From NCBI GenBank assembly GCA_019973155.2, contig BPQB01000085.1:1-64000 (forward strand): 64,000 bases of DNA, written 5' to 3'. Source of the DNA: Phanerochaete sordida (Eukaryota; Basidiomycota; Agaricomycetes; Polyporales; Phanerochaetaceae). Shown piece after piece: positions 1-64,000 of the stretch; position 1 is the stretch's first letter, and every line of letters starts with the position of its first letter. Below the pieces are notes generated by a model, which made no database searches, was not told the origin of the DNA, and saw only the letters and a program-made list of their open reading frames with translations. The translations under genes and the position numbers were made by a program.

Positions 1-362
1 TAAGTCCTGCAAAGCTTGCATTGAATCTAGCAACCGACCCTCTGTGACGTGTGACAACGCGGCATATAAGAAACGACTAGGATTCGCTGTGACGCGTGAC
101 GTTGCTACCATACACTCGTCTACAGTATGGCCTACCCAGTGTTTGTGTATGTTTTGATGTAGGAAATGCGCTCATTTGACATATTAGCATACATTCCTGC
201 TTCATGTCAAACCTAGCTATGTTGATTGATCTCAGACATAGCCTATAACTGCTTCAGCCAGCCCCAACCTACCCCTTCCTTGCTTATGATGTATCAGGTC
301 TGCAAGAACTCCGTGGTATGTGATACAACAGGCACGAGCCTAGGGCTCTTAGTAATTCTATT
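1..362. other. Left-edge non-coding stretch
   Basis: No gene or recognisable motif is seen. It lies immediately 3' of the dead Harbinger transposase and is probably part of the same decayed transposon. Confidence 0.4.
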
Positions 363-1720
363 CTACTTGCGTCTCTGCCTGCGCGCACGGCAACCTGCAA
401 GCGTAGCTTGATAGTCCTTCCACATGTCCTCCGCCAGTTTGTCTCTGAACTTGTCTACTCGGCTCCTCTCTGCCTTCAGCATGTTATCCTCGATATCCTG
501 CGCTGTGTTGCGTTGAGGCCTTGTGCGAGTGTATTCACCAACCACGTCAAGTGCATCAGGCTCGATCGGGTCGTGCGTTATGATAAAGTTGTGGACAACT
601 GCAAGGGCAGCGACAAGCTTGGCTTGAGTAGCAAGCTCGTACGAGCACCCTGCAGTGAGTATCTTGAAGCGTTTCTTGAAGATATCAAAAACACGTTTGA
701 TTGCGTTGCGAGCAGAAGCATGACGGAGGTTGAAGAGTTCTTTTGTGTTCTGCGGCCTGTAACTCGAAATATATCAACATCTTAGCAATCATAAATGTGA
801 CATACCTCTGCTGAGCCTTCCCCCACTCCCGTAGATGATAGCGAACACCACGGTAGGGCACCAGAAGGCTGTCGCACCCTGGGAATCCAGCGTCGGCAAG
901 ATAATACTTGCCAGACGGGATTTGGAAGTCCCGTGCATGAGCATCAAGAAAGAGCGCCCCATCTGTGGCACTCCCCTCCCATCCTGTTAGCAAGTAACAG
1001 ACTTGAGGTCGAAGGTGCAGGCAGCAAGGACATTCTGCGAAAGAAAGCCCTTGTGGTTGTGACATGATAGGGCGAGTTCTGATGATGCAGTGACATGGAA
1101 GTGCGAGCCGTCAATGGCGCCCAGGCAGTCCTTGAAGTAGGGATGGAACTTCGTGTTGAGCCGAAGCTCAGGCGGCACAGGTGTATGTTCGTCTGGCAGA
1201 CGAAAAAACAGCTGATACATTGCTGGACACGTCAATGCATTGATAACTGCGTGAAACGTCCCGTCCATGTGCATCAATCAGACTTTGCTTGTATCAGCAG
1301 CAGGGAAATATACTTTGAGATGCTCTCTGCACTACGCTGAAAACGCTCTTGCAGCTTGCGGTTTGTGTTGCCCGATGTTGCAGCATAGAGAAAGATCGCA
1401 AGGCGTTTCTCAGCTGAAATATGCTTCGTAGGCCCAAAGCCAGATGTGCGCTCCAGCTCTTGCAGCAGGAGCTTGAAGAGGTGCTTCCGCATGTTAAACT
1501 GCTCTATAAAGCGCTTTGTATGTCCCTGCAGAAGCTCGGAAACCCACGCATGGCCTGTAAGCGCAGAAGTGTGCTTGGGAACCTTGTCCTAGTGTGGAGC
1601 AACATACATGATAGTGGCAGCAGCGCCGAGAACAGCAGCAAGAAGCGCTGCCTTACGGCGACAGTCCCTTGCGCTTTGTTCAGCGAGGATGTGCTGCTTA
1701 GTCGAGAGAGTGCGGGCCAT
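363..1720 (-). pseudogene. Decayed PIF/Harbinger (HARBI1-like) DDE transposase
   Basis: On the minus strand the pieces read as a Harbinger transposase. An N-terminal part starts at MARTLSTKQHI and continues through HTSALTGHAWVSELL and the helix-turn-helix-like HISAEKRLAIFLY. The catalytic part has CLGAIDGSHFHV (first Asp), KYYLADAGFPGCDSLLVPYRG (second Asp) and NLRHASARNAIKRVF, and a basic tail ends at 363-365. Introns are visible, for example near 736-793. Three lesions argue against activity: an in-frame TAG at 1589-1591, a frameshift near 1000 between NVLAACTFDL and YLLTGWEG, and Lys (AAA) where the family has the catalytic Glu (usually IERVF). The start at 1720 is the best ATG. No other Harbinger gene, such as the usual Myb-like partner, is seen nearby. 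Confidence 0.85.
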
Positions 1721-2176
1721 GGAACGAATGTGGAGGCAAGAAGCAGAGCTGAACCCGCGAGGATTGACAGTCCCTGCCGGATTATGCAAGTGGCGGCCCG
1801 TGTTCCCAAAAGCAGAAGTCAGGCCCGGGGGAAGGCTCGAGGCGGCGTCGACGAGGCGCGGGGCATCGTGCAGCGGCGAGGCGTCGTCAAGGCGTGTGCT
1901 ATAGTTACCCGAGCCTGTGGTAATAATTTCACAATTTTGCGGCCGCAAACAGGAGCACAGGGCGGCGGTGTGCACCCAAGAGGCCTGCATTGAGGGCGGT
2001 AAGGCCAGTCCCGCGAGTATTTCGAGGCATTTAATATTTCAAACTACGTACGTCGCTACTAGTATGCTACTGCCATCGCTCTGCGAGAGCACTAGGCCGT
2101 GCGCGCGCAAGGGAGCGCAGGAGGGAGGCGGCAGCACCAGAGGGAGGCGGGAGGGCGGGGCAGGCGCTTGGGACCG
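1721..2176. other. Non-coding flank between two transposon remnants
   Basis: GC-rich sequence upstream of the dead transposase. Short phrases such as TTGACAGTCC recur here and near 3535-3660, suggesting older decayed repeats. No gene is supported. Confidence 0.35.
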
Positions 2177-2558
2177 TACAGTAGCTGCAAAAAATAACGC
2201 AATTCATGTTTGGGGCTAAAACAAAAACATTATTCTGGCACATTCTGCTTATTGTTTAGCAGCTACAATAATTGTGAGTGTTAGTGTGATGCTGATGGTA
2301 TGATATGATCAAGTTTGTGTAGTGATGGGGATTCTATCAAGTGTGTTAAAAATCAAACGCTTGAATATTTGGTCATTTGCTATTGGGCTCATAAACTGTG
2401 ATGAAGGACTTCTAGAATTCCCGTTATATTTGTATGCATAGCTGACGACCTATACAATGTGCATGCATGGAGTGTTCTTTGTATTCATAATATATATGCA
2501 GCAATGCATTGTTTTACACATTGCAGAAATAAGCACATTTCTCAATATATTCTCAATG

Positions 2559-3042
2559 GCTGTAAATTACATAAATTCTTTGCACACTGGCATGATATGG
2601 CTCAAGGGATCCATTTGTAACAGTGTACAGCTCAGCAGATTATAATAAGTAATAATGATGACACTGCAGTGATAATGAAATTTGCAACTGTTGGGTGGCA
2701 GAGTAATGAGCAAATTACTCATGCTGCAGTGGTGTAATTGATATTTCGTCCAAAACCAAGTTAGGGCAGATGATACTGTACATGATCAAATTTTTTGGCT
2801 ACTTCTGAGGCTCATCATTCACTGCTACAGCTAATATATGTAAATTGGGATTTGCATCTTTTATTGCAATTTAACTGCTAAAGGAGGCCAGCTTGAATTT
2901 TGTAAAAATGGGTCAATATAGCTAGAAGAATGTGTAACATTGATAACAGTCCACTGCCGTAAATATGTGCACTATTTATGCTCAAATAAATATTTTATCA
3001 AGCCCCTTGAAGTGAATTGCGTTATTTTTTGCAACCACTGTA
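2559..3042. repeat. Tandem duplication inside the MITE, copy 1
   Basis: This 484-bp block (starting GCTGTAAATTACAT) is repeated head-to-tail at 3043-3527 with moderate divergence. Both copies end in the same terminal repeat plus TA, so only the right half of the element was duplicated. Confidence 0.8.
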
Positions 3043-3527
3043 GCTGTAAATTACATCAATCCTTTGCACACCGGTATGATATGGCTTAAGAGATCCATTT
3101 GTACTAGTGTACAGCTCAGCAAGTAATAATAAGTAATAATGATGATACTGCAATGATAATCAAATTTGCAACTGTTGAGTGGCAGAGTAATGAGTGAATT
3201 ACTCATGCTACAGTGGTATAATTGGTATTTTGTTCAGAGGCGAGTTAGTGCGTATTAATACTGTACATGATCGAATTTTTTGGTTATTTGTGAAGCTCAC
3301 TATCGAGTGCTATAGCTGATATATGTAAATTAATATTTGCATCCTTGATTGCAATTTGACTGCTAAAGGAGGCCAGCTTGAAATTTGTAAAAATGGGTCA
3401 CCATAGCTGGAAGGATGTTTAATATTAGTGGCAGTTCATTGCCATCAATATGTGCCTTATACATGCTCAAATAAATGTTTTATCAAGCCCCTTGAAGTGA
3501 ATTGCGTTATTTTTTGCAGCCACTGTA
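3043..3527. repeat. Tandem duplication inside the MITE, copy 2
   Basis: Second copy of the 484-bp block at 2559-3042. It shares the AGCTCAGCA, AAAGGAGGCCAGCTTGAA and AAATGGGTCA phrases and the 3' terminal repeat. Single-base differences and small indels show the duplication is not recent. Confidence 0.8.
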
Positions 3528-3996
3528 ATTTCGCACGCTGGACTGTCAATTTGCGAGGTGGCAGTTAGCTGCGCCGCCCGCTGATTTCGCAGGGGTGCCA
3601 GCGAGATTCTGTGATGGCTCGCGTCAGCCTCGCAGATTGACAGTCCTCGCGTTTACAGTCCAACGGGCGGAACAGGCGGTGATGCGAGTCTGATGGTGGG
3701 AGGGCGCTTGCGTGACCCCGCCGTCGGAGAGCGCCCAGGCGCACCGGTCCCCCTTTTGGCACCTCCGCCCGCGGACCGTAAAGTCTCCCCCTAAATACTG
3801 TAAACCGGACCGTCAATCTAGAGCAGGAAGCGCCGCGACGCCGCGCAGCACTTTAGCTGGTCACGTGACTGCGCGCAGGAGCTGCCGAGCGCGTCTCTTA
3901 TTGACCATGTTATCTAAGATAAGGTCCCTCTTAGCTAAGTGGGGCAGCCGAACGGGGCCTAAGATACCGTTAAGTGTGCAGCCAAACGGACCCTTA
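3528..3996. other. Non-coding stretch with two solo Harbinger-like ends
   Basis: No gene. Two short segments look like right ends of PIF/Harbinger (Tourist-like) elements: CAGCCGAACGGGGCC followed by TAA (about 3945-3962) and CAGCCAAACGGACCC followed by TTA (about 3979-3996). I could not find matching left ends. Confidence 0.45.
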
Positions 3997-4028
3997 GGGC
4001 CTGATCGGTAACTGAGCTTAAGCCGCGG
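3994..4028 (+). repeat. Left terminal inverted repeat with TTA target duplication
   Basis: TTA at 3994-3996, then GGGCCTGATCGGTAACT at 3997-4013, then a second matched block ending 4028. The pairing copy is at 9803-9842. Confidence 0.75.
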
Positions 4029-5420
4029 TTTAGTGGCCCTCCGAGGATACTCCCTACGACTTCCCCAAAGCAGGCAGGCGCATCAATGTGACATGATGTG
4101 ACTGTAAACGCCTGCGCACGTCGGGCAAGCGTCGGAGATTGCGCAAGCAGCGTCGGGCAGTTGGAGAGACTGTTATAATAGCATGATAATCGCTAAAATA
4201 TTATACGATGTGTATCGGTGTGCTTGAATTACAATGGGGCTATGCTAGTAGTCCGGAAGCGCCTCAAAGCCGATAGATACGCTCATTTCTCCCAACCCTT
4301 CTGTGAGGGTTACAAAGACCGTTCTGACAGTAGGAGGCCACTTTTATATGAATCAGACGTAGTATATACGCATATCAGCATATAGTCTGAACATGGAAGC
4401 TATACCGTCTTCAATAGGGTTTCAAAAATCACACAATGGTACAGATGGCTAGCCATGTTCTTGACACCAATGTCGCCATGCTTAGAGACTTTGTATCTCA
4501 TCTACAATCATTCTCTGGCTACTTAGATACTTGTACATGCAGCTGGAGAGTCTTGAGCCCAAGTAACTATGCTGGATGTGCTCAGAATAGGCTCTAAGAT
4601 AACATATTATCTCGGACACTGTACACTGAGATTATCATCATTTTGCTCATTTTAATAGATAATCAATCTCTCTGCTACCCTACATACTTGATTAAACGTC
4701 GTGCTATGCGCTGCGGTTGCGTGGAGCGTGCTGCAAACATGCTGCTCCGTCGCGGGACACGAGACGCACGCGGGCGGCGCCTAATCTCGTGCCTCGAGAC
4801 TCGAGCCTCCGGCCGAGCCGGCAGCGCCGGCGCCTCGACCCGCGACACCCCCGGGCCCTGGCACGTGGATCACGCCCCGTCACGCCCGTCACCGCTCCGT
4901 CACCGTCCCGCCCCCTGCCGCACGTGCTGCCTTCCGCGCAAGGCAGCGTGACCCTTTGTGGCGCAAGTCACGGTCACCGCCCGCCTCGGGTGCGGCGGCG
5001 GGAGCAAAAAACGCGACGGCGGCGCTCGCTCGCCTCCCCTCTCCTTGTCTCGAACCACGACGACGTCGCGGACGTTGCCCGCCGCCCTTTGCCGCCGTCC
5101 GCGCCCCTCCCGCCGCCTTCGCGCGCCTTTCCGCCGCCGTTTCAGCCACCGCCGCCGCGCGCGCGTCACGCCTCGTCACGCGCGACCGAAACCGCCCTCG
5201 AGCCTCGCTCGCGCCGCCCTCCCGCGGCCGTCCCGGCCTCGGCTGACCCAGGAACGACTCGCGTGAGTGCGCGGCCGCTGCCCGCACCTTTTTCGGCCGC
5301 TCTGACCGCCCCTCCTGCTAGGTTCGTTCTGTCACACACCGTGACAGTTCGGGTTTTTTTCGCGTTGGGGCTCACTTTGCCGCCACCCCGCTGCCGTCCT
5401 TGACCGACCTCGAGGCCACG
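4029..5420. other. Left non-coding arm of the TIR element
   Basis: 4,050-4,680 is AT-balanced and featureless. 4,700-5,400 is very GC-rich, which creates open frames in all six frames. I see no codon pattern, splice sites or domain there, and treat it as the promoter or leader of the plus-strand gene at 5421. Confidence 0.5.
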
Positions 5421-6790
5421 ATGCCCGAGCCCCCTCCCCACGTCACCGTCTGCACCATCTTGGCTGCCAAAGTCAAGGTGCTCAAGAGCTGGATCGACGA
5501 AGCCAACTTCACCGCCGACAAGGTGAAACGCAACGAGCGCCTCACGAAGCAGGGCACCATCGACACCCTGCGGACCCGCCTTGCCAGCTACTACGGCCTC
5601 GACCTGACCACTGCCCCGCCGCCGCAGGAAGGGGCAGCCCCTCCGGGCGGCTTCACCGGCGAACCCGAGCACGCTGCCAGTCAACAGGTGTTCGAGACGC
5701 AGTGGGACTACATGACCCAGCTGCTCGACCGCTGGAAGCTCTGCGACACCGAGGGCAGACCCTTCCGCCTGCTCAAGCCTGAGCCCATCAGTGAGTCGCC
5801 ATTGTTTCCCTTGCTGCCCTGCGAACGCACGCTGACCGTGTCCATCTCGCTGCACGCGCGCTTCGCCTCGCCCTGCTCGCTCACGCAGACCTGCACGAGC
5901 TCCATCTCGAAGGCTTCGGCCCAGGCCTGAACCTCGGCTTGATGCAGGGGCAGGGAGCGGTGCCGCCCTCGATGCTGCCTGCCGCGCCCTCGGGCTTGAC
6001 GTTCGGTGGCGGCGGAGATGCTCGCTCGCTGCGGCTTTCACCGATGTCGATGGCAGCAGCTGCTGCTTACCAGCCTTGGCTCATGCAGCAGCAGCTTCCC
6101 CCTGCGTACCCTGCGTACATGAACCCGTACGCTGCTGCTGCTGCGCTCATGCACACGCCTTGGGCCCTGCCAGCTGCGCACGCGTCGCCCAGCGCGCACA
6201 CTGGCTTCATCTCGACGCCGACACCGACTCCTTCAACCTCGACGCAGTCCCTCCCTCCCACACCCGCATCTCTGACAGCCCCGCTGCCTGCCACCACCAC
6301 CACCTCCTCCTCGCTGCTGCTCAACAGCTGCTCGCTCAAGATCACTGCGCTCGACCACGTCAAAGACCTGCGCCATGCGATTCAGCTTTCGAAGGATGGC
6401 AAAGTCCAGGACTCCCGCTGCAAGTACGGGAACCCGGTGAAGAATCGCAAGACCAGCAACCCAAGCCTCTGGGAAATCAAGCGTGGCAAGGTCAACCGCC
6501 TCGAGTCGGTCTACGACGTGTACGTCGAAGACTTCAAAGCTGACAACAGCCGCTTCTTTGGCTTCTTTGCCCTGTCGAGTGCGCCACGAGGCGGTCAGCG
6601 CAAGCGGCCTCGCATTGACGGCGATCCTGCACCCTGCCAGGGTCTGAACAAGGTTGCTAACGCTCGACGCCGCTGCTACAGCGCGATCGCAGAAGAGATG
6701 AAGTGCGAGAGTTACCTAGGCAGTGACGGCACGTTCTGCGTCGACAAATGGCGTGCGAGGTGGGGGGACAAGAACAAGTGGGAGGTCTGA
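5421..6790 (+). CDS. SAP-like DNA-binding protein of the TIR element
   Basis: Two exons (5421-5790, 5889-6790; 98-nt GT-AG intron) give 423 aa. An upstream in-frame TTG exists, but the first ATG is at 5421. Residues of about 12-60 look like a SAP fold: a helix VKVLKSWIDEA, a loop, then a helix GTIDTLRTRLASYYGL. SAP domains bind DNA or chromatin. The middle (about 150-270) is low complexity, with poly-Ala, Gln/Pro and Ser/Thr/Pro runs typical of a flexible linker. The C-terminal 140 residues form a compact region I do not recognise (YGNPVKNRKTSNPSLWEIKR, VYDVYVEDF, a basic KRPR patch, CVDKWRARWGDKNKW) that could be a second DNA-binding domain. It faces the recombinase gene tail to tail, 135 bp apart. 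A role as accessory or end-binding factor for that recombinase is inference. Confidence 0.7.
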
Positions 6791-6925
6791 AGAGAGCTCG
6801 GCTTGGAGCACTACCCCAATTATTAGCTACTTTTCTTTTGCGCTCACGCTCGAACGCGTTTTTTCTTTCTTGTTTTCCAAACGTGCGTTCGAAACCTAGC
6901 CTACAATACAATACATCGTCGTGCT

Positions 6926-8667
6926 CTAGAAGCCGGTGTACGGCATCTGGCCATAATGAGCAGCCTGCATCTGCCTCTGCTGTGAAATCATCTGCCAGTC
7001 ACGAATGCTCTGCGCTGGCAGCGGTGCATTGCGGTCGAAGTGGTGCATGAACCCACTGAAATCGCCAGGCGACCAAAAGTAGCGGAACATTGTGATGGCC
7101 TCGACTTGAGACCACCCACCCCACTGCGCGACCTTGCCAGTGGACCAGCCTTGTTCGAGGCGATACTGCGCCCCACCTCGACGGAAGGAGTGCGTCCTGT
7201 ACAGGTGCCACTTTGTCTCGCCGATCGTGCGCAGGTCGTGCTGAAGAGAGCGACTCAGCTGCGCTGCCGTCTGCAGCACGATATGGTCAGCAGAGCCGGA
7301 AAGATACAACAGGCAAACACTCACCATGGGCTTGTTCATAAGCAGCGCACCGCTGTCATCAACTTGCACAAACATCGGCGCGTTTCGATCTGGTGCGGCA
7401 CCATACAGGCTGACGAGCAAGATCCGCATGCGCTTTGGGCAGAGGTACGGCTTGATGTCGTTCGCCCAAAGGCGCCAGCGACCAGAGGTGCCTGTCTGCG
7501 ATGCCTTGCGAGGGGGGAGGGTGATCTCGAGCCACTCGTCCTCGCCCGGGACGTGGCCGATATCTCTCCAGTGCAGTGACATGACTTCATCGACGCGCAG
7601 CATCATCAAAAACGCGATGAGATACGCATTCTGCAGCACTCGTTAGCACTTTGCTGGTGTACAAAGGGCTCAGGCTCACGTAGCGCACGATGCCCTGACG
7701 ACGCTGTGCGTTCGTGAGGCGTTCGCTTGCGACAATGGCGTCGTAGATCTTGCTCAGCGTGCTGGCCGTCATGGCCTTCATTGGCTGCGAGATCTCGCCT
7801 GCCTTGGCCTTGGCTTTCTGAAGGCCAAGCATGTATCTAGCCACGGCCTGAGACCGAGTTGGCAGGCCGTGGCTGTGGCAGCAAGCAGAGGCGTCAGCAG
7901 TGCAAGAACATGAACGGCAACGACAGCATACCAGCGGCCGTCATCGTCGACTCGCCACTCAGACGTGTCGTGGATCTTCTGGACGTGCCTGTACCAGTAC
8001 GTCAAGGCTGCTCGGATGGAGACAGCGGTGGCGTACTACATGTTTAGTCAGTGCTGTGTGCGGCGTGTGAGACAGCGAGGACGGCACATACGCGGCAGCC
8101 CTTGTAGCCCTGGTCGACAGGCCCGCACTTGTATTGGATGAACATCCGGATGTGGTGTGGTGTGTCCTTGCTGACCGCCTTGGCGTTCCACTTCGGGTCG
8201 CGCTTGAGGTGGTAGACGATGTACTGTTTGACATCGCTGGGCCTACTGTCAGCGATGCGTGCGCGCGCTGTCGTCAAGGACGACACTCACCGCTGGTGCT
8301 GCGTCTGCGTGCCCTGCGTGATGCTGTTGCGAGCGATCTCAGCTGCGTCTTGGCTGATCTTCGAGTCGTCGTCGGCACTGTCAAAGTCCGCGAGGCACAG
8401 GGAGATCATCTGCATGATCCGGCCATCGTCGTTGCACCACAGGGCCATCTCGTCCTTGTCTTCCTCCTCAAGCAGCGCGTCGAGAAGCTCCTCGCTCGCC
8501 TCAGGGAGAGGTGCCTGAGGCTGCACAAGACGACAGGGGCTCAGCAGAACTGCGACGACGAAGGCAGGACCACTCACATCAACAGAAGACATGTCGTTCT
8601 CGTCCTGAACAGCCTCAGCAGCTCCAGGAGGGGCAGGGGCAGGGGCAGCAGGGAAGAGGCCGTCCAT
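6926..8667 (-). CDS. Tyrosine recombinase (phage-integrase fold)
   Basis: Seven exons give 472 aa (introns 8521-8577, 8243-8290, 8036-8091, 7873-7931, 7631-7679 and 7271-7324). The middle part (YATAVSIRAALTYWYRHVQ and later helices) resembles the core-binding domain. The C-terminal 216 residues are the catalytic domain: Arg268 in MMLRVDEVMSLHWRDI, His385-x-x-Arg388 in THSFRRGGAQY, Trp411 in QWGGWSQVEA and the nucleophile candidate Tyr422 in MFRYF. All expected catalytic positions are present, with Trp at the His/Trp position, so it may be active. The N-terminus is acidic (EELLDALLEEEDKDE). Intron 6 is 54 nt and open in frame, so it is easily missed. Fungal tyrosine recombinases are known from Crypton, DIRS and Starship elements; I cannot place this one among them. 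Confidence 0.85.
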
Positions 8668-8774
8668 GGTAGTGGTGGTGAGAGGGCAAGGGGCAGAGGG
8701 CGCCGCTGCGCTAAGGACAGGGCTGCTTAGTCAGCACCCAGTCAGCCCAGCCTCACCTGGAGGTGCAGGCCCCG

Positions 8775-8818
8775 GAGCCGCATTTTCTGCGCAAAAATGC
8801 GCGCAAAAAATGCGGCTC
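8775..8818. repeat. Inverted repeat 1 (imperfect hairpin)
   Basis: The left arm starts GAGCCGCATTTTCTGCGC (8775-8792) and pairs with GCGCAAAAAATGCGGCTC (8801-8818), with an 8-nt loop. Confidence 0.8.
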
Positions 8819-9222
8819 GAGGGCCGCCTGCGGCGCGCTGGAGGCTCAGCAGCGGCGCGGCACCCGTCCGCGCGCAGTCCGCGGCCATGGGCACCTCTCC
8901 TGGGGTGCCCACGATTATCTTCCGATTTTCTTTCGATTTTCTTTCGTGCTTTTGAGGTCCAGGGCGGCGGGGGCCCGCAGGAGCGCGCGCGCTGGCCTGC
9001 GGCCGGCCCCGACAGCCGCCAGAACGCGCCAGGAGGCAGCGCGGTGCTGGACGCCGCAGCGCGGGGCACCGCGCGCAGGCGGCGGCGGGCGGCCGCCCAT
9101 GGGAGTGCACCCGCCCGAAGCGGAGTGCGCGGCGGGCTGGAGACCGACGGAGGGTGCACGCGCTGCCGGAGGGACCCACGCAGGCGCTGCGCGGGGCTCG
9201 GCAGCAGCGGCAGCGCGTACAT

Positions 9223-9270
9223 CTCGTCTCTCGAGGTGGCCGGGAAGCTCAAGCGGCCTCGAGAGACGAG
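9223..9270. repeat. Inverted repeat 2 (14-bp perfect stem)
   Basis: CTCGTCTCTCGAGG at 9223-9236 pairs perfectly with CCTCGAGAGACGAG at 9257-9270, with a 20-nt loop. Confidence 0.85.
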
Positions 9271-9299
9271 ACGGCTGGCAGGACGCTGGCGCCCCCGCC

Positions 9300-9358
9300 A
9301 AATTCTCGTGCTTCGAGGCCCCTTCAGCAGCTGAAAGGGCCTCGAAGCACGAGAATTT
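9300..9358. repeat. 59-bp near-perfect palindrome
   Basis: Arms 9300-9328 and 9330-9358 pair at 28 of 29 positions around a single central base. The key core is CTCGTGCTTCGAGGCC and its complement. It would extrude as a cruciform or make a tight RNA hairpin. Confidence 0.9.
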
Positions 9359-9802
9359 CGCGGCCCGACGCACGGCGCACGCCTGCCTGCGTCGCGACGT
9401 GATGGGACCACGGCTGCGAGCATCAGCTCGTGATGGACGTCGCGCAGGGTCCCGCGGGACCTCTCGCGCGCCGCCGCGCACGCTCCCCTCGCCGTTTCGC
9501 GCGCGCAAAGCTGTCTATTCGGGCGGTGCTACGGTAGGTACAGTTTCGGGGGCGTCGCCCCAGGTGCGCGAGGGCGGCGGCGCGGCGCGGCGGGACTCGC
9601 GAGCTCGACGCGGCGCGTGGGCGGGGCCAGGGCCTCGGGTGCGCGGGAGGCGGTGTCTGAGGTCCCGGAGTCCTCCCGGCGTCCGTCTGGGGCTTCGAGG
9701 CGAATTAAAGGTTGCTGAAGGTCGCGGCAATTGTTCGTGACTGCTTATCAGCGAGTTTCTATATCGGGTCGTCACACAGATGAGATAAGTCCTTAGCCTA
9801 CG

Positions 9803-9842
9803 CCGCGGCTTAGTGTAGGCCGAGTTACCGATCAGGCCCTTA
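9803..9842 (-). repeat. Right terminal inverted repeat with TTA target duplication
   Basis: Inverse complement of the left end: the 17-bp terminus is at 9823-9839 and the TTA duplication at 9840-9842. It lies only 69 bp upstream of the guanine deaminase ATG. Confidence 0.75.
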
Positions 9843-9910
9843 GCTCCCGCGCTCCCTTGCTGTCCTCAGTAGATGGGGGCCTTGTACACTACGCTGTCTT
9901 CTACCGCATC

Positions 9911-11553
9911 ATGATTTTAAGAGGCGACCTGGTTCACTGCCCCTCTCTTGCACAGCTCGAAGTCCTGAAAGACTACATCTTAGGCAAGAGGCGCAATCAA
10001 TCTAGCTGTCTATTTAATCTGATATGTATTGAACGTTGTAGAGGTCGATGCGAAGGGCTTCATTGTACATGTTGGGCCAGCCAGCGAGCCGCAGTCGCAG
10101 ACCAAGCTGAAAAGCTGCGTCTCCCCTAACGTGATCCCGCGTGGCAGCTTCCTACTGCCGACTTTCTGTGATCTTCACCTCCATGCTCCGCAGTTCCTGT
10201 ATCAAGGAACCGGGCTCCATCTGCCTCTCATGCAGTGGTTGAATGAATACGCTTTCAAGGCTGAAGAAAGAATTGACGGCGACCCTTCTCTCGCCAGGAG
10301 GGTATATACTCGTCTGGCAAGGCGTCTCGTTGAGCATGGGACAGGGGCCGTCCTGCTCTTTGGCACGATCGGGATAGAATCAAAGTAAGTAAAGCTGTCT
10401 CCCGCGACAAGTATGCCTGACGTCGAACTATGCGGTACTAGCCTCATCCTGGCGGAATGTATGAAAGCAGCAGGTATCCGGGCTTTCATTGGGAAACTCT
10501 CCATGGACAAGAACTCTAGGCCAACATACATTGAGGCATCAGCAGACAGCGCCCTCACCGCGACCGTCTCCTTCATTGACCGGTGCAACGCCCTTGAACG
10601 CGACACTGAACCGCACGCGCGACGTGTAGAACCCGTCCTCACCCCGCGTTTTGTGCCAACGTGTTCTGATGAGCTCCTTCACGGACTCGGCAGGCTCTCG
10701 GAGGAGCGTGGCGTACGAGTGCAAAGCCACATGGCTGAAGCGTTGGACCAAGTCGAGTGGGTGAGGCAGGAGCGCGGACGCGAAGACATTGACGTCTTTG
10801 AACAGGTGAGTATCGTCGATGTCTCTGCGCTATCTGCACAACCTATCGCTACTACAGAGCGGGCTCTTGACGTCTCGCACGATTCAAGCACATTGCACAT
10901 TCCTGGACGCACCAACGCTCTCCCACGTCGCACAGAAAGGCACCGCCATCGCGCACTGCCCGCTGTCCAATGCCTACTTTTCAGCAGCTCCGTTCCGCCT
11001 GCGAGAGGCTCTCGATAGCGGCGTGAAGGTCGGACTAGGGACGGACGTCGCTGGCGGCTACGATATCAGCATCATATCGGCGATGAGGCACGCAGTAACT
11101 GTGTCTAGGATGCGAGAGGGAGCGAGGCACCTGGAATGCGCCAGCAATGATCTGACGCCAGACGACCGCAAAGCGTTGTCGATCGACTGGAAGGAGGCGC
11201 TATACCTTGCAACAACGGGCGGGGCCGACGCTCTCGGTCTAGCAAGAGGTGCTGGTCAGTTCGTCGTTGGAGCACCGTTTGATGCTCAGTGCAGTGAGTA
11301 TATTCCCTGACGAAATGTATAATTTACATGCTCTGACCCTACGACTTCCGTTCACGTAGTCAGGATCATCGACGAGGGGACAGGGGCTGGCATCGGACCC
11401 ATGGACTTCATAGACGACGAAATGGTCGGTATGGACGCATGGTCGTTGACTGACGAGATCGTGGAGAAGTGGTGGTGCCTAGGAGACGTCAGAAACAGGG
11501 TTAAGATGTGGATACAGGGTAAAGAGATAGCTCGCACCTGGAATAGCGAATAA
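9911..11553 (+). CDS. Guanine deaminase
   Basis: Hydrolyses guanine to xanthine in purine salvage; cytosolic, zinc-dependent amidohydrolase fold. Five exons give 469 aa (introns 9984-10041, 10385-10441, 10806-10857 and 11294-11359). Motifs in order: N-terminal strand LRGDLVHCPSLAQLEVL, metal ligands CDLHLHAPQF, substrate loop YQGTGLHLPLMQWL, QSHMAEALDQVEWV, IQAHCTFL, IAHCPLSNAYF and LGTDVAGGYD. The first intron is GC-AG (GCAAGA donor); the frame requires it. The first usable ATG is 9911; the open frame further upstream begins with TTG, so the protein starts a few residues shorter than some relatives. The TIR element ends 69 bp before this ATG and may have replaced or supplied its promoter. 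Confidence 0.93.
9984..10041 (+). other. GC-AG intron in guanine deaminase
   Basis: The donor is TTAG|GCAAGA and the acceptor TTGTAG. Removing these 58 nt joins DYIL to EVDAKGF in frame; no GT donor nearby does so. Confidence 0.85.
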
Positions 11554-11584
11554 TTCCGGCCAACATACACGAAATCCTGCCCAC

Positions 11585-12655
11585 TCATCTCTCCACCGTC
11601 TCCCGAGTTTCCATCTCAAGCTCCTCCCAGCTAGGTAGGCCGACAACACCGGGCAGGTTGCGCCAAGCGTCTTCCCGTACGTTGTTGACCTCCTTGTTGA
11701 AGGCGACGCGACACGGTGTGCAGACGTCCTGCATATCAAGTACTTGATCTTGTGCCTGCTTCATGAAGTGGAACGGACCACTCCGTAGGATCCATTGCCG
11801 CGAGAGCATATTGGAGAGCCGCTGGAACGCCTTCGGGCATTGCGAGGTGCTCTTGCAGTCTCCAGGGATAGGTCGTTCGGTACCACAGGTTTTGCGACAG
11901 AAGTCCAGAAGCAATCGGACGCGGTACTGGAAGACGAGAGTGTAGTCGCGCAGCGTCTCTGCCGTGATATCTGACGAGGGTTTGGACGCATGCTCGACTT
12001 GGAGCTTGGGATGATCGGCAGGGAGCAAGTCAGAGAGAGGGTAGAGCGAGAGGAAATAGAGCGCAGATGGCACCAGAAGGCGCGCGTCGTTCGAACGTGC
12101 AAGGTTAAGAACGTGCAGTGGGTGCGCGAAGGGATAGCTGAGGTCGTCCACCGGGGGCGACGTGAGAGCCAACTCGAGCATCTCGTCGTGTCCTCGTAGC
12201 GTGTGCGCCCATGTCTTCGCGAGATGCTGGACAGCCTGAGTCCGAAGGTGGGATATGCAATATTTCGTGGACATGCGCAGGATCCCCGCAGCGTAGAAGA
12301 AGTCATTGATGCTCTTGTTCTGGAAGTTTCTGCGAGCATTTGAGAGGGTCAGCTAACGGCGGTTGTAGATTAACACTCACAGGGAGACTCCGTCGTATAA
12401 TGCCCTAATAATGTTGCTTAGCTCAATTGGGACGTCGTGCATGTACACCACAGGGCATTTCTCGAGACTTTCAGAGTCTGGCGGTGGTTCCGCCGCCTCG
12501 AACATGTCTCGGAAGATCTGAGAGTGGCGTGCCAGCACACCTCTGTGAATCTTGAACGCGACGGGAGACTCCTCGAATGAGGTGAGCAAGATGATGTTGC
12601 CGTCGTCGAACCATGGATCACCTCTCTTGCTCAGAGGTACTAAGGACTCGTGCAT
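11585..12655 (-). CDS. BTB/POZ-domain protein
   Basis: Two exons (intron 12330-12380) encode 339 aa. The ATG at 12655 is used; the open frame upstream starts with GTG. Residues 12-110 form a BTB fold: DPWFDDGNIILL, FKIHRGVLARHSQIFRDMF, VVYMHDVPIELSNIIRALYDG. Then come FFYAAGILRMSTKYCISHLR and a long helical C-terminus with several Cys (CRKTCGTERPIPGDCKSTSQC). Agaricomycetes have many such BTB proteins of unknown role, which by domain may act in protein-protein interaction or ubiquitin ligase adaptors. It overlaps nothing and is convergent with guanine deaminase, 31 bp away. Confidence 0.85.
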
Positions 12656-13002
12656 GAGTATCCAGCAAGTCACGGATGCTGGGGAGACGAGAGTGAGAGC
12701 GAGACCGGACAGCCGCCCGCGCGCGCCGCCTGGAGCGTGTCGTCCGCCACACTCCGCCTCCCTACTTCAGTCATGTTAGCCACGTCCATACTCGCACGTC
12801 CCAGTAGTATCTCTATAGCAGGAGCTTTCCGCAAGAATTTCGCAGCGCTGTAGCTCTACACGTGAACGTTGAACGTTTGAACCCGCATTCTACACTGCAC
12901 TCGACATCATGGCGAAACGAAGAATAGTATCCGGAAAGCGTATGCACATATTATAAAACTATACTAATCCTACCCGACCATAGCAGAGATGCCAATCTAC
13001 AT
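12656..13002. other. Intergenic region between BTB gene and clathrin
   Basis: 347 bp holding the BTB promoter and the 3' region of the clathrin gene. No further feature seen. Confidence 0.5.
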
Positions 13003-16000
13003 TCAGAATCCACCGAAGCCGGTCATCATCTATGTCGCGAAGTCAGTCAATATTTGCGACACGAAGGATGCATTCCAGCTTACAGGAGGGACACCGCCCA
13101 TCGGAGGCATACCTGTGGGCATGCCTGTAGGCATGCCGTTGATCACAGGCGGGCCTTGGGCAGGGTAGCCGTTGCCTTGGGTGATAAGCAGACGGTTCCC
13201 AATCATCCCCGGGTTGATGATGGGCGCTTCCGCTTCTTGCTGCTCCTTCTGAGACTCTTTTTGTGAGTGCTCCTGCACTTGCTTCTCGAGAGCAGCGAGT
13301 CGATCGATGAGAGAGCGCTTCTTCTGGAGCTTGTAGGGCATGTAGAAGTCATTGAGAGCGTGCTGCCACGACAACTCCTCGATGACGTCTTCCCGAAGCA
13401 GGTCGAAGCAGACATAGAGCATGGCGGCGAAGCACTCCTTGTTGCCAATGTCGACGAAGTACCCGATAAGGTCCTCGGAGACTTCTGTGCTGGCGGAGAC
13501 CGCTGCAGTGATCATTGCGTCCTTGTAGAGCTTGTCCTGCTTCGACAAGGCAATCGACTCTTCCCACCGACCATTTTTCTACAGTGGAAATTTTAGAGAC
13601 TAGGCAGTACGATCATGCGAGTAGCGTACCTTGTACAAATGAGCGGCCAGTCTCCTGAACTCGAGGAGCTCGTGCTTCTCCAAACGCTGCGCAAGACTGA
13701 TGTTGTTGAAGTTGTCGAAGCTGTCAATTGAGTCGCGCAGCGTTTTGTAGTCCTCTTCCTCGATGAGCAGGTCGTTGTAGGCATCGTTGACGGCCTCGAT
13801 GTTCAACTAAGTCGATGAGACGTGAGTAAAGAATGGGCACTTCGTCAACATAGTGACGCTCACATGCTGTACGGCAATCAGGTAGGACCGGATGAGGGGG
13901 ATGTGGTCGATCTGGCGGAACATCTTCACCACTCGAGTGTGGTCGATACGAGGGATCATCACACTGAGCAAGTCGGTGAGCAAGGTGGGCTGCTCCTGCA
14001 GGTAGAACGTGAGGGCCTTGTAGTAGCTAGCGAAGAGTACGTGAGGATGTTGTGCCCGGGAAACGAAGAGAGCTACGCACATCTCGATGTTCGCGACGCG
14101 AACGATGACATCCTTGAACTGGTTGTGCTCCCAGGCGTCCGCGGACCGCTCAATCATGGCAAGAGCGGCGTTGTCCTAGGGACGCGTTAGCAAGCCAACC
14201 CATGACTATATGAGAGGTACGCACAAATTCATCGTACTTGATGTACAGGAAGACCAGTTCGGGCCAGAGGTGGGCACGCTCAGCAGCTTTGATGACCTGT
14301 GGAAAGCGTAAGAAAGCTGCAGAGATGGATTTAACGCTGAAAAGGGCTTACCTTGGGGATGTTGATGCGGGAGACGAACAGCTTGAGATGCTCCATGACT
14401 AGATCTGTCGTCAGCTCATGATCAGCTTGAGCATCGCTAAGAACTCACGTTTCTCCGGGCGGTACTTGCTGTAAAGAGTTGCAAGTTCCGTGAAGATGCC
14501 CATCTAGGCAAAGTATCGTCAGCGCAGATATGGTTGTAGCATCCGCTCTCGACTTACATGCGCACGCTCGAGACTGAGGCCGGCTTCGAGGAGCTGGAGA
14601 ATTTCGTCGAAGTGGCCTTTGCGCTCATAGGCTTGTACGATGGCAGGTAGCTCCTCGGCGTGGACAATGATGTTCAATCCGCAAATTTGCGCCTGTGCGA
14701 CAAGGGTCAGATATAGATTCAAATGGCACGCACGGCAATGTAGCTTACCAAGCGGAACTCCTTCTTCTCCAAGCAGGCAGCGTGCACCTGCTTCCATACC
14801 CTGTGCGACGTTAGCGCTCCGAAGAATCAGTGGCCGTCAGGTACTTACTGGGTATTGCCTGCCTTCCGTGCGCTCTCGACAGCACCCTGATTCTCGCCGA
14901 GATAGATGAGCGTAGTCGCGAGGCGAGCCCAGTTCGAGATGCTCGTGAAGAGCAACTTCGCCGCCTGGTAAAGCTCGTCCTCGAAACACTTCTCTCCGAC
15001 CTCGAGGATATCCGCGACGTTCGTCATACCAAGGAAATCCTCCATATCGTGCAGTCGGTCCGTCTTCGCGTACGCGTACGCAAGTTCGGTGTCAATCTTG
15101 GGCTCGCGAAGGTGCTTACGGGCCATCTGAAGGAAGCGGACGAGGTCGTCGTGCTTTCCGGCACGGTTCGCGATTTCAATGACCTCGGCGTAGTTGGTGG
15201 GGTCTTGCGCCTTGATGTACGAATCTACAAAATAGTTAGGACCATGACGCGCTGACAACGCAAATGCACAAACCGATTGCATCCTTGATGCGCAAGCCGT
15301 CGAGCTGAGCCTTCGCCAAGCGAGACCACACCTCAGGCTGGTTGACCTTGGTCGCGTACTCGACACCCCGATCCAGGGACACAATATGCTCCACGAGCAC
15401 GTTGATGGCCATGGCGTGCTGCTCATACTTCTTGTAGATCAGGAATGCCTCCTCGTAGAGGCCGTGCTCGGTCGCAATCTTCGCGATCTCGCCCGCGTCA
15501 TAGTGCTGAAGCTTGTCGATGTAGCCGACGACCTTGCCCTTGTCCGCACGGATGGCCGTGAGCATCAAGAGGTTCTGCAGGTTCTTGTTCTCGCTGAATG
15601 GCGAGGGCTCCAGAATGATCTTCTCAAGGAGCTCGATGAGCTCGATGGGTAGATCCGCAGAGAGAAACGCTTTGACAGTAACGGAGACGTCGTCGGGGTC
15701 AGTCGATTCGGGCATGGCAGTCGCGATGACCTGGTCGATGAGCTGACGGCGGTGGGTGTTGTCGGGAGTGAGAACCTGGGCCCAGAGCTCGGGCTGACGA
15801 CGCTTGACCAAGTAGCGAGACTGCTGCTTGAACATTGAGTTCTCATTGGTGATGGCGATCAGCTCGTCGTCGCAGAATCCCTTCGCGTACGCGATGTACG
15901 CTAGGTAAGGGTCGCGTGCCTCGCAGAACTTGCCAACCACCAACGGCTCATACAGCTACACGAAGGCTCGATGTTAGTTCGCAGTGCACTTGTAGAATCA

Positions 16001-19000
16001 TGTATACTTACGTTGTTCTCCTTCAGGAACTGCTCTGGGTTGTTGTTGCTGTCGATGTAGATTTTCGCGAGGGCGTTGAAAACGGCGGGATCTTGGCTAC
16101 CAGCCTGAACTCGAGCCTCCAACCAGGGCAGGATCAGCTTGAGACGGTTGCGAGTCTCGACCTCGTGGACCAGCTCATCGATAGGGAAGTTGCCAGGAAC
16201 GGATGCAAGCAAGCTCTTGATGGTCGTCTCGTCACAGTCGACGTCGAGGAGGCCGCCGATAACCTGCGGAGTGCGCGCGGAGTTGACACGCTGGACGTAG
16301 ACCTCGATAAAGTTGATGAGACCGTTCTGGTAGAGGTACAGGACAAGGTCGTGGACGAAGCCGAAGCGGTCGCAGACGATGATCAAGGGCAGTTGGTCGG
16401 ACAGCTTTGCCTCCTTGAGGAAGTTCTTGACCTTCTCCGGGTTGTAGAAGTTGCTCTCGCGACAGATACGCTCGACCTCACGGATTTGACCTGTACGAGT
16501 CGCCGCCTGGATGTACTTGAAGTGCACTTCGGGGTCCTGGCTGAGGTTGACGACTGATCCGAGGTAGTAGTAGAGGCCCTCGAAGCTCTTGAAGGACTCG
16601 AACATCTCGATGAGCTTGACGGGACCGAGAATATCCGAGTACTTCGTCGCGATCTGAATGACAGCTTGCAAATTCTGGCGGATGTTGACGCGGAGCATCT
16701 CGTAGAGGCAGCCCATGGATTGCTCGGTCGTCAGACGACTGAAGTAGTTGACGAGCCACTACACGAGCCGCGTAAGAATCACTTCGGGCAGAAGAATGAC
16801 GGTGCTCACGTCGATGGGGAATGCGCTCGCGTGCACGATGACACGCTTGATATCTGCCAGGTCCTCGTAATGCTCAAGAGCCTGAGGAATATGTCAGCAC
16901 ATTAATCAATTCGTCAAAACGCTGTATCCTACCCTCTGAAGAAGGCCAGCCTTCTCGCACAGGTTGGCGATGCGCGGACGGTCATAGTGTGTGAACATCT
17001 CGTTGCCGAGAATGGCATCTGCAACTTGCGGAGCATGCATGAGATTCATCTCAAGAAGGCGAGTCTGCAAGTGTCCCTGCTCAGGCTTGTTCTCCTTCAA
17101 TGCATCGAGCAGGAACGACGTCGCCGGCTGGATCATGTTTTGAGACATGAAGATGTCCACGACCTGCGTATAGGAGGTCAGATTTCAAAGCGTATCAAGG
17201 AGCAAAGGAGTGCTCACACGCTCCACGTCGACCAGGGGACCGCTCTCGTCGTTGACGAGCTGCGCCGCGAATTCTGCGCCTTTCTCCGGGTTGCTGCGCA
17301 TGATGTGCTGGAGAAGACCGATGTAATCCGGGGTGTAACCGACCTTCTTGCAGTATAGCACAATCTTATCGGTCTGGCCGGTCTCAGCAAAGCAAGCAAT
17401 GACCTTGTTAGGGACATTGGCGCGCAGATACACGCTGAGCGCGAGGGTGAGGTCATGAAGGCGAACGATGTCACCGAGCTCTTCGCTGCAGGTGAGCTAT
17501 AGGGACGCATGAGAACGTTGAGACAATGCGTAGAGCGGCACAGAAGACGAACCTTATTCTCCTTCAGCCACTTCTCAAGCAGCTGCTTCCGCCCTTGCTG
17601 CAGGACGGGACGCGCCAGTTCGACAGATTCGAGGTGATTGAGCTCGCCCTTCTCGAGCAAGATGCCGAAGTACTGGAGGATAGGTGACAACCCTCCTGGG
17701 GGCGTCGGCGCTGTCTTGAAGGACTCGATGACTTGCGCGGTACGCAGGATGCCCTGGTCGACAGCAATTAGATATATCCAAGCCTACAGCACGCGCTTCA
17801 CTCACTCTTGGGGAGTTGGCGGCGATCTTCGCGGCCTCACCAAACTGGCCGCTCTGGAACAGCGCTTGGTACTGTTTGATGTAGAGGTCGTCGGCGCCGG
17901 GCAGATTGGCGCGGCTGGCAAGCTTGAACGCGAGCTCCGTGTTATTGAGGGTCGTGAGGATGTAAGGAATGATTGTCTGCTCGTCGACGTTTACGCTGAG
18001 AACCTGGCCCTTCTTGTTCACGCCAATGATGCCGTTCGTACTCTCGTGCTCGGCTGTGACGAAGATGGTTTCGCCCGAGATGCGGTTCATGTAGATGCAT
18101 GCGCCTGACTCCAGGTCGTACAAGTGAATGAACCCGTACTTGGTGACCAGGTAGACGATCCCGTGCTTCTTCGACACTTGCATCGCTACGGGGAAGTCGT
18201 TCGTGGCCTCCGGAGGGAAGTAGACATCGACAGCCTTCTTGGTGAATGGCGGGTCCGGCGCTTGGTGGTCAATTTCGACTATGTGCAGCTGCAAAGCGCG
18301 TTAATGCGCTGGAAATCGCGCGGAACAAGCGTTACTCACCTTGGCACCAGCCGCCGTGCGTACCGAGAACGCGAAGAGCTTCGTGATGTTCTGGTGTCCA
18401 TCCAGCTTCACCTCCGCGAACGACGCGGCGTGCCCTTCGATGGGCTGGCTAACACCCCGCTCTCGGCTGTACAGCTGCATAGCGCCCTTGACCTTGAAGG
18501 CGGAGGGGTTGGTGGTATTGCCCGAAATACCAATGAGAACCAGCCACTTCTCGTCCGCACTTGCCCGGTAGTTGATGATCTGTGCTCCGACGAGCGTAGG
18601 ATGACGGTCGAAGACCTTCTGCGGGGGAGAGGTCTGGTCGTTGATGCTCCAGTGATACACCGCAGTATCGGTGACCATGCCGATGGTTGTGTCAGAGATC
18701 CACTTCCAGAAGACGACGTCCGAATCATTGACGTGTGACTTGACTTTCTGCTTCGTCTCGATATTGAATATTTGGAGTGTACGTCCAGCTGAGGGCATGC
18801 TGAGCACTTGTGCGATGGACAAAGGCTGATCCACGTACCCTTCAACGCGAGAATCTTCTTGTCCGGGTGCATAATCGCCGAGTCCGCCGTAATTGGACGG
18901 CGGAGGACATTGTTGGCGTCCGCGAGGTCGATGATGACGACCTGGTTCTGCTCATTGACCTTCTCTCGTACACAGATGAAGTGATCCGATTCGAGGGTCA

Positions 19001-19159
19001 ATGTCTGCGTTTCCAGTGAATCGCGCACAATGAGCGAATGCTGCGCGCAGTAGGGGTACGCGTACGTACCTGGAAGGATATGGACGCGGGTTGTACGCCG
19101 AGACTGGAGAGCTGAAGGTGCTCGCAGAACGCGATAGGTTTGGAGATGTCGAGGGCCAT
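13003..19159 (-). CDS. Clathrin heavy chain
   Basis: The coat triskelion subunit for endocytic and trans-Golgi vesicles. I could place all 21 exons; they sum to 1,697 aa, matching the family's usual length near 1,680. The start is [17 protein letters not shown] at 19159. The N-terminal seven-blade propeller (about 1-330: [53 protein letters not shown]) is followed by the linker and the helical CHCR repeats (GNYWF-free; for example WVYL-like blocks, [53 protein letters not shown]). The C-terminus has a [15 protein letters not shown] stretch and ends MMTGFGGF. The last exon is only 27 nt (13003-13029). The 20 introns run from 48 to 65 nt, all GT-AG. There is no frameshift. Single-copy essential-type gene. 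Confidence 0.98.
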
Positions 19160-19475
19160 GGCGAAGAGGATGACACGTCGAGCCCGCCGAGAGCGCCGTC
19201 CTGCAGAGTAGTGAGATGATAGGGAGAGTGTAACGTAGCCTTGGGCGGGGCGAGACCGAAGCGCGCATTCCCCCTCGGCGCTAACCAACTACGTAGCAAC
19301 CTTCGGCATCTCCGGGGCGTAAGGCCTACCCCGCCGTGCATGTCCCTGCTCTCGGCCGCATGCACGAAATGCGGCTACCTCCTCACCTGCGAATTCTTCT
19401 GATATACTGGGTGTGTTACGGAGGCACAGCGGTGCACATGCATTATGTGTATGTACACAGCGGTTGTATTAGCAT
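19160..19475. other. Clathrin promoter region
   Basis: 316 bp upstream of the clathrin ATG, up to the tRNA gene. No clear TATA box or other element recognised. Confidence 0.4.
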
Positions 19476-19580
19476 GGCTCAGTGGTCTAGTCGCATGATT
19501 CCTGCTTCGGGTTTTCAATCCCAGCTTCAGTGGGAGCTTGAAGGTGCAGGAGGTCCCGGGTTCAATTCCCGGCTGAGCCC
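19476..19580 (+). tRNA. tRNA-Pro(CGG) with a 33-nt intron
   Basis: The acceptor stem GGCTCAG (19476-19482) pairs perfectly with CTGAGCC (19573-19579), with discriminator C at 19580. The D-arm GTGGTCTAG matches eukaryotic tRNA-Pro. The anticodon arm is CCTGC-TTCGGG plus the first base after the intron, with GCAGG as the 3' strand, so the anticodon is CGG. A 33-nt intron sits one base 3' of the anticodon, the canonical site, and can itself fold (CCCAGCTTCAGTGGGAGCTT). The T-arm GGTCCCGGGTTCAATTCCCGG is intact in shape. It lies between clathrin and a repeat region. Confidence 0.93.
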
Positions 19581-19588
19581 TTTTTTTT
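19581..19588 (+). terminator. RNA polymerase III T-run terminator
   Basis: Eight consecutive T residues directly after the tRNA-Pro discriminator base, as expected for a Pol III gene. Confidence 0.85.
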
Positions 19589-19710
19589 GTGGCCAACAAT
19601 CTCAACTCAGGAGGCTCCAGCAATTTTTCTCTGATTTTTCTCCATTTTTCTGAACGATTTGAATTTTAGACGCCGAGAATTTCGCGGAGGCCGTCTGAAC
19701 TCTGCAGGTT

Positions 19711-19890
19711 TAGACGCCCACGTGCTATCTCCCTCGACTGTGCGCACACATACTAACACAGAAAGTCACGGGCACGATGCAGTAGTAGGAATAAGTGAGG
19801 GAAAAATAGCTTCTGTCTCTTATGACGGCGGTCCACAGGCCGGTCACGATACTATGCCTAGCCAAATAGCGCGAGTCGCAGGACAGGAGA
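19711..19890 (+). repeat. Direct repeat, copy 1
   Basis: Starts TAGACGCCCACGTGC and contains GGAATAAGTGAGGG, TAGCTTCTGTCTCTTATGAC and CGGTCCACAGGCC. The partner is at 20315-20480. Looks like an old dispersed element; its family is unknown. Confidence 0.75.
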
Positions 19891-20314
19891 AAATGGAGGT
19901 AAATGCGCAGGAGAAAACAAATCATGTGCATCTGTTGAGGTTGTCTGCGGGGCAGGTGAGTCTAACCGCAGCTGATGGCTCTAGACCATCCAAACAGGCA
20001 TGACTGTGATAGAGACGCCATTCAACTACGGCGACGATCAGCAACGTCGGTGCAGCTGCCTGGATAATTAGGTCCAGAGTAACTCTGGACGAATTAACGC
20101 CCACATGATCCTCCAGAGTAGCTCTGGGAGAATTGATGCACGTGTAGAGGTCGCATCTGTGAACAAGATATGCTGGACTTAGCATGTTGCTACAGGAGGT
20201 TAGGGCATGAGTGAGAGAGATACTGTATGCTTTCCTTAAATCGCTCCGGGGCACACGAAAGCATATGCTCTCCGCCGTCCGGAGAGCGGACGCCTATTGT
20301 TTTTGCGATTGCTG

Positions 20315-20480
20315 TAGACGCCCATGTGCCATCGCCTCCGCGCTCCCTCGACTGTGCGCGGGCATGCTAACACACGGCGCGATGCAATGGTAGGAATAAG
20401 TGAGGGGAAATAGCTTCCGTCTCTTATGACTGCGGTCCACAGGCCAGTAACGATTATACTACGCCACAAAGCGCAGCGGT
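20315..20480 (+). repeat. Direct repeat, copy 2
   Basis: Diverged copy of 19711-19890 in the same orientation: TAGACGCCCATGTGCC, GGAATAAGTGAGGGG, CGTCTCTTATGAC, CGGTCCACAGGCC. It is preceded by a TCCGGAGAGCGGA block. Confidence 0.75.
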
Positions 20481-20614
20481 CATCGAAGCCTTCCTCAGCT
20501 TGTGCACGGCCATGGGAATATATGCCCCTCCGCGTTTGTATCACGTATACCCCATATCACGTACATAATCAAGGACGCTCAATCCAATCTCCAGAGAACA
20601 CGAAAGGGTGAATG

Positions 20615-22863
20615 CTAATCGAACTCCGTGCTGACGCTCCCACTCCTCAGCGAGGACTTCTTGCCCTGTACATGCCCCAGACTACGCGTCCGTAAGCCTG
20701 CCGCACGTTCACCAACGGAGAGCCCTAGGCTCGACGTCACGCCCTCCGGAGTAGTGAGCTTGACGGGGTTGCCGTTAGGAAGGAGTCCGTCGGCGCCTGG
20801 CAGCGGCGGCATCGAGATGGCTTTCGACGATGATCCGAGTCCGCCGAGGCCCCAGGACACTTCAACCGTACGCTTGATAGACCAGAGCCAGGTGATGCCG
20901 AAGACAGGTGTGCTCAACAGAACGTTTAGCACGGGATAGATGTCCGGTAGGTGGCTTGGTGGGGGAACGATGGTTTCAAGCACGTGGAGAAGAATGCAGA
21001 TACCGTACACAGTCTGGAGTGTCCATAGTGAGTAATTATCTTCGTAGAGGGTACGACGCAACGTACAATCGAAAGATAATCCATCAAGGACTTTTGTCGT
21101 ATTCTCAGCGGGTTGTGGCCAATTATTCTGTTCCAGAGGATGAGGAGTGCAAGGTATTGTAGCGCAAGCCCGTCACGCTTCAGTAAATGCCACATGCTAG
21201 ACACCGCAGTTAGTTTTCCTCACGCAAAACAAGACGTGTCATCTTACCTGAAAACTGCTACGTTGTTTACGAGCGCTCCCAGTTTGAATGAGAAAGAGTT
21301 ATTCGAGGCACCGGAGAGTAGAAGTGTAAGGGGCAGTAGCGGGACCAGAATGGTCTTCTCATGAACCTGGAATGAGAACAGAAAGAATGACATTGACGAG
21401 GTCAATAGAGCGTAGGGGAGCAGAGGCAAGACCGGAGCTGGTCTTGACGTCGGCTTGGGAATTTCTTTGAGGTCCTGCGCTGTTTGGGAGGCCACGCCTA
21501 GTCGATAGCCACAATATAGCATAACGACAACAGCGGGGAGGAACCCGGCAGCAGTTAAACCCGCAGACAGTTTGATTAACGCGGGAGCGTTCATCCAAAT
21601 GCGCCATTTCAGAACGACGTTCGATGCACACCAGAAATTGGCGACCTTGTCTTCGAACAGACCGCGCTGAAACGGAAAGATTCTGCCGATCGGTTCGAGC
21701 ATGGCTGATAAAGGAGCGAACGGCGGAAGCCAGGGGAGGAAGAGAAGAGCGAACGTAGCCACAGTGGTCGCTGCAAGCTGGAAGAAAAGTTGGGCTCTAG
21801 CCGAGCGCAAACGGGTCAGTAATGCAGTGCGTCCGGGGGCTCAATGTACTCACCCCTGGCGAGCACCTAACGAAAGGCATTTCGCGAGTAGATACGAGCC
21901 GATGGCGGGCGCGTAGTATAAGGCCATTTGCTTGAACCCCAAGCTCATGACGAATGCGACAGCACCAAGAAGGTCATGTCCCGCGGCAAAACAGGAAACC
22001 GATGTGAGCGTCAGACCTGCTCACATAAATCAGCAATCCGCAACGGCTGGCCTAACAGACGAACACACCAAGCATCACCGTGTTGTACTGGAAATGACCA
22101 AAGTCAATCAAGAGCAAACCTGGTTGTAGCAGGAGCGTAAGCAGCGCTACTTGCTGCGGACGTGAGCGGGCTGCTTTTGAATCTGCTGGCGACCCATTCT
22201 CACCTGCGTCTTGGAGGACCGATTTCCTTGCCAACTCTGAACGAAAAAGACAATTGCAGGCACGTAGATCAAGGTATCACATGCTAGTACTGTGGCGCGC
22301 ATGTATATCTTGCTGGCCGGTGTTTCAATCCCTCGGGAGTGGTCCAACGCAAACCAGGACGGATCGACCCACGCGCCGCTACGTATTCTTAAGGATGATG
22401 CTGAATCATGGAAGGACAAGGAACTTACATGATTCCGCAAAGCCATGAGATGTAAGCTGTAAGCGGAGGATAGTCTAGACCCCAGTACTTCAGGTCGTAT
22501 GTGTACCACTCTCGGATCGGAAGGTGTATCGTCAGCTCCATCCAATGCCGCTGTGCTTCATAATCTCCAAACATTGGTGGAGTCCCTTGCCCTGTTTAAG
22601 GGGTCAGTTATAAGAGGGATGGGCGCCGTAGAGGTGGACATACCGGAGTACGAGCCAAGGCCGATACACCATTTCACTAGGGCAGCGAATAGAATCACCA
22701 GCGAGACGACGCGATGCCTAAGGCCTTGCTTGTGCATCCAACGCGTCCAGCGTCGCGCCATTCCGGTGTCCTCGGTGTTCTTGTGGTCCTCGGCTGAGAG
22801 AGACTGAGAGGATGCGGCGACCGTCAAGCGTGGCTTCTCGGCTTCAGGGATTGTGGCGAACAT
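20615..22863 (-). CDS. ALG6: Dolichyl-P-glucose alpha-1,3-glucosyltransferase (ALG6/ALG8 family, ALG6 type)
   Basis: Adds the first glucose to the lipid-linked Man9GlcNAc2 oligosaccharide in the ER lumen, before N-glycosylation. Eight exons give 627 aa (introns 22592-22643, 22379-22428, 22154-22203, 22017-22068, 21797-21853, 21197-21247 and 21014-21066). The ATG at 22863 ([11 protein letters not shown]) is the first true ATG. Family motifs in order: [19 protein letters not shown] (the loop with the catalytic Asp), [61 protein letters not shown] and [12 protein letters not shown]. About ten hydrophobic segments are visible. [11 protein letters not shown] plus VHEKT favours ALG6 over ALG8. A Ser-rich tail beyond the last membrane segment (about 75 aa) is extra. 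Divergent from the PSMD9 gene. Confidence 0.95.
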
Positions 22864-23497
22864 GGAGCTGTATCGCTTTCTAGAGTAGGTCGGCGAAAGG
22901 GAAAAATGGGGAATGGGAGAGAGTGTACGCGAGACTGCAGAGACAGGAGACAAGGGTGGCGAGCCTAGCCAGTGCTGGCTCTCGGAACGTTGGAGGGTCA
23001 GATGTCTCCGCGGGACGGGTGCGACGATGTCGGAATGGTCAGTGTCCGACCTGAGGGTGCCTGATTTGACAAGTGTGCAGAATGAACGTGGATACTACGT
23101 ACGCATTGCTGCGGGCACCGGATGCAGGAGCATAGACAGCACTCGGTGTGCGCGCTCGCGGTACCCGACCGGTATGTGGCAGACTCTGAGCGGAATCTCG
23201 TGAAGCAAAGGAAAGGGATCGTGAATGTCGCTTTGAGGACGAGCCCTCGAGCGGGACAAAGGATGGAACGTCTTCCATTGGGGGCGTGAAGGGGCCAGAG
23301 GTTACAGCGTACGGTACATGTCGTGTTCAAGCACGCTCGCGGCACAGCGGCGGCATTTCCAGATCATATGTCCCAAATCGGGTAATAATGACGGACATTT
23401 CCTTCCCAAGTCTTGCGTATCCGTACGCGTGATACTAAGTACACTCCGGACTACGTTTCTCTCCTCGATCTTCGCCACCACTCGCCCTTATATCGCC
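22864..23497. promoter_or_regulatory. Shared divergent promoter of ALG6 and PSMD9
   Basis: 634 bp between two divergent starts. No TATA box recognised. An open frame in frame with ALG6 extends into it from a TTG but lacks an ATG. Confidence 0.5.
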
Positions 23498-24265
23498 ATG
23501 GGAATGCAGCTTCCAGCAAGAGAGTCGCCCGCTGAACAGGTCCGCGCATTGATGTCTCGCAAGGACGCGATAGAGGCTGAAATCGACGCCCAAGCCTCTA
23601 TCTTGAGGACGAACAATGTCACAATGCAGAGTCCCCTCGTCGATGCAGAGGGCTTCCCCAGGGACGATATCGATGTCTGGCAAGTGCGCCATGCGCGTGT
23701 TCGGATTATCGAACTACGCAACGACCTGAGGGATGTCATGGACTCCATCGCGAATGCCCTTCAAGGCGTGTACGATCCTAAGCTGGCGGCGGAGAAGGAA
23801 CAGGAGGTTTCGAGTCCTTCCCGCTTGCTTCCCTTTGCGAAGGTGAACGGCGTTGCTCCCAACAGCCCCGCTGCAACTGCGGTGAGTTCTTTCGTCTGCA
23901 GCACACTATTCGCGTTGGCTCAACCGCTGGTACAGGGCCTCCTCAGAGAAGATTTGATCCTCTCCTTCGGCAGTTTGACGAAGGCATCCTTCTCCTCAAA
24001 TACCTTGGGCCCACTTGCCACGTTTGTGGCGTCGCAAGAAAATGCAAGCGAACTCGATTGCCGTCCTCAGCAGTAGAATGCTAACACCCTAATTAGAAGC
24101 AGGTCCCTGTGAAAGTATTACGCGCCTCCGACGAGATTGTCACGCTTACATTTGTACCGAAGTCTGGGTGGGGCGGTCGAGGCTTGTTAGGGTGAGTTCT
24201 CAGCTTGCGCCTTGAACCTTGCTAAGCTTTCGAGCAGATGTCATATAGTCCCTCACTCCGCATGA
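23498..24265 (+). CDS. 26S proteasome assembly chaperone Nas2/p27 (PSMD9)
   Basis: Chaperone for assembly of the proteasome regulatory-particle base, known to bind the Rpt5 C-terminus through a PDZ domain. Four exons give 204 aa (introns 23882-23935, 24044-24096 and 24192-24237). N-terminal helical part: ESPAEQVRALMSRKDAIEAEI, LVDAEGFPRDDIDVWQVRHAR, RIIELRNDLRDVM. The C-terminal PDZ-like part has FAKVNGVAPNSPAATA, GLLREDLILSFGSLT and VPVKVLR, and ends with SGWGGRGLLGCHIVPHSA. This ending is a family hallmark. The second intron is GC-AG. Size and order match the family fully. Confidence 0.95.
24044..24096 (+). other. GC-AG intron in PSMD9
   Basis: The donor is AAT|GCAAGC, with a branch-like GCTAAC near 24080 and acceptor AATTAG. 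Only this splice joins FVASQEN to KQVPVKVLR in frame. Confidence 0.85.
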
Positions 24266-24457
24266 AGCGTGCCACTTGCTCGCCACACGAATATATTTGT
24301 AGCCCTAGCAATTGAAGGTCATGCGTGTGTCGACCTGTCTTCCTTAGAGCGGTGAGCCCATAATAAAGGGACGAAAAGCAAGGCGAAGTCTATCGATACA
24401 AACATTACTCAAGATGTATAGTATGTCCACAGAATATTGTGCACCGCCCGCTGATTA

Positions 24458-26093
24458 CTATGCTTGATACTGCGGCGGCGCTTCGTCGTGTGCCGCCGAC
24501 CGCACTATTGGGTTCAGCCGCTCCGCAATGATTTCGATGATGTGGTCGACGCTGACGGTGCCAGGTAGCGTGGCCTGTCGCGGCTCCGATGGCGCACTGC
24601 TGCTGGTCGCCGCCTGCCCGCTCACGGACGGTGTACTCCTGCTGGGCCCAGCTTCTGTCGGTTCGGAAGCGGGTACGGCTGCTGGGCGACTGCGCTTGCC
24701 CTGGTGCGGCTGCGGCGTGTCGAGTGTGGTGACCATATTTGCCATACCAGCTTCCATCCCCTTGTGCCAGAGTTCGGGGCGTGGGGCCTTTGGGAAAGGC
24801 GATACTGAGTCTTCGTCGTCCTCATCGCGCCCACGAGGTCGACGCCGCCGGTAGTACACGAATAGCGCCAACGCAATGGCGATGACGGCGACTCCAGCAA
24901 TCACCGGACCGACGATGACCCCGACGCTGGTTTTATGGGAAGGCGTAGACGAGCCTTCACTGCTGATAAACCTTAGCGTCGCTCCGGAAGAATGAGGGGT
25001 GTGCACGTACCTCGGCGGAGGCCCGCTGGCGCCGCCGGCAGTATTATTGACGGAGAAGACAGAGAACCAGTTGAGTGTGGTCTTGTAGTAATCTTGCATG
25101 CCGGTGTTGATCAGCTGAATTGTGTGGTCGCTATCAGGATCCAAGCCGGTATGATAGAAAAGCAGGGAGTCGCCAATCTCCCATGTCGTGCTTGCATTGT
25201 ACGAGAACTTCTGCCCGTCCAAGACCTGTATCCGAAGGTGCGTCAGAAACGGTTCATCCTCGTACACGAACTTGACGCACGACATCATAGGTGTAGTGGC
25301 CGTAATTTCGCGAACCATGGACTGCGACTGCAACACCGTTGGTGAAGTTGAGCGAAACCGAGGCGTTGGGCTGCTGGGTCTGCTTGAATACTCCGGGGTG
25401 TGCCTTGTTCGGGATGTTTGCCACCCCTGATCCGTTTGTCCAGCTACCCTGGTACTGCAGGGTATCGTTCCAGTTCTGCACCACGAGTTCCGTCAGGCCG
25501 GTCGCGCTAATGCACAATTGGTTGGTTCGCAGTTGCACGATTTCTCAGAGAAAGAAGCACGTACCTCTGGTCAATCGTACTCGTGAACACAGCCTGCGAG
25601 AAGCTCAACTGTTCCGTTGTGTTCGCCTTAGGTTGGGCTGTCAACGTGACGAAGTGGGTGATGGGGTCCAGGTCCTCCTGATAGAAGAGCAGGCCATATG
25701 GCCTTTGCGGCGGTACGTTGACATTCTGATTGTCCAGGGTGACGGTGTACGAGCAGTTGGCTGAGCCGTACAGGTAGATGGCAGTTCCTACATCCAGTCT
25801 CAGCATTTTTCTCCCAAGCACCTTAGGCTCGCGTACCCTCAAATTGCAGATTTACGCTTGCTCCTGGGAACGATGTGATGTGCAACGAGCTTCCGTCCGC
25901 TTCTTCGCCGTACACCGTATTGAAGTAAGATGCAGAAGCATCGAACGCGGTGGCCCACCCGAACTGCAGAGGCCCCTCTGCTGTTAAAAGTTGATCATCA
26001 CATCGTTGGAGCAGCCCTCGCTGATAACTCACAGTACGGATGAAAATCCAAGATGGGGCTGGTGTCGTTGATCGTGGAGTTCCAGGAGTACAT
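24458..26093 (-). CDS. Single-pass membrane protein with two galactose-binding-like repeats
   Basis: Six exons give 456 aa (introns 25981-26032, 25788-25836, 25507-25564, 25226-25280 and 24961-25011). The start at 26093 reads MYSWNSTINDTSPILDF, the usual opening of this Agaricomycete family. Two related extracellular beta domains follow: GASVNLQFEGTAIYLYGS to LDPITHFVTL, and ASVSLNFTNGVAVAVHGS to LDPDSDHTIQL, each rich in N-glycosylation sites. Then come a Ser/Thr stalk, one membrane segment (SVGVIVGPVIAGVAVIAIAL), a basic stop-transfer YYRRRRPRG, and an acidic then Pro/Ser-rich cytosolic tail ending PPQYQA. No signal peptide is obvious. Biochemical function is unknown; a surface adhesin or sensor role is a guess from architecture. 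Confidence 0.85.
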
Positions 26094-27287
26094 CCTCGGC
26101 AGCGAACACTGGGCCTGCCAATGCTATGTGGTCGTCTGGTAGCAGGCAGCCGGTGGACGAAGAGCTTAAAGGCACGGTCCCAGCGGCCAGGGGGAGCGAC
26201 CCGTGGCGGTTATGAGCGCGTCCTCCATCAAGCTCGCATCTCAGGACGGCCACGGATCCTGTGACACGCTGCGTCGCACATTGCCCGGTCTGATGATTTC
26301 CGTTCAGGCCTTGTTGGAGCGCGGACGAGGCGGTGGAATCTGTTCGCGAAGCCAGCCGCACGGGTCCTCGTCCCACGGTCTCCCGAGCCCGTTCAATGTC
26401 GGCACCGAGGTGTTCTTCCGCGACTCCCGCGCCGCTCGCGGTGTTGGGCGACTGTGTCGAACGCTCTGGGCACACTCGCCTGGTCAGGTATTTGTCCTCC
26501 GTTGTGGCGACATCGACTCCCGCCTGGTGTTCGGGCGGACATGGGACAGCCTCCCGGGTCTTGACGCCGTGCAAAATGCTGATATACTTCCTGTGCTTGA
26601 CTCTTGTACAAACGAAACCATCACCTATCCGGAGTAACGTCGATCTAGTGCTATCGTCGATGCACACATGCTGCACTCTCGGCACGGCTATCTTTGACCA
26701 GCGCTGGACGTCGCGGCGGTAACTTCCCTGCGGTACCACCGGCACTGGCGTGCAGACAGAGCCTCCTTCCGTTTCTGATGCTCTAGACAAGGTTAAGTTC
26801 ATGCAGCGGAGATCTTTGCTGCGAAATGACACGACCCAACGACGTATCAGTATGCGCAGCGGTACACATTCTCAATATTTTAATCTCGAGACGGCGGGGC
26901 AATTCACACAAGAACCGCTCACCGAATAACGCAAACCACTCAATCAGAATGGTGAAGGTATCGGCGCGCACGTCGAACGCCTCCGACTGCTCGAATGATA
27001 CAGTCTCCGAAGGTCGCATCAAGAAGCTGTGGAGAAAGTTGAATATGTGTACGATGGTCCTGTGGACTAGTGAATCTTGGTCAAGCGCGAACAACGCTCA
27101 GAGCTTACCGACCCGACGCGCAGCGCAGCGTGCGGGCAGAGAGCGCGTGCATTTGAATCCCGGCTCCATGTTGGTATCCCGCCAAGGCCAGTGACATCAC
27201 AAAACCCATTGATTTGAGCGCAGACGCGATCACGCACACGCCTGTGCGCGAGCCGATGCGTACACGGAGCGCACTGCGAGCGACGCG
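26094..27287. other. Intergenic region with no recognised gene
   Basis: 1.2 kb between two minus-strand genes. A 267-codon open frame (minus, 26029-26832) overlaps the first exon and intron of the upstream gene in another frame. It shows no family pattern, so I do not call it. Confidence 0.5.
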
Positions 27288-29036
27288 CTAGTAGACCCCC
27301 GGGATGAACTTTGCGGGGACGGCACCACAGTAGCGCGCCCAGTCGTCGCCGTACTTCTTTGCGCAGCTGCCGCCGCGCATCAGCACCAGCGATCTGCGCG
27401 CGAGGACGAGAGGGGACGCACCGTTCGAAGTCGCGGCCGACGCGGTGGATGAGCACGACGATGAAGAAGACGGAGTAGAAGTACGGGATCGGCGAGCACA
27501 CGCCCTGGCAGAGCCCCCACGTGAGGCTCATGATCCAGTCCGCGACGTAGTTCGGCTTGCGCGAGTACGCCCACCAGCCGTCGATGAGCAGGCGGTTGCC
27601 GTGCGCCGTCTGGATGTACTTTGGGTTCGTGATCGTGCCGCGCGGCAGTTGCGGGAACGTCCTGCGGAACTCGGTGATACCCTTGGACTGCATTTTGAAG
27701 CGGCTCTTCTGCGAGTTCGAGGTATCCCAGCTGAGATAGGCGTAAGTGATGAACCAGCAGCAAAGGCCGCAGCTTGCTTACAAGTAGTATGCGGTCAGCA
27801 GGGTAGCAAATAGCAACACGTAAGTGAACGTGGAGAAGCGATACAACTCTGGATCGTGGTTGGCCGTGTATACCACGGAGTAGACGTAAGACTAGCGGTG
27901 ATTTAGGTTCAGCGCACATAGATGTGAGCTAATCTCACGCACGAAAGGCACTCCGGCAAAGTTCCAGAAGATAACCATGAAGCCCCACTTTTCGTGGAAC
28001 ATGTCCCATGTCTGTGGAATGCACTCTTCGCCCTTGGCGCAAGCGTTCAGGTAAAGCCAGGTTGCGAGACACATGAACGCCATGTTCTACTAAAGCATAA
28101 GCGCACGAACCAAGAGGTCACGAGAGCTCAGCTCACCGGAGTGACATATCCGTACGTCTCATACTGTTTGCACGCGCCAGAGACGGCCATGAAGAATACG
28201 ATGACCCAGGGAATGCGCACTTCGAGCCACATCTTGAGGTCGATGGGGCCGAGGCGCGGGTTGAGGCATGCGCCCATGAAGACGTCGTAGATAAAGTTCC
28301 CCGACATGCGGATCTGCTTGCCAGTGGCGACGGTGACGAAGTACGCGCCGAAGGACACGCCGAAGCCGACGATCATCGCGACAGTCATGAGGTGGCCGAA
28401 GTTGTCGATGACGGACGTGAGGCGGAAGACGCCGGTCCAGTGCAGGACCGCCGCGGTCGCCCAGGTGATGTAGACGCAGCCGAGGGCATTGCACTTGTAC
28501 ATGAGGGTCTTGTAGCCGAGCGACGGGACGGGCAGGCCCTCCTGCATGTAGCCGGGGACCCAGAGGGCGAGGAAGAGCTCGTAGAGGATGAGCCCGCCGT
28601 AGACTTTCCAAGCGTACCAGTTGGGGCTAGCATCCTGGAACGCGGACACGGTCAGCGTGCGTGCAGCGGTCAAGTGAAGGACTCACAACGCGGATGTGTT
28701 CCCACATGCGACCGAAGAACGGGCCGACGTCATCGAGGGAGTGTGGGAAGACGAGCTGGCCGTCGTAGAAGACGAGGCAGATCCAGAGGTAGTACATCAG
28801 GATGGGAAACCCGGCCATGATACCCACGACGCCCACGGGCCCGCCGAACTCATACCTGGAAACGCGTCGCGGTCAGTCCACGCGTCTCGGTCACGCGCGA
28901 CGTGTCATCGCAGGACTCACTCGGTGTGCGAGTCGAGGAGCTTGTCGATCTTCTTGCCGTCCTCTGACGGGATGGCGCGGGTGCCGTAGTCAGGATGGGC
29001 CTCTACGTCCCTCGCGCTGAGGGAGGTGTCCGACAT
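27288..29036 (-). CDS. ERG4: Delta(24(24(1)))-sterol reductase
   Basis: Last step of ergosterol synthesis: NADPH-dependent reduction of the C24(28) double bond in the ER membrane. Seven exons give 474 aa (introns 28856-28920, 28635-28686, 28087-28136, 27892-27942, 27731-27781 and 27367-27421). Motifs: [23 protein letters not shown], the membrane segments, [70 protein letters not shown], and a C-terminus [12 protein letters not shown] ending FIPGVY. This pattern separates ERG4 from ERG24/ERG3-type enzymes. No lesion seen. Full length for the family. Confidence 0.96.
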
Positions 29037-30057
29037 GTTGGCCGTTCGTCGTGAGCAGCGTCGCGCCCGACATCGTACTATATTCTGACTTTCGATTATT
29101 CAGCGCGTTTACGCGTATTCTGGGCGCCTTCGGCCAGTTCGGACTTGCGAGATTCTCCCAGGGCCCAGGCGAAGGTCGGGTGCACTCGGTGCACTTTGAC
29201 GAAAAACGTATCGCAGGTTGAGGCCAAGTCGCAGTCACAAATCTGAAGCTGAGGACTGTGCTGCTTCGCCAGTAACCTCGAATACTTTTAGCACCATTCG
29301 TAGGATATCCGATGCAGATTGATGTCTGTCGTGGTCGGGGCTCGTTAAAAGGTTACAGCCGCGTAAATTACACCGCCATCATGCGCCACAATGCGGGCGC
29401 TCACATACTATCCGACTTCGACCTACATTCCGAGTCGATACTCGGAATAGGTTGCACACGCTACCTTTTCATTTGGACGCGCTGGGCAACTTCAACGACG
29501 AAGATATACGTACAACGGCACAGTTGACGTACGAGCCTGAGCCATCACGTTGATGGGCACCAGCAGCTTGAAGCTGTACGGCAGCGGGCGGTGATGCCAA
29601 TTATTTCGTAACTGGGCTGGAATCGCGCGGCGTTGGAGAACCCGAAGGCAGTGTGTACGCCCGTACCGCACGCGAGAGTTGGTAGGATCGCTCGCGAGGG
29701 TATTACTGATGATCATCTAGGCTGGCCTCCCGAGCATTCCGCCGGTCGTGTCGGTCGTGTCGGGGCTCTAGTTCGCATCCGATGCAAGCTGTGGTCCTCA
29801 CAGCCCCTTGCAAAGAATTCACTGTCTTTGGATTTGATTGACCACCACATGCGTCAAACCTCCTACATCCCGCTACTCCATCAACGTGCTCAGCAATCAA
29901 ACTAAAGCAGCATCGGCCTTGGCAGCTTCAGCCGTTCCCGAGGGATGTTTCCGTGAAAATAATATAAGGAAATGTAATGATACAGCAACAATTCCAGTGC
30001 TTAACCAAAGTAGCCACGCGTACCCTTTAAGTTCTAACCAAAGCACGCCGCGCCAGT
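29037..30057. other. Intergenic region, ERG4 promoter side
   Basis: About 1 kb with no supported gene; it contains the ERG4 promoter and the 3' side of the aldolase gene. Confidence 0.45.
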
Positions 30058-31305
30058 CTACTGCGCAACCTTGCCGCTGAGCTCGCGCTCGACCGCGACG
30101 AGCTCCCGGACGTGCGGGTGGTCCCACAGCGCCTGCGCGGCCTTGGCGCTGATGGGCGGGAGCGGCTTGCGCGGGAGGCCGCCGTAGCCGTAGAGGCGCT
30201 CGACGAGGTCCTTCGTGCCGGCGATGGACGTCTTGGCGATCGTGAAGTCGCCGCGCGCAACGACGCCCTGCAGGCGCTGCGCCTCGGGCAGCCGCGACGG
30301 ATCCGCGACGGACGCGACGGAGAGCTCGAACAGCTTTGCACAGGCGTGCTGCGGGACAGGGATCAGCGTACGGAGATGCGGACGAGAGGGCGGTGCGCAC
30401 AGGTGCGACGTTTGCGAGACCGATGATCGCGCCGTGGCCGTTCACGAAGGTCGACGGGACGATGAAGTCTGCGAAACCGCCCAAGACGAGGAAGGGCGCC
30501 TTCGGGTTCTTCCGTGGATGTGAGGCCGCGAAGCTCTTCTCCGAGACGGTCGCACATATCCTTGTAAGCTTGCCGACGTTTCCGCAACTGTAATCAGGAA
30601 ACGCGTCAACACCACGAAACCCAAAACTTTGACGGAGCACATACGTGAGCTTCACACCGCAAAGGTTCGGGCACTGCTCTGCAAGCTCGGTTATCAAGTC
30701 CGAGTCGAGGTCAATACCACCGCTAGCACCAGGGACTGCGCGGACTGTCAGTGGCAGCCGCTACACGATAAACGACGGGCGCACAGTTATAGATGATGAC
30801 CGGGAGCGGGCTCTTCTCCGCGACCTCGACAAAGTACGCGCGGAGCGCGTCGCGGGAGAGCGCGCCGGCAAAGTACCCGCTCGCGATGACGATGACAAAG
30901 TCCGCGCCCGCGGCGGCGGCCTCGTGGCAGAGCTCGACGGTCTCGCGCGTGCTGCCGGTGCCGGTGCCCGCGATGACGGGCACGTCCGGGAGGCCCGCGG
31001 CGTCGAGCGCGCGGCGCGCGGTGCTGATGAGGCTCGCGCGCTCGGCGTGCGTGAGGTGGACGGCCTCGCCCATGGAGCCGGCGACGAGCGGGCGCACGTT
31101 CGCCTTTGCGAGGCGCACGACGTGGCCCGCGAAGGCGTCGAGGTCTGCGCGGGGACGTCAGGGGCGCACGCGCGTGCGGCGGGGGGTGCGACGCACCGAG
31201 GTCCTCTGTCTCCGGCTTGAAGAACGTCGGGATGGGGGCGTAGATGCCGGGGGTGAGCGCGCGCGCGTGGGCGGCGCCGTTCACACCGTTTGTATGTGCG
31301 GCCAT
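30058..31305 (-). CDS. DapA-family aldolase (4-hydroxy-2-oxoglutarate aldolase-like)
   Basis: Class I aldolase of the dihydrodipicolinate synthase family, a TIM barrel acting through a Schiff-base lysine. Five exons give 345 aa (introns 31145-31196, 30736-30784, 30588-30644 and 30349-30400). Motifs: GIYAPIPTFF, VAGSMGEAVHLTHAER (the GTTGE-type substrate loop), PVIAGTGTGSTRETVEL, PLPVIIYNFPGASGGIDLDSDLI (catalytic Tyr), CGVKLT (Schiff-base Lys) and LGGFADFIVPSTFVNGHGAI. Fungi lack lysine synthesis by the DapA route, so a 4-hydroxy-2-oxoglutarate aldolase or related 2-keto-acid lyase is the likelier role. The exact substrate cannot be read from sequence. It is the downstream neighbour of ERG4 in the same direction, without evidence of shared function. 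Confidence 0.9.
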
Positions 31306-32145
31306 GGCGAAGGTGGTATGTGCCGTCGAGGGGGGTCTGTGTCGCGCATGGGTGGAGGCTGGAGGACGCTTTAAGGCGGGCGGAGGACGACGTCCTTCGA
31401 CGCGGACCGCGTGCGGGCAGCAGCCCCGGCCCGACTCCGGCAGGGTCACGCGGCTTGTCGGCCCGCTCAAGGGCGCGCGCCTCCCGACCGACAAGGCCAG
31501 GACGGGCCCGCCGCCATCTCACATCCACGACGCACAGGCTGGCGAGCAGTCGACCATGTAAACCGGAGAATACTTGCGCATAAATCCGCCTATTGGCCCC
31601 GGAGGCCAGCTCAAGTGACTGATTTTGAAGTTCGGGTGCAGAGCCCTCTCCGAAATCACAATTCAGCAGCGGCCGTCGAGCCCACACCAACCAGGGCAGT
31701 CCGTACCGCCGCATACGTTATCGATAAAGGAGGTCACGCAAGCCAGGCGCAACGCTTGGCGGCGTCGGGGTGCCTGCCCCGTGGAGATAGGCTCAGGCGA
31801 CACATGGGCTAGAAACTCGGAAGAAGTCAGCACGGACGCGCACTCGGCCCACCGCCTGACCTCCCCGCCGCCACAAAGTCTGCGCCCGGCTCGTGACCAG
31901 GAAAACTGTCATGCATGCGGGCCCTCGCACGTCCCCGCCAGGCACTTCGCACGCCGTCGCGCAGGCAGGCCACCGGAACCTGAGCCGCTCATAAATAGAT
32001 GCTACAGCGCGCAGTACGATACAAAACAAGGACAAGGACAAGAAAGACAGTATATGGAGCGTACTCGTAGGATGTAGCGTCCTAGATCAGGGAGGAGATG
32101 GATCCGTGACAGAAATACGTCCGGGGCAGAAGTGGGGCACGATGT
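31306..32145. other. Intergenic region, aldolase promoter side
   Basis: 840 bp between two minus-strand genes. GC-rich near the aldolase start. No gene or repeat recognised. Confidence 0.4.
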
Positions 32146-34400
32146 CTAGGGCATCGCGTTCAGCCTGTCCGCGAGGTTGTGCAGGAAGCCGACCGCGTCC
32201 TTGGTGACCGTGCGCCCGCGGCTCTTGTCGATGCACGCGCCGAACTCGGTCACCATCTTCGCGAGCATGCGGTTGCTCTTTGCGGTGGCGACGTCGCGGC
32301 GGAGCGCAAAGAGCTTGTCCATCTTGGCGCGGCGCGCGTCGCCCTCGGGTGCGGCCTCTTGCTGCGTGTCGCTGCGCGTGCGCGATGTGCGCATCGGCAC
32401 GATGAACACGGACGGGTCCGCGAGCTGCCGATGCACCGCGTCGAGCACCGCGAAGCCCTCCTTCGTGAGCGCTTTGGACTTGCTCGTCTCGAGCACCTCT
32501 GCGAACTGCCGCACGATCTGCGCCAGCATCGCGTTGTCCACCGCGTTAGGCGTCACGCGCGCGAGCTCCGCGAGCTGCTCCGCCTTGGTGAGGCGAGCGT
32601 TGAGCGCAGTGCCGACTTCACTGTCGCTGATGACGACAATGCCTTTCGCATCTTCTGGGTTTTTGAATCTGGCTTTCTTGAGCGGCACACCCCTCTGCAC
32701 GGCCCTCGAGACGTTGTTCGCGTTCGCGCGCTCGCCCAGGACCTGCCGCGCCTCGGTGAGGTGCATGTCGGCGAGATCCTTTAGGATGCCTTCCATGTTC
32801 CGCTGGTTGCTAGGCTTGGGCTTCGCAGCAGTCGGGCGTACGTAGGGCTACACAATAGAGCTGTTAGTCCGCGCTCGCAGACGGAAGGCTAACACAGGTC
32901 CGCACCTTCGGGTCCTTCAGTGGCCACACGAAGGCATCGTCCTCGGGGAAGCCGCTGTCCACGGCCAGGTCCATGAATCGCGCTCGCCATTCTTCGTAGT
33001 CAGGGCACTCCGCAAACTTTAATCTCCTGCAGTACCGAAGAAACTCCTCGAAGATGTCTGGAAGACCACCACAGAGGTCTGCCGGTGTGGCGGCGGCCTT
33101 CTCGCGCTTGAGACGCGTGTGAGCGGCGTCGGTCTTTGGAACCCCGTTTCGCGTCCAGCTCAAACCGCCGGGCGTCAGGAGGTGGATGAGCATCAGCGCG
33201 AGGGCTTCCATGTCATCCCTCCGAGTGGGAACTGCAAGGGTCGCGAATGAGATCTCAGCAAATTCCCGGTTCCGAGGAAAGAAGCGTACTTCTGCCTCTA
33301 CAGTGCACGTTCACGGACGAGAACCAGTAGTTTCCAATGAAATCGCGCTTCTTGTTGTTGTCTTCGAGGTGCCTCCCAGTGGCACTGTCGATATAGCGCT
33401 TGGAGAATCCGAAATCGATCATGTAGATCTTCTTCTCGTGGGGCGGCAAACCTATAACGCAGTTCCCAAGTTGGATATCACGGTGCAGGATGCCTCGGTT
33501 GTGCATCAGCTCCAGCCTAGAGATCTGGAAATAGACGGTGAGCTCGTCACAACCCTAGTTCCTGAAGGAAGCCACGGACCATTTGCATCGCTATGGAGCA
33601 CACACTCCGTAGGTCCATTGTGCTCATTCCGCTTTTCCGATAGAGAGAATCAAGGCTCGGGCCCAGGAGCGAGATGGCGAGCCAGTCCCAGTCACCTTCG
33701 ACACCCGAGGCGTACAAAGTCGGCATGCCCTCTCCGCCCTGCAGGGTAGGGTAGAAGCCGCGCTCGTAACGGTTCGTAGGACATTCATGTTCAACGTCTT
33801 GGAGCTTGAGGGCAACGACCTGCTGGTTGTGCAGGTGGGTGGCCTTGAAGATCGCGCCTGCAGTGTGGTGTCAGCCTGGGTGCGCGGCGCGTGACATGCG
33901 AAGCATAAGGGGGTGCGCGAGCAAAGTGGGGAAGGCGCTAGCCAAGCAAAATCTTGAACGCGGAGGCTTTCTCGTCTTTGCGACAGCTGTTCCACTGCAG
34001 TGGGCGGAGAGAGGACTTGTAAAGTTCAATCACAGAGGAACGGCGCGCGTCCGAACGATATAGAAGATCGTCGAGACCGGCGTGCCCGACGGATCGAGCT
34101 ACGTAACGCACGGGCTCTGAGGAAACGACTGGTCAAGGTCCAAGGATGGCGCGCATAGCGAACTCGTGGACGCCGCGGCGGCGTCTGATGACAGCACATG
34201 GCCTCTTTTCCGTTTGGCGGAAGAGGCATCGCGGGCGAGCGCACGACGAGAGCGGGACATGTTCGTCTCCTTGGACCTTGCCTCACAAGAAATGGAAGGA
34301 GACAAAGTTGTGGGGTGTGCAGCAACTCACCTGAGTAGCCCGAACCCAAGCATTCGCCGAGCCACCAGTTCCCGACTCGCTGGGGATAGTGTGGTGACAT
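32146..34400 (-). CDS. CK1-like protein kinase with altered catalytic loop
   Basis: Casein-kinase-1-type kinase. Five exons give 536 aa (introns 33858-34330, 33525-33579, 33232-33289 and 32848-32905). The N-lobe has VGNWWLGECLGSGYSG (Gly loop) and VVALK (Lys41). The catalytic loop is HRDIQLGN: Asp132 and Asn137 are kept, but the usual Lys two residues after Asp is Gln134. DFG-Asp is 153 (DFGFSKRY). After it come FIGNYWFSSVNVHCRGR and a CK1-type C-lobe (RRDDMEALALMLIHLLTPGGLSW, EFLRYCRRLKFAECPDYEEW). From about residue 320 a 215-aa helical tail follows that I do not recognise. The first intron is 473 nt, about nine times the norm, and includes a small open frame starting MSRSRRALARD; an alternative first exon is possible. 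Confidence 0.88.
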
Positions 34401-35447
34401 GTGGTGCCTGCAGATTTAGAGGTCCGCGCTGCGCAGTGAGATGGGTCGGCGTTGGGAGTGCACGCGGTCGCCGTCGGAGGCTGGGACGCTGTTCGATGCC
34501 GGCCGGTGCGGAACGTCGAGAAGCAGAGGGCAGTCGAACAGGCTCAGCACGAGCACACGAACGGGTCCGAGACGGGATAGGTGGGCGCTGGCGTCGCTGT
34601 GTTCCGCAGCGAGTGCGAGGTGGAGGGCAGCGAGCAGAGGGTGTATGGCGGTGGGCAGGTGAGTGTGGGCGACACACCCGAACCAAAACGCGACTTCGGC
34701 AGAACGATCACGTGGCCCAGACTCGCGTGGTCTTGGGCGCTTCCTGGCGTGGCCGGGGCGGCTGCCGCGAGCGCCGGCGGAGGAGGAACCTGAAGGAGCC
34801 TTTCACGGTCAGTCCAGTCGGTTCGAACGCGTTGCCCAGCGGGCGTGCTCTACTCACATGTGCATCCTAGGTCCGGCTTGCTGCACCAGCGAGCCGCGGA
34901 AAAACATGTCCAACCGCAGCGCGCAGAACAGCGTCGTCCCGACGAATCGTGTGCGCAGACCAAGACCTCGTTTCCACACGTCGCTTCCACAGAGCACCGT
35001 ATCAAAACCGGCTCGAGCTCGTCGTCTTCCATCCTGGCGGCCCAAGTGTTCTTGCTGTCGGGCGACGATCATTTCCCGTTCTCCTCGCCGTTGCACGTGT
35101 GGCACCGCCCAATCTGTCGCGCTGTCCCGCGACGCCCCGCCCGAGCCGTCCGAGCCGACCTTTCTTCGCTCGACATCCAGGAGCTACCGTACGCTCATGA
35201 CCGCCGCGCAGCATGGCTCGCCCTGCGGTACCGTATGTTCTCTTGTCACCCGCACGTCAACACCCGCCCTCCTGACAACTCTCTCTCAGTTTTCGCGCAG
35301 AGAATCAATGTCTCATCTGCATTTCTCAGTTTTGAGCGATGATCCCAGCTGACAATCCGTACGGCGAACCGCATGGTGACGCACGGCCAGAGACTCGCCC
35401 AAATGCGTCGTATGTCTGCGTCGCGAAGTCTTGGACCAGCCGCGAGG
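34401..35447. other. Divergent intergenic region between the kinase and GH30
   Basis: About 1 kb upstream of both genes. No supported gene; the long open frames here look like shadows of GC-rich sequence. Confidence 0.4.
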
Positions 35448-35453
35448 TATAAA
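35448..35453 (+). promoter_or_regulatory. TATA box of the GH30 gene
   Basis: TATAAA (then T) 79 bp before the ATG, in otherwise GC-rich sequence. Suitably placed for a regulated secreted-enzyme gene. Confidence 0.65.
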
Positions 35454-35526
35454 TCCTCTTGCGACGGGCAGGCAGTCCTCAGCAACTCCTCAGCACACTC
35501 GCGCCTCCCCGCCCAGTCCTCTCAGG

Positions 35527-37734
35527 ATGCGAGCCTTTGCTCTGGCCGCCTCTCTCGTCTCGGTCGTGCTCCCCATCGCGGCGCAGCAGATCTACGACAT
35601 CGTACGTCGCGCCCCGCCGCTCCGCTCAACGCCTCCGCTCATGTCCCCATAGTATGCTACCGTGTGGGACAGGTCCCAGCTTTTCACATACACGAACCTC
35701 GGCAGCAACCCCATCAATTTCGTGACCCCCGGTGCCATCGGCGACGCCGACATCGTCGTCAACGATGGCCAGGTATACCAGACCATGGTCGGGCACGGTG
35801 CCTCGCTCAGTAAGTCCCCCTTACGGCAGCCCACGACATACGATATTGAGCTATTGTCGGCAGCCGACTCGTCTGCCGAGCTTCTGAACAACATGAAGGT
35901 ACGTTTCTGCCCCTCTATGTCATTTCGTGCCGCTAACGCGCCGTCCAGAACTCGAACCCGTCGACCTACTGGTCCATTCTTGGCTACCTGTTTGATCGTA
36001 AGTGCATCCCTTCCGCCTTCTTTGATGAACAGCCCAGGCTGACTGCGGATGTATTAGCTACCGACGGCAACGGCGGCGCCGGCCTCTCCTACATTCGCGT
36101 CCCGCTCGGTGCCTCCGACTTTTCCGCTTCCGGTAGGAACTCGCGCATGAAGGCCACCCTGAAGGAAGGCTGATTGTGTTCCGCAGTCTACAGCTACGAC
36201 GACGTCGCCGGCGATACCTCCCTCAGCCAATTCAACATCAACAAGGCCCCATCTTACGTCTTCTCGGTCTTGAACGACATCAAGGGCATCAACCCCTACC
36301 TCAAGGTTCATCTGCTTCCCTGGTCTCCCGTGAGTCCTAGTTTACCTTTCTGTGCTTCCGAGGCTGACATCTATTCCGAAGCCTGGCTGGATGAAGGACA
36401 GTGGTACCATGAACGGCGGCAACTTCCTCACCCAATACGTTAGCGTCTGTAAGTACAATTCCGTAATGCCTTTGTCCGTCTGGTTCTGAGCAAGACCTTC
36501 AGACGCCCAATACCTCTTGAAGAGTCTTCAGGGCTTCCAGAGCCACGGTATCACCGCATACGCGGTAAGCGGGGTTGTCAAAGTTGTGTGTACATGTATT
36601 CACACCCGCTGCGACACTAGATCGGCGTCCAGGCAAGTACAGGGTCCTTCGTCCCTGCACAATATCGGCTAACCGTTGTCTTCGCAGAACGAACCCGAGA
36701 ACAGCAACCCGAGCTACCCCACCGCCATAGTCACTGCGACGCAGGAGGCGCAGGTCGCTACCGCGCTTCGCACGCTGATGAACAACAACGGCTTCTCGGG
36801 CACGCGCATCGTCGGCTACGACCACAACTGGTCTGATGCCGGTGGCTACCCCGTCCAAATTGTGAGTCACACTCTGCGCACACACGATGGCCGCGCTGAC
36901 CGGCATGCAGATGCAGCAAGCCCCAAACGCGTTCTCAGGTGTCGCATTCCACTGCTACTCCGGCGACGTCAGCGAGCAGGACACGTTCCACAACGCGTTC
37001 CCGAGCAAGGAGATCTACTTCACCGAGTGCACGGGCACCTACGGCTCTGACTGGTGGAGCGACATCAAGGTGTGCTCCTTGCTACGTCTCTCCAAGGCTT
37101 GCTGCTGACCGCGACACAGTGGTACATGGACAACCTCTACGTCGGCTCGGTCGAGCACAACTCGATGGCGGTGCTCATGTGGAACCTCGCACTGGACGGG
37201 AACGGCCAGCCAGAGACGCCGGGCTCGAACTCGTGCGCGAACCCGCCGTGCCGGCCCGTCGTGACGATCAGCGGGTCGAGCTACACGGTGAACCAGGAGT
37301 TCTACGCGATGGCGCAGGCGAGCAAGGCGATCGTGCCGAAGGACGCGGGCGGGCCGTTCGCGCAGCGCATCGGCGTGAGCACGGGCGGGAGCCTCGGCTG
37401 GGCGCTGCGCGTCGGCGCGTACGTGACGCGCCGCGTGAGCGCGAGCGACTGGCTCCGCTACTCGCTCGTCGTCCTCAACTGGGACGACAGCGCGAGCACG
37501 ACGTGGAACCCGCAGGCGGTGCGCACGACGATCGAGTTCCGCGGCATGCAGGCCGCGTACACGTTCCCCGTCGGCGTCACCACGCTCTGGTGGTACGCGC
37601 CGGCGACCGGCAGCGCGCAGGGCACGTTCATGAACGCGACCGCGAAGACGGAGCCCGTCCCCGTCGCCAAGAACGCGACGAACGCGACGGTCGAGGAGCG
37701 CGAGTACAAGATCCGCGGTGCCCGCTACTGGTAG
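35527..37734 (+). CDS. Secreted glycoside hydrolase family 30
   Basis: Secreted (beta/alpha)8 hydrolase, in fungi usually endo-beta-1,6-glucanase or glucosylceramidase-like. Twelve exons give 540 aa. The signal peptide MRAFALAASLVSVVLPIAAQQ starts at 35527. Domain motifs: VYQTMVGHGASLTDSSAELL, GLSYIRVPLGASDFS, SPPGWMKDSGTMNGG, then IGVQNEPENSNPSYP with acid/base Glu, HNWSDAG, GVAFHCYSGD and IYFTECTG with the nucleophile Glu. A beta-sandwich completes the C-terminus. Both catalytic Glu are present. The nine codons around NEP depend on unusual splicing: a 12-nt exon (36621-36632) between a GT-AG and a GC-AG intron. The last exon is intronless and more GC-rich. The exact glycan is not readable from sequence. 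Confidence 0.94.
36621..36632 (+). other. 12-nt microexon in GH30 (encodes Ile-Gly-Val-Gln)
   Basis: Sits between introns 36565-36620 (GT-AG) and 36633-36687 (GC-AG, donor CAG|GCAAGT). It supplies IGVQ directly before the catalytic NEP, a family-conserved strand, so it must be included for an active enzyme. Confidence 0.88.
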
Positions 37735-39968
37735 GGCATCGTCGGCTACCTTACGACTATTTATGACCCCCACGATGGTTTTTGTCTGGTTATCGAGCCC
37801 GTAGTGTTCAGTGTTCGTCCAGGGCTGCCACTTGGCTTCAGAAAAACTGGAAAAAATTGTACGCGGTTCTCTCGTGGCTTTTAGGTTGTGCAGATGTACT
37901 TTCATAGTCTGGGAAACAAATGATATTTTTTGCTTGGGCAACGCGCGGGGGCGGCCAAGGGTGCCAGGGTCTGGTGTCGTCTCAAACTCTGCTTGACAGC
38001 TGAGACTTGTGACGATCTGTCCCGCAGCTAGCTTTGTGGCGTCCGGCAGCGACCGGCGACGACGGGGATCTCAGCCCGCCACGGGGAAAAATTGCGTTAC
38101 GTAACCAGCAGAGCCAGCAGCTACGGTCGTCGGCGACAGAAACCTGGACGAATGGCGGCAGATCGGCATGAGCGTAAATGCAGAGGGTCGGAAGCCCGCC
38201 GTCCGTGTTGCGGCGTTCTTTACTTCACCAGCGGCATCGTGGCGAAGTCCGTCCGCAGCGGCTCGTGAAGGAGGCGTTTGGTAAAAAGCTGGCTAGTGCC
38301 GACGAGCGCGGTTACAGGGGTAGCGCAGACGTTTCCAGGGTGCTTCGGAGACAGAGGGCCCCCAACGCCAAGCTTGATGACGTCGCGGGTATTGGCAATG
38401 TTGCGTTGTCTTTGAATGTGGTGCAGTGGTCGTAGGTGGACAGCTACAGGGTGGTGGTTATTCGTTCATCTGTTTTAGTCCCAGTACACTAGCGCGATGA
38501 TAGGAAGGACGGGGCGGAAGCCTCAGAAGCTTTGCCATTTCCGTTTGGCGGTAGACCTAGCTCACGAGCTTTCGCTATTTCATGCACAGACATATATCGT
38601 CTGCCCGCTGCAGGATGCCTGTCAGACACCACGAGCGACTCGAGCCAGGAAGCACTTACATTTATACGGGCTCAAGGACTTTGGCAATGCTAGGATTATG
38701 AAGTTGCCCCAGGTCTGATCGGAATGATGCTTGACTGGTCGTCGTAGTGTAGACTCGATGGCGGAGTCTTGAAGCCCAGGTTACCGTAGTATTCGGTATG
38801 ACATCTGGGACACGAATGTCAAGCTGACCTAGCCGCACAAGCAACTCGACCCGCAGCCGGAGAGCAGCTCGTAGACGCGTCGCCGACTCGCATCAGCACC
38901 GGCTTGAGGCCGAGGGTCTCAAAGTTCGCGTACGCTATACATCGCTCCCCACCACAATAAGAGCGATGTCAGCGAATAACCACAGGTAGTCGCAGCCGCT
39001 AGCAGCAAGTCGCGTCGAGACACGCGGGTCGTTCTGACCAAGTCAGTGCGCCAGGCGCCGTTACGTGTAAATTAGACCGCAGGTACATCAGGGTCTCCGT
39101 TTGCGCTGAAACCGGCACATCTTCGGACATGGCTATCAGACGAGGTCCTGAAGATGAGAGACACGAGTGCCCCGCATACCACCCTCGTCGATGAACGGTA
39201 CTGCTCGTGAACGAGAGTGGTATGCTGGACACCCAGTCTGGCCAGGCGTAGCTTTCCTAGCACAGGAACTGCCAAGCAGGTATGCTGCCATCGGACCAAT
39301 CGCGATAGGCTTGACGGTTGCTTGATGCATGGAGGACGTGGGACAGACGGCGAGGACGAGGTGCTCGGACTGTGTCGGAAACGTCGGTTCGTTCTCGCAG
39401 CTGGCGCTCCGAAGGTCTTGAGCCTGGAAGTGGGACGATGGAAGAGGGCTAGCACGTGCGTAGGGAGGGTGCAGTCGAGTCTCGCTCAGCCTGGTCAGCG
39501 CTGCAGGCGGCGTTGACAGATCTCTGGGCGAGAATTGGTATTTTCCGAATCCACCGGGTGGTGCGGTGCGCCCCAACGGATTGCACTGTGCTCCCACGCG
39601 AAATTTCTGTCCGAGTCGCACTGTCGGCGATGCGGTGCACAGGCCGCGCACTGGCCAAGCGTGCAATACCGTCGAGGCCGTTGGATATCGCCGGAAGAAA
39701 AAGGCTGAGAGTGGGGAAAGAGGCTCGGCATGGACCCGTCTTTGGGGCTTTATTGATCCCCGGCGCTTGCGACTAGCGAGCGGAGGGGAAGCGACGAAGC
39801 GCCGGGTGCCCTTCCCCATAAAAACGACAGGGAGCCAATCGTTTCTTCGCTCTTTCGCCTCCTCCCTCCTCTCTCCCCCGTCCGCTTCCTGCCACCTCAC
39901 AGGAGCGCACGTCCAGCGAGGACCTCTTTCACTCCTTTTTCATCGCGTGCGAGACCAACAAGGGCACC
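37735..39968. other. Large intergenic region
   Basis: 2.2 kb between GH30 and the desaturase. One minus-strand segment (about 38229-38370) reads GPLSPKHPGNVCATPVTALV and then a peptide ending FATMPLVK before a TAA. It looks protein-like but I cannot link it to a start or a family. A TATA-like CATAAAAA lies near 39817, about 150 bp before the desaturase ATG. Nothing else is supported. Confidence 0.4.
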
Positions 39969-41527
39969 ATGAAGACCACCGTCAGCAACGGGCGGGTCAC
40001 CGTCGAGCAGGACACGTTCATGATTCCTGACCTGACCATCAAAGACCTCCTTTCCGCCATCCCGTACGTCCTTGCCCGTGCCCCTCCTCTCCGCTGTCGA
40101 GACTCACGCGTCGTTGCCTTTGCAGGAAGCACTGCTTCGAGCGGTCGGCCTTCAAGTCTTCCCTCTACGTGTACGCCCTTGCCACGCTTTCCGACGCGTC
40201 TCTCCGTGCTGACAGGCCGTACACAGTGTCTGGGACTTCTTCCTTATCGCCTGTATCTGGAAGGCCGCGGATTACGCCGATTCGTTCATTACGCCTGAGC
40301 AGATCAGCCTTCCCAGTCCCTACCTGTACACCTTCCTCCGCATTGCTATCTGGTCGCTCTATGCGTTCGCCAACGGTCTCGTCATGACCGGTCTCTGGGT
40401 CGTCGCCCACGAGTGCGGTCACCAGGCGTTCTCGGAGTCCAAGGCCATCAACAACTCCGTTGGTTGGGTCCTCCACTCGGCGTGCGTCTACTTCCATTCT
40501 GCCGTTGACGCCTCTTATCTAACTCGCGTCTGCAGTCTTGGTGTTCCTTACCACTCGTGGCGTATCAGCCATGCCAAGCACCATGCCTCCACCGCGCACA
40601 TGACTCAGGACCAGGTCTTTGTTCCTAAGACTCGCGCAGAGCGTCACCTGCCGGCCTTCAAGCCCGAACAGGAGAACCTTGAGGGCTCCTCTGTCACCCA
40701 GGAGGTCATGAAGGAGCTCTGGGAGGCTGTCGGCGACAGCCCGCTTGCCGCTGCCCTCGGCGCTGCTAGCTACCTCACCGTCGGCTGGCCCATGTACCTC
40801 TTCACCAACGCGTCCGGTCAGAAGCGCTACCCGAGTGGAACGAACCGTGAGTGTCTACGCCCGTTCTCACACTGCATGTGATACTGATTGATGGTTGTCA
40901 GACTTCAACCCCGGCTCTATTATCTTCTCGCCGCACCACTTCATGCAGATCGTGATGTCCGACATCGGCGTGTTCATCTGGGCGGCTGCGATTGGAGCCT
41001 CGATCTACCACTTTGGCTTCAGCACCACCTTCCGTGTCTACGTCGCGCCCTACCTTTGGGTCAACCACTGGCTGATCCTGATCACGTTCCTCCAGCACAC
41101 CGACCCCGTTCTGCCTCACTACCGCGCATCCGAGTTCACTTTCCCTCGTGGCGCCCTCTCGACTCTGGACCGCAACCTCCTCGGCGAGGTCGGCAGCATC
41201 ATGGGCTGGATCGGCGCGACCACTACGCACGGCATTTCCGAGACCCACGTCCTTCACCACGTCAACAGCAAGATCCCGCACTACAACGCATGGGAGGCGG
41301 CTGCTGCGCTGCGCAAGCGTCTCGAGCAAGCGGGTATCAAGCTCGAAGGCCGTCCGAGTGGCTGGGGAGAGATGTACCGTGTCTTCCGCGAGTGCAAGTT
41401 CGTCGAGGACGACGGCGACATCCTGTTCTACAAGAACGCGTACGGCATCGCGCACACGCGCCCCGTCTTCGCCGACCACAGCGCCAGCGACTCTGGCGTC
41501 GAGGTCGACACCGACAAGAAGCTTTAA
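39969..41527 (+). CDS. Delta-12 fatty acid desaturase (oleate to linoleate)
   Basis: ER membrane di-iron desaturase that makes linoleic acid from oleoyl chains. Five exons give 443 aa (introns 40064-40125, 40171-40226, 40482-40535 and 40847-40901). The three histidine boxes are complete: HECGHQAF, HAKHHAS (after YHSWRIS) and HVLHHVNSKIPHYNA. Four or more membrane segments surround them, and LQHTDPVLPHY is typical of delta-12 enzymes. The ATG at 39969 (MKTTVSNGRVTVEQDTF) gives a short cytosolic start before FMIPDLTIKDLLSAIPKHCFERS, the canonical pre-domain. Delta-15 activity cannot be excluded. Confidence 0.95.
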
Positions 41528-42225
41528 GCTACTCCCGCACCGCACACGGATCTTCATTTCGCCTCTCCCCCTCTCAGTCTCGCTTTCGCATTGCATTGTT
41601 CGTCGTCACATCCATCTTGTCCGTGTTGCATTATCCTGGGTCACCTGCACTGGTCGGTCTCCACATCATTAGACACGCACCCGGAACGGTCGCCGGAGTC
41701 GTGCCCTGCGGGGCTTGGAGAAAAGCGCCTGGGGCCCGCTACCGCTGCAGGGGTCGGGCGCGCCGGGCGGCGCTGTACATTAGAAAGGGCGCAAGCGCGT
41801 CGGCCCGGGGGCAGCCAGCTTAGAGTAAAATTCGAACGCACGCATAGAGTACTTTGGTAGAACGCTCTCCCCGTCGTGTTAGAGTTGCTAGCCGCAATCT
41901 GAGATTGTTGCTCCCTCCCACCGTCCTTGTCTGCAGATCTGACATTTTGCGTTTTCTTTGCGCCGCCTAGGTGCAGAAGCCCAGATGAAAATCCTTCCGC
42001 AGCACCACATCTGCGGATGTTTCAGTGCATGCCGCAAACGCCGCTGCCGACGCGGAGTCCGTCAGGTGCTGTGCGACGCAGGTTGAGCAGCGTAGGGAGG
42101 GTGCGTGTGTTTGAGAGGTGCGCCGGAGGCAGCTGATTTCGCACCGTGCGCCGCCCGAAGCGCGGGGCCGACACATATACAGCAGCCCGCGCCCACGTCC
42201 TCGCCCATCCTTGCCACCGCCCACG
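41528..42225. other. Intergenic region before the acyl-CoA dehydrogenase
   Basis: About 700 bp with the desaturase 3' region and the next promoter. No gene recognised. Confidence 0.4.
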
Positions 42226-44466
42226 ATGCGCGCCGAAGACGGATTCCAGCAGGTGCGTCCCCAGCTTCTGCACGAGGAGCCGCGAGAGCTGAACACAGCG
42301 CAGACGCCGTACACCGAGCCGAACGCGTACACGGCGGACAGCGCGCTGCCGGGGCTGCTCAAGCGCCTCCTCCCGCCCGCCGTGCACGCCGCCGTCGAGG
42401 GCGACCTCGTGCGCTTCGGCGGCGAGGGCCTCGCCGGTGCGCCCCCTTTCCTCGCGCTCCTCGCGCGCCGCTGACGAAGGCGCAGAGCTCCGCGCGCTGA
42501 GCGCGCGCGCGGGCGAGCCGCGGCTCACGCAGTACGACCACTGGGGCGCGCGCGTCGACGACCTGCGCACGAGCGAGGGCTGGCGCGGGCTCAAGGCGGC
42601 GATGCAGCGCGAGGGCGTGCCCGCGATCTTCTACGAGCGCGCGTATGGCGAGCATAGCCGGGTGTATGGCTTCGTGAAGCATATGTTGGCGTCGGGCTCG
42701 TCGAGTGTGGTGCGTGCGCCCGACGTTTGGTGTGTGGGACGGTGCTGATTGCGGGGTAGATATTCTGTCCGCTGGCGATGACGGATGGTGTGGCGAGAGG
42801 TACGTCGGTCGGATTGCGAGGTGGAGGGTGAGGGCTAAACAGTCTCTGCAGTGCTGGAGTTGACCGGAAGTGCTGCGGCCAAGCGTGACATCCTACCGCG
42901 GTTGATCAGGTCAGAGCACAGAATGGATAGAATACAGCACGTACTGACTTTCTGCCAGCCGTGACCCCGATATGGCGTTCACCGCAGGGCAATGGATGAC
43001 TGAGGTCAGCATACTCGATCCACAACCCTCCTGACTTTACGCTTATGTTGCCGTCTCTAGCGCCCCGGAGGCTCAGACATCTCGCAGACTGAGACCGTCG
43101 CCCATCCTGTTGCCGACGCCACGAGCCCCTACGGCCCCGTGCACAGCATCGACGGCTTCAAGTGGTTCTCCAGTGCGACCGACAGCGACGTCGCCGTGGC
43201 GCTCGCACGCACAGGGAGCGTCGAGTCGGGCGCACGGGGGCTCTCGCTGTTCCTCGTGCCGCTGCGGCGCCCGCTCATCCGTCCCGTCGGCACCCCGCGG
43301 CCACCAGCGCTGACGAACAACATCCGCATCCACCGGCTGAAGGACAAGGTCGGGACGAAGGTCGTGCCGACGGCCGAGCTCGAGCTCGCGGGCGCGGAGG
43401 GGTACCGCCTCGGCGCCGCGGGCGATGGCGTGCGGCTCATCGCGCCCGTGCTGAACATCACGCGCATGCACTCCGCGGTGACGTCTCTCGGCTCGCTGCG
43501 CCGCTGCCTCGCGATCGCTACCGCGTACTCGCGCGTGCGCACGATTGGCGGCCGGCAGCTCCTCTGCGAGAACGCGCTGCACGTCGCGGAGCTCGCGAAG
43601 GCGAATGTCTTGTACCGCGCGCTCACACATCTCACGTTCGGCGCGGTGCTCCTCCTCGGCAAGACTGAGTGTGGGGTCGCGACGCCGCAGGAGGCGGACC
43701 GCCTTCGGCTCATGACGCCCGCAGTGAAGGCGTTCGCGTCCGACCGCGCGAGCTATGTCATGGAGGAGTGCATGTCGCTCATGGGCGGGCAGGGCTACAT
43801 GGAGGAGACTGGGTTCGGGACGTGAGTGTCTGGTGCGCATACAGTCAACTATAGCTGACATACCGGCTGTAGGATTATCAAGGATGCCTGGGTCGAGAAG
43901 ATCTGGGAGGGCACCGTGACCGTCCTTGCCCTGGACATGATCCGCGCAGCGTCCAAGCCCGGCGTCGTGGACTCTTTCGCATCCGTACGTCAGCATGTCA
44001 TCGACACATCTGCATGCACTGACCTTTCTCTCAGTGGGCCGACTCCATCATGACCTCCTGCCCCGCCGCGCTCGTCCGCCAGCTCACCGTCCCACTGGCC
44101 CTCCTGCGCACGGGTCTTGACGAGACGCGCTCGACGTACACAACGCGCCCTGCCCCGCTGGCCGCCCGCCCCGCGCTCATGCTCTACGCACACGTCACCT
44201 CGGCGTTGTATTTGCTCGAGCACGCCGTCTGGGCGCACGCGACGGGCGAGCCGAGCGCAGAGACTGATGTGGAGGTCTTCCGCCGCTGGGTCGAGGAGTG
44301 CGGGCTTGAGCAAGCTCTGCAGGACCTTGCACGCGCAAAGGCGGCGGGCGCAGGGAGGCCGAAGACCGACCAAGAGATTGTATACGGTGCGGGCGTGGAA
44401 GAGGAGGATGTTAAGGCCCAGCCGAACCTCGTTGGCGACGGTCGGCGCGTGAGCGCGCATTTGTGA
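42226..44466 (+). CDS. AidB-like acyl-CoA dehydrogenase
   Basis: FAD-dependent flavoprotein of the acyl-CoA dehydrogenase superfamily, closest by motif to the AidB branch. Eight exons give 627 aa (introns 42437-42485, 42710-42759, 42800-42851, 42910-42958, 43005-43060, 43822-43872 and 43985-44034). It opens MRAEDGFQQ. Motifs: FCPLAMTDG, MAFTAGQWMTERPGGSDIS (flavin-contact strand), VHSIDGFKWFSSATDSDVAVALAR, GARGLSLFLVPLR, NNIRIHRLKDKVGTKVVPTAEL, SLMGGQGYMEETG and IIKDAWVEKIWEGTVTVLALD. The C-terminal helical domain is longer than in mitochondrial enzymes. The physiological substrate of fungal members is unknown; no peroxisomal PTS1 tripeptide is present (it ends SAHL). Confidence 0.92.
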
Positions 44467-45326
44467 GGTTCGAAGAGTTGACGAATTTGTCGGTATATCT
44501 TGGATATGTAAGGAGGTAAATGGACTTTATGGTCTGTGTATAGCACTGTACATACTGGAATCTGGAAATCTTGCAAAGCATGAAGAGCCTCAGGCCTCGG
44601 CCTCAAGGCTTCAAGCTCCAGCTCGACCCTGGTGGGTTGTACATGCGGCTGCTGCTTCAGTGTACGATGAGCGCTTCGGCGCGTGCGAACTCAACTTGCT
44701 TTGCTACCACTACCTCTGCGACATTGATGACTCTAGGTCAGTTCGTGAAGAGCATGGTTGTCGTCTTCGAGCAGAGCCAGGTTAACGAGCTGCGCTTCCA
44801 GGTCTTCGCACGAATCACGCGAGCCGCGATGCGATAGCTGTTCGGACACAGCCCGAACACCGTTGCTCCACAGTCTGCAAAAATTTGAGCGGTACATCAA
44901 GGGAGCTAGCACGCAGATGCCGCTAAAGTTCGAACACCTGGTCTGTCACTTTTCCCTCGGGTAGCGAAGTGGGGGCTGATAAGCTTTCCTAGGACGGTGA
45001 TCCTTGCTCGCCGCAGGATCGCCCGGCCGTTTTCGTGGCGGTTCCTGTCAGAAGAGTAGCGAGGGATGATTGAGTGCAGTCTTGCCTGCCGCTCTCTGGC
45101 GTCGCTTCAACCAGGTGGTAGATTGGCAGACTCTGCTCATCACGCCTGCTTATTGCCTCCCATTGATTGCGCGGGAGCGAGTCTGATGTGGGTCTTCTCC
45201 GTTTGTCCTGGGCTCGTTTGTGGCTGATGGGCTCGTTTCTGCGTAGCTGGTCCCGAGCTCTTTTGTCGGCCATAAAGGCTAGAGGAAAATGCTGCTGGAG
45301 GCCATGTCGAGGTACCCTCTCCACCG
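44467..45326. other. Intergenic region upstream of the first DUF6533 gene
   Basis: About 860 bp with no recognised gene, repeat or promoter motif. Confidence 0.4.
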
Positions 45327-46973
45327 ATGACAGACCAAATAGATCCCGGGCTCGTCAGTGCGCTGAACGAATTGTACGTCTATTGCGCAGTGCCACGCGT
45401 GCATTCAGGCTAACATACTGAACCAGCGCGCTGGGCAACCGCATCGGCCTTTCGATGACTGGTGAGCCGAATGCGTTCTATGCTCTTGTATCAGTCCATT
45501 TATTCCGCCTTCACTAGTCCTTCCCCTCTTCGAATATGTGATCACGATCGACCTCGAAGTGGCGACGGTTTGGAGGCGAAAGTTTACTGTCCCCTCACTT
45601 CTGCTGATCACGACACGATGGAATATGGTGCTCGGTGCCTTACTCTTCTTCTGGCCTACTCCGTCTGTGAAGGTGAGTCTTCCTCTCGCTTCTACTAATT
45701 GCTGATATTCACGCTCGAATTCAGGCGTAAGCAGCACGTCAACCTATACTCGTAAACCCCAGCCTGATCTCTTTTCAGCTGTACCATTACGACCGATCTG
45801 GATCAGGTTTCCCATTTGATAGGCTTCGTTCAGACGGCTCGTGCGTTTCAATCACCATCCCGCTTATGGCATTGCGCTCTCCTAATACATCATACAGTAT
45901 TCTCCGCACTTCGGGTGTATGCCATTTGGGGACGAAATTATTTCCTGTTCTCCGTGGTGCTTGCTCTCAGCCTCGTGCCTGTGGGGACGAATCTTGTGCG
46001 TTCTGCACTTACATTTTCGTGATTTATTCGGCTCATCGATAGTTGTAGTTCGCTAGCGTGCGCACGACGAACTTTCTCGTCGGTCCACCTTTCGAGGCAT
46101 GTGGTCAAGACCTTGACGGTGTATCGGTCACCGTTACCAAAGCGTACGTGCTTCATCACAATTGTAACGCAGATCTAGGCTAACGCTCCGGTAGATGTAC
46201 GCCTTGGACGTTCTGGCTCGAACTTGTCGGCCTGACACGCTTACAGTGCTATACTTCACACGGGGCTCGCTCATTCTCGCCGACGTCATTGTAATTGCCA
46301 CCACTTGGATGAAGACCTTCCGCCAGTGGCTCACCGCGCGGCGTCTCAATATGCCTTTGTCGGTCTCGAGCTGCCTACTGGCTGACGGTTCGTCGTACCT
46401 TCAGTGCAAGGCCAGTAAATGGTACTAACTACGTTGTTTGTCAGGAACTTCATATTTTATGTGCGTGACGCCCTTTCCCCGCCTGAAGCCGTTGTAACAG
46501 TGGACCCAGCATCCTGCTCGTGATGAACATCCTACAACTCGCAACAGCAGGGAATGCGGTGTGTACCCTGTAATCTATTTTACGCTTGGGATACTAATCA
46601 CACAATCAACGCAGGTCGTCGAGGGGCCGTTGACATCCGTCGTTTCAACACTGGTCAGTTTCTTCTACCTTGCGACGGATATTATCTGATACGAAGCACG
46701 TAGCCCCCGATCCTCGTCTCACGCTTCATGCTCAACCTGCGCGCATTGAGCGTGCCAGAAGACCAGAGCATGTCTGCTCCGTGTCCGCCGCCTTTGCCCA
46801 GAGCGCCGCATCACGCGCGGCCGTCGCGGCTGGCCGGAAACATGGGAGAGTCGCTGATGTTTGCAGGAAACGACAGTGATCTTGGGGATGACGATGAGCT
46901 GTCCCCATTCGAGGGTCCAGAGCATCTAGCCAGTAGCCTCACTGAACCTATCGCAGGTCCCTCAGCGGCATGA
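45327..46973 (+). CDS. DUF6533-domain seven-helix membrane protein (paralogue 1)
   Basis: Member of the large Agaricomycete DUF6533 family, polytopic proteins with receptor-like topology and no known function. It starts MTDQIDPGLVSALNE. The DUF6533 core is PLFEYVITIDLEVATVWRRKFTVPSLLLITTRWNMVLGALLF. Later helices: FSALRVYAIWGRNYFLFSVVL, RGSLILADVIVIATTWMKTFRQW, SILLVMNILQLA and PPILVSRFMLNLRAL, then a Pro-rich and acidic tail ending AGPSAA. At least eight short introns are needed. The frame after TPSVK is kept only with a two-nucleotide exon at 45725-45726. The splice structure around 46140-46250 is unresolved. It is the only family member here on the plus strand, separated from the others by two unrelated genes. 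Confidence 0.85.
45725..45726 (+). other. Two-nucleotide microexon (GC), paralogue 1
   Basis: Flanked by introns 45673-45724 (52 nt, ends TTCAG) and 45727-45778 (52 nt, starts GTAAGC). GC plus the next C makes the Ala codon before CTITTDLDQV. A single larger intron would put all later helices out of frame. Confidence 0.8.
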
Positions 46974-47228
46974 TTGAATTAAGAACGACCATACGGTACT
47001 AGCATGCATCGTCTTTTCAAAGTCTGTCTGCAGCTCCGTTTATTCGCTACGGCTGTGACTTGGGGCCAGCGTAATTCGTCTATTTATCGCAGAGCCGGAC
47101 CTTCTGCCTATTAAATATGGAATATTGAGCACAGTGGGTCGAGACGAATGAACCCGGAGTCCGGACTCTGCGTCGCCGTGGCGCACGCCAATCAGCAGCC
47201 GGCGCTTGACCGTCCTTGACTCGCGACG
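46974..47228. other. Short intergenic region
   Basis: 255 bp between the DUF6533 gene and the amidohydrolase. Nothing recognised. Confidence 0.4.
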
Positions 47229-48782
47229 ATGTCGTCGACGCTGGTCATCCGCGACGTCCATCTCGCGTATGATGATGCGCAAAACGCTCGTAAGGTCTTC
47301 GACGTAGTCCTACAAGATGGACGAGTCGCGCGCATCCTAGACGCATCAGAACGCGAACATCATGGCCAAGAAGACAACGGGGCCGTCAAGATCATAGATG
47401 TCGAAGGCAAGGGACTGCTGATCCCAAGGTATTCTCATGTTGTGATATTCTCAGCTGTTTCTAACTGGGATTACACCCGCAGTCTATGCCATGCGCATAT
47501 ACACCTCGACAAGTGCTTCCTTCTAGACCGATGCGAGCTTGTCAAGGGGTATATCCTCCCTCGATTACAGCTCATGTGACAATCGCTCACCAGCTCAACA
47601 GAGACTTTAGCGAGGCTCTCGAGGTCACGTCCCGGGCCAAAGCAGCGTTTAGCTCCGATACTGCTGATATGTACGCTCGCGGGCAGCGCTTGATCGTCGA
47701 GAGCGTCGCAGCAGGCGTGACGCGTATGCGCGCGCATGTGGAAGTCGACACGATCGTCCAGAACGCTTGCCTAGACGCAGCACTCAGGCTGAAGCACGAC
47801 TACAAGAATTGCTGCGACGTTGAAATTTCTCGTAAGCGGCTTCGCCCTTGCTCGCGATTTTAGCTAAGCAGCCCGCAGTGTTCGCGCAGGACCCTCTCTT
47901 CCCATCGCCTTCCTCGCTACAGCCAGGCGACAACTACACCCTCCTGGAAAAAGCAGCGACCTCCCAGCACATCTCCTCCATCGGCTCCGCGCCCTACGTC
48001 GAGCCCACAGCCTCCCAAGCCAAATCGAACATCCGCCTCATCCTCGACCTCGCGCACGCACACAGCCTGCACGCCGACTTCCACCTCGACTACACCCTCG
48101 ACGCGTCCTCCGAGCCGCTCATCTGGTTCCTCCTCTCCGACCTCCGGGCGCGCGTGCGCACGGGCCGCTGGCACGCCGGCGCGCGCGTGTGCGTCGGGCA
48201 CGCGACGCGCCTCACGCTGTTCTCGCCCGCGGAATGGAGCCGCTACGCACACGAAGTCGCGGAGGACCGCCTGCCCGTGACGCTCGCGGGCCTCCCGCAG
48301 AGCGACGTGTACATGATGGGGCGCGCGCTCGCGCCCGTCCCGCGCAGCACGCTTGACGTCGTGCGGCTGGCGCGGGCGCATGGCGTCGGCGCGGCGCTCG
48401 CGGTGAACAACGTCGCGAACGCGTTCACGCCGCAGGGCCCGCCGGACCCGCTCGCGCTCTGCCCGCTCGGCGTCGCGCTGTTCCAGGCGGGGACGAAGGC
48501 GGCGTGTGCGGCGTTGCTGGTGAGCGTGATCGTCGCGTGATTTTGGGGAGACTCTGACGCGTTTGGCAGCGGTCTGTCACGACGATTGCTCGCGTCGCCA
48601 CTGGAAACGCCTCGCCGTCGTCGTTGTTCCCTCAGGTCGGCGATGTCGCGGATTTCGTCGTCCTACACGACAATCCCAGCGTACAGGACGCAGCCTGCAA
48701 TCCATGCTATGACCGGACCACGATCAAGAACGGGCGTGTTGTGGCACGCCGGAGGGGTCATGTCGAACTCCATCCTCATTGA
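47229..48782 (+). CDS. Cytosine-deaminase-like amidohydrolase
   Basis: Metal-dependent hydrolase of the amidohydrolase superfamily, cytosine deaminase-like branch. Five exons give 449 aa (introns 47429-47482, 47549-47601, 47832-47878 and 48520-48569). Metal-site motifs: LCHAHIHLDKCF, LLDRCELVKGDFSEAL, RMRAHVEVDT, LHADFHLDYT and VCVGHATRL. Where bacterial cytosine deaminase has its catalytic Asp, this protein reads AVNNVANAFTPQG, with Asn. The open frame seems to stop at 48540, but a last intron of 50 nt adds the conserved SVTTIARVATGNA, VGDVADFVVLHD and GRVVARR end. The substrate is unknown; the family includes cytosine, isocytosine and s-triazine hydrolases. Confidence 0.88.
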
Positions 48783-49220
48783 TACCATGTACTTCAATAG
48801 CGCACGCAGATAATAAATTCACCTTCTTTTTGTTTCAAGCCGGTATCCTGCCACTACACGACACAGCGTCATACGTAGAACCACGACGCATGCATTATAC
48901 TCCTACACTTGCATCCACACCTCCACCTTCATCTACACCTTCACCTTCATCTACACCACCAAACACCAAACGCAGGGCCAGAAGCGACAGTAGGACAAAG
49001 AACGTGGGGTGCTAGCGAATACAACAAGCGGGCGGAAAGCAGGGGCGAGAGCATGGCGGACGGCGAGAGGGCTGCAACTAAGAGGGTCATAGAGCTAGGG
49101 AATGACGGATGCTGTACGGAAAATGTGCGGCATGGAGACGTGCGAATGAAGACGAAAAACGACTTTAAGACAGTGCAAACCAGACAAAGCAACAAGCTCA
49201 CCGCCGAACCACCCCCAGCA
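48783..49220. other. Convergent 3' region with simple repeats
   Basis: Between the ends of the amidohydrolase and the RGS gene. 48911-48962 is an imperfect CT-rich tandem array of CACCTTCATCTACACCTTCA-type units. Confidence 0.6.
48911..48962 (+). repeat. Short tandem repeat (ACCTTCATCT type)
   Basis: About three alternating copies of CACCTCC/CACCTTCATCTA in a 50-bp CT-rich run; likely length-polymorphic. Confidence 0.7.
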
Positions 49221-52200
49221 TCACTCAGGCACGCCCAACAGCCCGCCCACAACAACAACGCTGATCACCGCCGCGAGCGCCGCGCTCCGCACGACGATCT
49301 CCCACTGCGCGCGCCCGACGAGCGGGTTCAGCACCGGCGTCAGCGGCGCCGCGAACGCGGGCACGCTCAGGTACACGCGCCGCCGCCGCCGCTCGCGCCC
49401 GCGCCCGCCGTCCTCGTCGACGACGCGCGGCTTCTCGCCCATGCGCGTCGGGGGAGCCTTCTCGTCGGGCGCGCCGCCGTCCGCGCCGCGCTCGCCCTCG
49501 ACGCTGCGCCGCCGGAAGACCTCGACGACGTTCTCGGGGCTGCAGCGCCGCTGGAGGCGCTCGAGCGCGGCGCAGAGCGTGCGCACGAGCCAGCCGTGGC
49601 GCGCGACGTCGATCGCGCTGCCGAGGTCCGAGCGCGAGGGCGCCGGCGACGCCGCGCGCGCGGGGGCGGCGCCCTTCGTGCGCTTCGCGCCCTGCGCGCG
49701 CGCGCTGGACTGCAGGGACACGGAGAACGTCGTGCGCGGCGGGAGCCCGTCGAAGTCGAACGCGACGGCGCCGGGGGGTGCGTCGGCGCGTGCGCGCGCG
49801 CCCTTCTCGAGGTCGTCCTGCCCCATCCAGGGCTGCGCGCCGTCGTAGTCGAACGGCTGGATGAACATCGCCGTGTTGGGCAGGCTCTCGCGCTTGGGCT
49901 CCGGCTTGGGGTCTTGCTCGGCGCGGGCTTCACGGCGGGGCTCCTCAGCGCGGTCCGCAGCGCGCGACGCCCACATCGCCCACGGGTTGTGGTTCTCCTT
50001 GCCGGCCTCGTAGTCCGGCCACATGGGATCACCTCCCGGCGCAGGAGCGTTCTTCTTCTTGTTCGTAGCTGCGCTCCCGCGAGACGAGGTGAGATGTGAC
50101 GACGTGTTGGAGGTCGTGAAGTTCGAGGTCTGCTGTGGGGCGGGCCCTGGACAGTCGCGGATGGGGTTCATGCGCGCCGCGCGCTCGAGGCTGGCTGGGA
50201 ACCAGTCCGCCGGTGCGGTCGCAGGCCCCTCGGGTGCGGGATTCTCGTCGTAGAAAGCATCGGACACTTCAATGACAGGCCGCCGTCTGCGTCTGCGCGA
50301 CAGCTGGAGGCGATCGATGTCTTCGTCGCTTTCCGACTCGCTGTTCGAACTGTCATATGAGCCAGAGCTGTAGCCGTCGTCGCTGAGGTTCTCCTCGGTC
50401 TCCTGGCTTCTTCGGCCGCCCGCGAGCTCGAGGGCTACGCCATCGAGCGACCTCCGCTTGCCCTGATCGAAATGCATCTTTCCAGGAGCAGTAAGAGGCG
50501 AAGGAGAAAGTCGTACCCCGAGGTCGAGGGGAGACGGCGCGGCGTCATTGACACTGGCCGACCTGACCCTCGCGAGGGGCGGCATGAGCGGCGGTTGCGT
50601 GAGAGGGGTCGTGGCCTCACGCATCATGCGTTCGAACCTCTCGCGCTCGGTCTCTTCTTCCTCTGCGCGTACGCGGCTTCCGAAGAACAGCCCCGTGGGG
50701 AGACTCATCTTTCGCGGAACCGGCTTTGTAGACGGAGAGCCAGGGTCAGGAACAGAAAGACTTGTCGCCGATGCTGGTGATAGTGATGCTTGGCTGGGAC
50801 TCAGGCTGTAGACTTCTGACGCGCCAGCAGTGGGAAATGGATTGGTGAACGTCACAGCAGTCGGCGAGGGTGGGTTTGACACAATTCGCGGGCACTTATC
50901 GTTCGTGGCGTTCTTCAGCGAGTCGCGGTGGCCGCGTAGCGGGTCGCCTTTGAGCGGCTTCGGCTTGGAGATTGCAGGGCGCGCAAGCTCGAATGAGCGC
51001 AGCTGCCGGAGGTCGCCGAACATGTAGATCATCATGCATACCTGAGACACTCATGAGTTCGCGTCTAGGCACATGACAGATGACATACCCCATAGAGCGC
51101 ACTAATGAAGATCGTGAGGCCGATCCACATTCCCGGAAGCGCACAGAGGCGCCACCACCGCGCCGCATGTGTGGCGAAGCACGCCGCGAGCGGCGGTCCA
51201 CTAAAATCGTGCATATAAGCATTGGCCCACGTAACGCGCCGAAGAGACGTACCTCAAAAGTATCCCAATGACCGTTCCACCCGCGTTCCCACAGTAGGCA
51301 CGCGACATGCCGACGTTGTTGTAAGTCGCGATGACAAGCCGCGCCAGACTGTCTCTCAGGCGGTCTTCGATGATATCCTTGAGGTCGTCGAACACATGCG
51401 GCGCCGGAGGAGGCGGTAGCTTTCCGCCTGTGCCCTTGGTGCCCTTCATCATGTTCTTGAGGTCTCCGGTGCTGAGATTTCGAAGAGCGTCGTAGGGATC
51501 CGTCGAGTTGCGTCCATCGCCCTTGTCCTGGCCTTTCTCGTCGTCGCCGGCAAAGAACGCGCCGAGGACCTCACTTCCAACGTCAAGTTCGTATGGCGCG
51601 CCCGGTACGAAGAACGTTTCCTTGGCGCGCAGGTAGAAGAGTGCCAAAGAGGAATTTGGTGGAAGCGGAGGTGGTGAAGGAGCGTACGGGCGGTATCGTC
51701 TATCCGCGTTATGCTGCTCGAGGGATTCACTGCTTTCGTTAGAAAACAAAGTAGCTGGCGAAGTTGGTGACGAGACGACTGTGGGCGAGGAAGGAAGCGA
51801 GCGAGTAGCGAGAGGCGGTGGAGGCGAAGAAGCGGAAAGCGATGATATGGCGACTCCGAGAGAAGGGAGAGGACGCTGGCGAGCTGAAGGAAAGTGAAAG
51901 CCGCTTGGAGGTTGGAGCAAGCTCGGAGGCTCAGGCTGTGGAGGCTGTAGTGGAGTCGGCGGAGGAGGATGGGTGTTGAAAGCGAGCTCCCTGGAGCGTC
52001 GCGTCTTGTGCTTGGCGTGTTTCTTCTTCGCTGCGGACTTGAGAGAGGACGTCCAGCGGTCATACCGCGCGGTGTACTCTCGAAGCCATAGAATAAAGTA
52101 CCTGACGCGTCTCGTCAGAGAGCTGCGAGCAGGGTGGCAAGCGGTACTCACAGGTTCTCTGGCATATGATCTACATAGAGCAGCCATTCCTCAAAGTCCT

Positions 52201-52612
52201 TGAGGCCCAGCGGCGGTAGGTGCTTCCGGTCAAGGACATCCTCGAGGGAGACTTCGTACTGAGGCTGTATGCGTAGGCCAAAGTCTGCTGGGTTCCAGGA
52301 CCACCAGTGGGCCTTGCCCTTGCCTTTGTCGCGCGCGCTTAGGGTCTGGGAAGGCGGAACCGAAGAGTGAACAAGTTCTGGGGGAATTTCTGGCGGGTGT
52401 GTGAGCCGGAAGGGCAGGTTGCGGATGCTGGAAGAGCTGAGCTTGACCGGAGTGGGCTGTGTGAGCTGTGGGGGCTGCTTGACGGGCACGGGACGCGACG
52501 AGGACGGGAAAGGACGCGCATGGGACGGGCCAGGTGATGACGGGACGTGGGGTCGCGGAGATGAAGGTGCGACGGGCGTGGACGGCCAGGCGGAACGGGA
52601 GCCCGAGGCCAT
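49221..52612 (-). CDS. RGS-domain membrane protein (Rax1-like)
   Basis: Four exons give 1,080 aa (introns 52102-52151, 51201-51252 and 51042-51088). The start is MASGSRSAWPSTP at 52612; an in-frame extension upstream is possible. After a Pro/Ser-rich leader, an RGS domain begins at VSLEDVLDRKHLPPLGLKDFEEWL and runs through MPENLYFILWLREYTARYDRW. It is interrupted by a long Pro-rich insert and resumes at LALFYLRAKETF and DDLKDIIEDRLRDSLARLVIATYNN. C-terminal membrane segments: LSGPPLAACFATHAARWWRL with MWIGLTIFISALYGVCMMIYM, and a final VVRSAALAAVISVVVVGGLLG after about 500 disordered residues. RGS proteins accelerate Galpha GTP hydrolysis; yeast Rax1 marks bud sites. The Rax1 link is inferred from architecture. 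The insert and disordered region are unusually large. Confidence 0.8.
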
Positions 52613-54326
52613 GTGGGAGGCGTGCTCGCTGGCCGCGACGGCGAGGAGGACGAGGAGGAGGACGTCGTGGGCGGAGGAGAAGAGCGACGGACCTGGGGAG
52701 CGATAATGGAGGTATAATGAGGCCCGAGGAATGACAGACGAAATGGTAGGCTGGCCGGACGTCAGTGCGATCAATGAGCTTCCATGCGATCGACCCACTC
52801 CCCAAGCCCAACCTGCCCGCCGACACTTGTCGCCAGCGCGCCGCGGACCCAAATCAGGCTAGTTTGGCTCCGTCGTCACCGCCTCCCCTCCCCGACGCCC
52901 CCGCCCGCCGACCCCCGCCCTCGCGCTGGGGCGGCCGACGCGGATCCGAAGGGAGCCCCGTCGGCGAGGCACGTCGAGCTTAGCGTGTGAGCTGTCACCG
53001 AAGCTCAGAACACGTCGTCCCGTGGGAGCGTGCCCGCGCCACACGACGCGTCGGCGCCCGCCCCGGCGGCTGCTCGATCTCCCCATCCGCGTCGTCACCG
53101 GCAAATCCGAGGACCACAGCGAAAAAAGGCTATCTCGCCAACATTTTTCGTCGTCGCTGGGCAGCAGATCGACGACGGCCATCGTCGCGCCTGCGATCGT
53201 CCACTTTCGCACGTCCGAGGTTCGGCCGCCGCTCTATCTCATTTAACTCTCTTCGTCGCCGACACGATGGGACCCTTGGCAGCCCTCTTCTCCGCCCTGC
53301 CTGCCGTGATGCCCATCCTCCACCGACGCACCGTCCCAGACAGCCTCCGCTGGCCCCCGTCCACTCATCTGAGCTGCCTTACGTTGGTTGCCCCCGGTGA
53401 GGGTTCTCCTCTTCACCAACTCTCAGAGTCTTATTGTGCTCGCCGACAGCGACATAACGTCGCACAATTGGCTGTGTGCCTCTGCTTCGCGACTGCCGTC
53501 CACAATACCTAGTATGTACGCTTTGTCTCTCGCCCGAGCCTCTGGGACCCCCGCACGTCTTCTATCGCCCACACAGAGTTCGCGCACACTGCGTCCGGCG
53601 GCGCGAACCGTCCACGCAGCGCAGCTGCAGCATTCCTGCCTATCGCTGCCGGCATCCGCGACGCACCTCCCCCCGCTTCCATGCCAGCGCGCTACAAGGG
53701 TGCGCGTGTGACCAGCCCGCCGACGGGCCCAGCGAATACGCAGTGGCCATTCACCGCGGAGGCCCGCTGCGCGAACGTTGCGCACGCCTTCCTCCTGCCA
53801 CGCCGCTGCCATGCCGCCCCTGCAGCACGCCGCCAGTACTGTACCCTTCGCCCACACGGAAGTTTGTACGTACTCCTGCGGGCTTCCCCGCCTCCGTCGG
53901 CCCTGCTGCCTGGCTATTTGTTTTAGCAGCGTTCTGCCATGTCTGGAGGTCAAGCATGACCTGTCCACAGGATCCAAGAAGGTATAATACTCTGTGGGAA
54001 GGACGCGACGTGCCCGCTGACGTCGGCGGCGCACCGAGAACCAGACCCTGTGGCTGCGATCGACCATGTATTCTACGAATCGACACGAGCACAAATACGA
54101 AACGATTTCACACCCACACAAGACCTCCATGACGTGCACGTTTGCAGCCAGCCCAGTGACGTCCCTACCAGAGCGCGGGAGAGACAGCACCGTGTACGCC
54201 CCCGACACGCAGCCTTCCACGCTCACAGAGCGCACAACGCGGCTCCCACACCCCGAGGCCTCACACCACGCCGCCGCAGAACCCAGATACATGGCCCGCG
54301 GGTGCACCCTGCGGACATGTCGCCGG
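52613..54326. other. Intergenic region upstream of the RGS gene
   Basis: 1.7 kb. At 53268 an ATG after a CT-rich leader opens a short plus-strand frame (MGPLAALFSALPAVMPI) that I cannot extend by splicing or identify. Otherwise no gene. Confidence 0.4.
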
Positions 54327-55953
54327 TCAGAACCCACGTTCGAGGCTGGCCACGTCGTGCACCTGTCCGTTTCGCCCGCAGCGTGCACGAGCGCATGCCC
54401 CGCGTGGCGCGGTGCAAGCCGACAGGCTGTCCTGCGCGCCGGGCGTGTCCTGTGCGTCGCCGTCGGGCGCGAAGCTGCGCTCATCGCCGCACACATAGCC
54501 CAGCGGCGCACCAATGTCTCCGAGCACGCTGTGCCCCGCGAAGACGACGCTCGACACGCGCGCGTCCACCGTGCAGCCGCGCTCCGCGCAGCTGCGCAGG
54601 CCCAGCAGGAAGCGCGAGACGACGACCGGGGGCTGGATGTGCGTCAGTCGCTGGCGGGCGTTTTGTGGTGGGTGGCGTACGAGTTGGATGACGACAGGTT
54701 CGAGGCCCAGCATCCGCCATTGCCAGGCCAATGTCACGAGGAGGTCGATCGTATTCATGCCTAGTAAAACCCTGCGTTTCGTCGTCGGGAGTTATACAGA
54801 GAGCTCGAGAGGAGAAGAGGCCTGAACGCACAAGAAATAGACAGTCCCTGTGCAATATATGTCAGCATACACAAGGATATGGAAAGAACGTCGTACCGTC
54901 TCTCATAAGACATGTCGTGATCGGCAGATTCATGCCCAATCGCTTGCCTCTGCGCCAGAGGTGAAAGGTCGACCGCCATGTTACGACGAGGACGATGACA
55001 TCCGCGACAATCATAGCCCATCTGGTCAGTATCGATACTAGTGGCGCGATAAGAAGTGTTCTAGTCGCCAGCATATGACTAGGGCTTACAGCTGACCAGT
55101 GTCAGTCCGGGCCGCGTTCCGTGTGGCTGGGGCACTTACAGGTCGATTTTCGCATACAAACCGGGTTTCAGGGAATACGAGTCTCCGCTGTCCCTACAGA
55201 CAAAAGCCAAGATCCTGTTCTGGGGGTGGCAGGGTCATTATAAACGTCACGGGGTGGCGCAATGACGCACGATGTTCTCCCCGATCGGGGTCAAGCTCAA
55301 GAGAATGACTATTGCTGCTAACACCACGCGTCGCTCTGCCAGTGCGTACACCCGTAGGGCCGAAAAAACTAGTAAGAAAACTCAACGTGGAAATTCCGGT
55401 GATAAGAGAGGCTCGTACGAGCAACATGTATGATACCGGCGATATCGAGCATGATGCTGAGGGGCAGAGGTGCCATGCAGCTGCGATCATGGATGAGTGT
55501 TTGCACTAGTAGTGGAATGGCTGGAATATACTGACCCCTAGTGACAATTTGAGATCGCGCAGCAGCTCTACTGACTTGAGGAACACGTACAGTATGACTC
55601 TGAGTTTGCCCGGGGACGAAGATGAGCATGCCGTTGATGAGCATGCACCAGCGGGTGCTGAGCAGCAGCATGGACGACAGTGTCTTTTTGCGTTTCCAGG
55701 CAGAGGAAACTTCGCGGTCGAAGTTAATGACGAACTCGTAGAGAGACAGAGCTTGACGATGCGGATACGGTGCGTTAGCGGACTCGGACGGTAATTTCAT
55801 AAGTAGGTACTAGTGTGCACACCGCTCATTGCGTAATCGACGCAGTCACCAAACCATCTGGGATGATAGTCAGTCGGAGGTGGGAGGTATATATTTCGCT
55901 GGACGTGCTTACGCTTCTTTCAAGTCTGGGATGTATGGTGCACGTTCAGAGGC
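54327..55953 (-). CDS. DUF6533-domain membrane protein (paralogue 2)
   Basis: First of a tandem minus-strand array. Readable exons: ERAPYIPDLKEA, WFGDCVDYAMS, ALSLYEFVINFDREVSSAWKRKK, MLLLSTRWCMLINGMLIF, then CMAPLPLSIMLDIAGIIHVAR, FSALRVYALAERRVVLAAIVIL, LTRWA with MIVADVIVLVVTWRSTFHLWR, MNLPITTCLMRDG, a helix around MNTIDLLVTLAWQWRML and VVVSRFLLGLRSC, and a Cys/Arg-rich tail ending DVASLERGF. I could not find an in-frame ATG for the first exon, so the 5' end is uncertain. Needs a two-nucleotide exon at 55536-55537. Confidence 0.75.
55536..55537 (-). other. Two-nucleotide microexon (GG), paralogue 2
   Basis: Between introns 55538-55590 (53 nt, ends CACTAG) and 55481-55535 (55 nt, starts GTCAGT). 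GG plus C gives Gly before CMAPLPL. Confidence 0.8.
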
Positions 55954-56459
55954 CGACACCGATACAGAGGAGCGCGCCGCTATGAAGGACTGAGAGGTCT
56001 TGGGAGCAAATGGGCACCGTGACAGCGCGCGAGATTTATAGGAGCCCTGGGTATGATCTTGATGGCCCCGACTCGAACGCGATGAACCATCTGATTGCTA
56101 TACCTAGAGGAAGAGCTTCATTAGGTCGTCGTAGGGATCATGGTAATTTGAGCTGGCTGCCACACCCCACTCGTCGTTCTGGGTAGAGATGACTGTCATG
56201 GTAATCGGGATCTGACAATGATATTGGCACTCCGATGGCCTGTTTATGGAATAAGGAGTGCAGAGATTCATACCACTGGCTTCAGTCTTGCTATGAATAT
56301 TTCCTTGAACTGCGGCCGCAGCCTGATGATGAAGCAACATCTGTTCATCTGAATTGCGGTTGTGGGCAACGTCCAGGACTTGCAGAGAAACACAGCAAGT
56401 AACAGTGATCCACGGGATATATATATATACGTATTCCCTGTAGGTGCGTGAGGATGCGC
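55954..56459. other. Non-coding stretch with a diverged duplicated segment
   Basis: Two short blocks here (56,060-56,090, ATCTTGATGGCCCCGACTCGAA; and about 56,140-56,210) resemble blocks at about 56,790-56,820 and 57,120-57,180. No gene is supported. Confidence 0.4.
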
Positions 56460-56665
56460 TGCAATTCGCCTGATACATGGCCCGCGGGCGCACCCTGAAA
56501 ATATGCTCCCAGTCAGAACCCACGCCCGAGACTGGCCACGCCCGCTCACCGTCCGTTCAGCCCGCAGCTCGCACGAGCGCAGGTCCCACATGGCGCGTCG
56601 CAGGCGGGCAGACTGTCCTGCGCGCCGGACGCGTCCTGCTGGAGATGCCGTACTCGACGCGCGTG
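56460..56665 (-). pseudogene. Solo 3' fragment of a DUF6533 gene
   Basis: About 200 bp matching the last codons and 3' flank of paralogue 2 (54290-54470). Shared phrases include GGCGCGCAGGACAG, TGCGCTCGTGC, CGTGGGTTCTGAC and CGCGGGCCATGTATC. The copy has a TGA where paralogue 2 reads through, just after CGLNGR. None of the upstream helices are present. Confidence 0.7.
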
Positions 56666-57401
56666 CTCTTCCTCTAGGGTCATCATGCATGCTGCCGATG
56701 GAGACGATAGCATCGCCATCTAATTCGATGGTGCGGAGAGTGAAGGGAGAGGCCCTGGAGTACACACTGCGCGACATTTATGCGAAGCAGGTTATCTTGA
56801 TGGCTCCGAATTCGAACGGTCCTCGTGAGAGAACGAAGCATGCTACTCCCAGAGCCGGAAGGGCTGCATGGGGAACCCGAACCCCCGTGTGTTCGCGATG
56901 GAGCTGTCATAATATTGGTGAGACGTCAAGGCCTGTCCGTCCAGGCATCCAGAGCTGTGAAGGCCGGTCTAGGGGCGCTGCCAGCCAAGGTTGGGAAACT
57001 GTGTGACGAAACTCCAAAGAAAACATTACTATACCGCCCCCTGTATGCTGTAGAGTACTTAGTCTTGGCTTATCCGATTGGCCTTTCTGCTGCGGTGTTA
57101 GCCGTACTTTGGCGTGCGAGCGAGCATCGTGATTGTCAGAGCTCGCAGCAACACTTCGCTGATCCTTCTGGGTATAACGGCCGTTCTGGAAACTCACCAG
57201 GATCTAACAGTGATGTTGGCACCGAGGGAAGCTGTTTGCAGAGCAAAGAGCGGCGAGTTTGCTGACTCTCTGCAATGCGATCACAGCTCAACGATGATGC
57301 ATGACGCACGAGACGCATACGGGCCTGCAGGCCGAGCCGCGCCCGAGGGCTGCAAGTTCGGATTGCCGCAAAAGCAGACTGTTAAGTGTGTAGACATCAA
57401 A
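56666..57401. other. Decayed region within the DUF6533 array
   Basis: No intact gene. It has the second copies of the short duplicated blocks noted at 55,954-56,459. Some hydrophobic open frames are visible, but none match the neighbours. Confidence 0.4.
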
Positions 57402-59184
57402 TCAATCTTGCCGGGTGAGCATCGACGATGCGCGACCGACATGATACAGACCTACATGCTTGTGTATGATAGCACGCGGACAAACCCTACACGGGTGAGA
57501 GCTGTAAACGTCTTCCGCGTCAAATGTTGTACCGTCCAGGACAGAACGTGTACAGCTCACCCCTGCGCCCGCAGCTATCGTACCCTGAACGTCGGCGCGG
57601 CTGTCTTCCCCGGCATTCTCGTTCACATTCTGCTCCTCGCTTTCGATGGCGAAGGCCCCAAGGTCGACATCGCGTGTGTAATCCAGGAGCGCGCCGATGT
57701 TGCCCGAAGTGCTCTGCGCCGCGAAGCGCACGCTGGGACTGGAGAGCGGCAGGCTCGCGTCCACCCCACAGTCGTTTGTGCAATCGCGAAGGGTCAGCAG
57801 GAAGCGCGAGATGATGATAGGGGGCTAGATGATCCGTTGAGTTTTACATCGGGCTTGGCAAGGCACAGAGAGAGAGAGCGTACGAGGTAGACGATGATTC
57901 CGTTCAGGCCCACAATCTGCCAGATCGACGTGACCACCCCAGTAAGATCGATGATGTTCATGCCTAGTAACACGCTGGGCTCGGAGTTCCGTCGAGATTG
58001 AGCGGACAAGCGAGTTAGTGAGATTCGGGCTTACATGAAATAACCAGTACCTACACACGTATGAAGACATCAGTGGATGCAAAGGCACAAAACAAGTCCC
58101 TTACCATCTCTCATGAGGCATGTCGTGACCGGTAAGTGAACGTTCAGGCGGTGACTGCTTCGCCACTGGTCGAAGGTCTTTGCCCACGTCACGAGGAGGA
58201 CGATGACATCAGCCAAAACCAACGAACACCTTGTCGAAAAAGATACTGGAGGTGGGTTAATTATATCCCAGCCACGGTCAGCGTTGTAAAACGTACAACT
58301 AGAGAAGCTCAACTATCCGCACAGCACTTCACGTGTCCGAGAGACTCACATGATTGGGTGCGCCCACGGAGTGAGACCCAGGAAGTAGATGCCATCGCTG
58401 GATTCACAGACGTAGTGTAGGTCTCTGAACTACAATAATGACTATATCAGGGCTGGTAGCACAAAATAATGTGGTGGCGTACAATGTTGGTGCCGACTGG
58501 GACCAGGTTCAGCACAAACACCGCCGCTGATAGTACTAGATGCCCGTTCGCCAGCGCATGCACTCGTAGGGCGGAGAACACTAGCGAAAGGAATCAGCGG
58601 GAAATTTCATGTGGAAAGCCACATTCGCTCGTACGAGCAGCTTGTGCGAAGCCTGCAATGTTGAGGCCTGCAGCAAGGACTGCAGGTGCCATGCAACTGC
58701 GTTCAAGTTTCAGTATGGGCACCATACGGTGGCAGAGTCAGGCTCTGTTCGACTCACCTCTGTCAGACCGATAAGATTGCCCGATGTTGGCACTGATAAC
58801 GAGCAGGATACGGTACATACAGCATAGTTTGGAGGGGAAGCGGGTAAGTACGCTAGCGTGAGCACGCCGTACGCAAGCATGCACCAGCGGATGCTCAGCA
58901 GCAATACCGATGACACTGTCGCCTTGCGTCGCCACGCGGTGGCGACCTCCAGGTCAAGGTTGATGAAGAACTCGTAGATAGAAAGCACTTGACAGCGCGT
59001 ACGCGCATCAGCAGAAGGAACAATACCACCGATAAATGCATGCCCGCACCGGCCATAGCGTAGTTCACGGCGGCGGACAGCGTTCTGCAGCAATGGTCAG
59101 CCTAATGTCGCTGATAGACAGCACCTGGCTCACGCACGCTTGCTCTAGCGCTGCTATGTATTCCGCCCATGCGGCGGATGACAT
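57402..59184 (-). CDS. DUF6533-domain membrane protein (paralogue 3)
   Basis: Starts MSSAAWAEYIAALEQA at 59184; exon 2 gives TLSAAVNYAMA. The core is LSIYEFFINLDLEVATAWRRK with VLLLSIRWCMLAYGVL. Then CMAPAVLAAGLNIAGFAQAAR, FSALRVHALANGHLVLSAAVFVLNLVPVGTNI, RCSLVLADVIVLLVTWAKTFDQW, HLPVTTCLMRDG, SVLLGMNIIDLTGVV, IIISRFLLTLRDC, and a long Ser/acidic tail ending MLTRQD. The two-nucleotide exon is at 58758-58759. The sequence LPVTTCLMRDG is nearly invariant among the array members. The start is well supported by parallel MTSTTWAKYLAELDEA in the next gene. Confidence 0.82.
58758..58759 (-). other. Two-nucleotide microexon (AG), paralogue 3
   Basis: Between introns 58760-58820 (61 nt, ends CTGACAG) and 58697-58757 (61 nt, starts GTGAGT). 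AG plus T gives Ser before CMAPAVL. Confidence 0.8.
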
Positions 59185-60120
59185 CGCTGATATACAGACG
59201 TCGGCAGCGTCTCGCCTGGTTAGTCTCGAGAGAGTGTGAGCGTATCGGACCATCTAGAAAGCATTTACCGCGAGCTTTATGCGGTGCGGATAGCAAGGGG
59301 ACACTGGGTGGCATTTCGTCCGTGCCTGGTCAGCACAGATCTCATAAACGTGCTGTCGTGATTCGTGAGCTTCGGTGTCTAAATTCCGTTGTTCTGTGCG
59401 CAGAGTATGCTCATGCATGTGAGCTCGAGCACCACGAATGTGGTGGCTGTGATGGAACTCACCGCCATTTTGTATTGTCAAGAGTCTATTTTCGCAGGCT
59501 ATAATCATAGAAAGTTCGTGGCTTCTGCAATCTGATGTGAAGTCTTTGGGTCGGTGACAGCCGATGATAGATGGCAATTGTGAGGACGCAAATGTAGCAG
59601 AGTTTGCAGCCGCGTCGCAATGACTCTTCAGGCTAGGTATCACCACCATGAGAAATGTAGAGACAGCGATTATGCTGAGACGCACGTGTGTGTTCGAAGA
59701 AAAGAAAGAGTAGCTCATGGCGGTCCCAGCCTCGGCTCCAGTCTAGCTGACTTTCAATCTTCTATAGTAAGGCCCTCGGTCTTATACACGTTCATTGCCA
59801 AAATACTGATAATTGAATCTCCGCATATATATCGTTACTGATGGTTTGAAGTACATTGTTTACAGGCATACTTACACAACAAGGAGCAGTGCCCCGCAGA
59901 ATGCATCGAATGGTCCTCTGCAGCTGGACCAGTGCAGTACATCTTCTGATTACTATGCGAGATGCACCATGAAGTTTAAGGTAAATGCGCAAATACTTAG
60001 ACGGGAAACTGAAAACCACCGCATAATATGTAGCCTACGGCTGTGCCTCATGTACTGAGGTGGAATGACCCTGTAGTGGCTCTAATGATGCAACTTATAA
60101 ACGGACGCGCCATCAGATCC
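59185..60120. other. Gap in the array with a possible gene relic
   Basis: A minus-strand frame (59254-59718) begins MSYSFFSSNTHVRLSIIAVSTF and has one hydrophobic segment and LPSIIGCHRPK, faintly like a third helix of other DUF6533 subfamilies. It has no partner exons, so I treat it as a possible relic only. Confidence 0.3.
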
Positions 60121-61768
60121 TCATAGACTGCCCACGTCAAGCTGACGGATGACGCTGACCTCCCCAGCCCTCCTACGGTCTGTGCACGCCTCATCGCAGA
60201 CCTCAGGCATCGCGTCGCCAGCATTCATGTGCGCGTCGTCCTCTTCCCTATAACCACCCTCCCTGTCGCTATCACTCACATAGCTGAGTCCGTCGTCGCG
60301 CGCATATTCCAGCGGCGCGCCGATATTACCAAACACGCCCTGCCGAGCAAATTCGGGGGCGGAAAGCGGTGGCAGGCTGGCGTCCCCTGCGCAGCCGCTG
60401 TCGCTGGTGCAGTCGCGCAGGTTCAGGAGGAAGCGGGAAATCAAAATGGGCGGCTGCGCCTGCGGTTAGTTCGAGGATGGACGCGGGCTGAGAAATGCGT
60501 ACGAGATAAACGATAATCGGGCTCAGTCCTAGGATTTGCCACTCCCAGGTCAGCACACCGACGAGATCGATGATGTTCATCGCTAACAAAATCCTTGGCT
60601 CGATGTTTATTAATCGTCAGGACTGTTGTGGTAGGAGTACGCACAGGAAATAGGTGGTTCCTATACGCAATAACGTTAGTAAGGCCACGAAATAGAATAA
60701 ATCCTGTACCATCTCTCATCAGACACGTTGTGACTGGCAGACTCATGCGGAGCCGATTGCTGGTGCGCCACTGGTGGAAGGTCTTCCTCCACGTCACGAC
60801 GAGGACGATGACATCCGCAAGAATTAGTGCGCATCTTGTCAGAATAGTCACTAGCGAGGTTTAGATCAGCCTTGAGCAGATACGAATCACCTATAACTCA
60901 CTCCTAACAGAGATCAGTCGCCGTGCGGCACGTCATTCGAGCGGAACACCCACGTCGTGTAGAGCGAACTAGACACGGGGACGCTCACAGAATACGAGCC
61001 TCCGCTGAGCTCACAGACATAATTTGAGTCTCTATACTGCGGAAGGCTCGCATGAGGATAAACAACGCGCTATGCGACAGCGCCATCCACGTACGGCGTT
61101 GGTCCCGATCGGCATCAAGCTCAGGACGAGCACCACCACGGATAGCACGAGGCTATTGTCTGCCAGTGCAAACACACGCAGAGCGGAAACGACTAGGAGC
61201 AGGAGTCAGTAACCGAGTACCGGTTCAGAGCTGGGGCAGACGCACGAGCAGCTTGCGCGAAACCGGCGAGGTTGAACATGGCGCCGAGGATCGCGGATGC
61301 CTTGCATCTATACCATGGCATGGTCAGCGACCGAGGTCAGTGATGGAGATGGATGCCCGCTGACCCCTGTTGGAACGATCAGACGTGGACTGCACTAACA
61401 GGAGAGCGATACGCACGTTGAAGCTTGGTGTCGGCGCAAAAATGAGCACGCCATTCGCGAGCATGCACCAGCGGATGGTGAGCAGCAGCAGGGACGGCGC
61501 CGTCTTTTTGCGCTTCCAAGCGGTGGAAACTTCCAAGTCGATGTTGATAAGAAACTCGTAGATGGACAGTGCTTTGAGTGCGCGAGCATGTCAGCAGGAT
61601 GCGACCGCGAGGGTCGACGGAGAGTGGGCCCACCACTCATAGCATAGTTGACGCAATTTCCGAGCCATCTGCGATAAATGTTGTCTGGACATCGCCAGAG
61701 GATAACAGAGGGGATACGTACGCTTCGTCGAGCTCTGCCAAGTATTTCGCCCATGTGGTGGATGTCAT
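60121..61768 (-). CDS. DUF6533-domain membrane protein (paralogue 4)
   Basis: Starts MTSTTWAKYLAELDEA at 61768 (an in-frame upstream ATG also exists), then WLGNCVNYAMS and ALSIYEFLINIDLEVSTAWKRKKTAPSL with LLLTIRWCMLANGVLIF. Later exons: CKASAILGAMFNLAGFAQAAR, SALRVFALADNSLVLSVVVVL, LTRCALILADVIVLVVTWRKTFHQW, MSLPVTTCLMRDG, MNIIDLVGVLTWEWQILGL, ILISRFLLNLRDC, then a tail with FGNIGAPLEYARDD ending QLDVGSL. The tail motif GNIGAPL(D/E)Y recurs in paralogues 2-5. The two-nucleotide exon is at 61365-61366. Confidence 0.82.
61365..61366 (-). other. Two-nucleotide microexon (GG), paralogue 4
   Basis: Between introns 61367-61416 (50 nt, ends CAACAG) and 61308-61364 (57 nt, starts GTCAGC). GG plus A gives Gly before CKASAIL. 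Confidence 0.8.
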
Positions 61769-62521
61769 AGAAGTTGAAGCCCGCCCGCACTGCGGTACTT
61801 GAGGAGGGTGGGAGGAGTGGACGAACGTATATGGCCCTCCTGGACGCATTTCTCGGAGGCTTTATGCGGTGCAGACGGTGGCGCCGAAGGTAGCCCGTGG
61901 GCTACAGGACGCTGTTACATTGTCCGGCCACGATCCGTCGGAGAGACGCCAGCGGTCGATGTCTACTCCTAAACTGGGAGGGTCAGAATCGTCGGCTACG
62001 AAGAAGGCAATGGTGCGGCTGACCTGGTTGCGCGTCCTTCAAGCTCTCCGCCGGTCGGAAAGCTTGTTGTCACGCCTCGCTGATTCTTCAGGACAAGGAT
62101 GACCGTTGTGGGATCTCCGCAGGGCAAGCGGTATATGAATAGTTAGTCAATCCATACCAGGAAAGCAGGATACTCTGTCGAGCGATGACTCCCGCATAAA
62201 ACAGATTTTGAAGCGTACAGCCCTTTGAACGCAATGTCAAACCCGACGCCCCCGCGAAGGGCCATGACTTCAATTGAGCATTCAAATCTGTCCGGAATAC
62301 GCCACTTGCGGGATGATCGAGGGTGCCACACCGACGCCGAGGGCGCCGATGGTAGCTCGGAGAACGAAGGTAACGGGGGGCGCTTCGACACAGGAACTGA
62401 GGACGTGCATGTGCAGAACGTACATCCCACGCATACAATGTAAGTGATAGATATTGTTTCTGGAACGTCCAAGGCGAAGTTGATGTCAAAATGACGGCAC
62501 AAGATGTGACATTTTGCCCAC
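61769..62521. other. Spacer between paralogues 4 and 5
   Basis: About 750 bp; it holds the promoter of paralogue 4 and the 3' region of paralogue 5. No recognised gene. Confidence 0.4.
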
Positions 62522-64000
62522 CTACAGACGTGCTCTAGAGTCATTCGCAAGTGAAGGCGACACATCGATTGGCCTAGACACGCTCCTAACCTCCATGTCG
62601 TCTTCGTCGTCAGAGCCGAATCTTTCGGCCTGCGAATAATCCAGCGAGGCACCAATATTCCCGATGACATGCGAGGTTGCAGAGTCTCTGTTCAGGTTTG
62701 AGAGCCGAGGTAGTAAAGAGTTTGTGGGCTCTCCCGCGTCTGTACAATCCCGTAGATGTAGGAGAAAGCGCGAGATGACCACCGGAGGCTGTGTGCGAAG
62801 TCAGAGGATGATGATAAGCGTCAAGCGAGGCGTCTACGAACGAGATATGCGCCAACGGCGTTGAAACCTTGGGTTGACTAAGAACCGTTAGCGACAGTTG
62901 AGAGTCAGAGGTTTGTCCACAGCGTACGGTGAGACTCCCAGCCAGGATCCCCGCGTTCATGCCGAGCAGCACCCTGTGCCATATTTCAATTACCTGCGTC
63001 CGATGATCATTGGTCGTAACGCACAGGAAATAAAACGTCCCTTGTATCAGATGAGTATTATTCGCGCTGTAGCCACGCAAATCGCACCGTCTCTGATAAG
63101 GTACGATGTCACTGGCAGAGCTACGCTCAGGCGACGGGAATTTTGCCACTGGTGATACGTTTTCGCCCACGTAACGACCAAAACGAGGACATCAGCTGTA
63201 ACGACAGACGTCCTTGTGAGTATAGATACTGTGGACAGACGTCAGTCGCATTCGCACCGCCATGAAGCAATGCATACGTCTAGAAATAACGCACATTCAG
63301 TAGCTGCACATCAGGGCGAACCAAGAGAACGCTCACTTTGTGTGCAGTGAGCCCGAAATCCCCACGACAGTCGCCCCGCATGATGACCAGCTCCCGACAA
63401 AAACGTAATGAGCCATCGTGTACTGCAGAAATATTAGCGTCATCTCTATAGGAATAGCATCAGATACCAGCGAGATTGGTTCCGATTGGCATTGAGCTCA
63501 GCACCAGCACGGACACGGAAAGCGCCAGATTCTTCTCTGTCAGGGCATATACCCGTAGGGAGGAGAACACTGAATGTCAGACCCGTCCGTCAAGGGGTCT
63601 TGGGCCGGATCTCTTCGCTGGGAACTCACATGCCGTCTGTGCGAAGCCTAGTATTTGCAGCCCAGCTTCGGATACACCCTCCGCTATGCATCTATGCAGA
63701 ACGTCAGCCGCAGTCAACCGAAGACGCGCCAAGCACATTCACCCCTGGCAGGTTTATCAGCCCAGGTACGGCCTCTCTAATCAATCAGCGTACCTTGTGG
63801 GTGGTGGCCGGGGTAAACAGCAAAATGCTGTTCAGGAACAGCGTCCAGCGAACGCTGATAAGCAGGATTGAGGTCGCTGTCTTCTTGCGCTGCCACGCCG
63901 TGATGACCTCCAAGTCCAGGTTGATGATGAACTCGTGCATGCATAGCGCTATAATAGAGGGCGTATCAGCAGGCGCAGCTCCAGGAGGTGCGCATAGACA
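62522..64000 (-). CDS. DUF6533-domain membrane protein (paralogue 5), 5' end beyond window
   Basis: The DUF6533 core exon near the right edge reads CMHEFIINLDLEVITAWQRKKTATSILLISVRW followed by TLFLNSILLF; the first exons lie beyond 64000. Then CIAEGVSEAGLQILGFAQT, FSSLRVYALTEKNLALSVSVLVL, a C-terminal MVISRFLLHLRDC and the tail motif VIGNIGASLDYSQ, ending at 62522. The two-nucleotide exon is at 63743-63744. This copy lacks the clear LPVTTCLMRDG phrase and has less regular spacing, so it may be diverging or partly decayed. Confidence 0.72.
63743..63744 (-). other. Two-nucleotide microexon (GG), paralogue 5
   Basis: Between introns 63745-63793 (49 nt, ends TGCCAG) and 63692-63742 (51 nt, starts GTGAAT). 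GG plus A gives Gly before CIAEGVS. Confidence 0.78.

What the first reader, a model, noticed from the sequence alone, without database searches (positions are those of the whole stretch)
55481..63793. A two-nucleotide exon kept in four tandem DUF6533 genes
In paralogues 2-5 the exon ending after the second helix and the exon starting at the conserved Cys are out of phase by two bases. In each gene the gap contains AG|NN|GT: two ordinary 49-61 nt introns separated by exactly two bases (GG, AG, GG, GG at 55536, 58758, 61365 and 63743). With the next base these form a small residue (Gly or Ser) right before Cys. Two-nucleotide exons are at the lower limit of known splicing and are missed by gene finders. 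Exon definition cannot work here, so intron definition, ordered splicing or a coupled double-intron removal is implied.
Basis: partly seen in the sequence, partly recalled or inferred. Interest (0 to 1): 0.9.

Follow-up and report, generated by a model that had tools for sequence, protein, structure and literature searches.

The report
Two-base exon in receptor-like gene family
A family of fungal membrane-protein genes appears to be spliced through an exon only two letters long, and in one branch the same short DNA signal seems to have become a two-step splicing site instead.

Summary
In four tandem genes (minus strand) two normal-sized introns flank exactly two bases (GG, AG, GG, GG) before a conserved Cys codon. 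A fifth window gene (45725-45726, GC) and two more on the contig share it, one with a GC donor.
It is not local. Of 173 DUF6533-type places in this genome 153 were read; in 116 the Cys exon was located behind AG|N, and 99 of these carry AG-NN-GT at that distance (shuffled mean 10.6, maximum 20).
The unit is read in two ways. About 60 genes have a phase-0 first donor: a true two-base exon. About 35-40 have NN|GT{GTRNG...AG}RNG: keeping the two bases breaks the frame, but removing the inner intron rebuilds a donor, a [D2,3] stwintron. Of 63 perfect first-donor sites, 62 fit one of these.
Support: intron-loss paralogues keep the codon; a Phanerochaete carnosa protein and a transcript-like ortholog align gap-free across the join. 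No transcript of this species was available. Published models of two window genes miss the exon. No two-base exon was found in the held papers; one-base exons are known.

The parts
63743..63744 (-). two-base exon GG (63803 gene); introns 63793-63745 (49 nt) and 63742-63692 (51 nt)
   Evidence: AG|GG|GT, phase-0 donor gtacgc after CAC AAG, A|TGC after
61365..61366 (-). two-base exon GG (61417 gene); introns 61416-61367 (50 nt) and 61364-61308 (57 nt)
   Evidence: AG|GG|GT, donor gtgcgt phase 0, A|TGC after; predicted product gap-free against P. carnosa P0003
58758..58759 (-). two-base exon AG (58839 gene); introns 58820-58760 (61 nt) and 58757-58697 (61 nt)
   Evidence: donors gtatgt and gtgagt, both perfect GTRNGT
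55536..55537 (-). two-base exon GG (55609 gene); introns 55590-55538 (53 nt) and 55535-55481 (55 nt)
   Evidence: donors gtacgt and gtcagt
   Evidence: donors gtgagt and gtaagc, C|TGT after
61417..61571 (-). helix 1-2 exon of the 61417 gene, ends in phase 0 at AAC
61246..61307 (-). helix 3 exon of the 61417 gene, begins A|TGC (conserved Cys)
63803..63949 (-). matched part of the helix 1-2 exon of the 63803 gene (exon runs on to 63794)
58839..58985 (-). matched part of the helix 1-2 exon of the 58839 gene (exon runs on to 58821)
55609..55752 (-). matched part of the helix 1-2 exon of the 55609 gene (exon runs on to 55591)
45520..45669 (+). matched part of the helix 1-2 exon of the fifth gene (exon runs on to 45672)

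Best explanation
These are DUF6533 membrane-protein genes (probably seven helices) in which two ordinary introns of about 53 nt enter the coding sequence two bases apart: intron 1 sits 3 nt and intron 2 sits 1 nt before a conserved Cys codon at the start of helix 3. The two bases form a real exon, the first two letters of the codon before Cys, and must be kept for the frame. The two splice sites are too close to be used at once, so the introns are most likely removed one after the other by intron definition (inferred, not tested). The arrangement runs through most of the family in this genome and is probably ancestral. In one clade the first donor lies behind four extra bases (NN|GT{GTRNG). 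There the same AG-NN-GT unit is not an exon: removing the inner intron joins GT to RNG and makes a new donor, and the rest is then removed as the outer intron of a [D2,3] stwintron. Shown from sequence: positions, phases, splice-site statistics, intron-loss series and protein-level matches in other fungi. Inferred: the splicing itself, its order, and the direction of the change.
For: Unit in 99 of 116 genes against a shuffled mean of 10.6. All GTRNGT sites 44-70 nt upstream of NN, in genes with one unit and without the C8 genes: 42 in phase 0 and not after GT, 20 in phase 1 directly after GT, 1 in phase 1 without GT, 0 in phase 2; 26 genes had none. With class set by donor-1 phase alone, G at +5 of the second GT is 40 of 42 (phase 0) against 2 of 20 (phase 1 after GT), P=1.8e-11. 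A strict frame-and-site classifier finds 58 type I and 35 type II of 131; shuffled means 1.2 and 0.61 over the 116. Branch-point-like CTRAY in the two type I introns (62 genes): 0.68 and 0.53 against 0.13 shuffled. Intron-loss paralogues: phase-0 intron then AGC TGC, AGA TGC, AGC TGT (C2:141907, C2:644069, C42:80239; the last with a borderline Cys-exon score of 5.0); a single phase-2 intron then C|TGC (C41:107647); no intron with ACC TGC and GAC TGC (C104:7291, C35:206075). P. carnosa P0003 aligns with 0 gaps over 104 residues with Gly before Cys, while annotated P0002 needs a 5-residue gap. Ortholog P0012 (340 aa on a 1277-nt contig, 73% identical) reads QQ-T-CSI against predicted QE-T-CSI, where Thr is built from the two-base exon AC plus G; no gap at the join, 6 gap positions near the N-terminus where my exon joins were rough.
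Against: No RNA from this species was seen, so inclusion is inferred. The genomic DNA behind P0012 and P0003 was not available, so those genes could have lost the introns. Some splice sites are weak: the focal 61417 gene has second donor GTCAGC, which fails my strict classifier, and 89939 fails too; 45520 passed it only through a different, spurious unit. The published models chose other splices (P0001, P0002). In-frame single-intron donors of moderate score exist in several genes, such as GTTAGT in 61417 and GTACTT in 58839. Some single-intron paralogues (C16 cluster incl. C16:451422, C86:3937, C86:18281, C2:760058, C2:762586) have their intron at other, nearby places. Branch-point enrichment in the second half of type II is weak: CTRAY 0.27, equal to the shuffled maximum. 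A type II protein search found nothing at E<=1e-6. The type II clade rests on a poorly resolved tree.
Confidence: 0.9

Rival explanations
1. A single long intron with a different in-frame donor is used, as in the published gene models, and AG-NN-GT is incidental.
For: P0002 uses a donor after VRIAL and P0001 a donor before the loop; such in-frame donors exist in several genes.
Against: The published predictions came from BRAKER2 followed by manual curation; the term RNA does not occur in that paper's text. They place an insertion or a deletion exactly where P. carnosa aligns gap-free. The 63803 gene has only a poor donor inside helix 2. The unit is present in 99 of 116 genes, with donors in fixed phases.
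Confidence: 0.04
2. All AG-NN-GT genes, including the focal ones, are stwintrons with no exon.
For: About 35-40 genes fit [D2,3].
Against: Of the 66 genes of the loose type I list none fits [D1,2] or [D4,5], the nestings I worked out as keeping the frame with a phase-0 inner donor. Their second donors are mostly complete on their own.
Confidence: 0.03
3. Type II genes use one long intron with the weak phase-2 donor GTGTRN, and the inner unit is only a relic.
For: The result is in frame either way. Three genes of one small clade (C104:39572, C104:56738, C58:194806) have lost G at +5 of the rebuilt donor. In Lipomyces starkeyi a complex intron with abutting donors can be removed in one or two steps (PMC7138796, abstract and Discussion read). 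The second half has a weak branch-point signal.
Against: In the 32 genes of the loose type II list the inner donor has R at +3 in 30 and G at +5 in 31, and N1 is R in 31 (site scores helped pick these genes). In the 20 picked by donor 1 alone N1 is R in 20 of 20 while the bases after the unit are free. A relic should decay on both sides.
Confidence: 0.2
4. The genes are decaying pseudogenes and the frame is not maintained.
For: A few family matches elsewhere carry in-frame stops (8 of 150, three of them on C126).
Against: Open helix exons, consensus splice sites, and 0 stop codons formed at the joint codon in 66 type I and 32 type II genes; few would be expected by chance, though (0.15 for type I), so this last point is weak.
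Confidence: 0.03

Closest known systems
One-nucleotide exon of Fusarium CYP621A P450 genes (PMC12940212; abstract and Discussion read)
   Same: Tiny exon inferred from out-of-phase flanking exons, AG-N-GT unit, intact intronless relative, missed by annotation; there supported by sequencing reads according to the abstract
   Different: One base, one orthologous gene in an ascomycete genus; here two bases in about 60 paralogues of one basidiomycete genome, and no species-matched reads
One-nucleotide microexons of plant APC11 and VPS55 (PMC8831610, passages read; PMC4674806, search listing only)
   Same: Conserved tiny exon with intron-loss relatives, missing from reference annotations
   Different: Plant genes, one base; '2-nt' does not occur in the text of PMC8831610
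[D2,3] stwintron of bioDA and other stwintrons (PMC5639578, abstract and Background read; PMC12403724, Introduction read)
   Same: Inner intron splits the outer donor between bases 2 and 3; consecutive removal; intron definition
   Different: Described in Ascomycota. Reported origin: an internal intron appears in an existing intron; here the type II clade seems to sit inside a family with a two-base exon at the same place. Compares with the type II paralogues, not with the four focal genes
Stwintronisation in Lipomyces (PMC7138796, abstract and Discussion read)
   Same: Abutting or closely shifted donors, alternative one-step or two-step removal
   Different: Thought to start from one long intron in a reticulon-like gene; no two-base exon involved
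Phanerochaete chrysosporium P450 microexons (PMC1184071, passages read)
   Same: Same genus, many short exons and short introns
   Different: Shortest exon reported there is 6 bp

Membership tests
DUF6533 (PF20151) proteins | Pfam DUF6533 profile above the curated cut-off | tested here: met
   P0001 and P0002, published models of the 58.8k and 61.4k genes: 24.6 and 28.2 bits, cut-off 24.1. Not tested separately for the other window genes, which match by the helix 1-2 search.
DUF6533 (PF20151) proteins | Seven transmembrane helices (described for the family member SNB1; PMC10949477, passages) | tested here: inconclusive
   Model of relative P0012 shows seven helical stretches, mean pLDDT 60.5, third one starting at the residue before Cys. 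Not modelled for a window gene.
Microexon of two bases (focal, type I) | Acceptor and donor abutting the exon, both flanking introns of ordinary length with a branch-point-like motif | tested here: met
   some donors weak (61417, 89939)
Microexon of two bases (focal, type I) | Bases required for the reading frame | tested here: met
   Phase 0 + 2 + N|TGY; intron-loss paralogues keep the codon
Microexon of two bases (focal, type I) | Bases present in mature mRNA | tested here: inconclusive
   Ortholog P0012 of a type I paralogue, on a 1277-nt contig that holds the whole frame, carries the residue; no mRNA of this species
[D2,3] stwintron (type II paralogues, not the focal genes) | Inner intron between bases 2 and 3 of an outer donor that is complete only after inner removal | tested here: met
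   NN|GT{GTRNG..AG}RNG in 35 (strict) to 40 (hand-extended) genes; bases after the unit not donor-like
[D2,3] stwintron (type II paralogues, not the focal genes) | Splicing intermediate lacking only the inner intron | not testable with these tools
   Needs RT-PCR
[D] stwintron for the focal (type I) genes | An outer donor nested so that full removal keeps the frame ([D1,2] or [D4,5]) | tested here: not met
   0 of 66 genes of the loose type I list compatible

The most novel reading that the evidence does not exclude
An ancient two-base exon is the ancestral state of the DUF6533 family. In one clade a shift of the first donor by four bases turned it into a family of [D2,3] stwintrons, so the same AG-NN-GT unit serves as an exon in some paralogues and as a donor-rebuilding hub in others. 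This would be a route from a minimal exon to a nested intron, with paralogues carrying GTGTGT at the first donor (C85:87449, C58:149219, C104:94452) as possible bridging forms.
Probability: 0.6. Interest if true: 0.88.

Novelty: new variant of a known kind. Interest (0 to 1): 0.8.

Why it matters
One-base exons are known in single genes. A two-base exon carried by dozens of paralogues in one genome gives a natural series (kept, first or second intron lost, both lost, changed to a nested intron) in which the lower limit of exon recognition, splicing order and the birth of stwintrons can be tested side by side. It also means that many DUF6533 receptor-like proteins of mushrooms may be mispredicted from helix 3 on. 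The Pfam domain is 46 positions long and in P0012 ends at residue 70, inside the second helix and 17 residues before the Cys.

Tried and rejected
Rejected: reading all AG-NN-GT genes as two-base exons (fails the frame in type II); reading the focal genes as stwintrons (0 of 66 compatible); an alternative acceptor downstream of the Cys codon in 61417, seen by eye: it would remove the conserved Cys.

Led nowhere: transcripts of a type II gene (23 candidates, none at E<=1e-6); a closed full-length model of the 61417 gene past helix 4 (one search ends in a frame break, see Noticed in passing); the order of removal of the two introns in type I, which donor composition does not settle. The structure model of P0012 was too weak (mean pLDDT 60.5) to search with, so no fold search was run.

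Rows dropped before counts: 20 of 173 merged places were never fetched; 22 of 153 had no convincing Cys exon (score 5 or less); 15 of 131 lacked AG|N before TGY. The Cys finder gave a small bonus (1.5) for AG|N, so 116 of 131 is slightly favoured; the AG-NN-GT unit played no part in it. Hand changes: one gene moved from type I to II (GC outer donor), three C8 genes removed because another intron lies between (frame unknown), seven type II and one type I added from displayed sequence, giving 63 and 40; two of the 63 were left out of the tree (read-through stops). C17:344380 is type II in the loose list and type I in the strict one; its neighbours are type I. The strict classifier also calls some genes single-intron that I read as type I (61417, 89939, C2:713891).
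Full report
What was checked. In each, the helix 1-2 exon ends in phase 0 at a GT donor and the next large exon begins N|TGC, so exactly two more bases are needed. A fifth gene in the window (plus strand, 45520) has AG|GC|GT at 45725-45726. Two more on the same contig, C85:89939 and C85:87449, have GG, the latter followed by a GC donor.

The genome. Protein matches point to Phanerochaete sordida YK-624 or something very close. P0002 (PsYK624_145100) matches the 61417 gene at 100% over 78 residues when the same alternative donor is used. P0001 (PsYK624_145090) matches the 58839 gene and, by eye, differs only by an 11-residue deletion at the joint. The published assembly is 41.2 Mb in 341 contigs, predicted with BRAKER2 and then manually curated (PMC8530024, passages); G000 has 40.8 Mb in 222 contigs.

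Family survey. Two searches of the genome (the first scored only 150 of 203 candidates) merge to 173 places. The helix-3 exon with its Cys was located in 131, and 116 of these have AG|N before TGY. In 99 of the 116 an AG-NN-GT unit stands with its GT 44-72 nt upstream of the Cys codon. Other spacings from 0 to 9 give 5-26 genes, except k=6 (50), which I read as the echo of GTNNGT. Shuffling gives a mean of 10.6 and a maximum of 20 in 200 rounds.

Two ways of reading one unit. For every perfect GTRNGT site 44-70 nt before NN (genes with one unit, C8 genes left out) I recorded phase and the two preceding bases: 42 phase 0 and not after GT, 20 phase 1 and after GT, 1 phase 1 not after GT, 0 phase 2; 26 genes had no perfect site. 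Phase 0 makes NN an in-frame two-base exon (type I). Phase 1 after GT cannot keep NN in frame; in the loose list the codon would even be a stop in 8 of 32. But cutting out GTRNGT...AG leaves GT next to RNGT, a complete donor in phase 2, which is in frame with N|TGY: a [D2,3] stwintron (type II). The two readings predict different constraints, and these are seen with class set by donor 1 alone: G at +5 after the unit in 40 of 42 against 2 of 20, GTRNG in 32 of 42 against 1 of 20, N2=G in 20 of 42 against 2 of 20, N1=R in 36 of 42 against 20 of 20 (the last not significant, P=0.16). Counts depend on stringency: 66 type I, 32 type II and 18 neither of 116 (loose); 58, 35, 13 single-intron-like and 25 none of 131 (strict; shuffled means 1.2 and 0.61, maxima 6 and 2, over the 116); 63 and 40 after hand checks. 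The strict rule drops the focal 61417 gene, because its second donor GTCAGC matches only one of three consensus positions, and 89939; it accepts 45520 through a different unit than the one I describe. This is a limit of the rule, but these donors are indeed weaker.

Intron-loss paralogues. They place the two introns independently. A phase-0 intron followed by an intact codon and Cys, with the second intron gone: C2:141907 (AGC TGC), C2:644069 (AGA TGC), C42:80239 (AGC TGT; borderline Cys score). A single phase-2 intron directly before C|TGC: C41:107647. No intron: C104:7291 (ACC TGC) and C35:206075 (GAC TGC). Intron 1 thus sits 3 nt and intron 2 sits 1 nt before the Cys codon, two bases apart. 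Other single-intron genes (the C16 cluster, C86:3937, C86:18281, C2:760058, C2:762586) have their intron nearby but not at exactly these places.

Other fungi. P. carnosa P0003 aligns without gap over 104 residues with the predicted 61417 product and has Gly before Cys; the published P. sordida P0002 carries VRIALL, read from the first intron, and needs a 5-residue gap. For type I gene C11:625611 a search found P0012: 340 aa on a 1277-nt contig tagged lgn (which I read, from recall, as assemblies of sequencing runs), 73% identical and gap-free over the joint, with Thr where the two-base exon AC plus G predicts Thr. The contig holds the whole frame without introns, so I take it as a transcript; its genome was not seen. 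The published Sparassis latifolia protein P0008 reads on with VRISM at the same place, as if through a phase-0 GTNCGN donor (my inference), and Grifola P0006 lacks the helix-3 stretch.

Evolution. A tree of 101 spliced segments (76 columns, poorly resolved, midpoint root for drawing) needs 3 changes for type II, with one origin not excluded; 26 rows on one side are all type I, and type I also lies on the other side. This suggests, but does not show, that the two-base exon is older. Genes with GTGTGT at the first donor (C85:87449; C58:149219 and C104:94452 with GTGTGTACGT) can be read both ways and could be bridges.

Mechanism. Introns of median 53-54 nt on either side of the two bases suit intron definition; the acceptor and donor can hardly be bound at once, so removal should be ordered (inference). 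Skipping the two bases would shift the frame. The residue before Cys is often small (Ser, Gly, Ala or Thr in 44 of 66 type I) but not always. In a weak model of P0012 it lies at the start of the third helix.

Literature. Searches of the held library for two-base exons listed none; the terms were a limited set and subscription papers are mostly not held. One-base exons are in print: PMC4674806 (search listing), PMC8831610 (passages) and PMC12940212 (abstract and Discussion). Of ten papers holding 'stwintron', the five I opened concern ascomycetes. A second search ranked no basidiomycete stwintron study among the ten listed of 1,919 matches; the two broad reviews at its top were not opened. PMC12403724 (Introduction read) states that types other than [D1,2] were rarely encountered.

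Noticed in passing
window 60851-60988 (minus strand): In the 61417 gene the stretch between the exons ending at 60989 and starting at 60850 holds another AG|GA|GTGAGT (60903-60902), but neither a two-base exon nor the simple introns I tried by eye close the frame well there; unexplained.
   Followed up: partly
C85:87449 (L013, outside the window): Two-base exon followed by a GC donor (GG|GCGAGT) and a first donor GTGTGT that can also be read as a weak stwintron.
   Followed up: partly
C104:39572, C104:56738, C58:194806 (the last two in L020 and L018): In a small clade with C104:31680 and C104:48944, these three have lost G at +5 of the rebuilt donor: a possible stage of stwintron decay or return to one long intron.
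   Followed up: partly
proteins P0001, P0002, P0005, P0006, P0008: Public gene models of DUF6533 proteins in several Polyporales look garbled at the helix 2-helix 3 joint (insertion, deletion, missing or seemingly shifted helix 3).
   Followed up: partly
DUF6533 proteins, Cys at the start of helix 3 and Cys after helix 4 (e.g. P0001, P0003, P0012): The placement resembles the helix 3 to extracellular loop 2 disulfide of GPCRs (recalled), which might explain why frame and Cys are so strictly kept.
   Followed up: no
whole genome G000: At least 150 DUF6533 matches, many in clusters on C2, C58, C86, C104, C35 and C16: a large family expansion.
   Followed up: no
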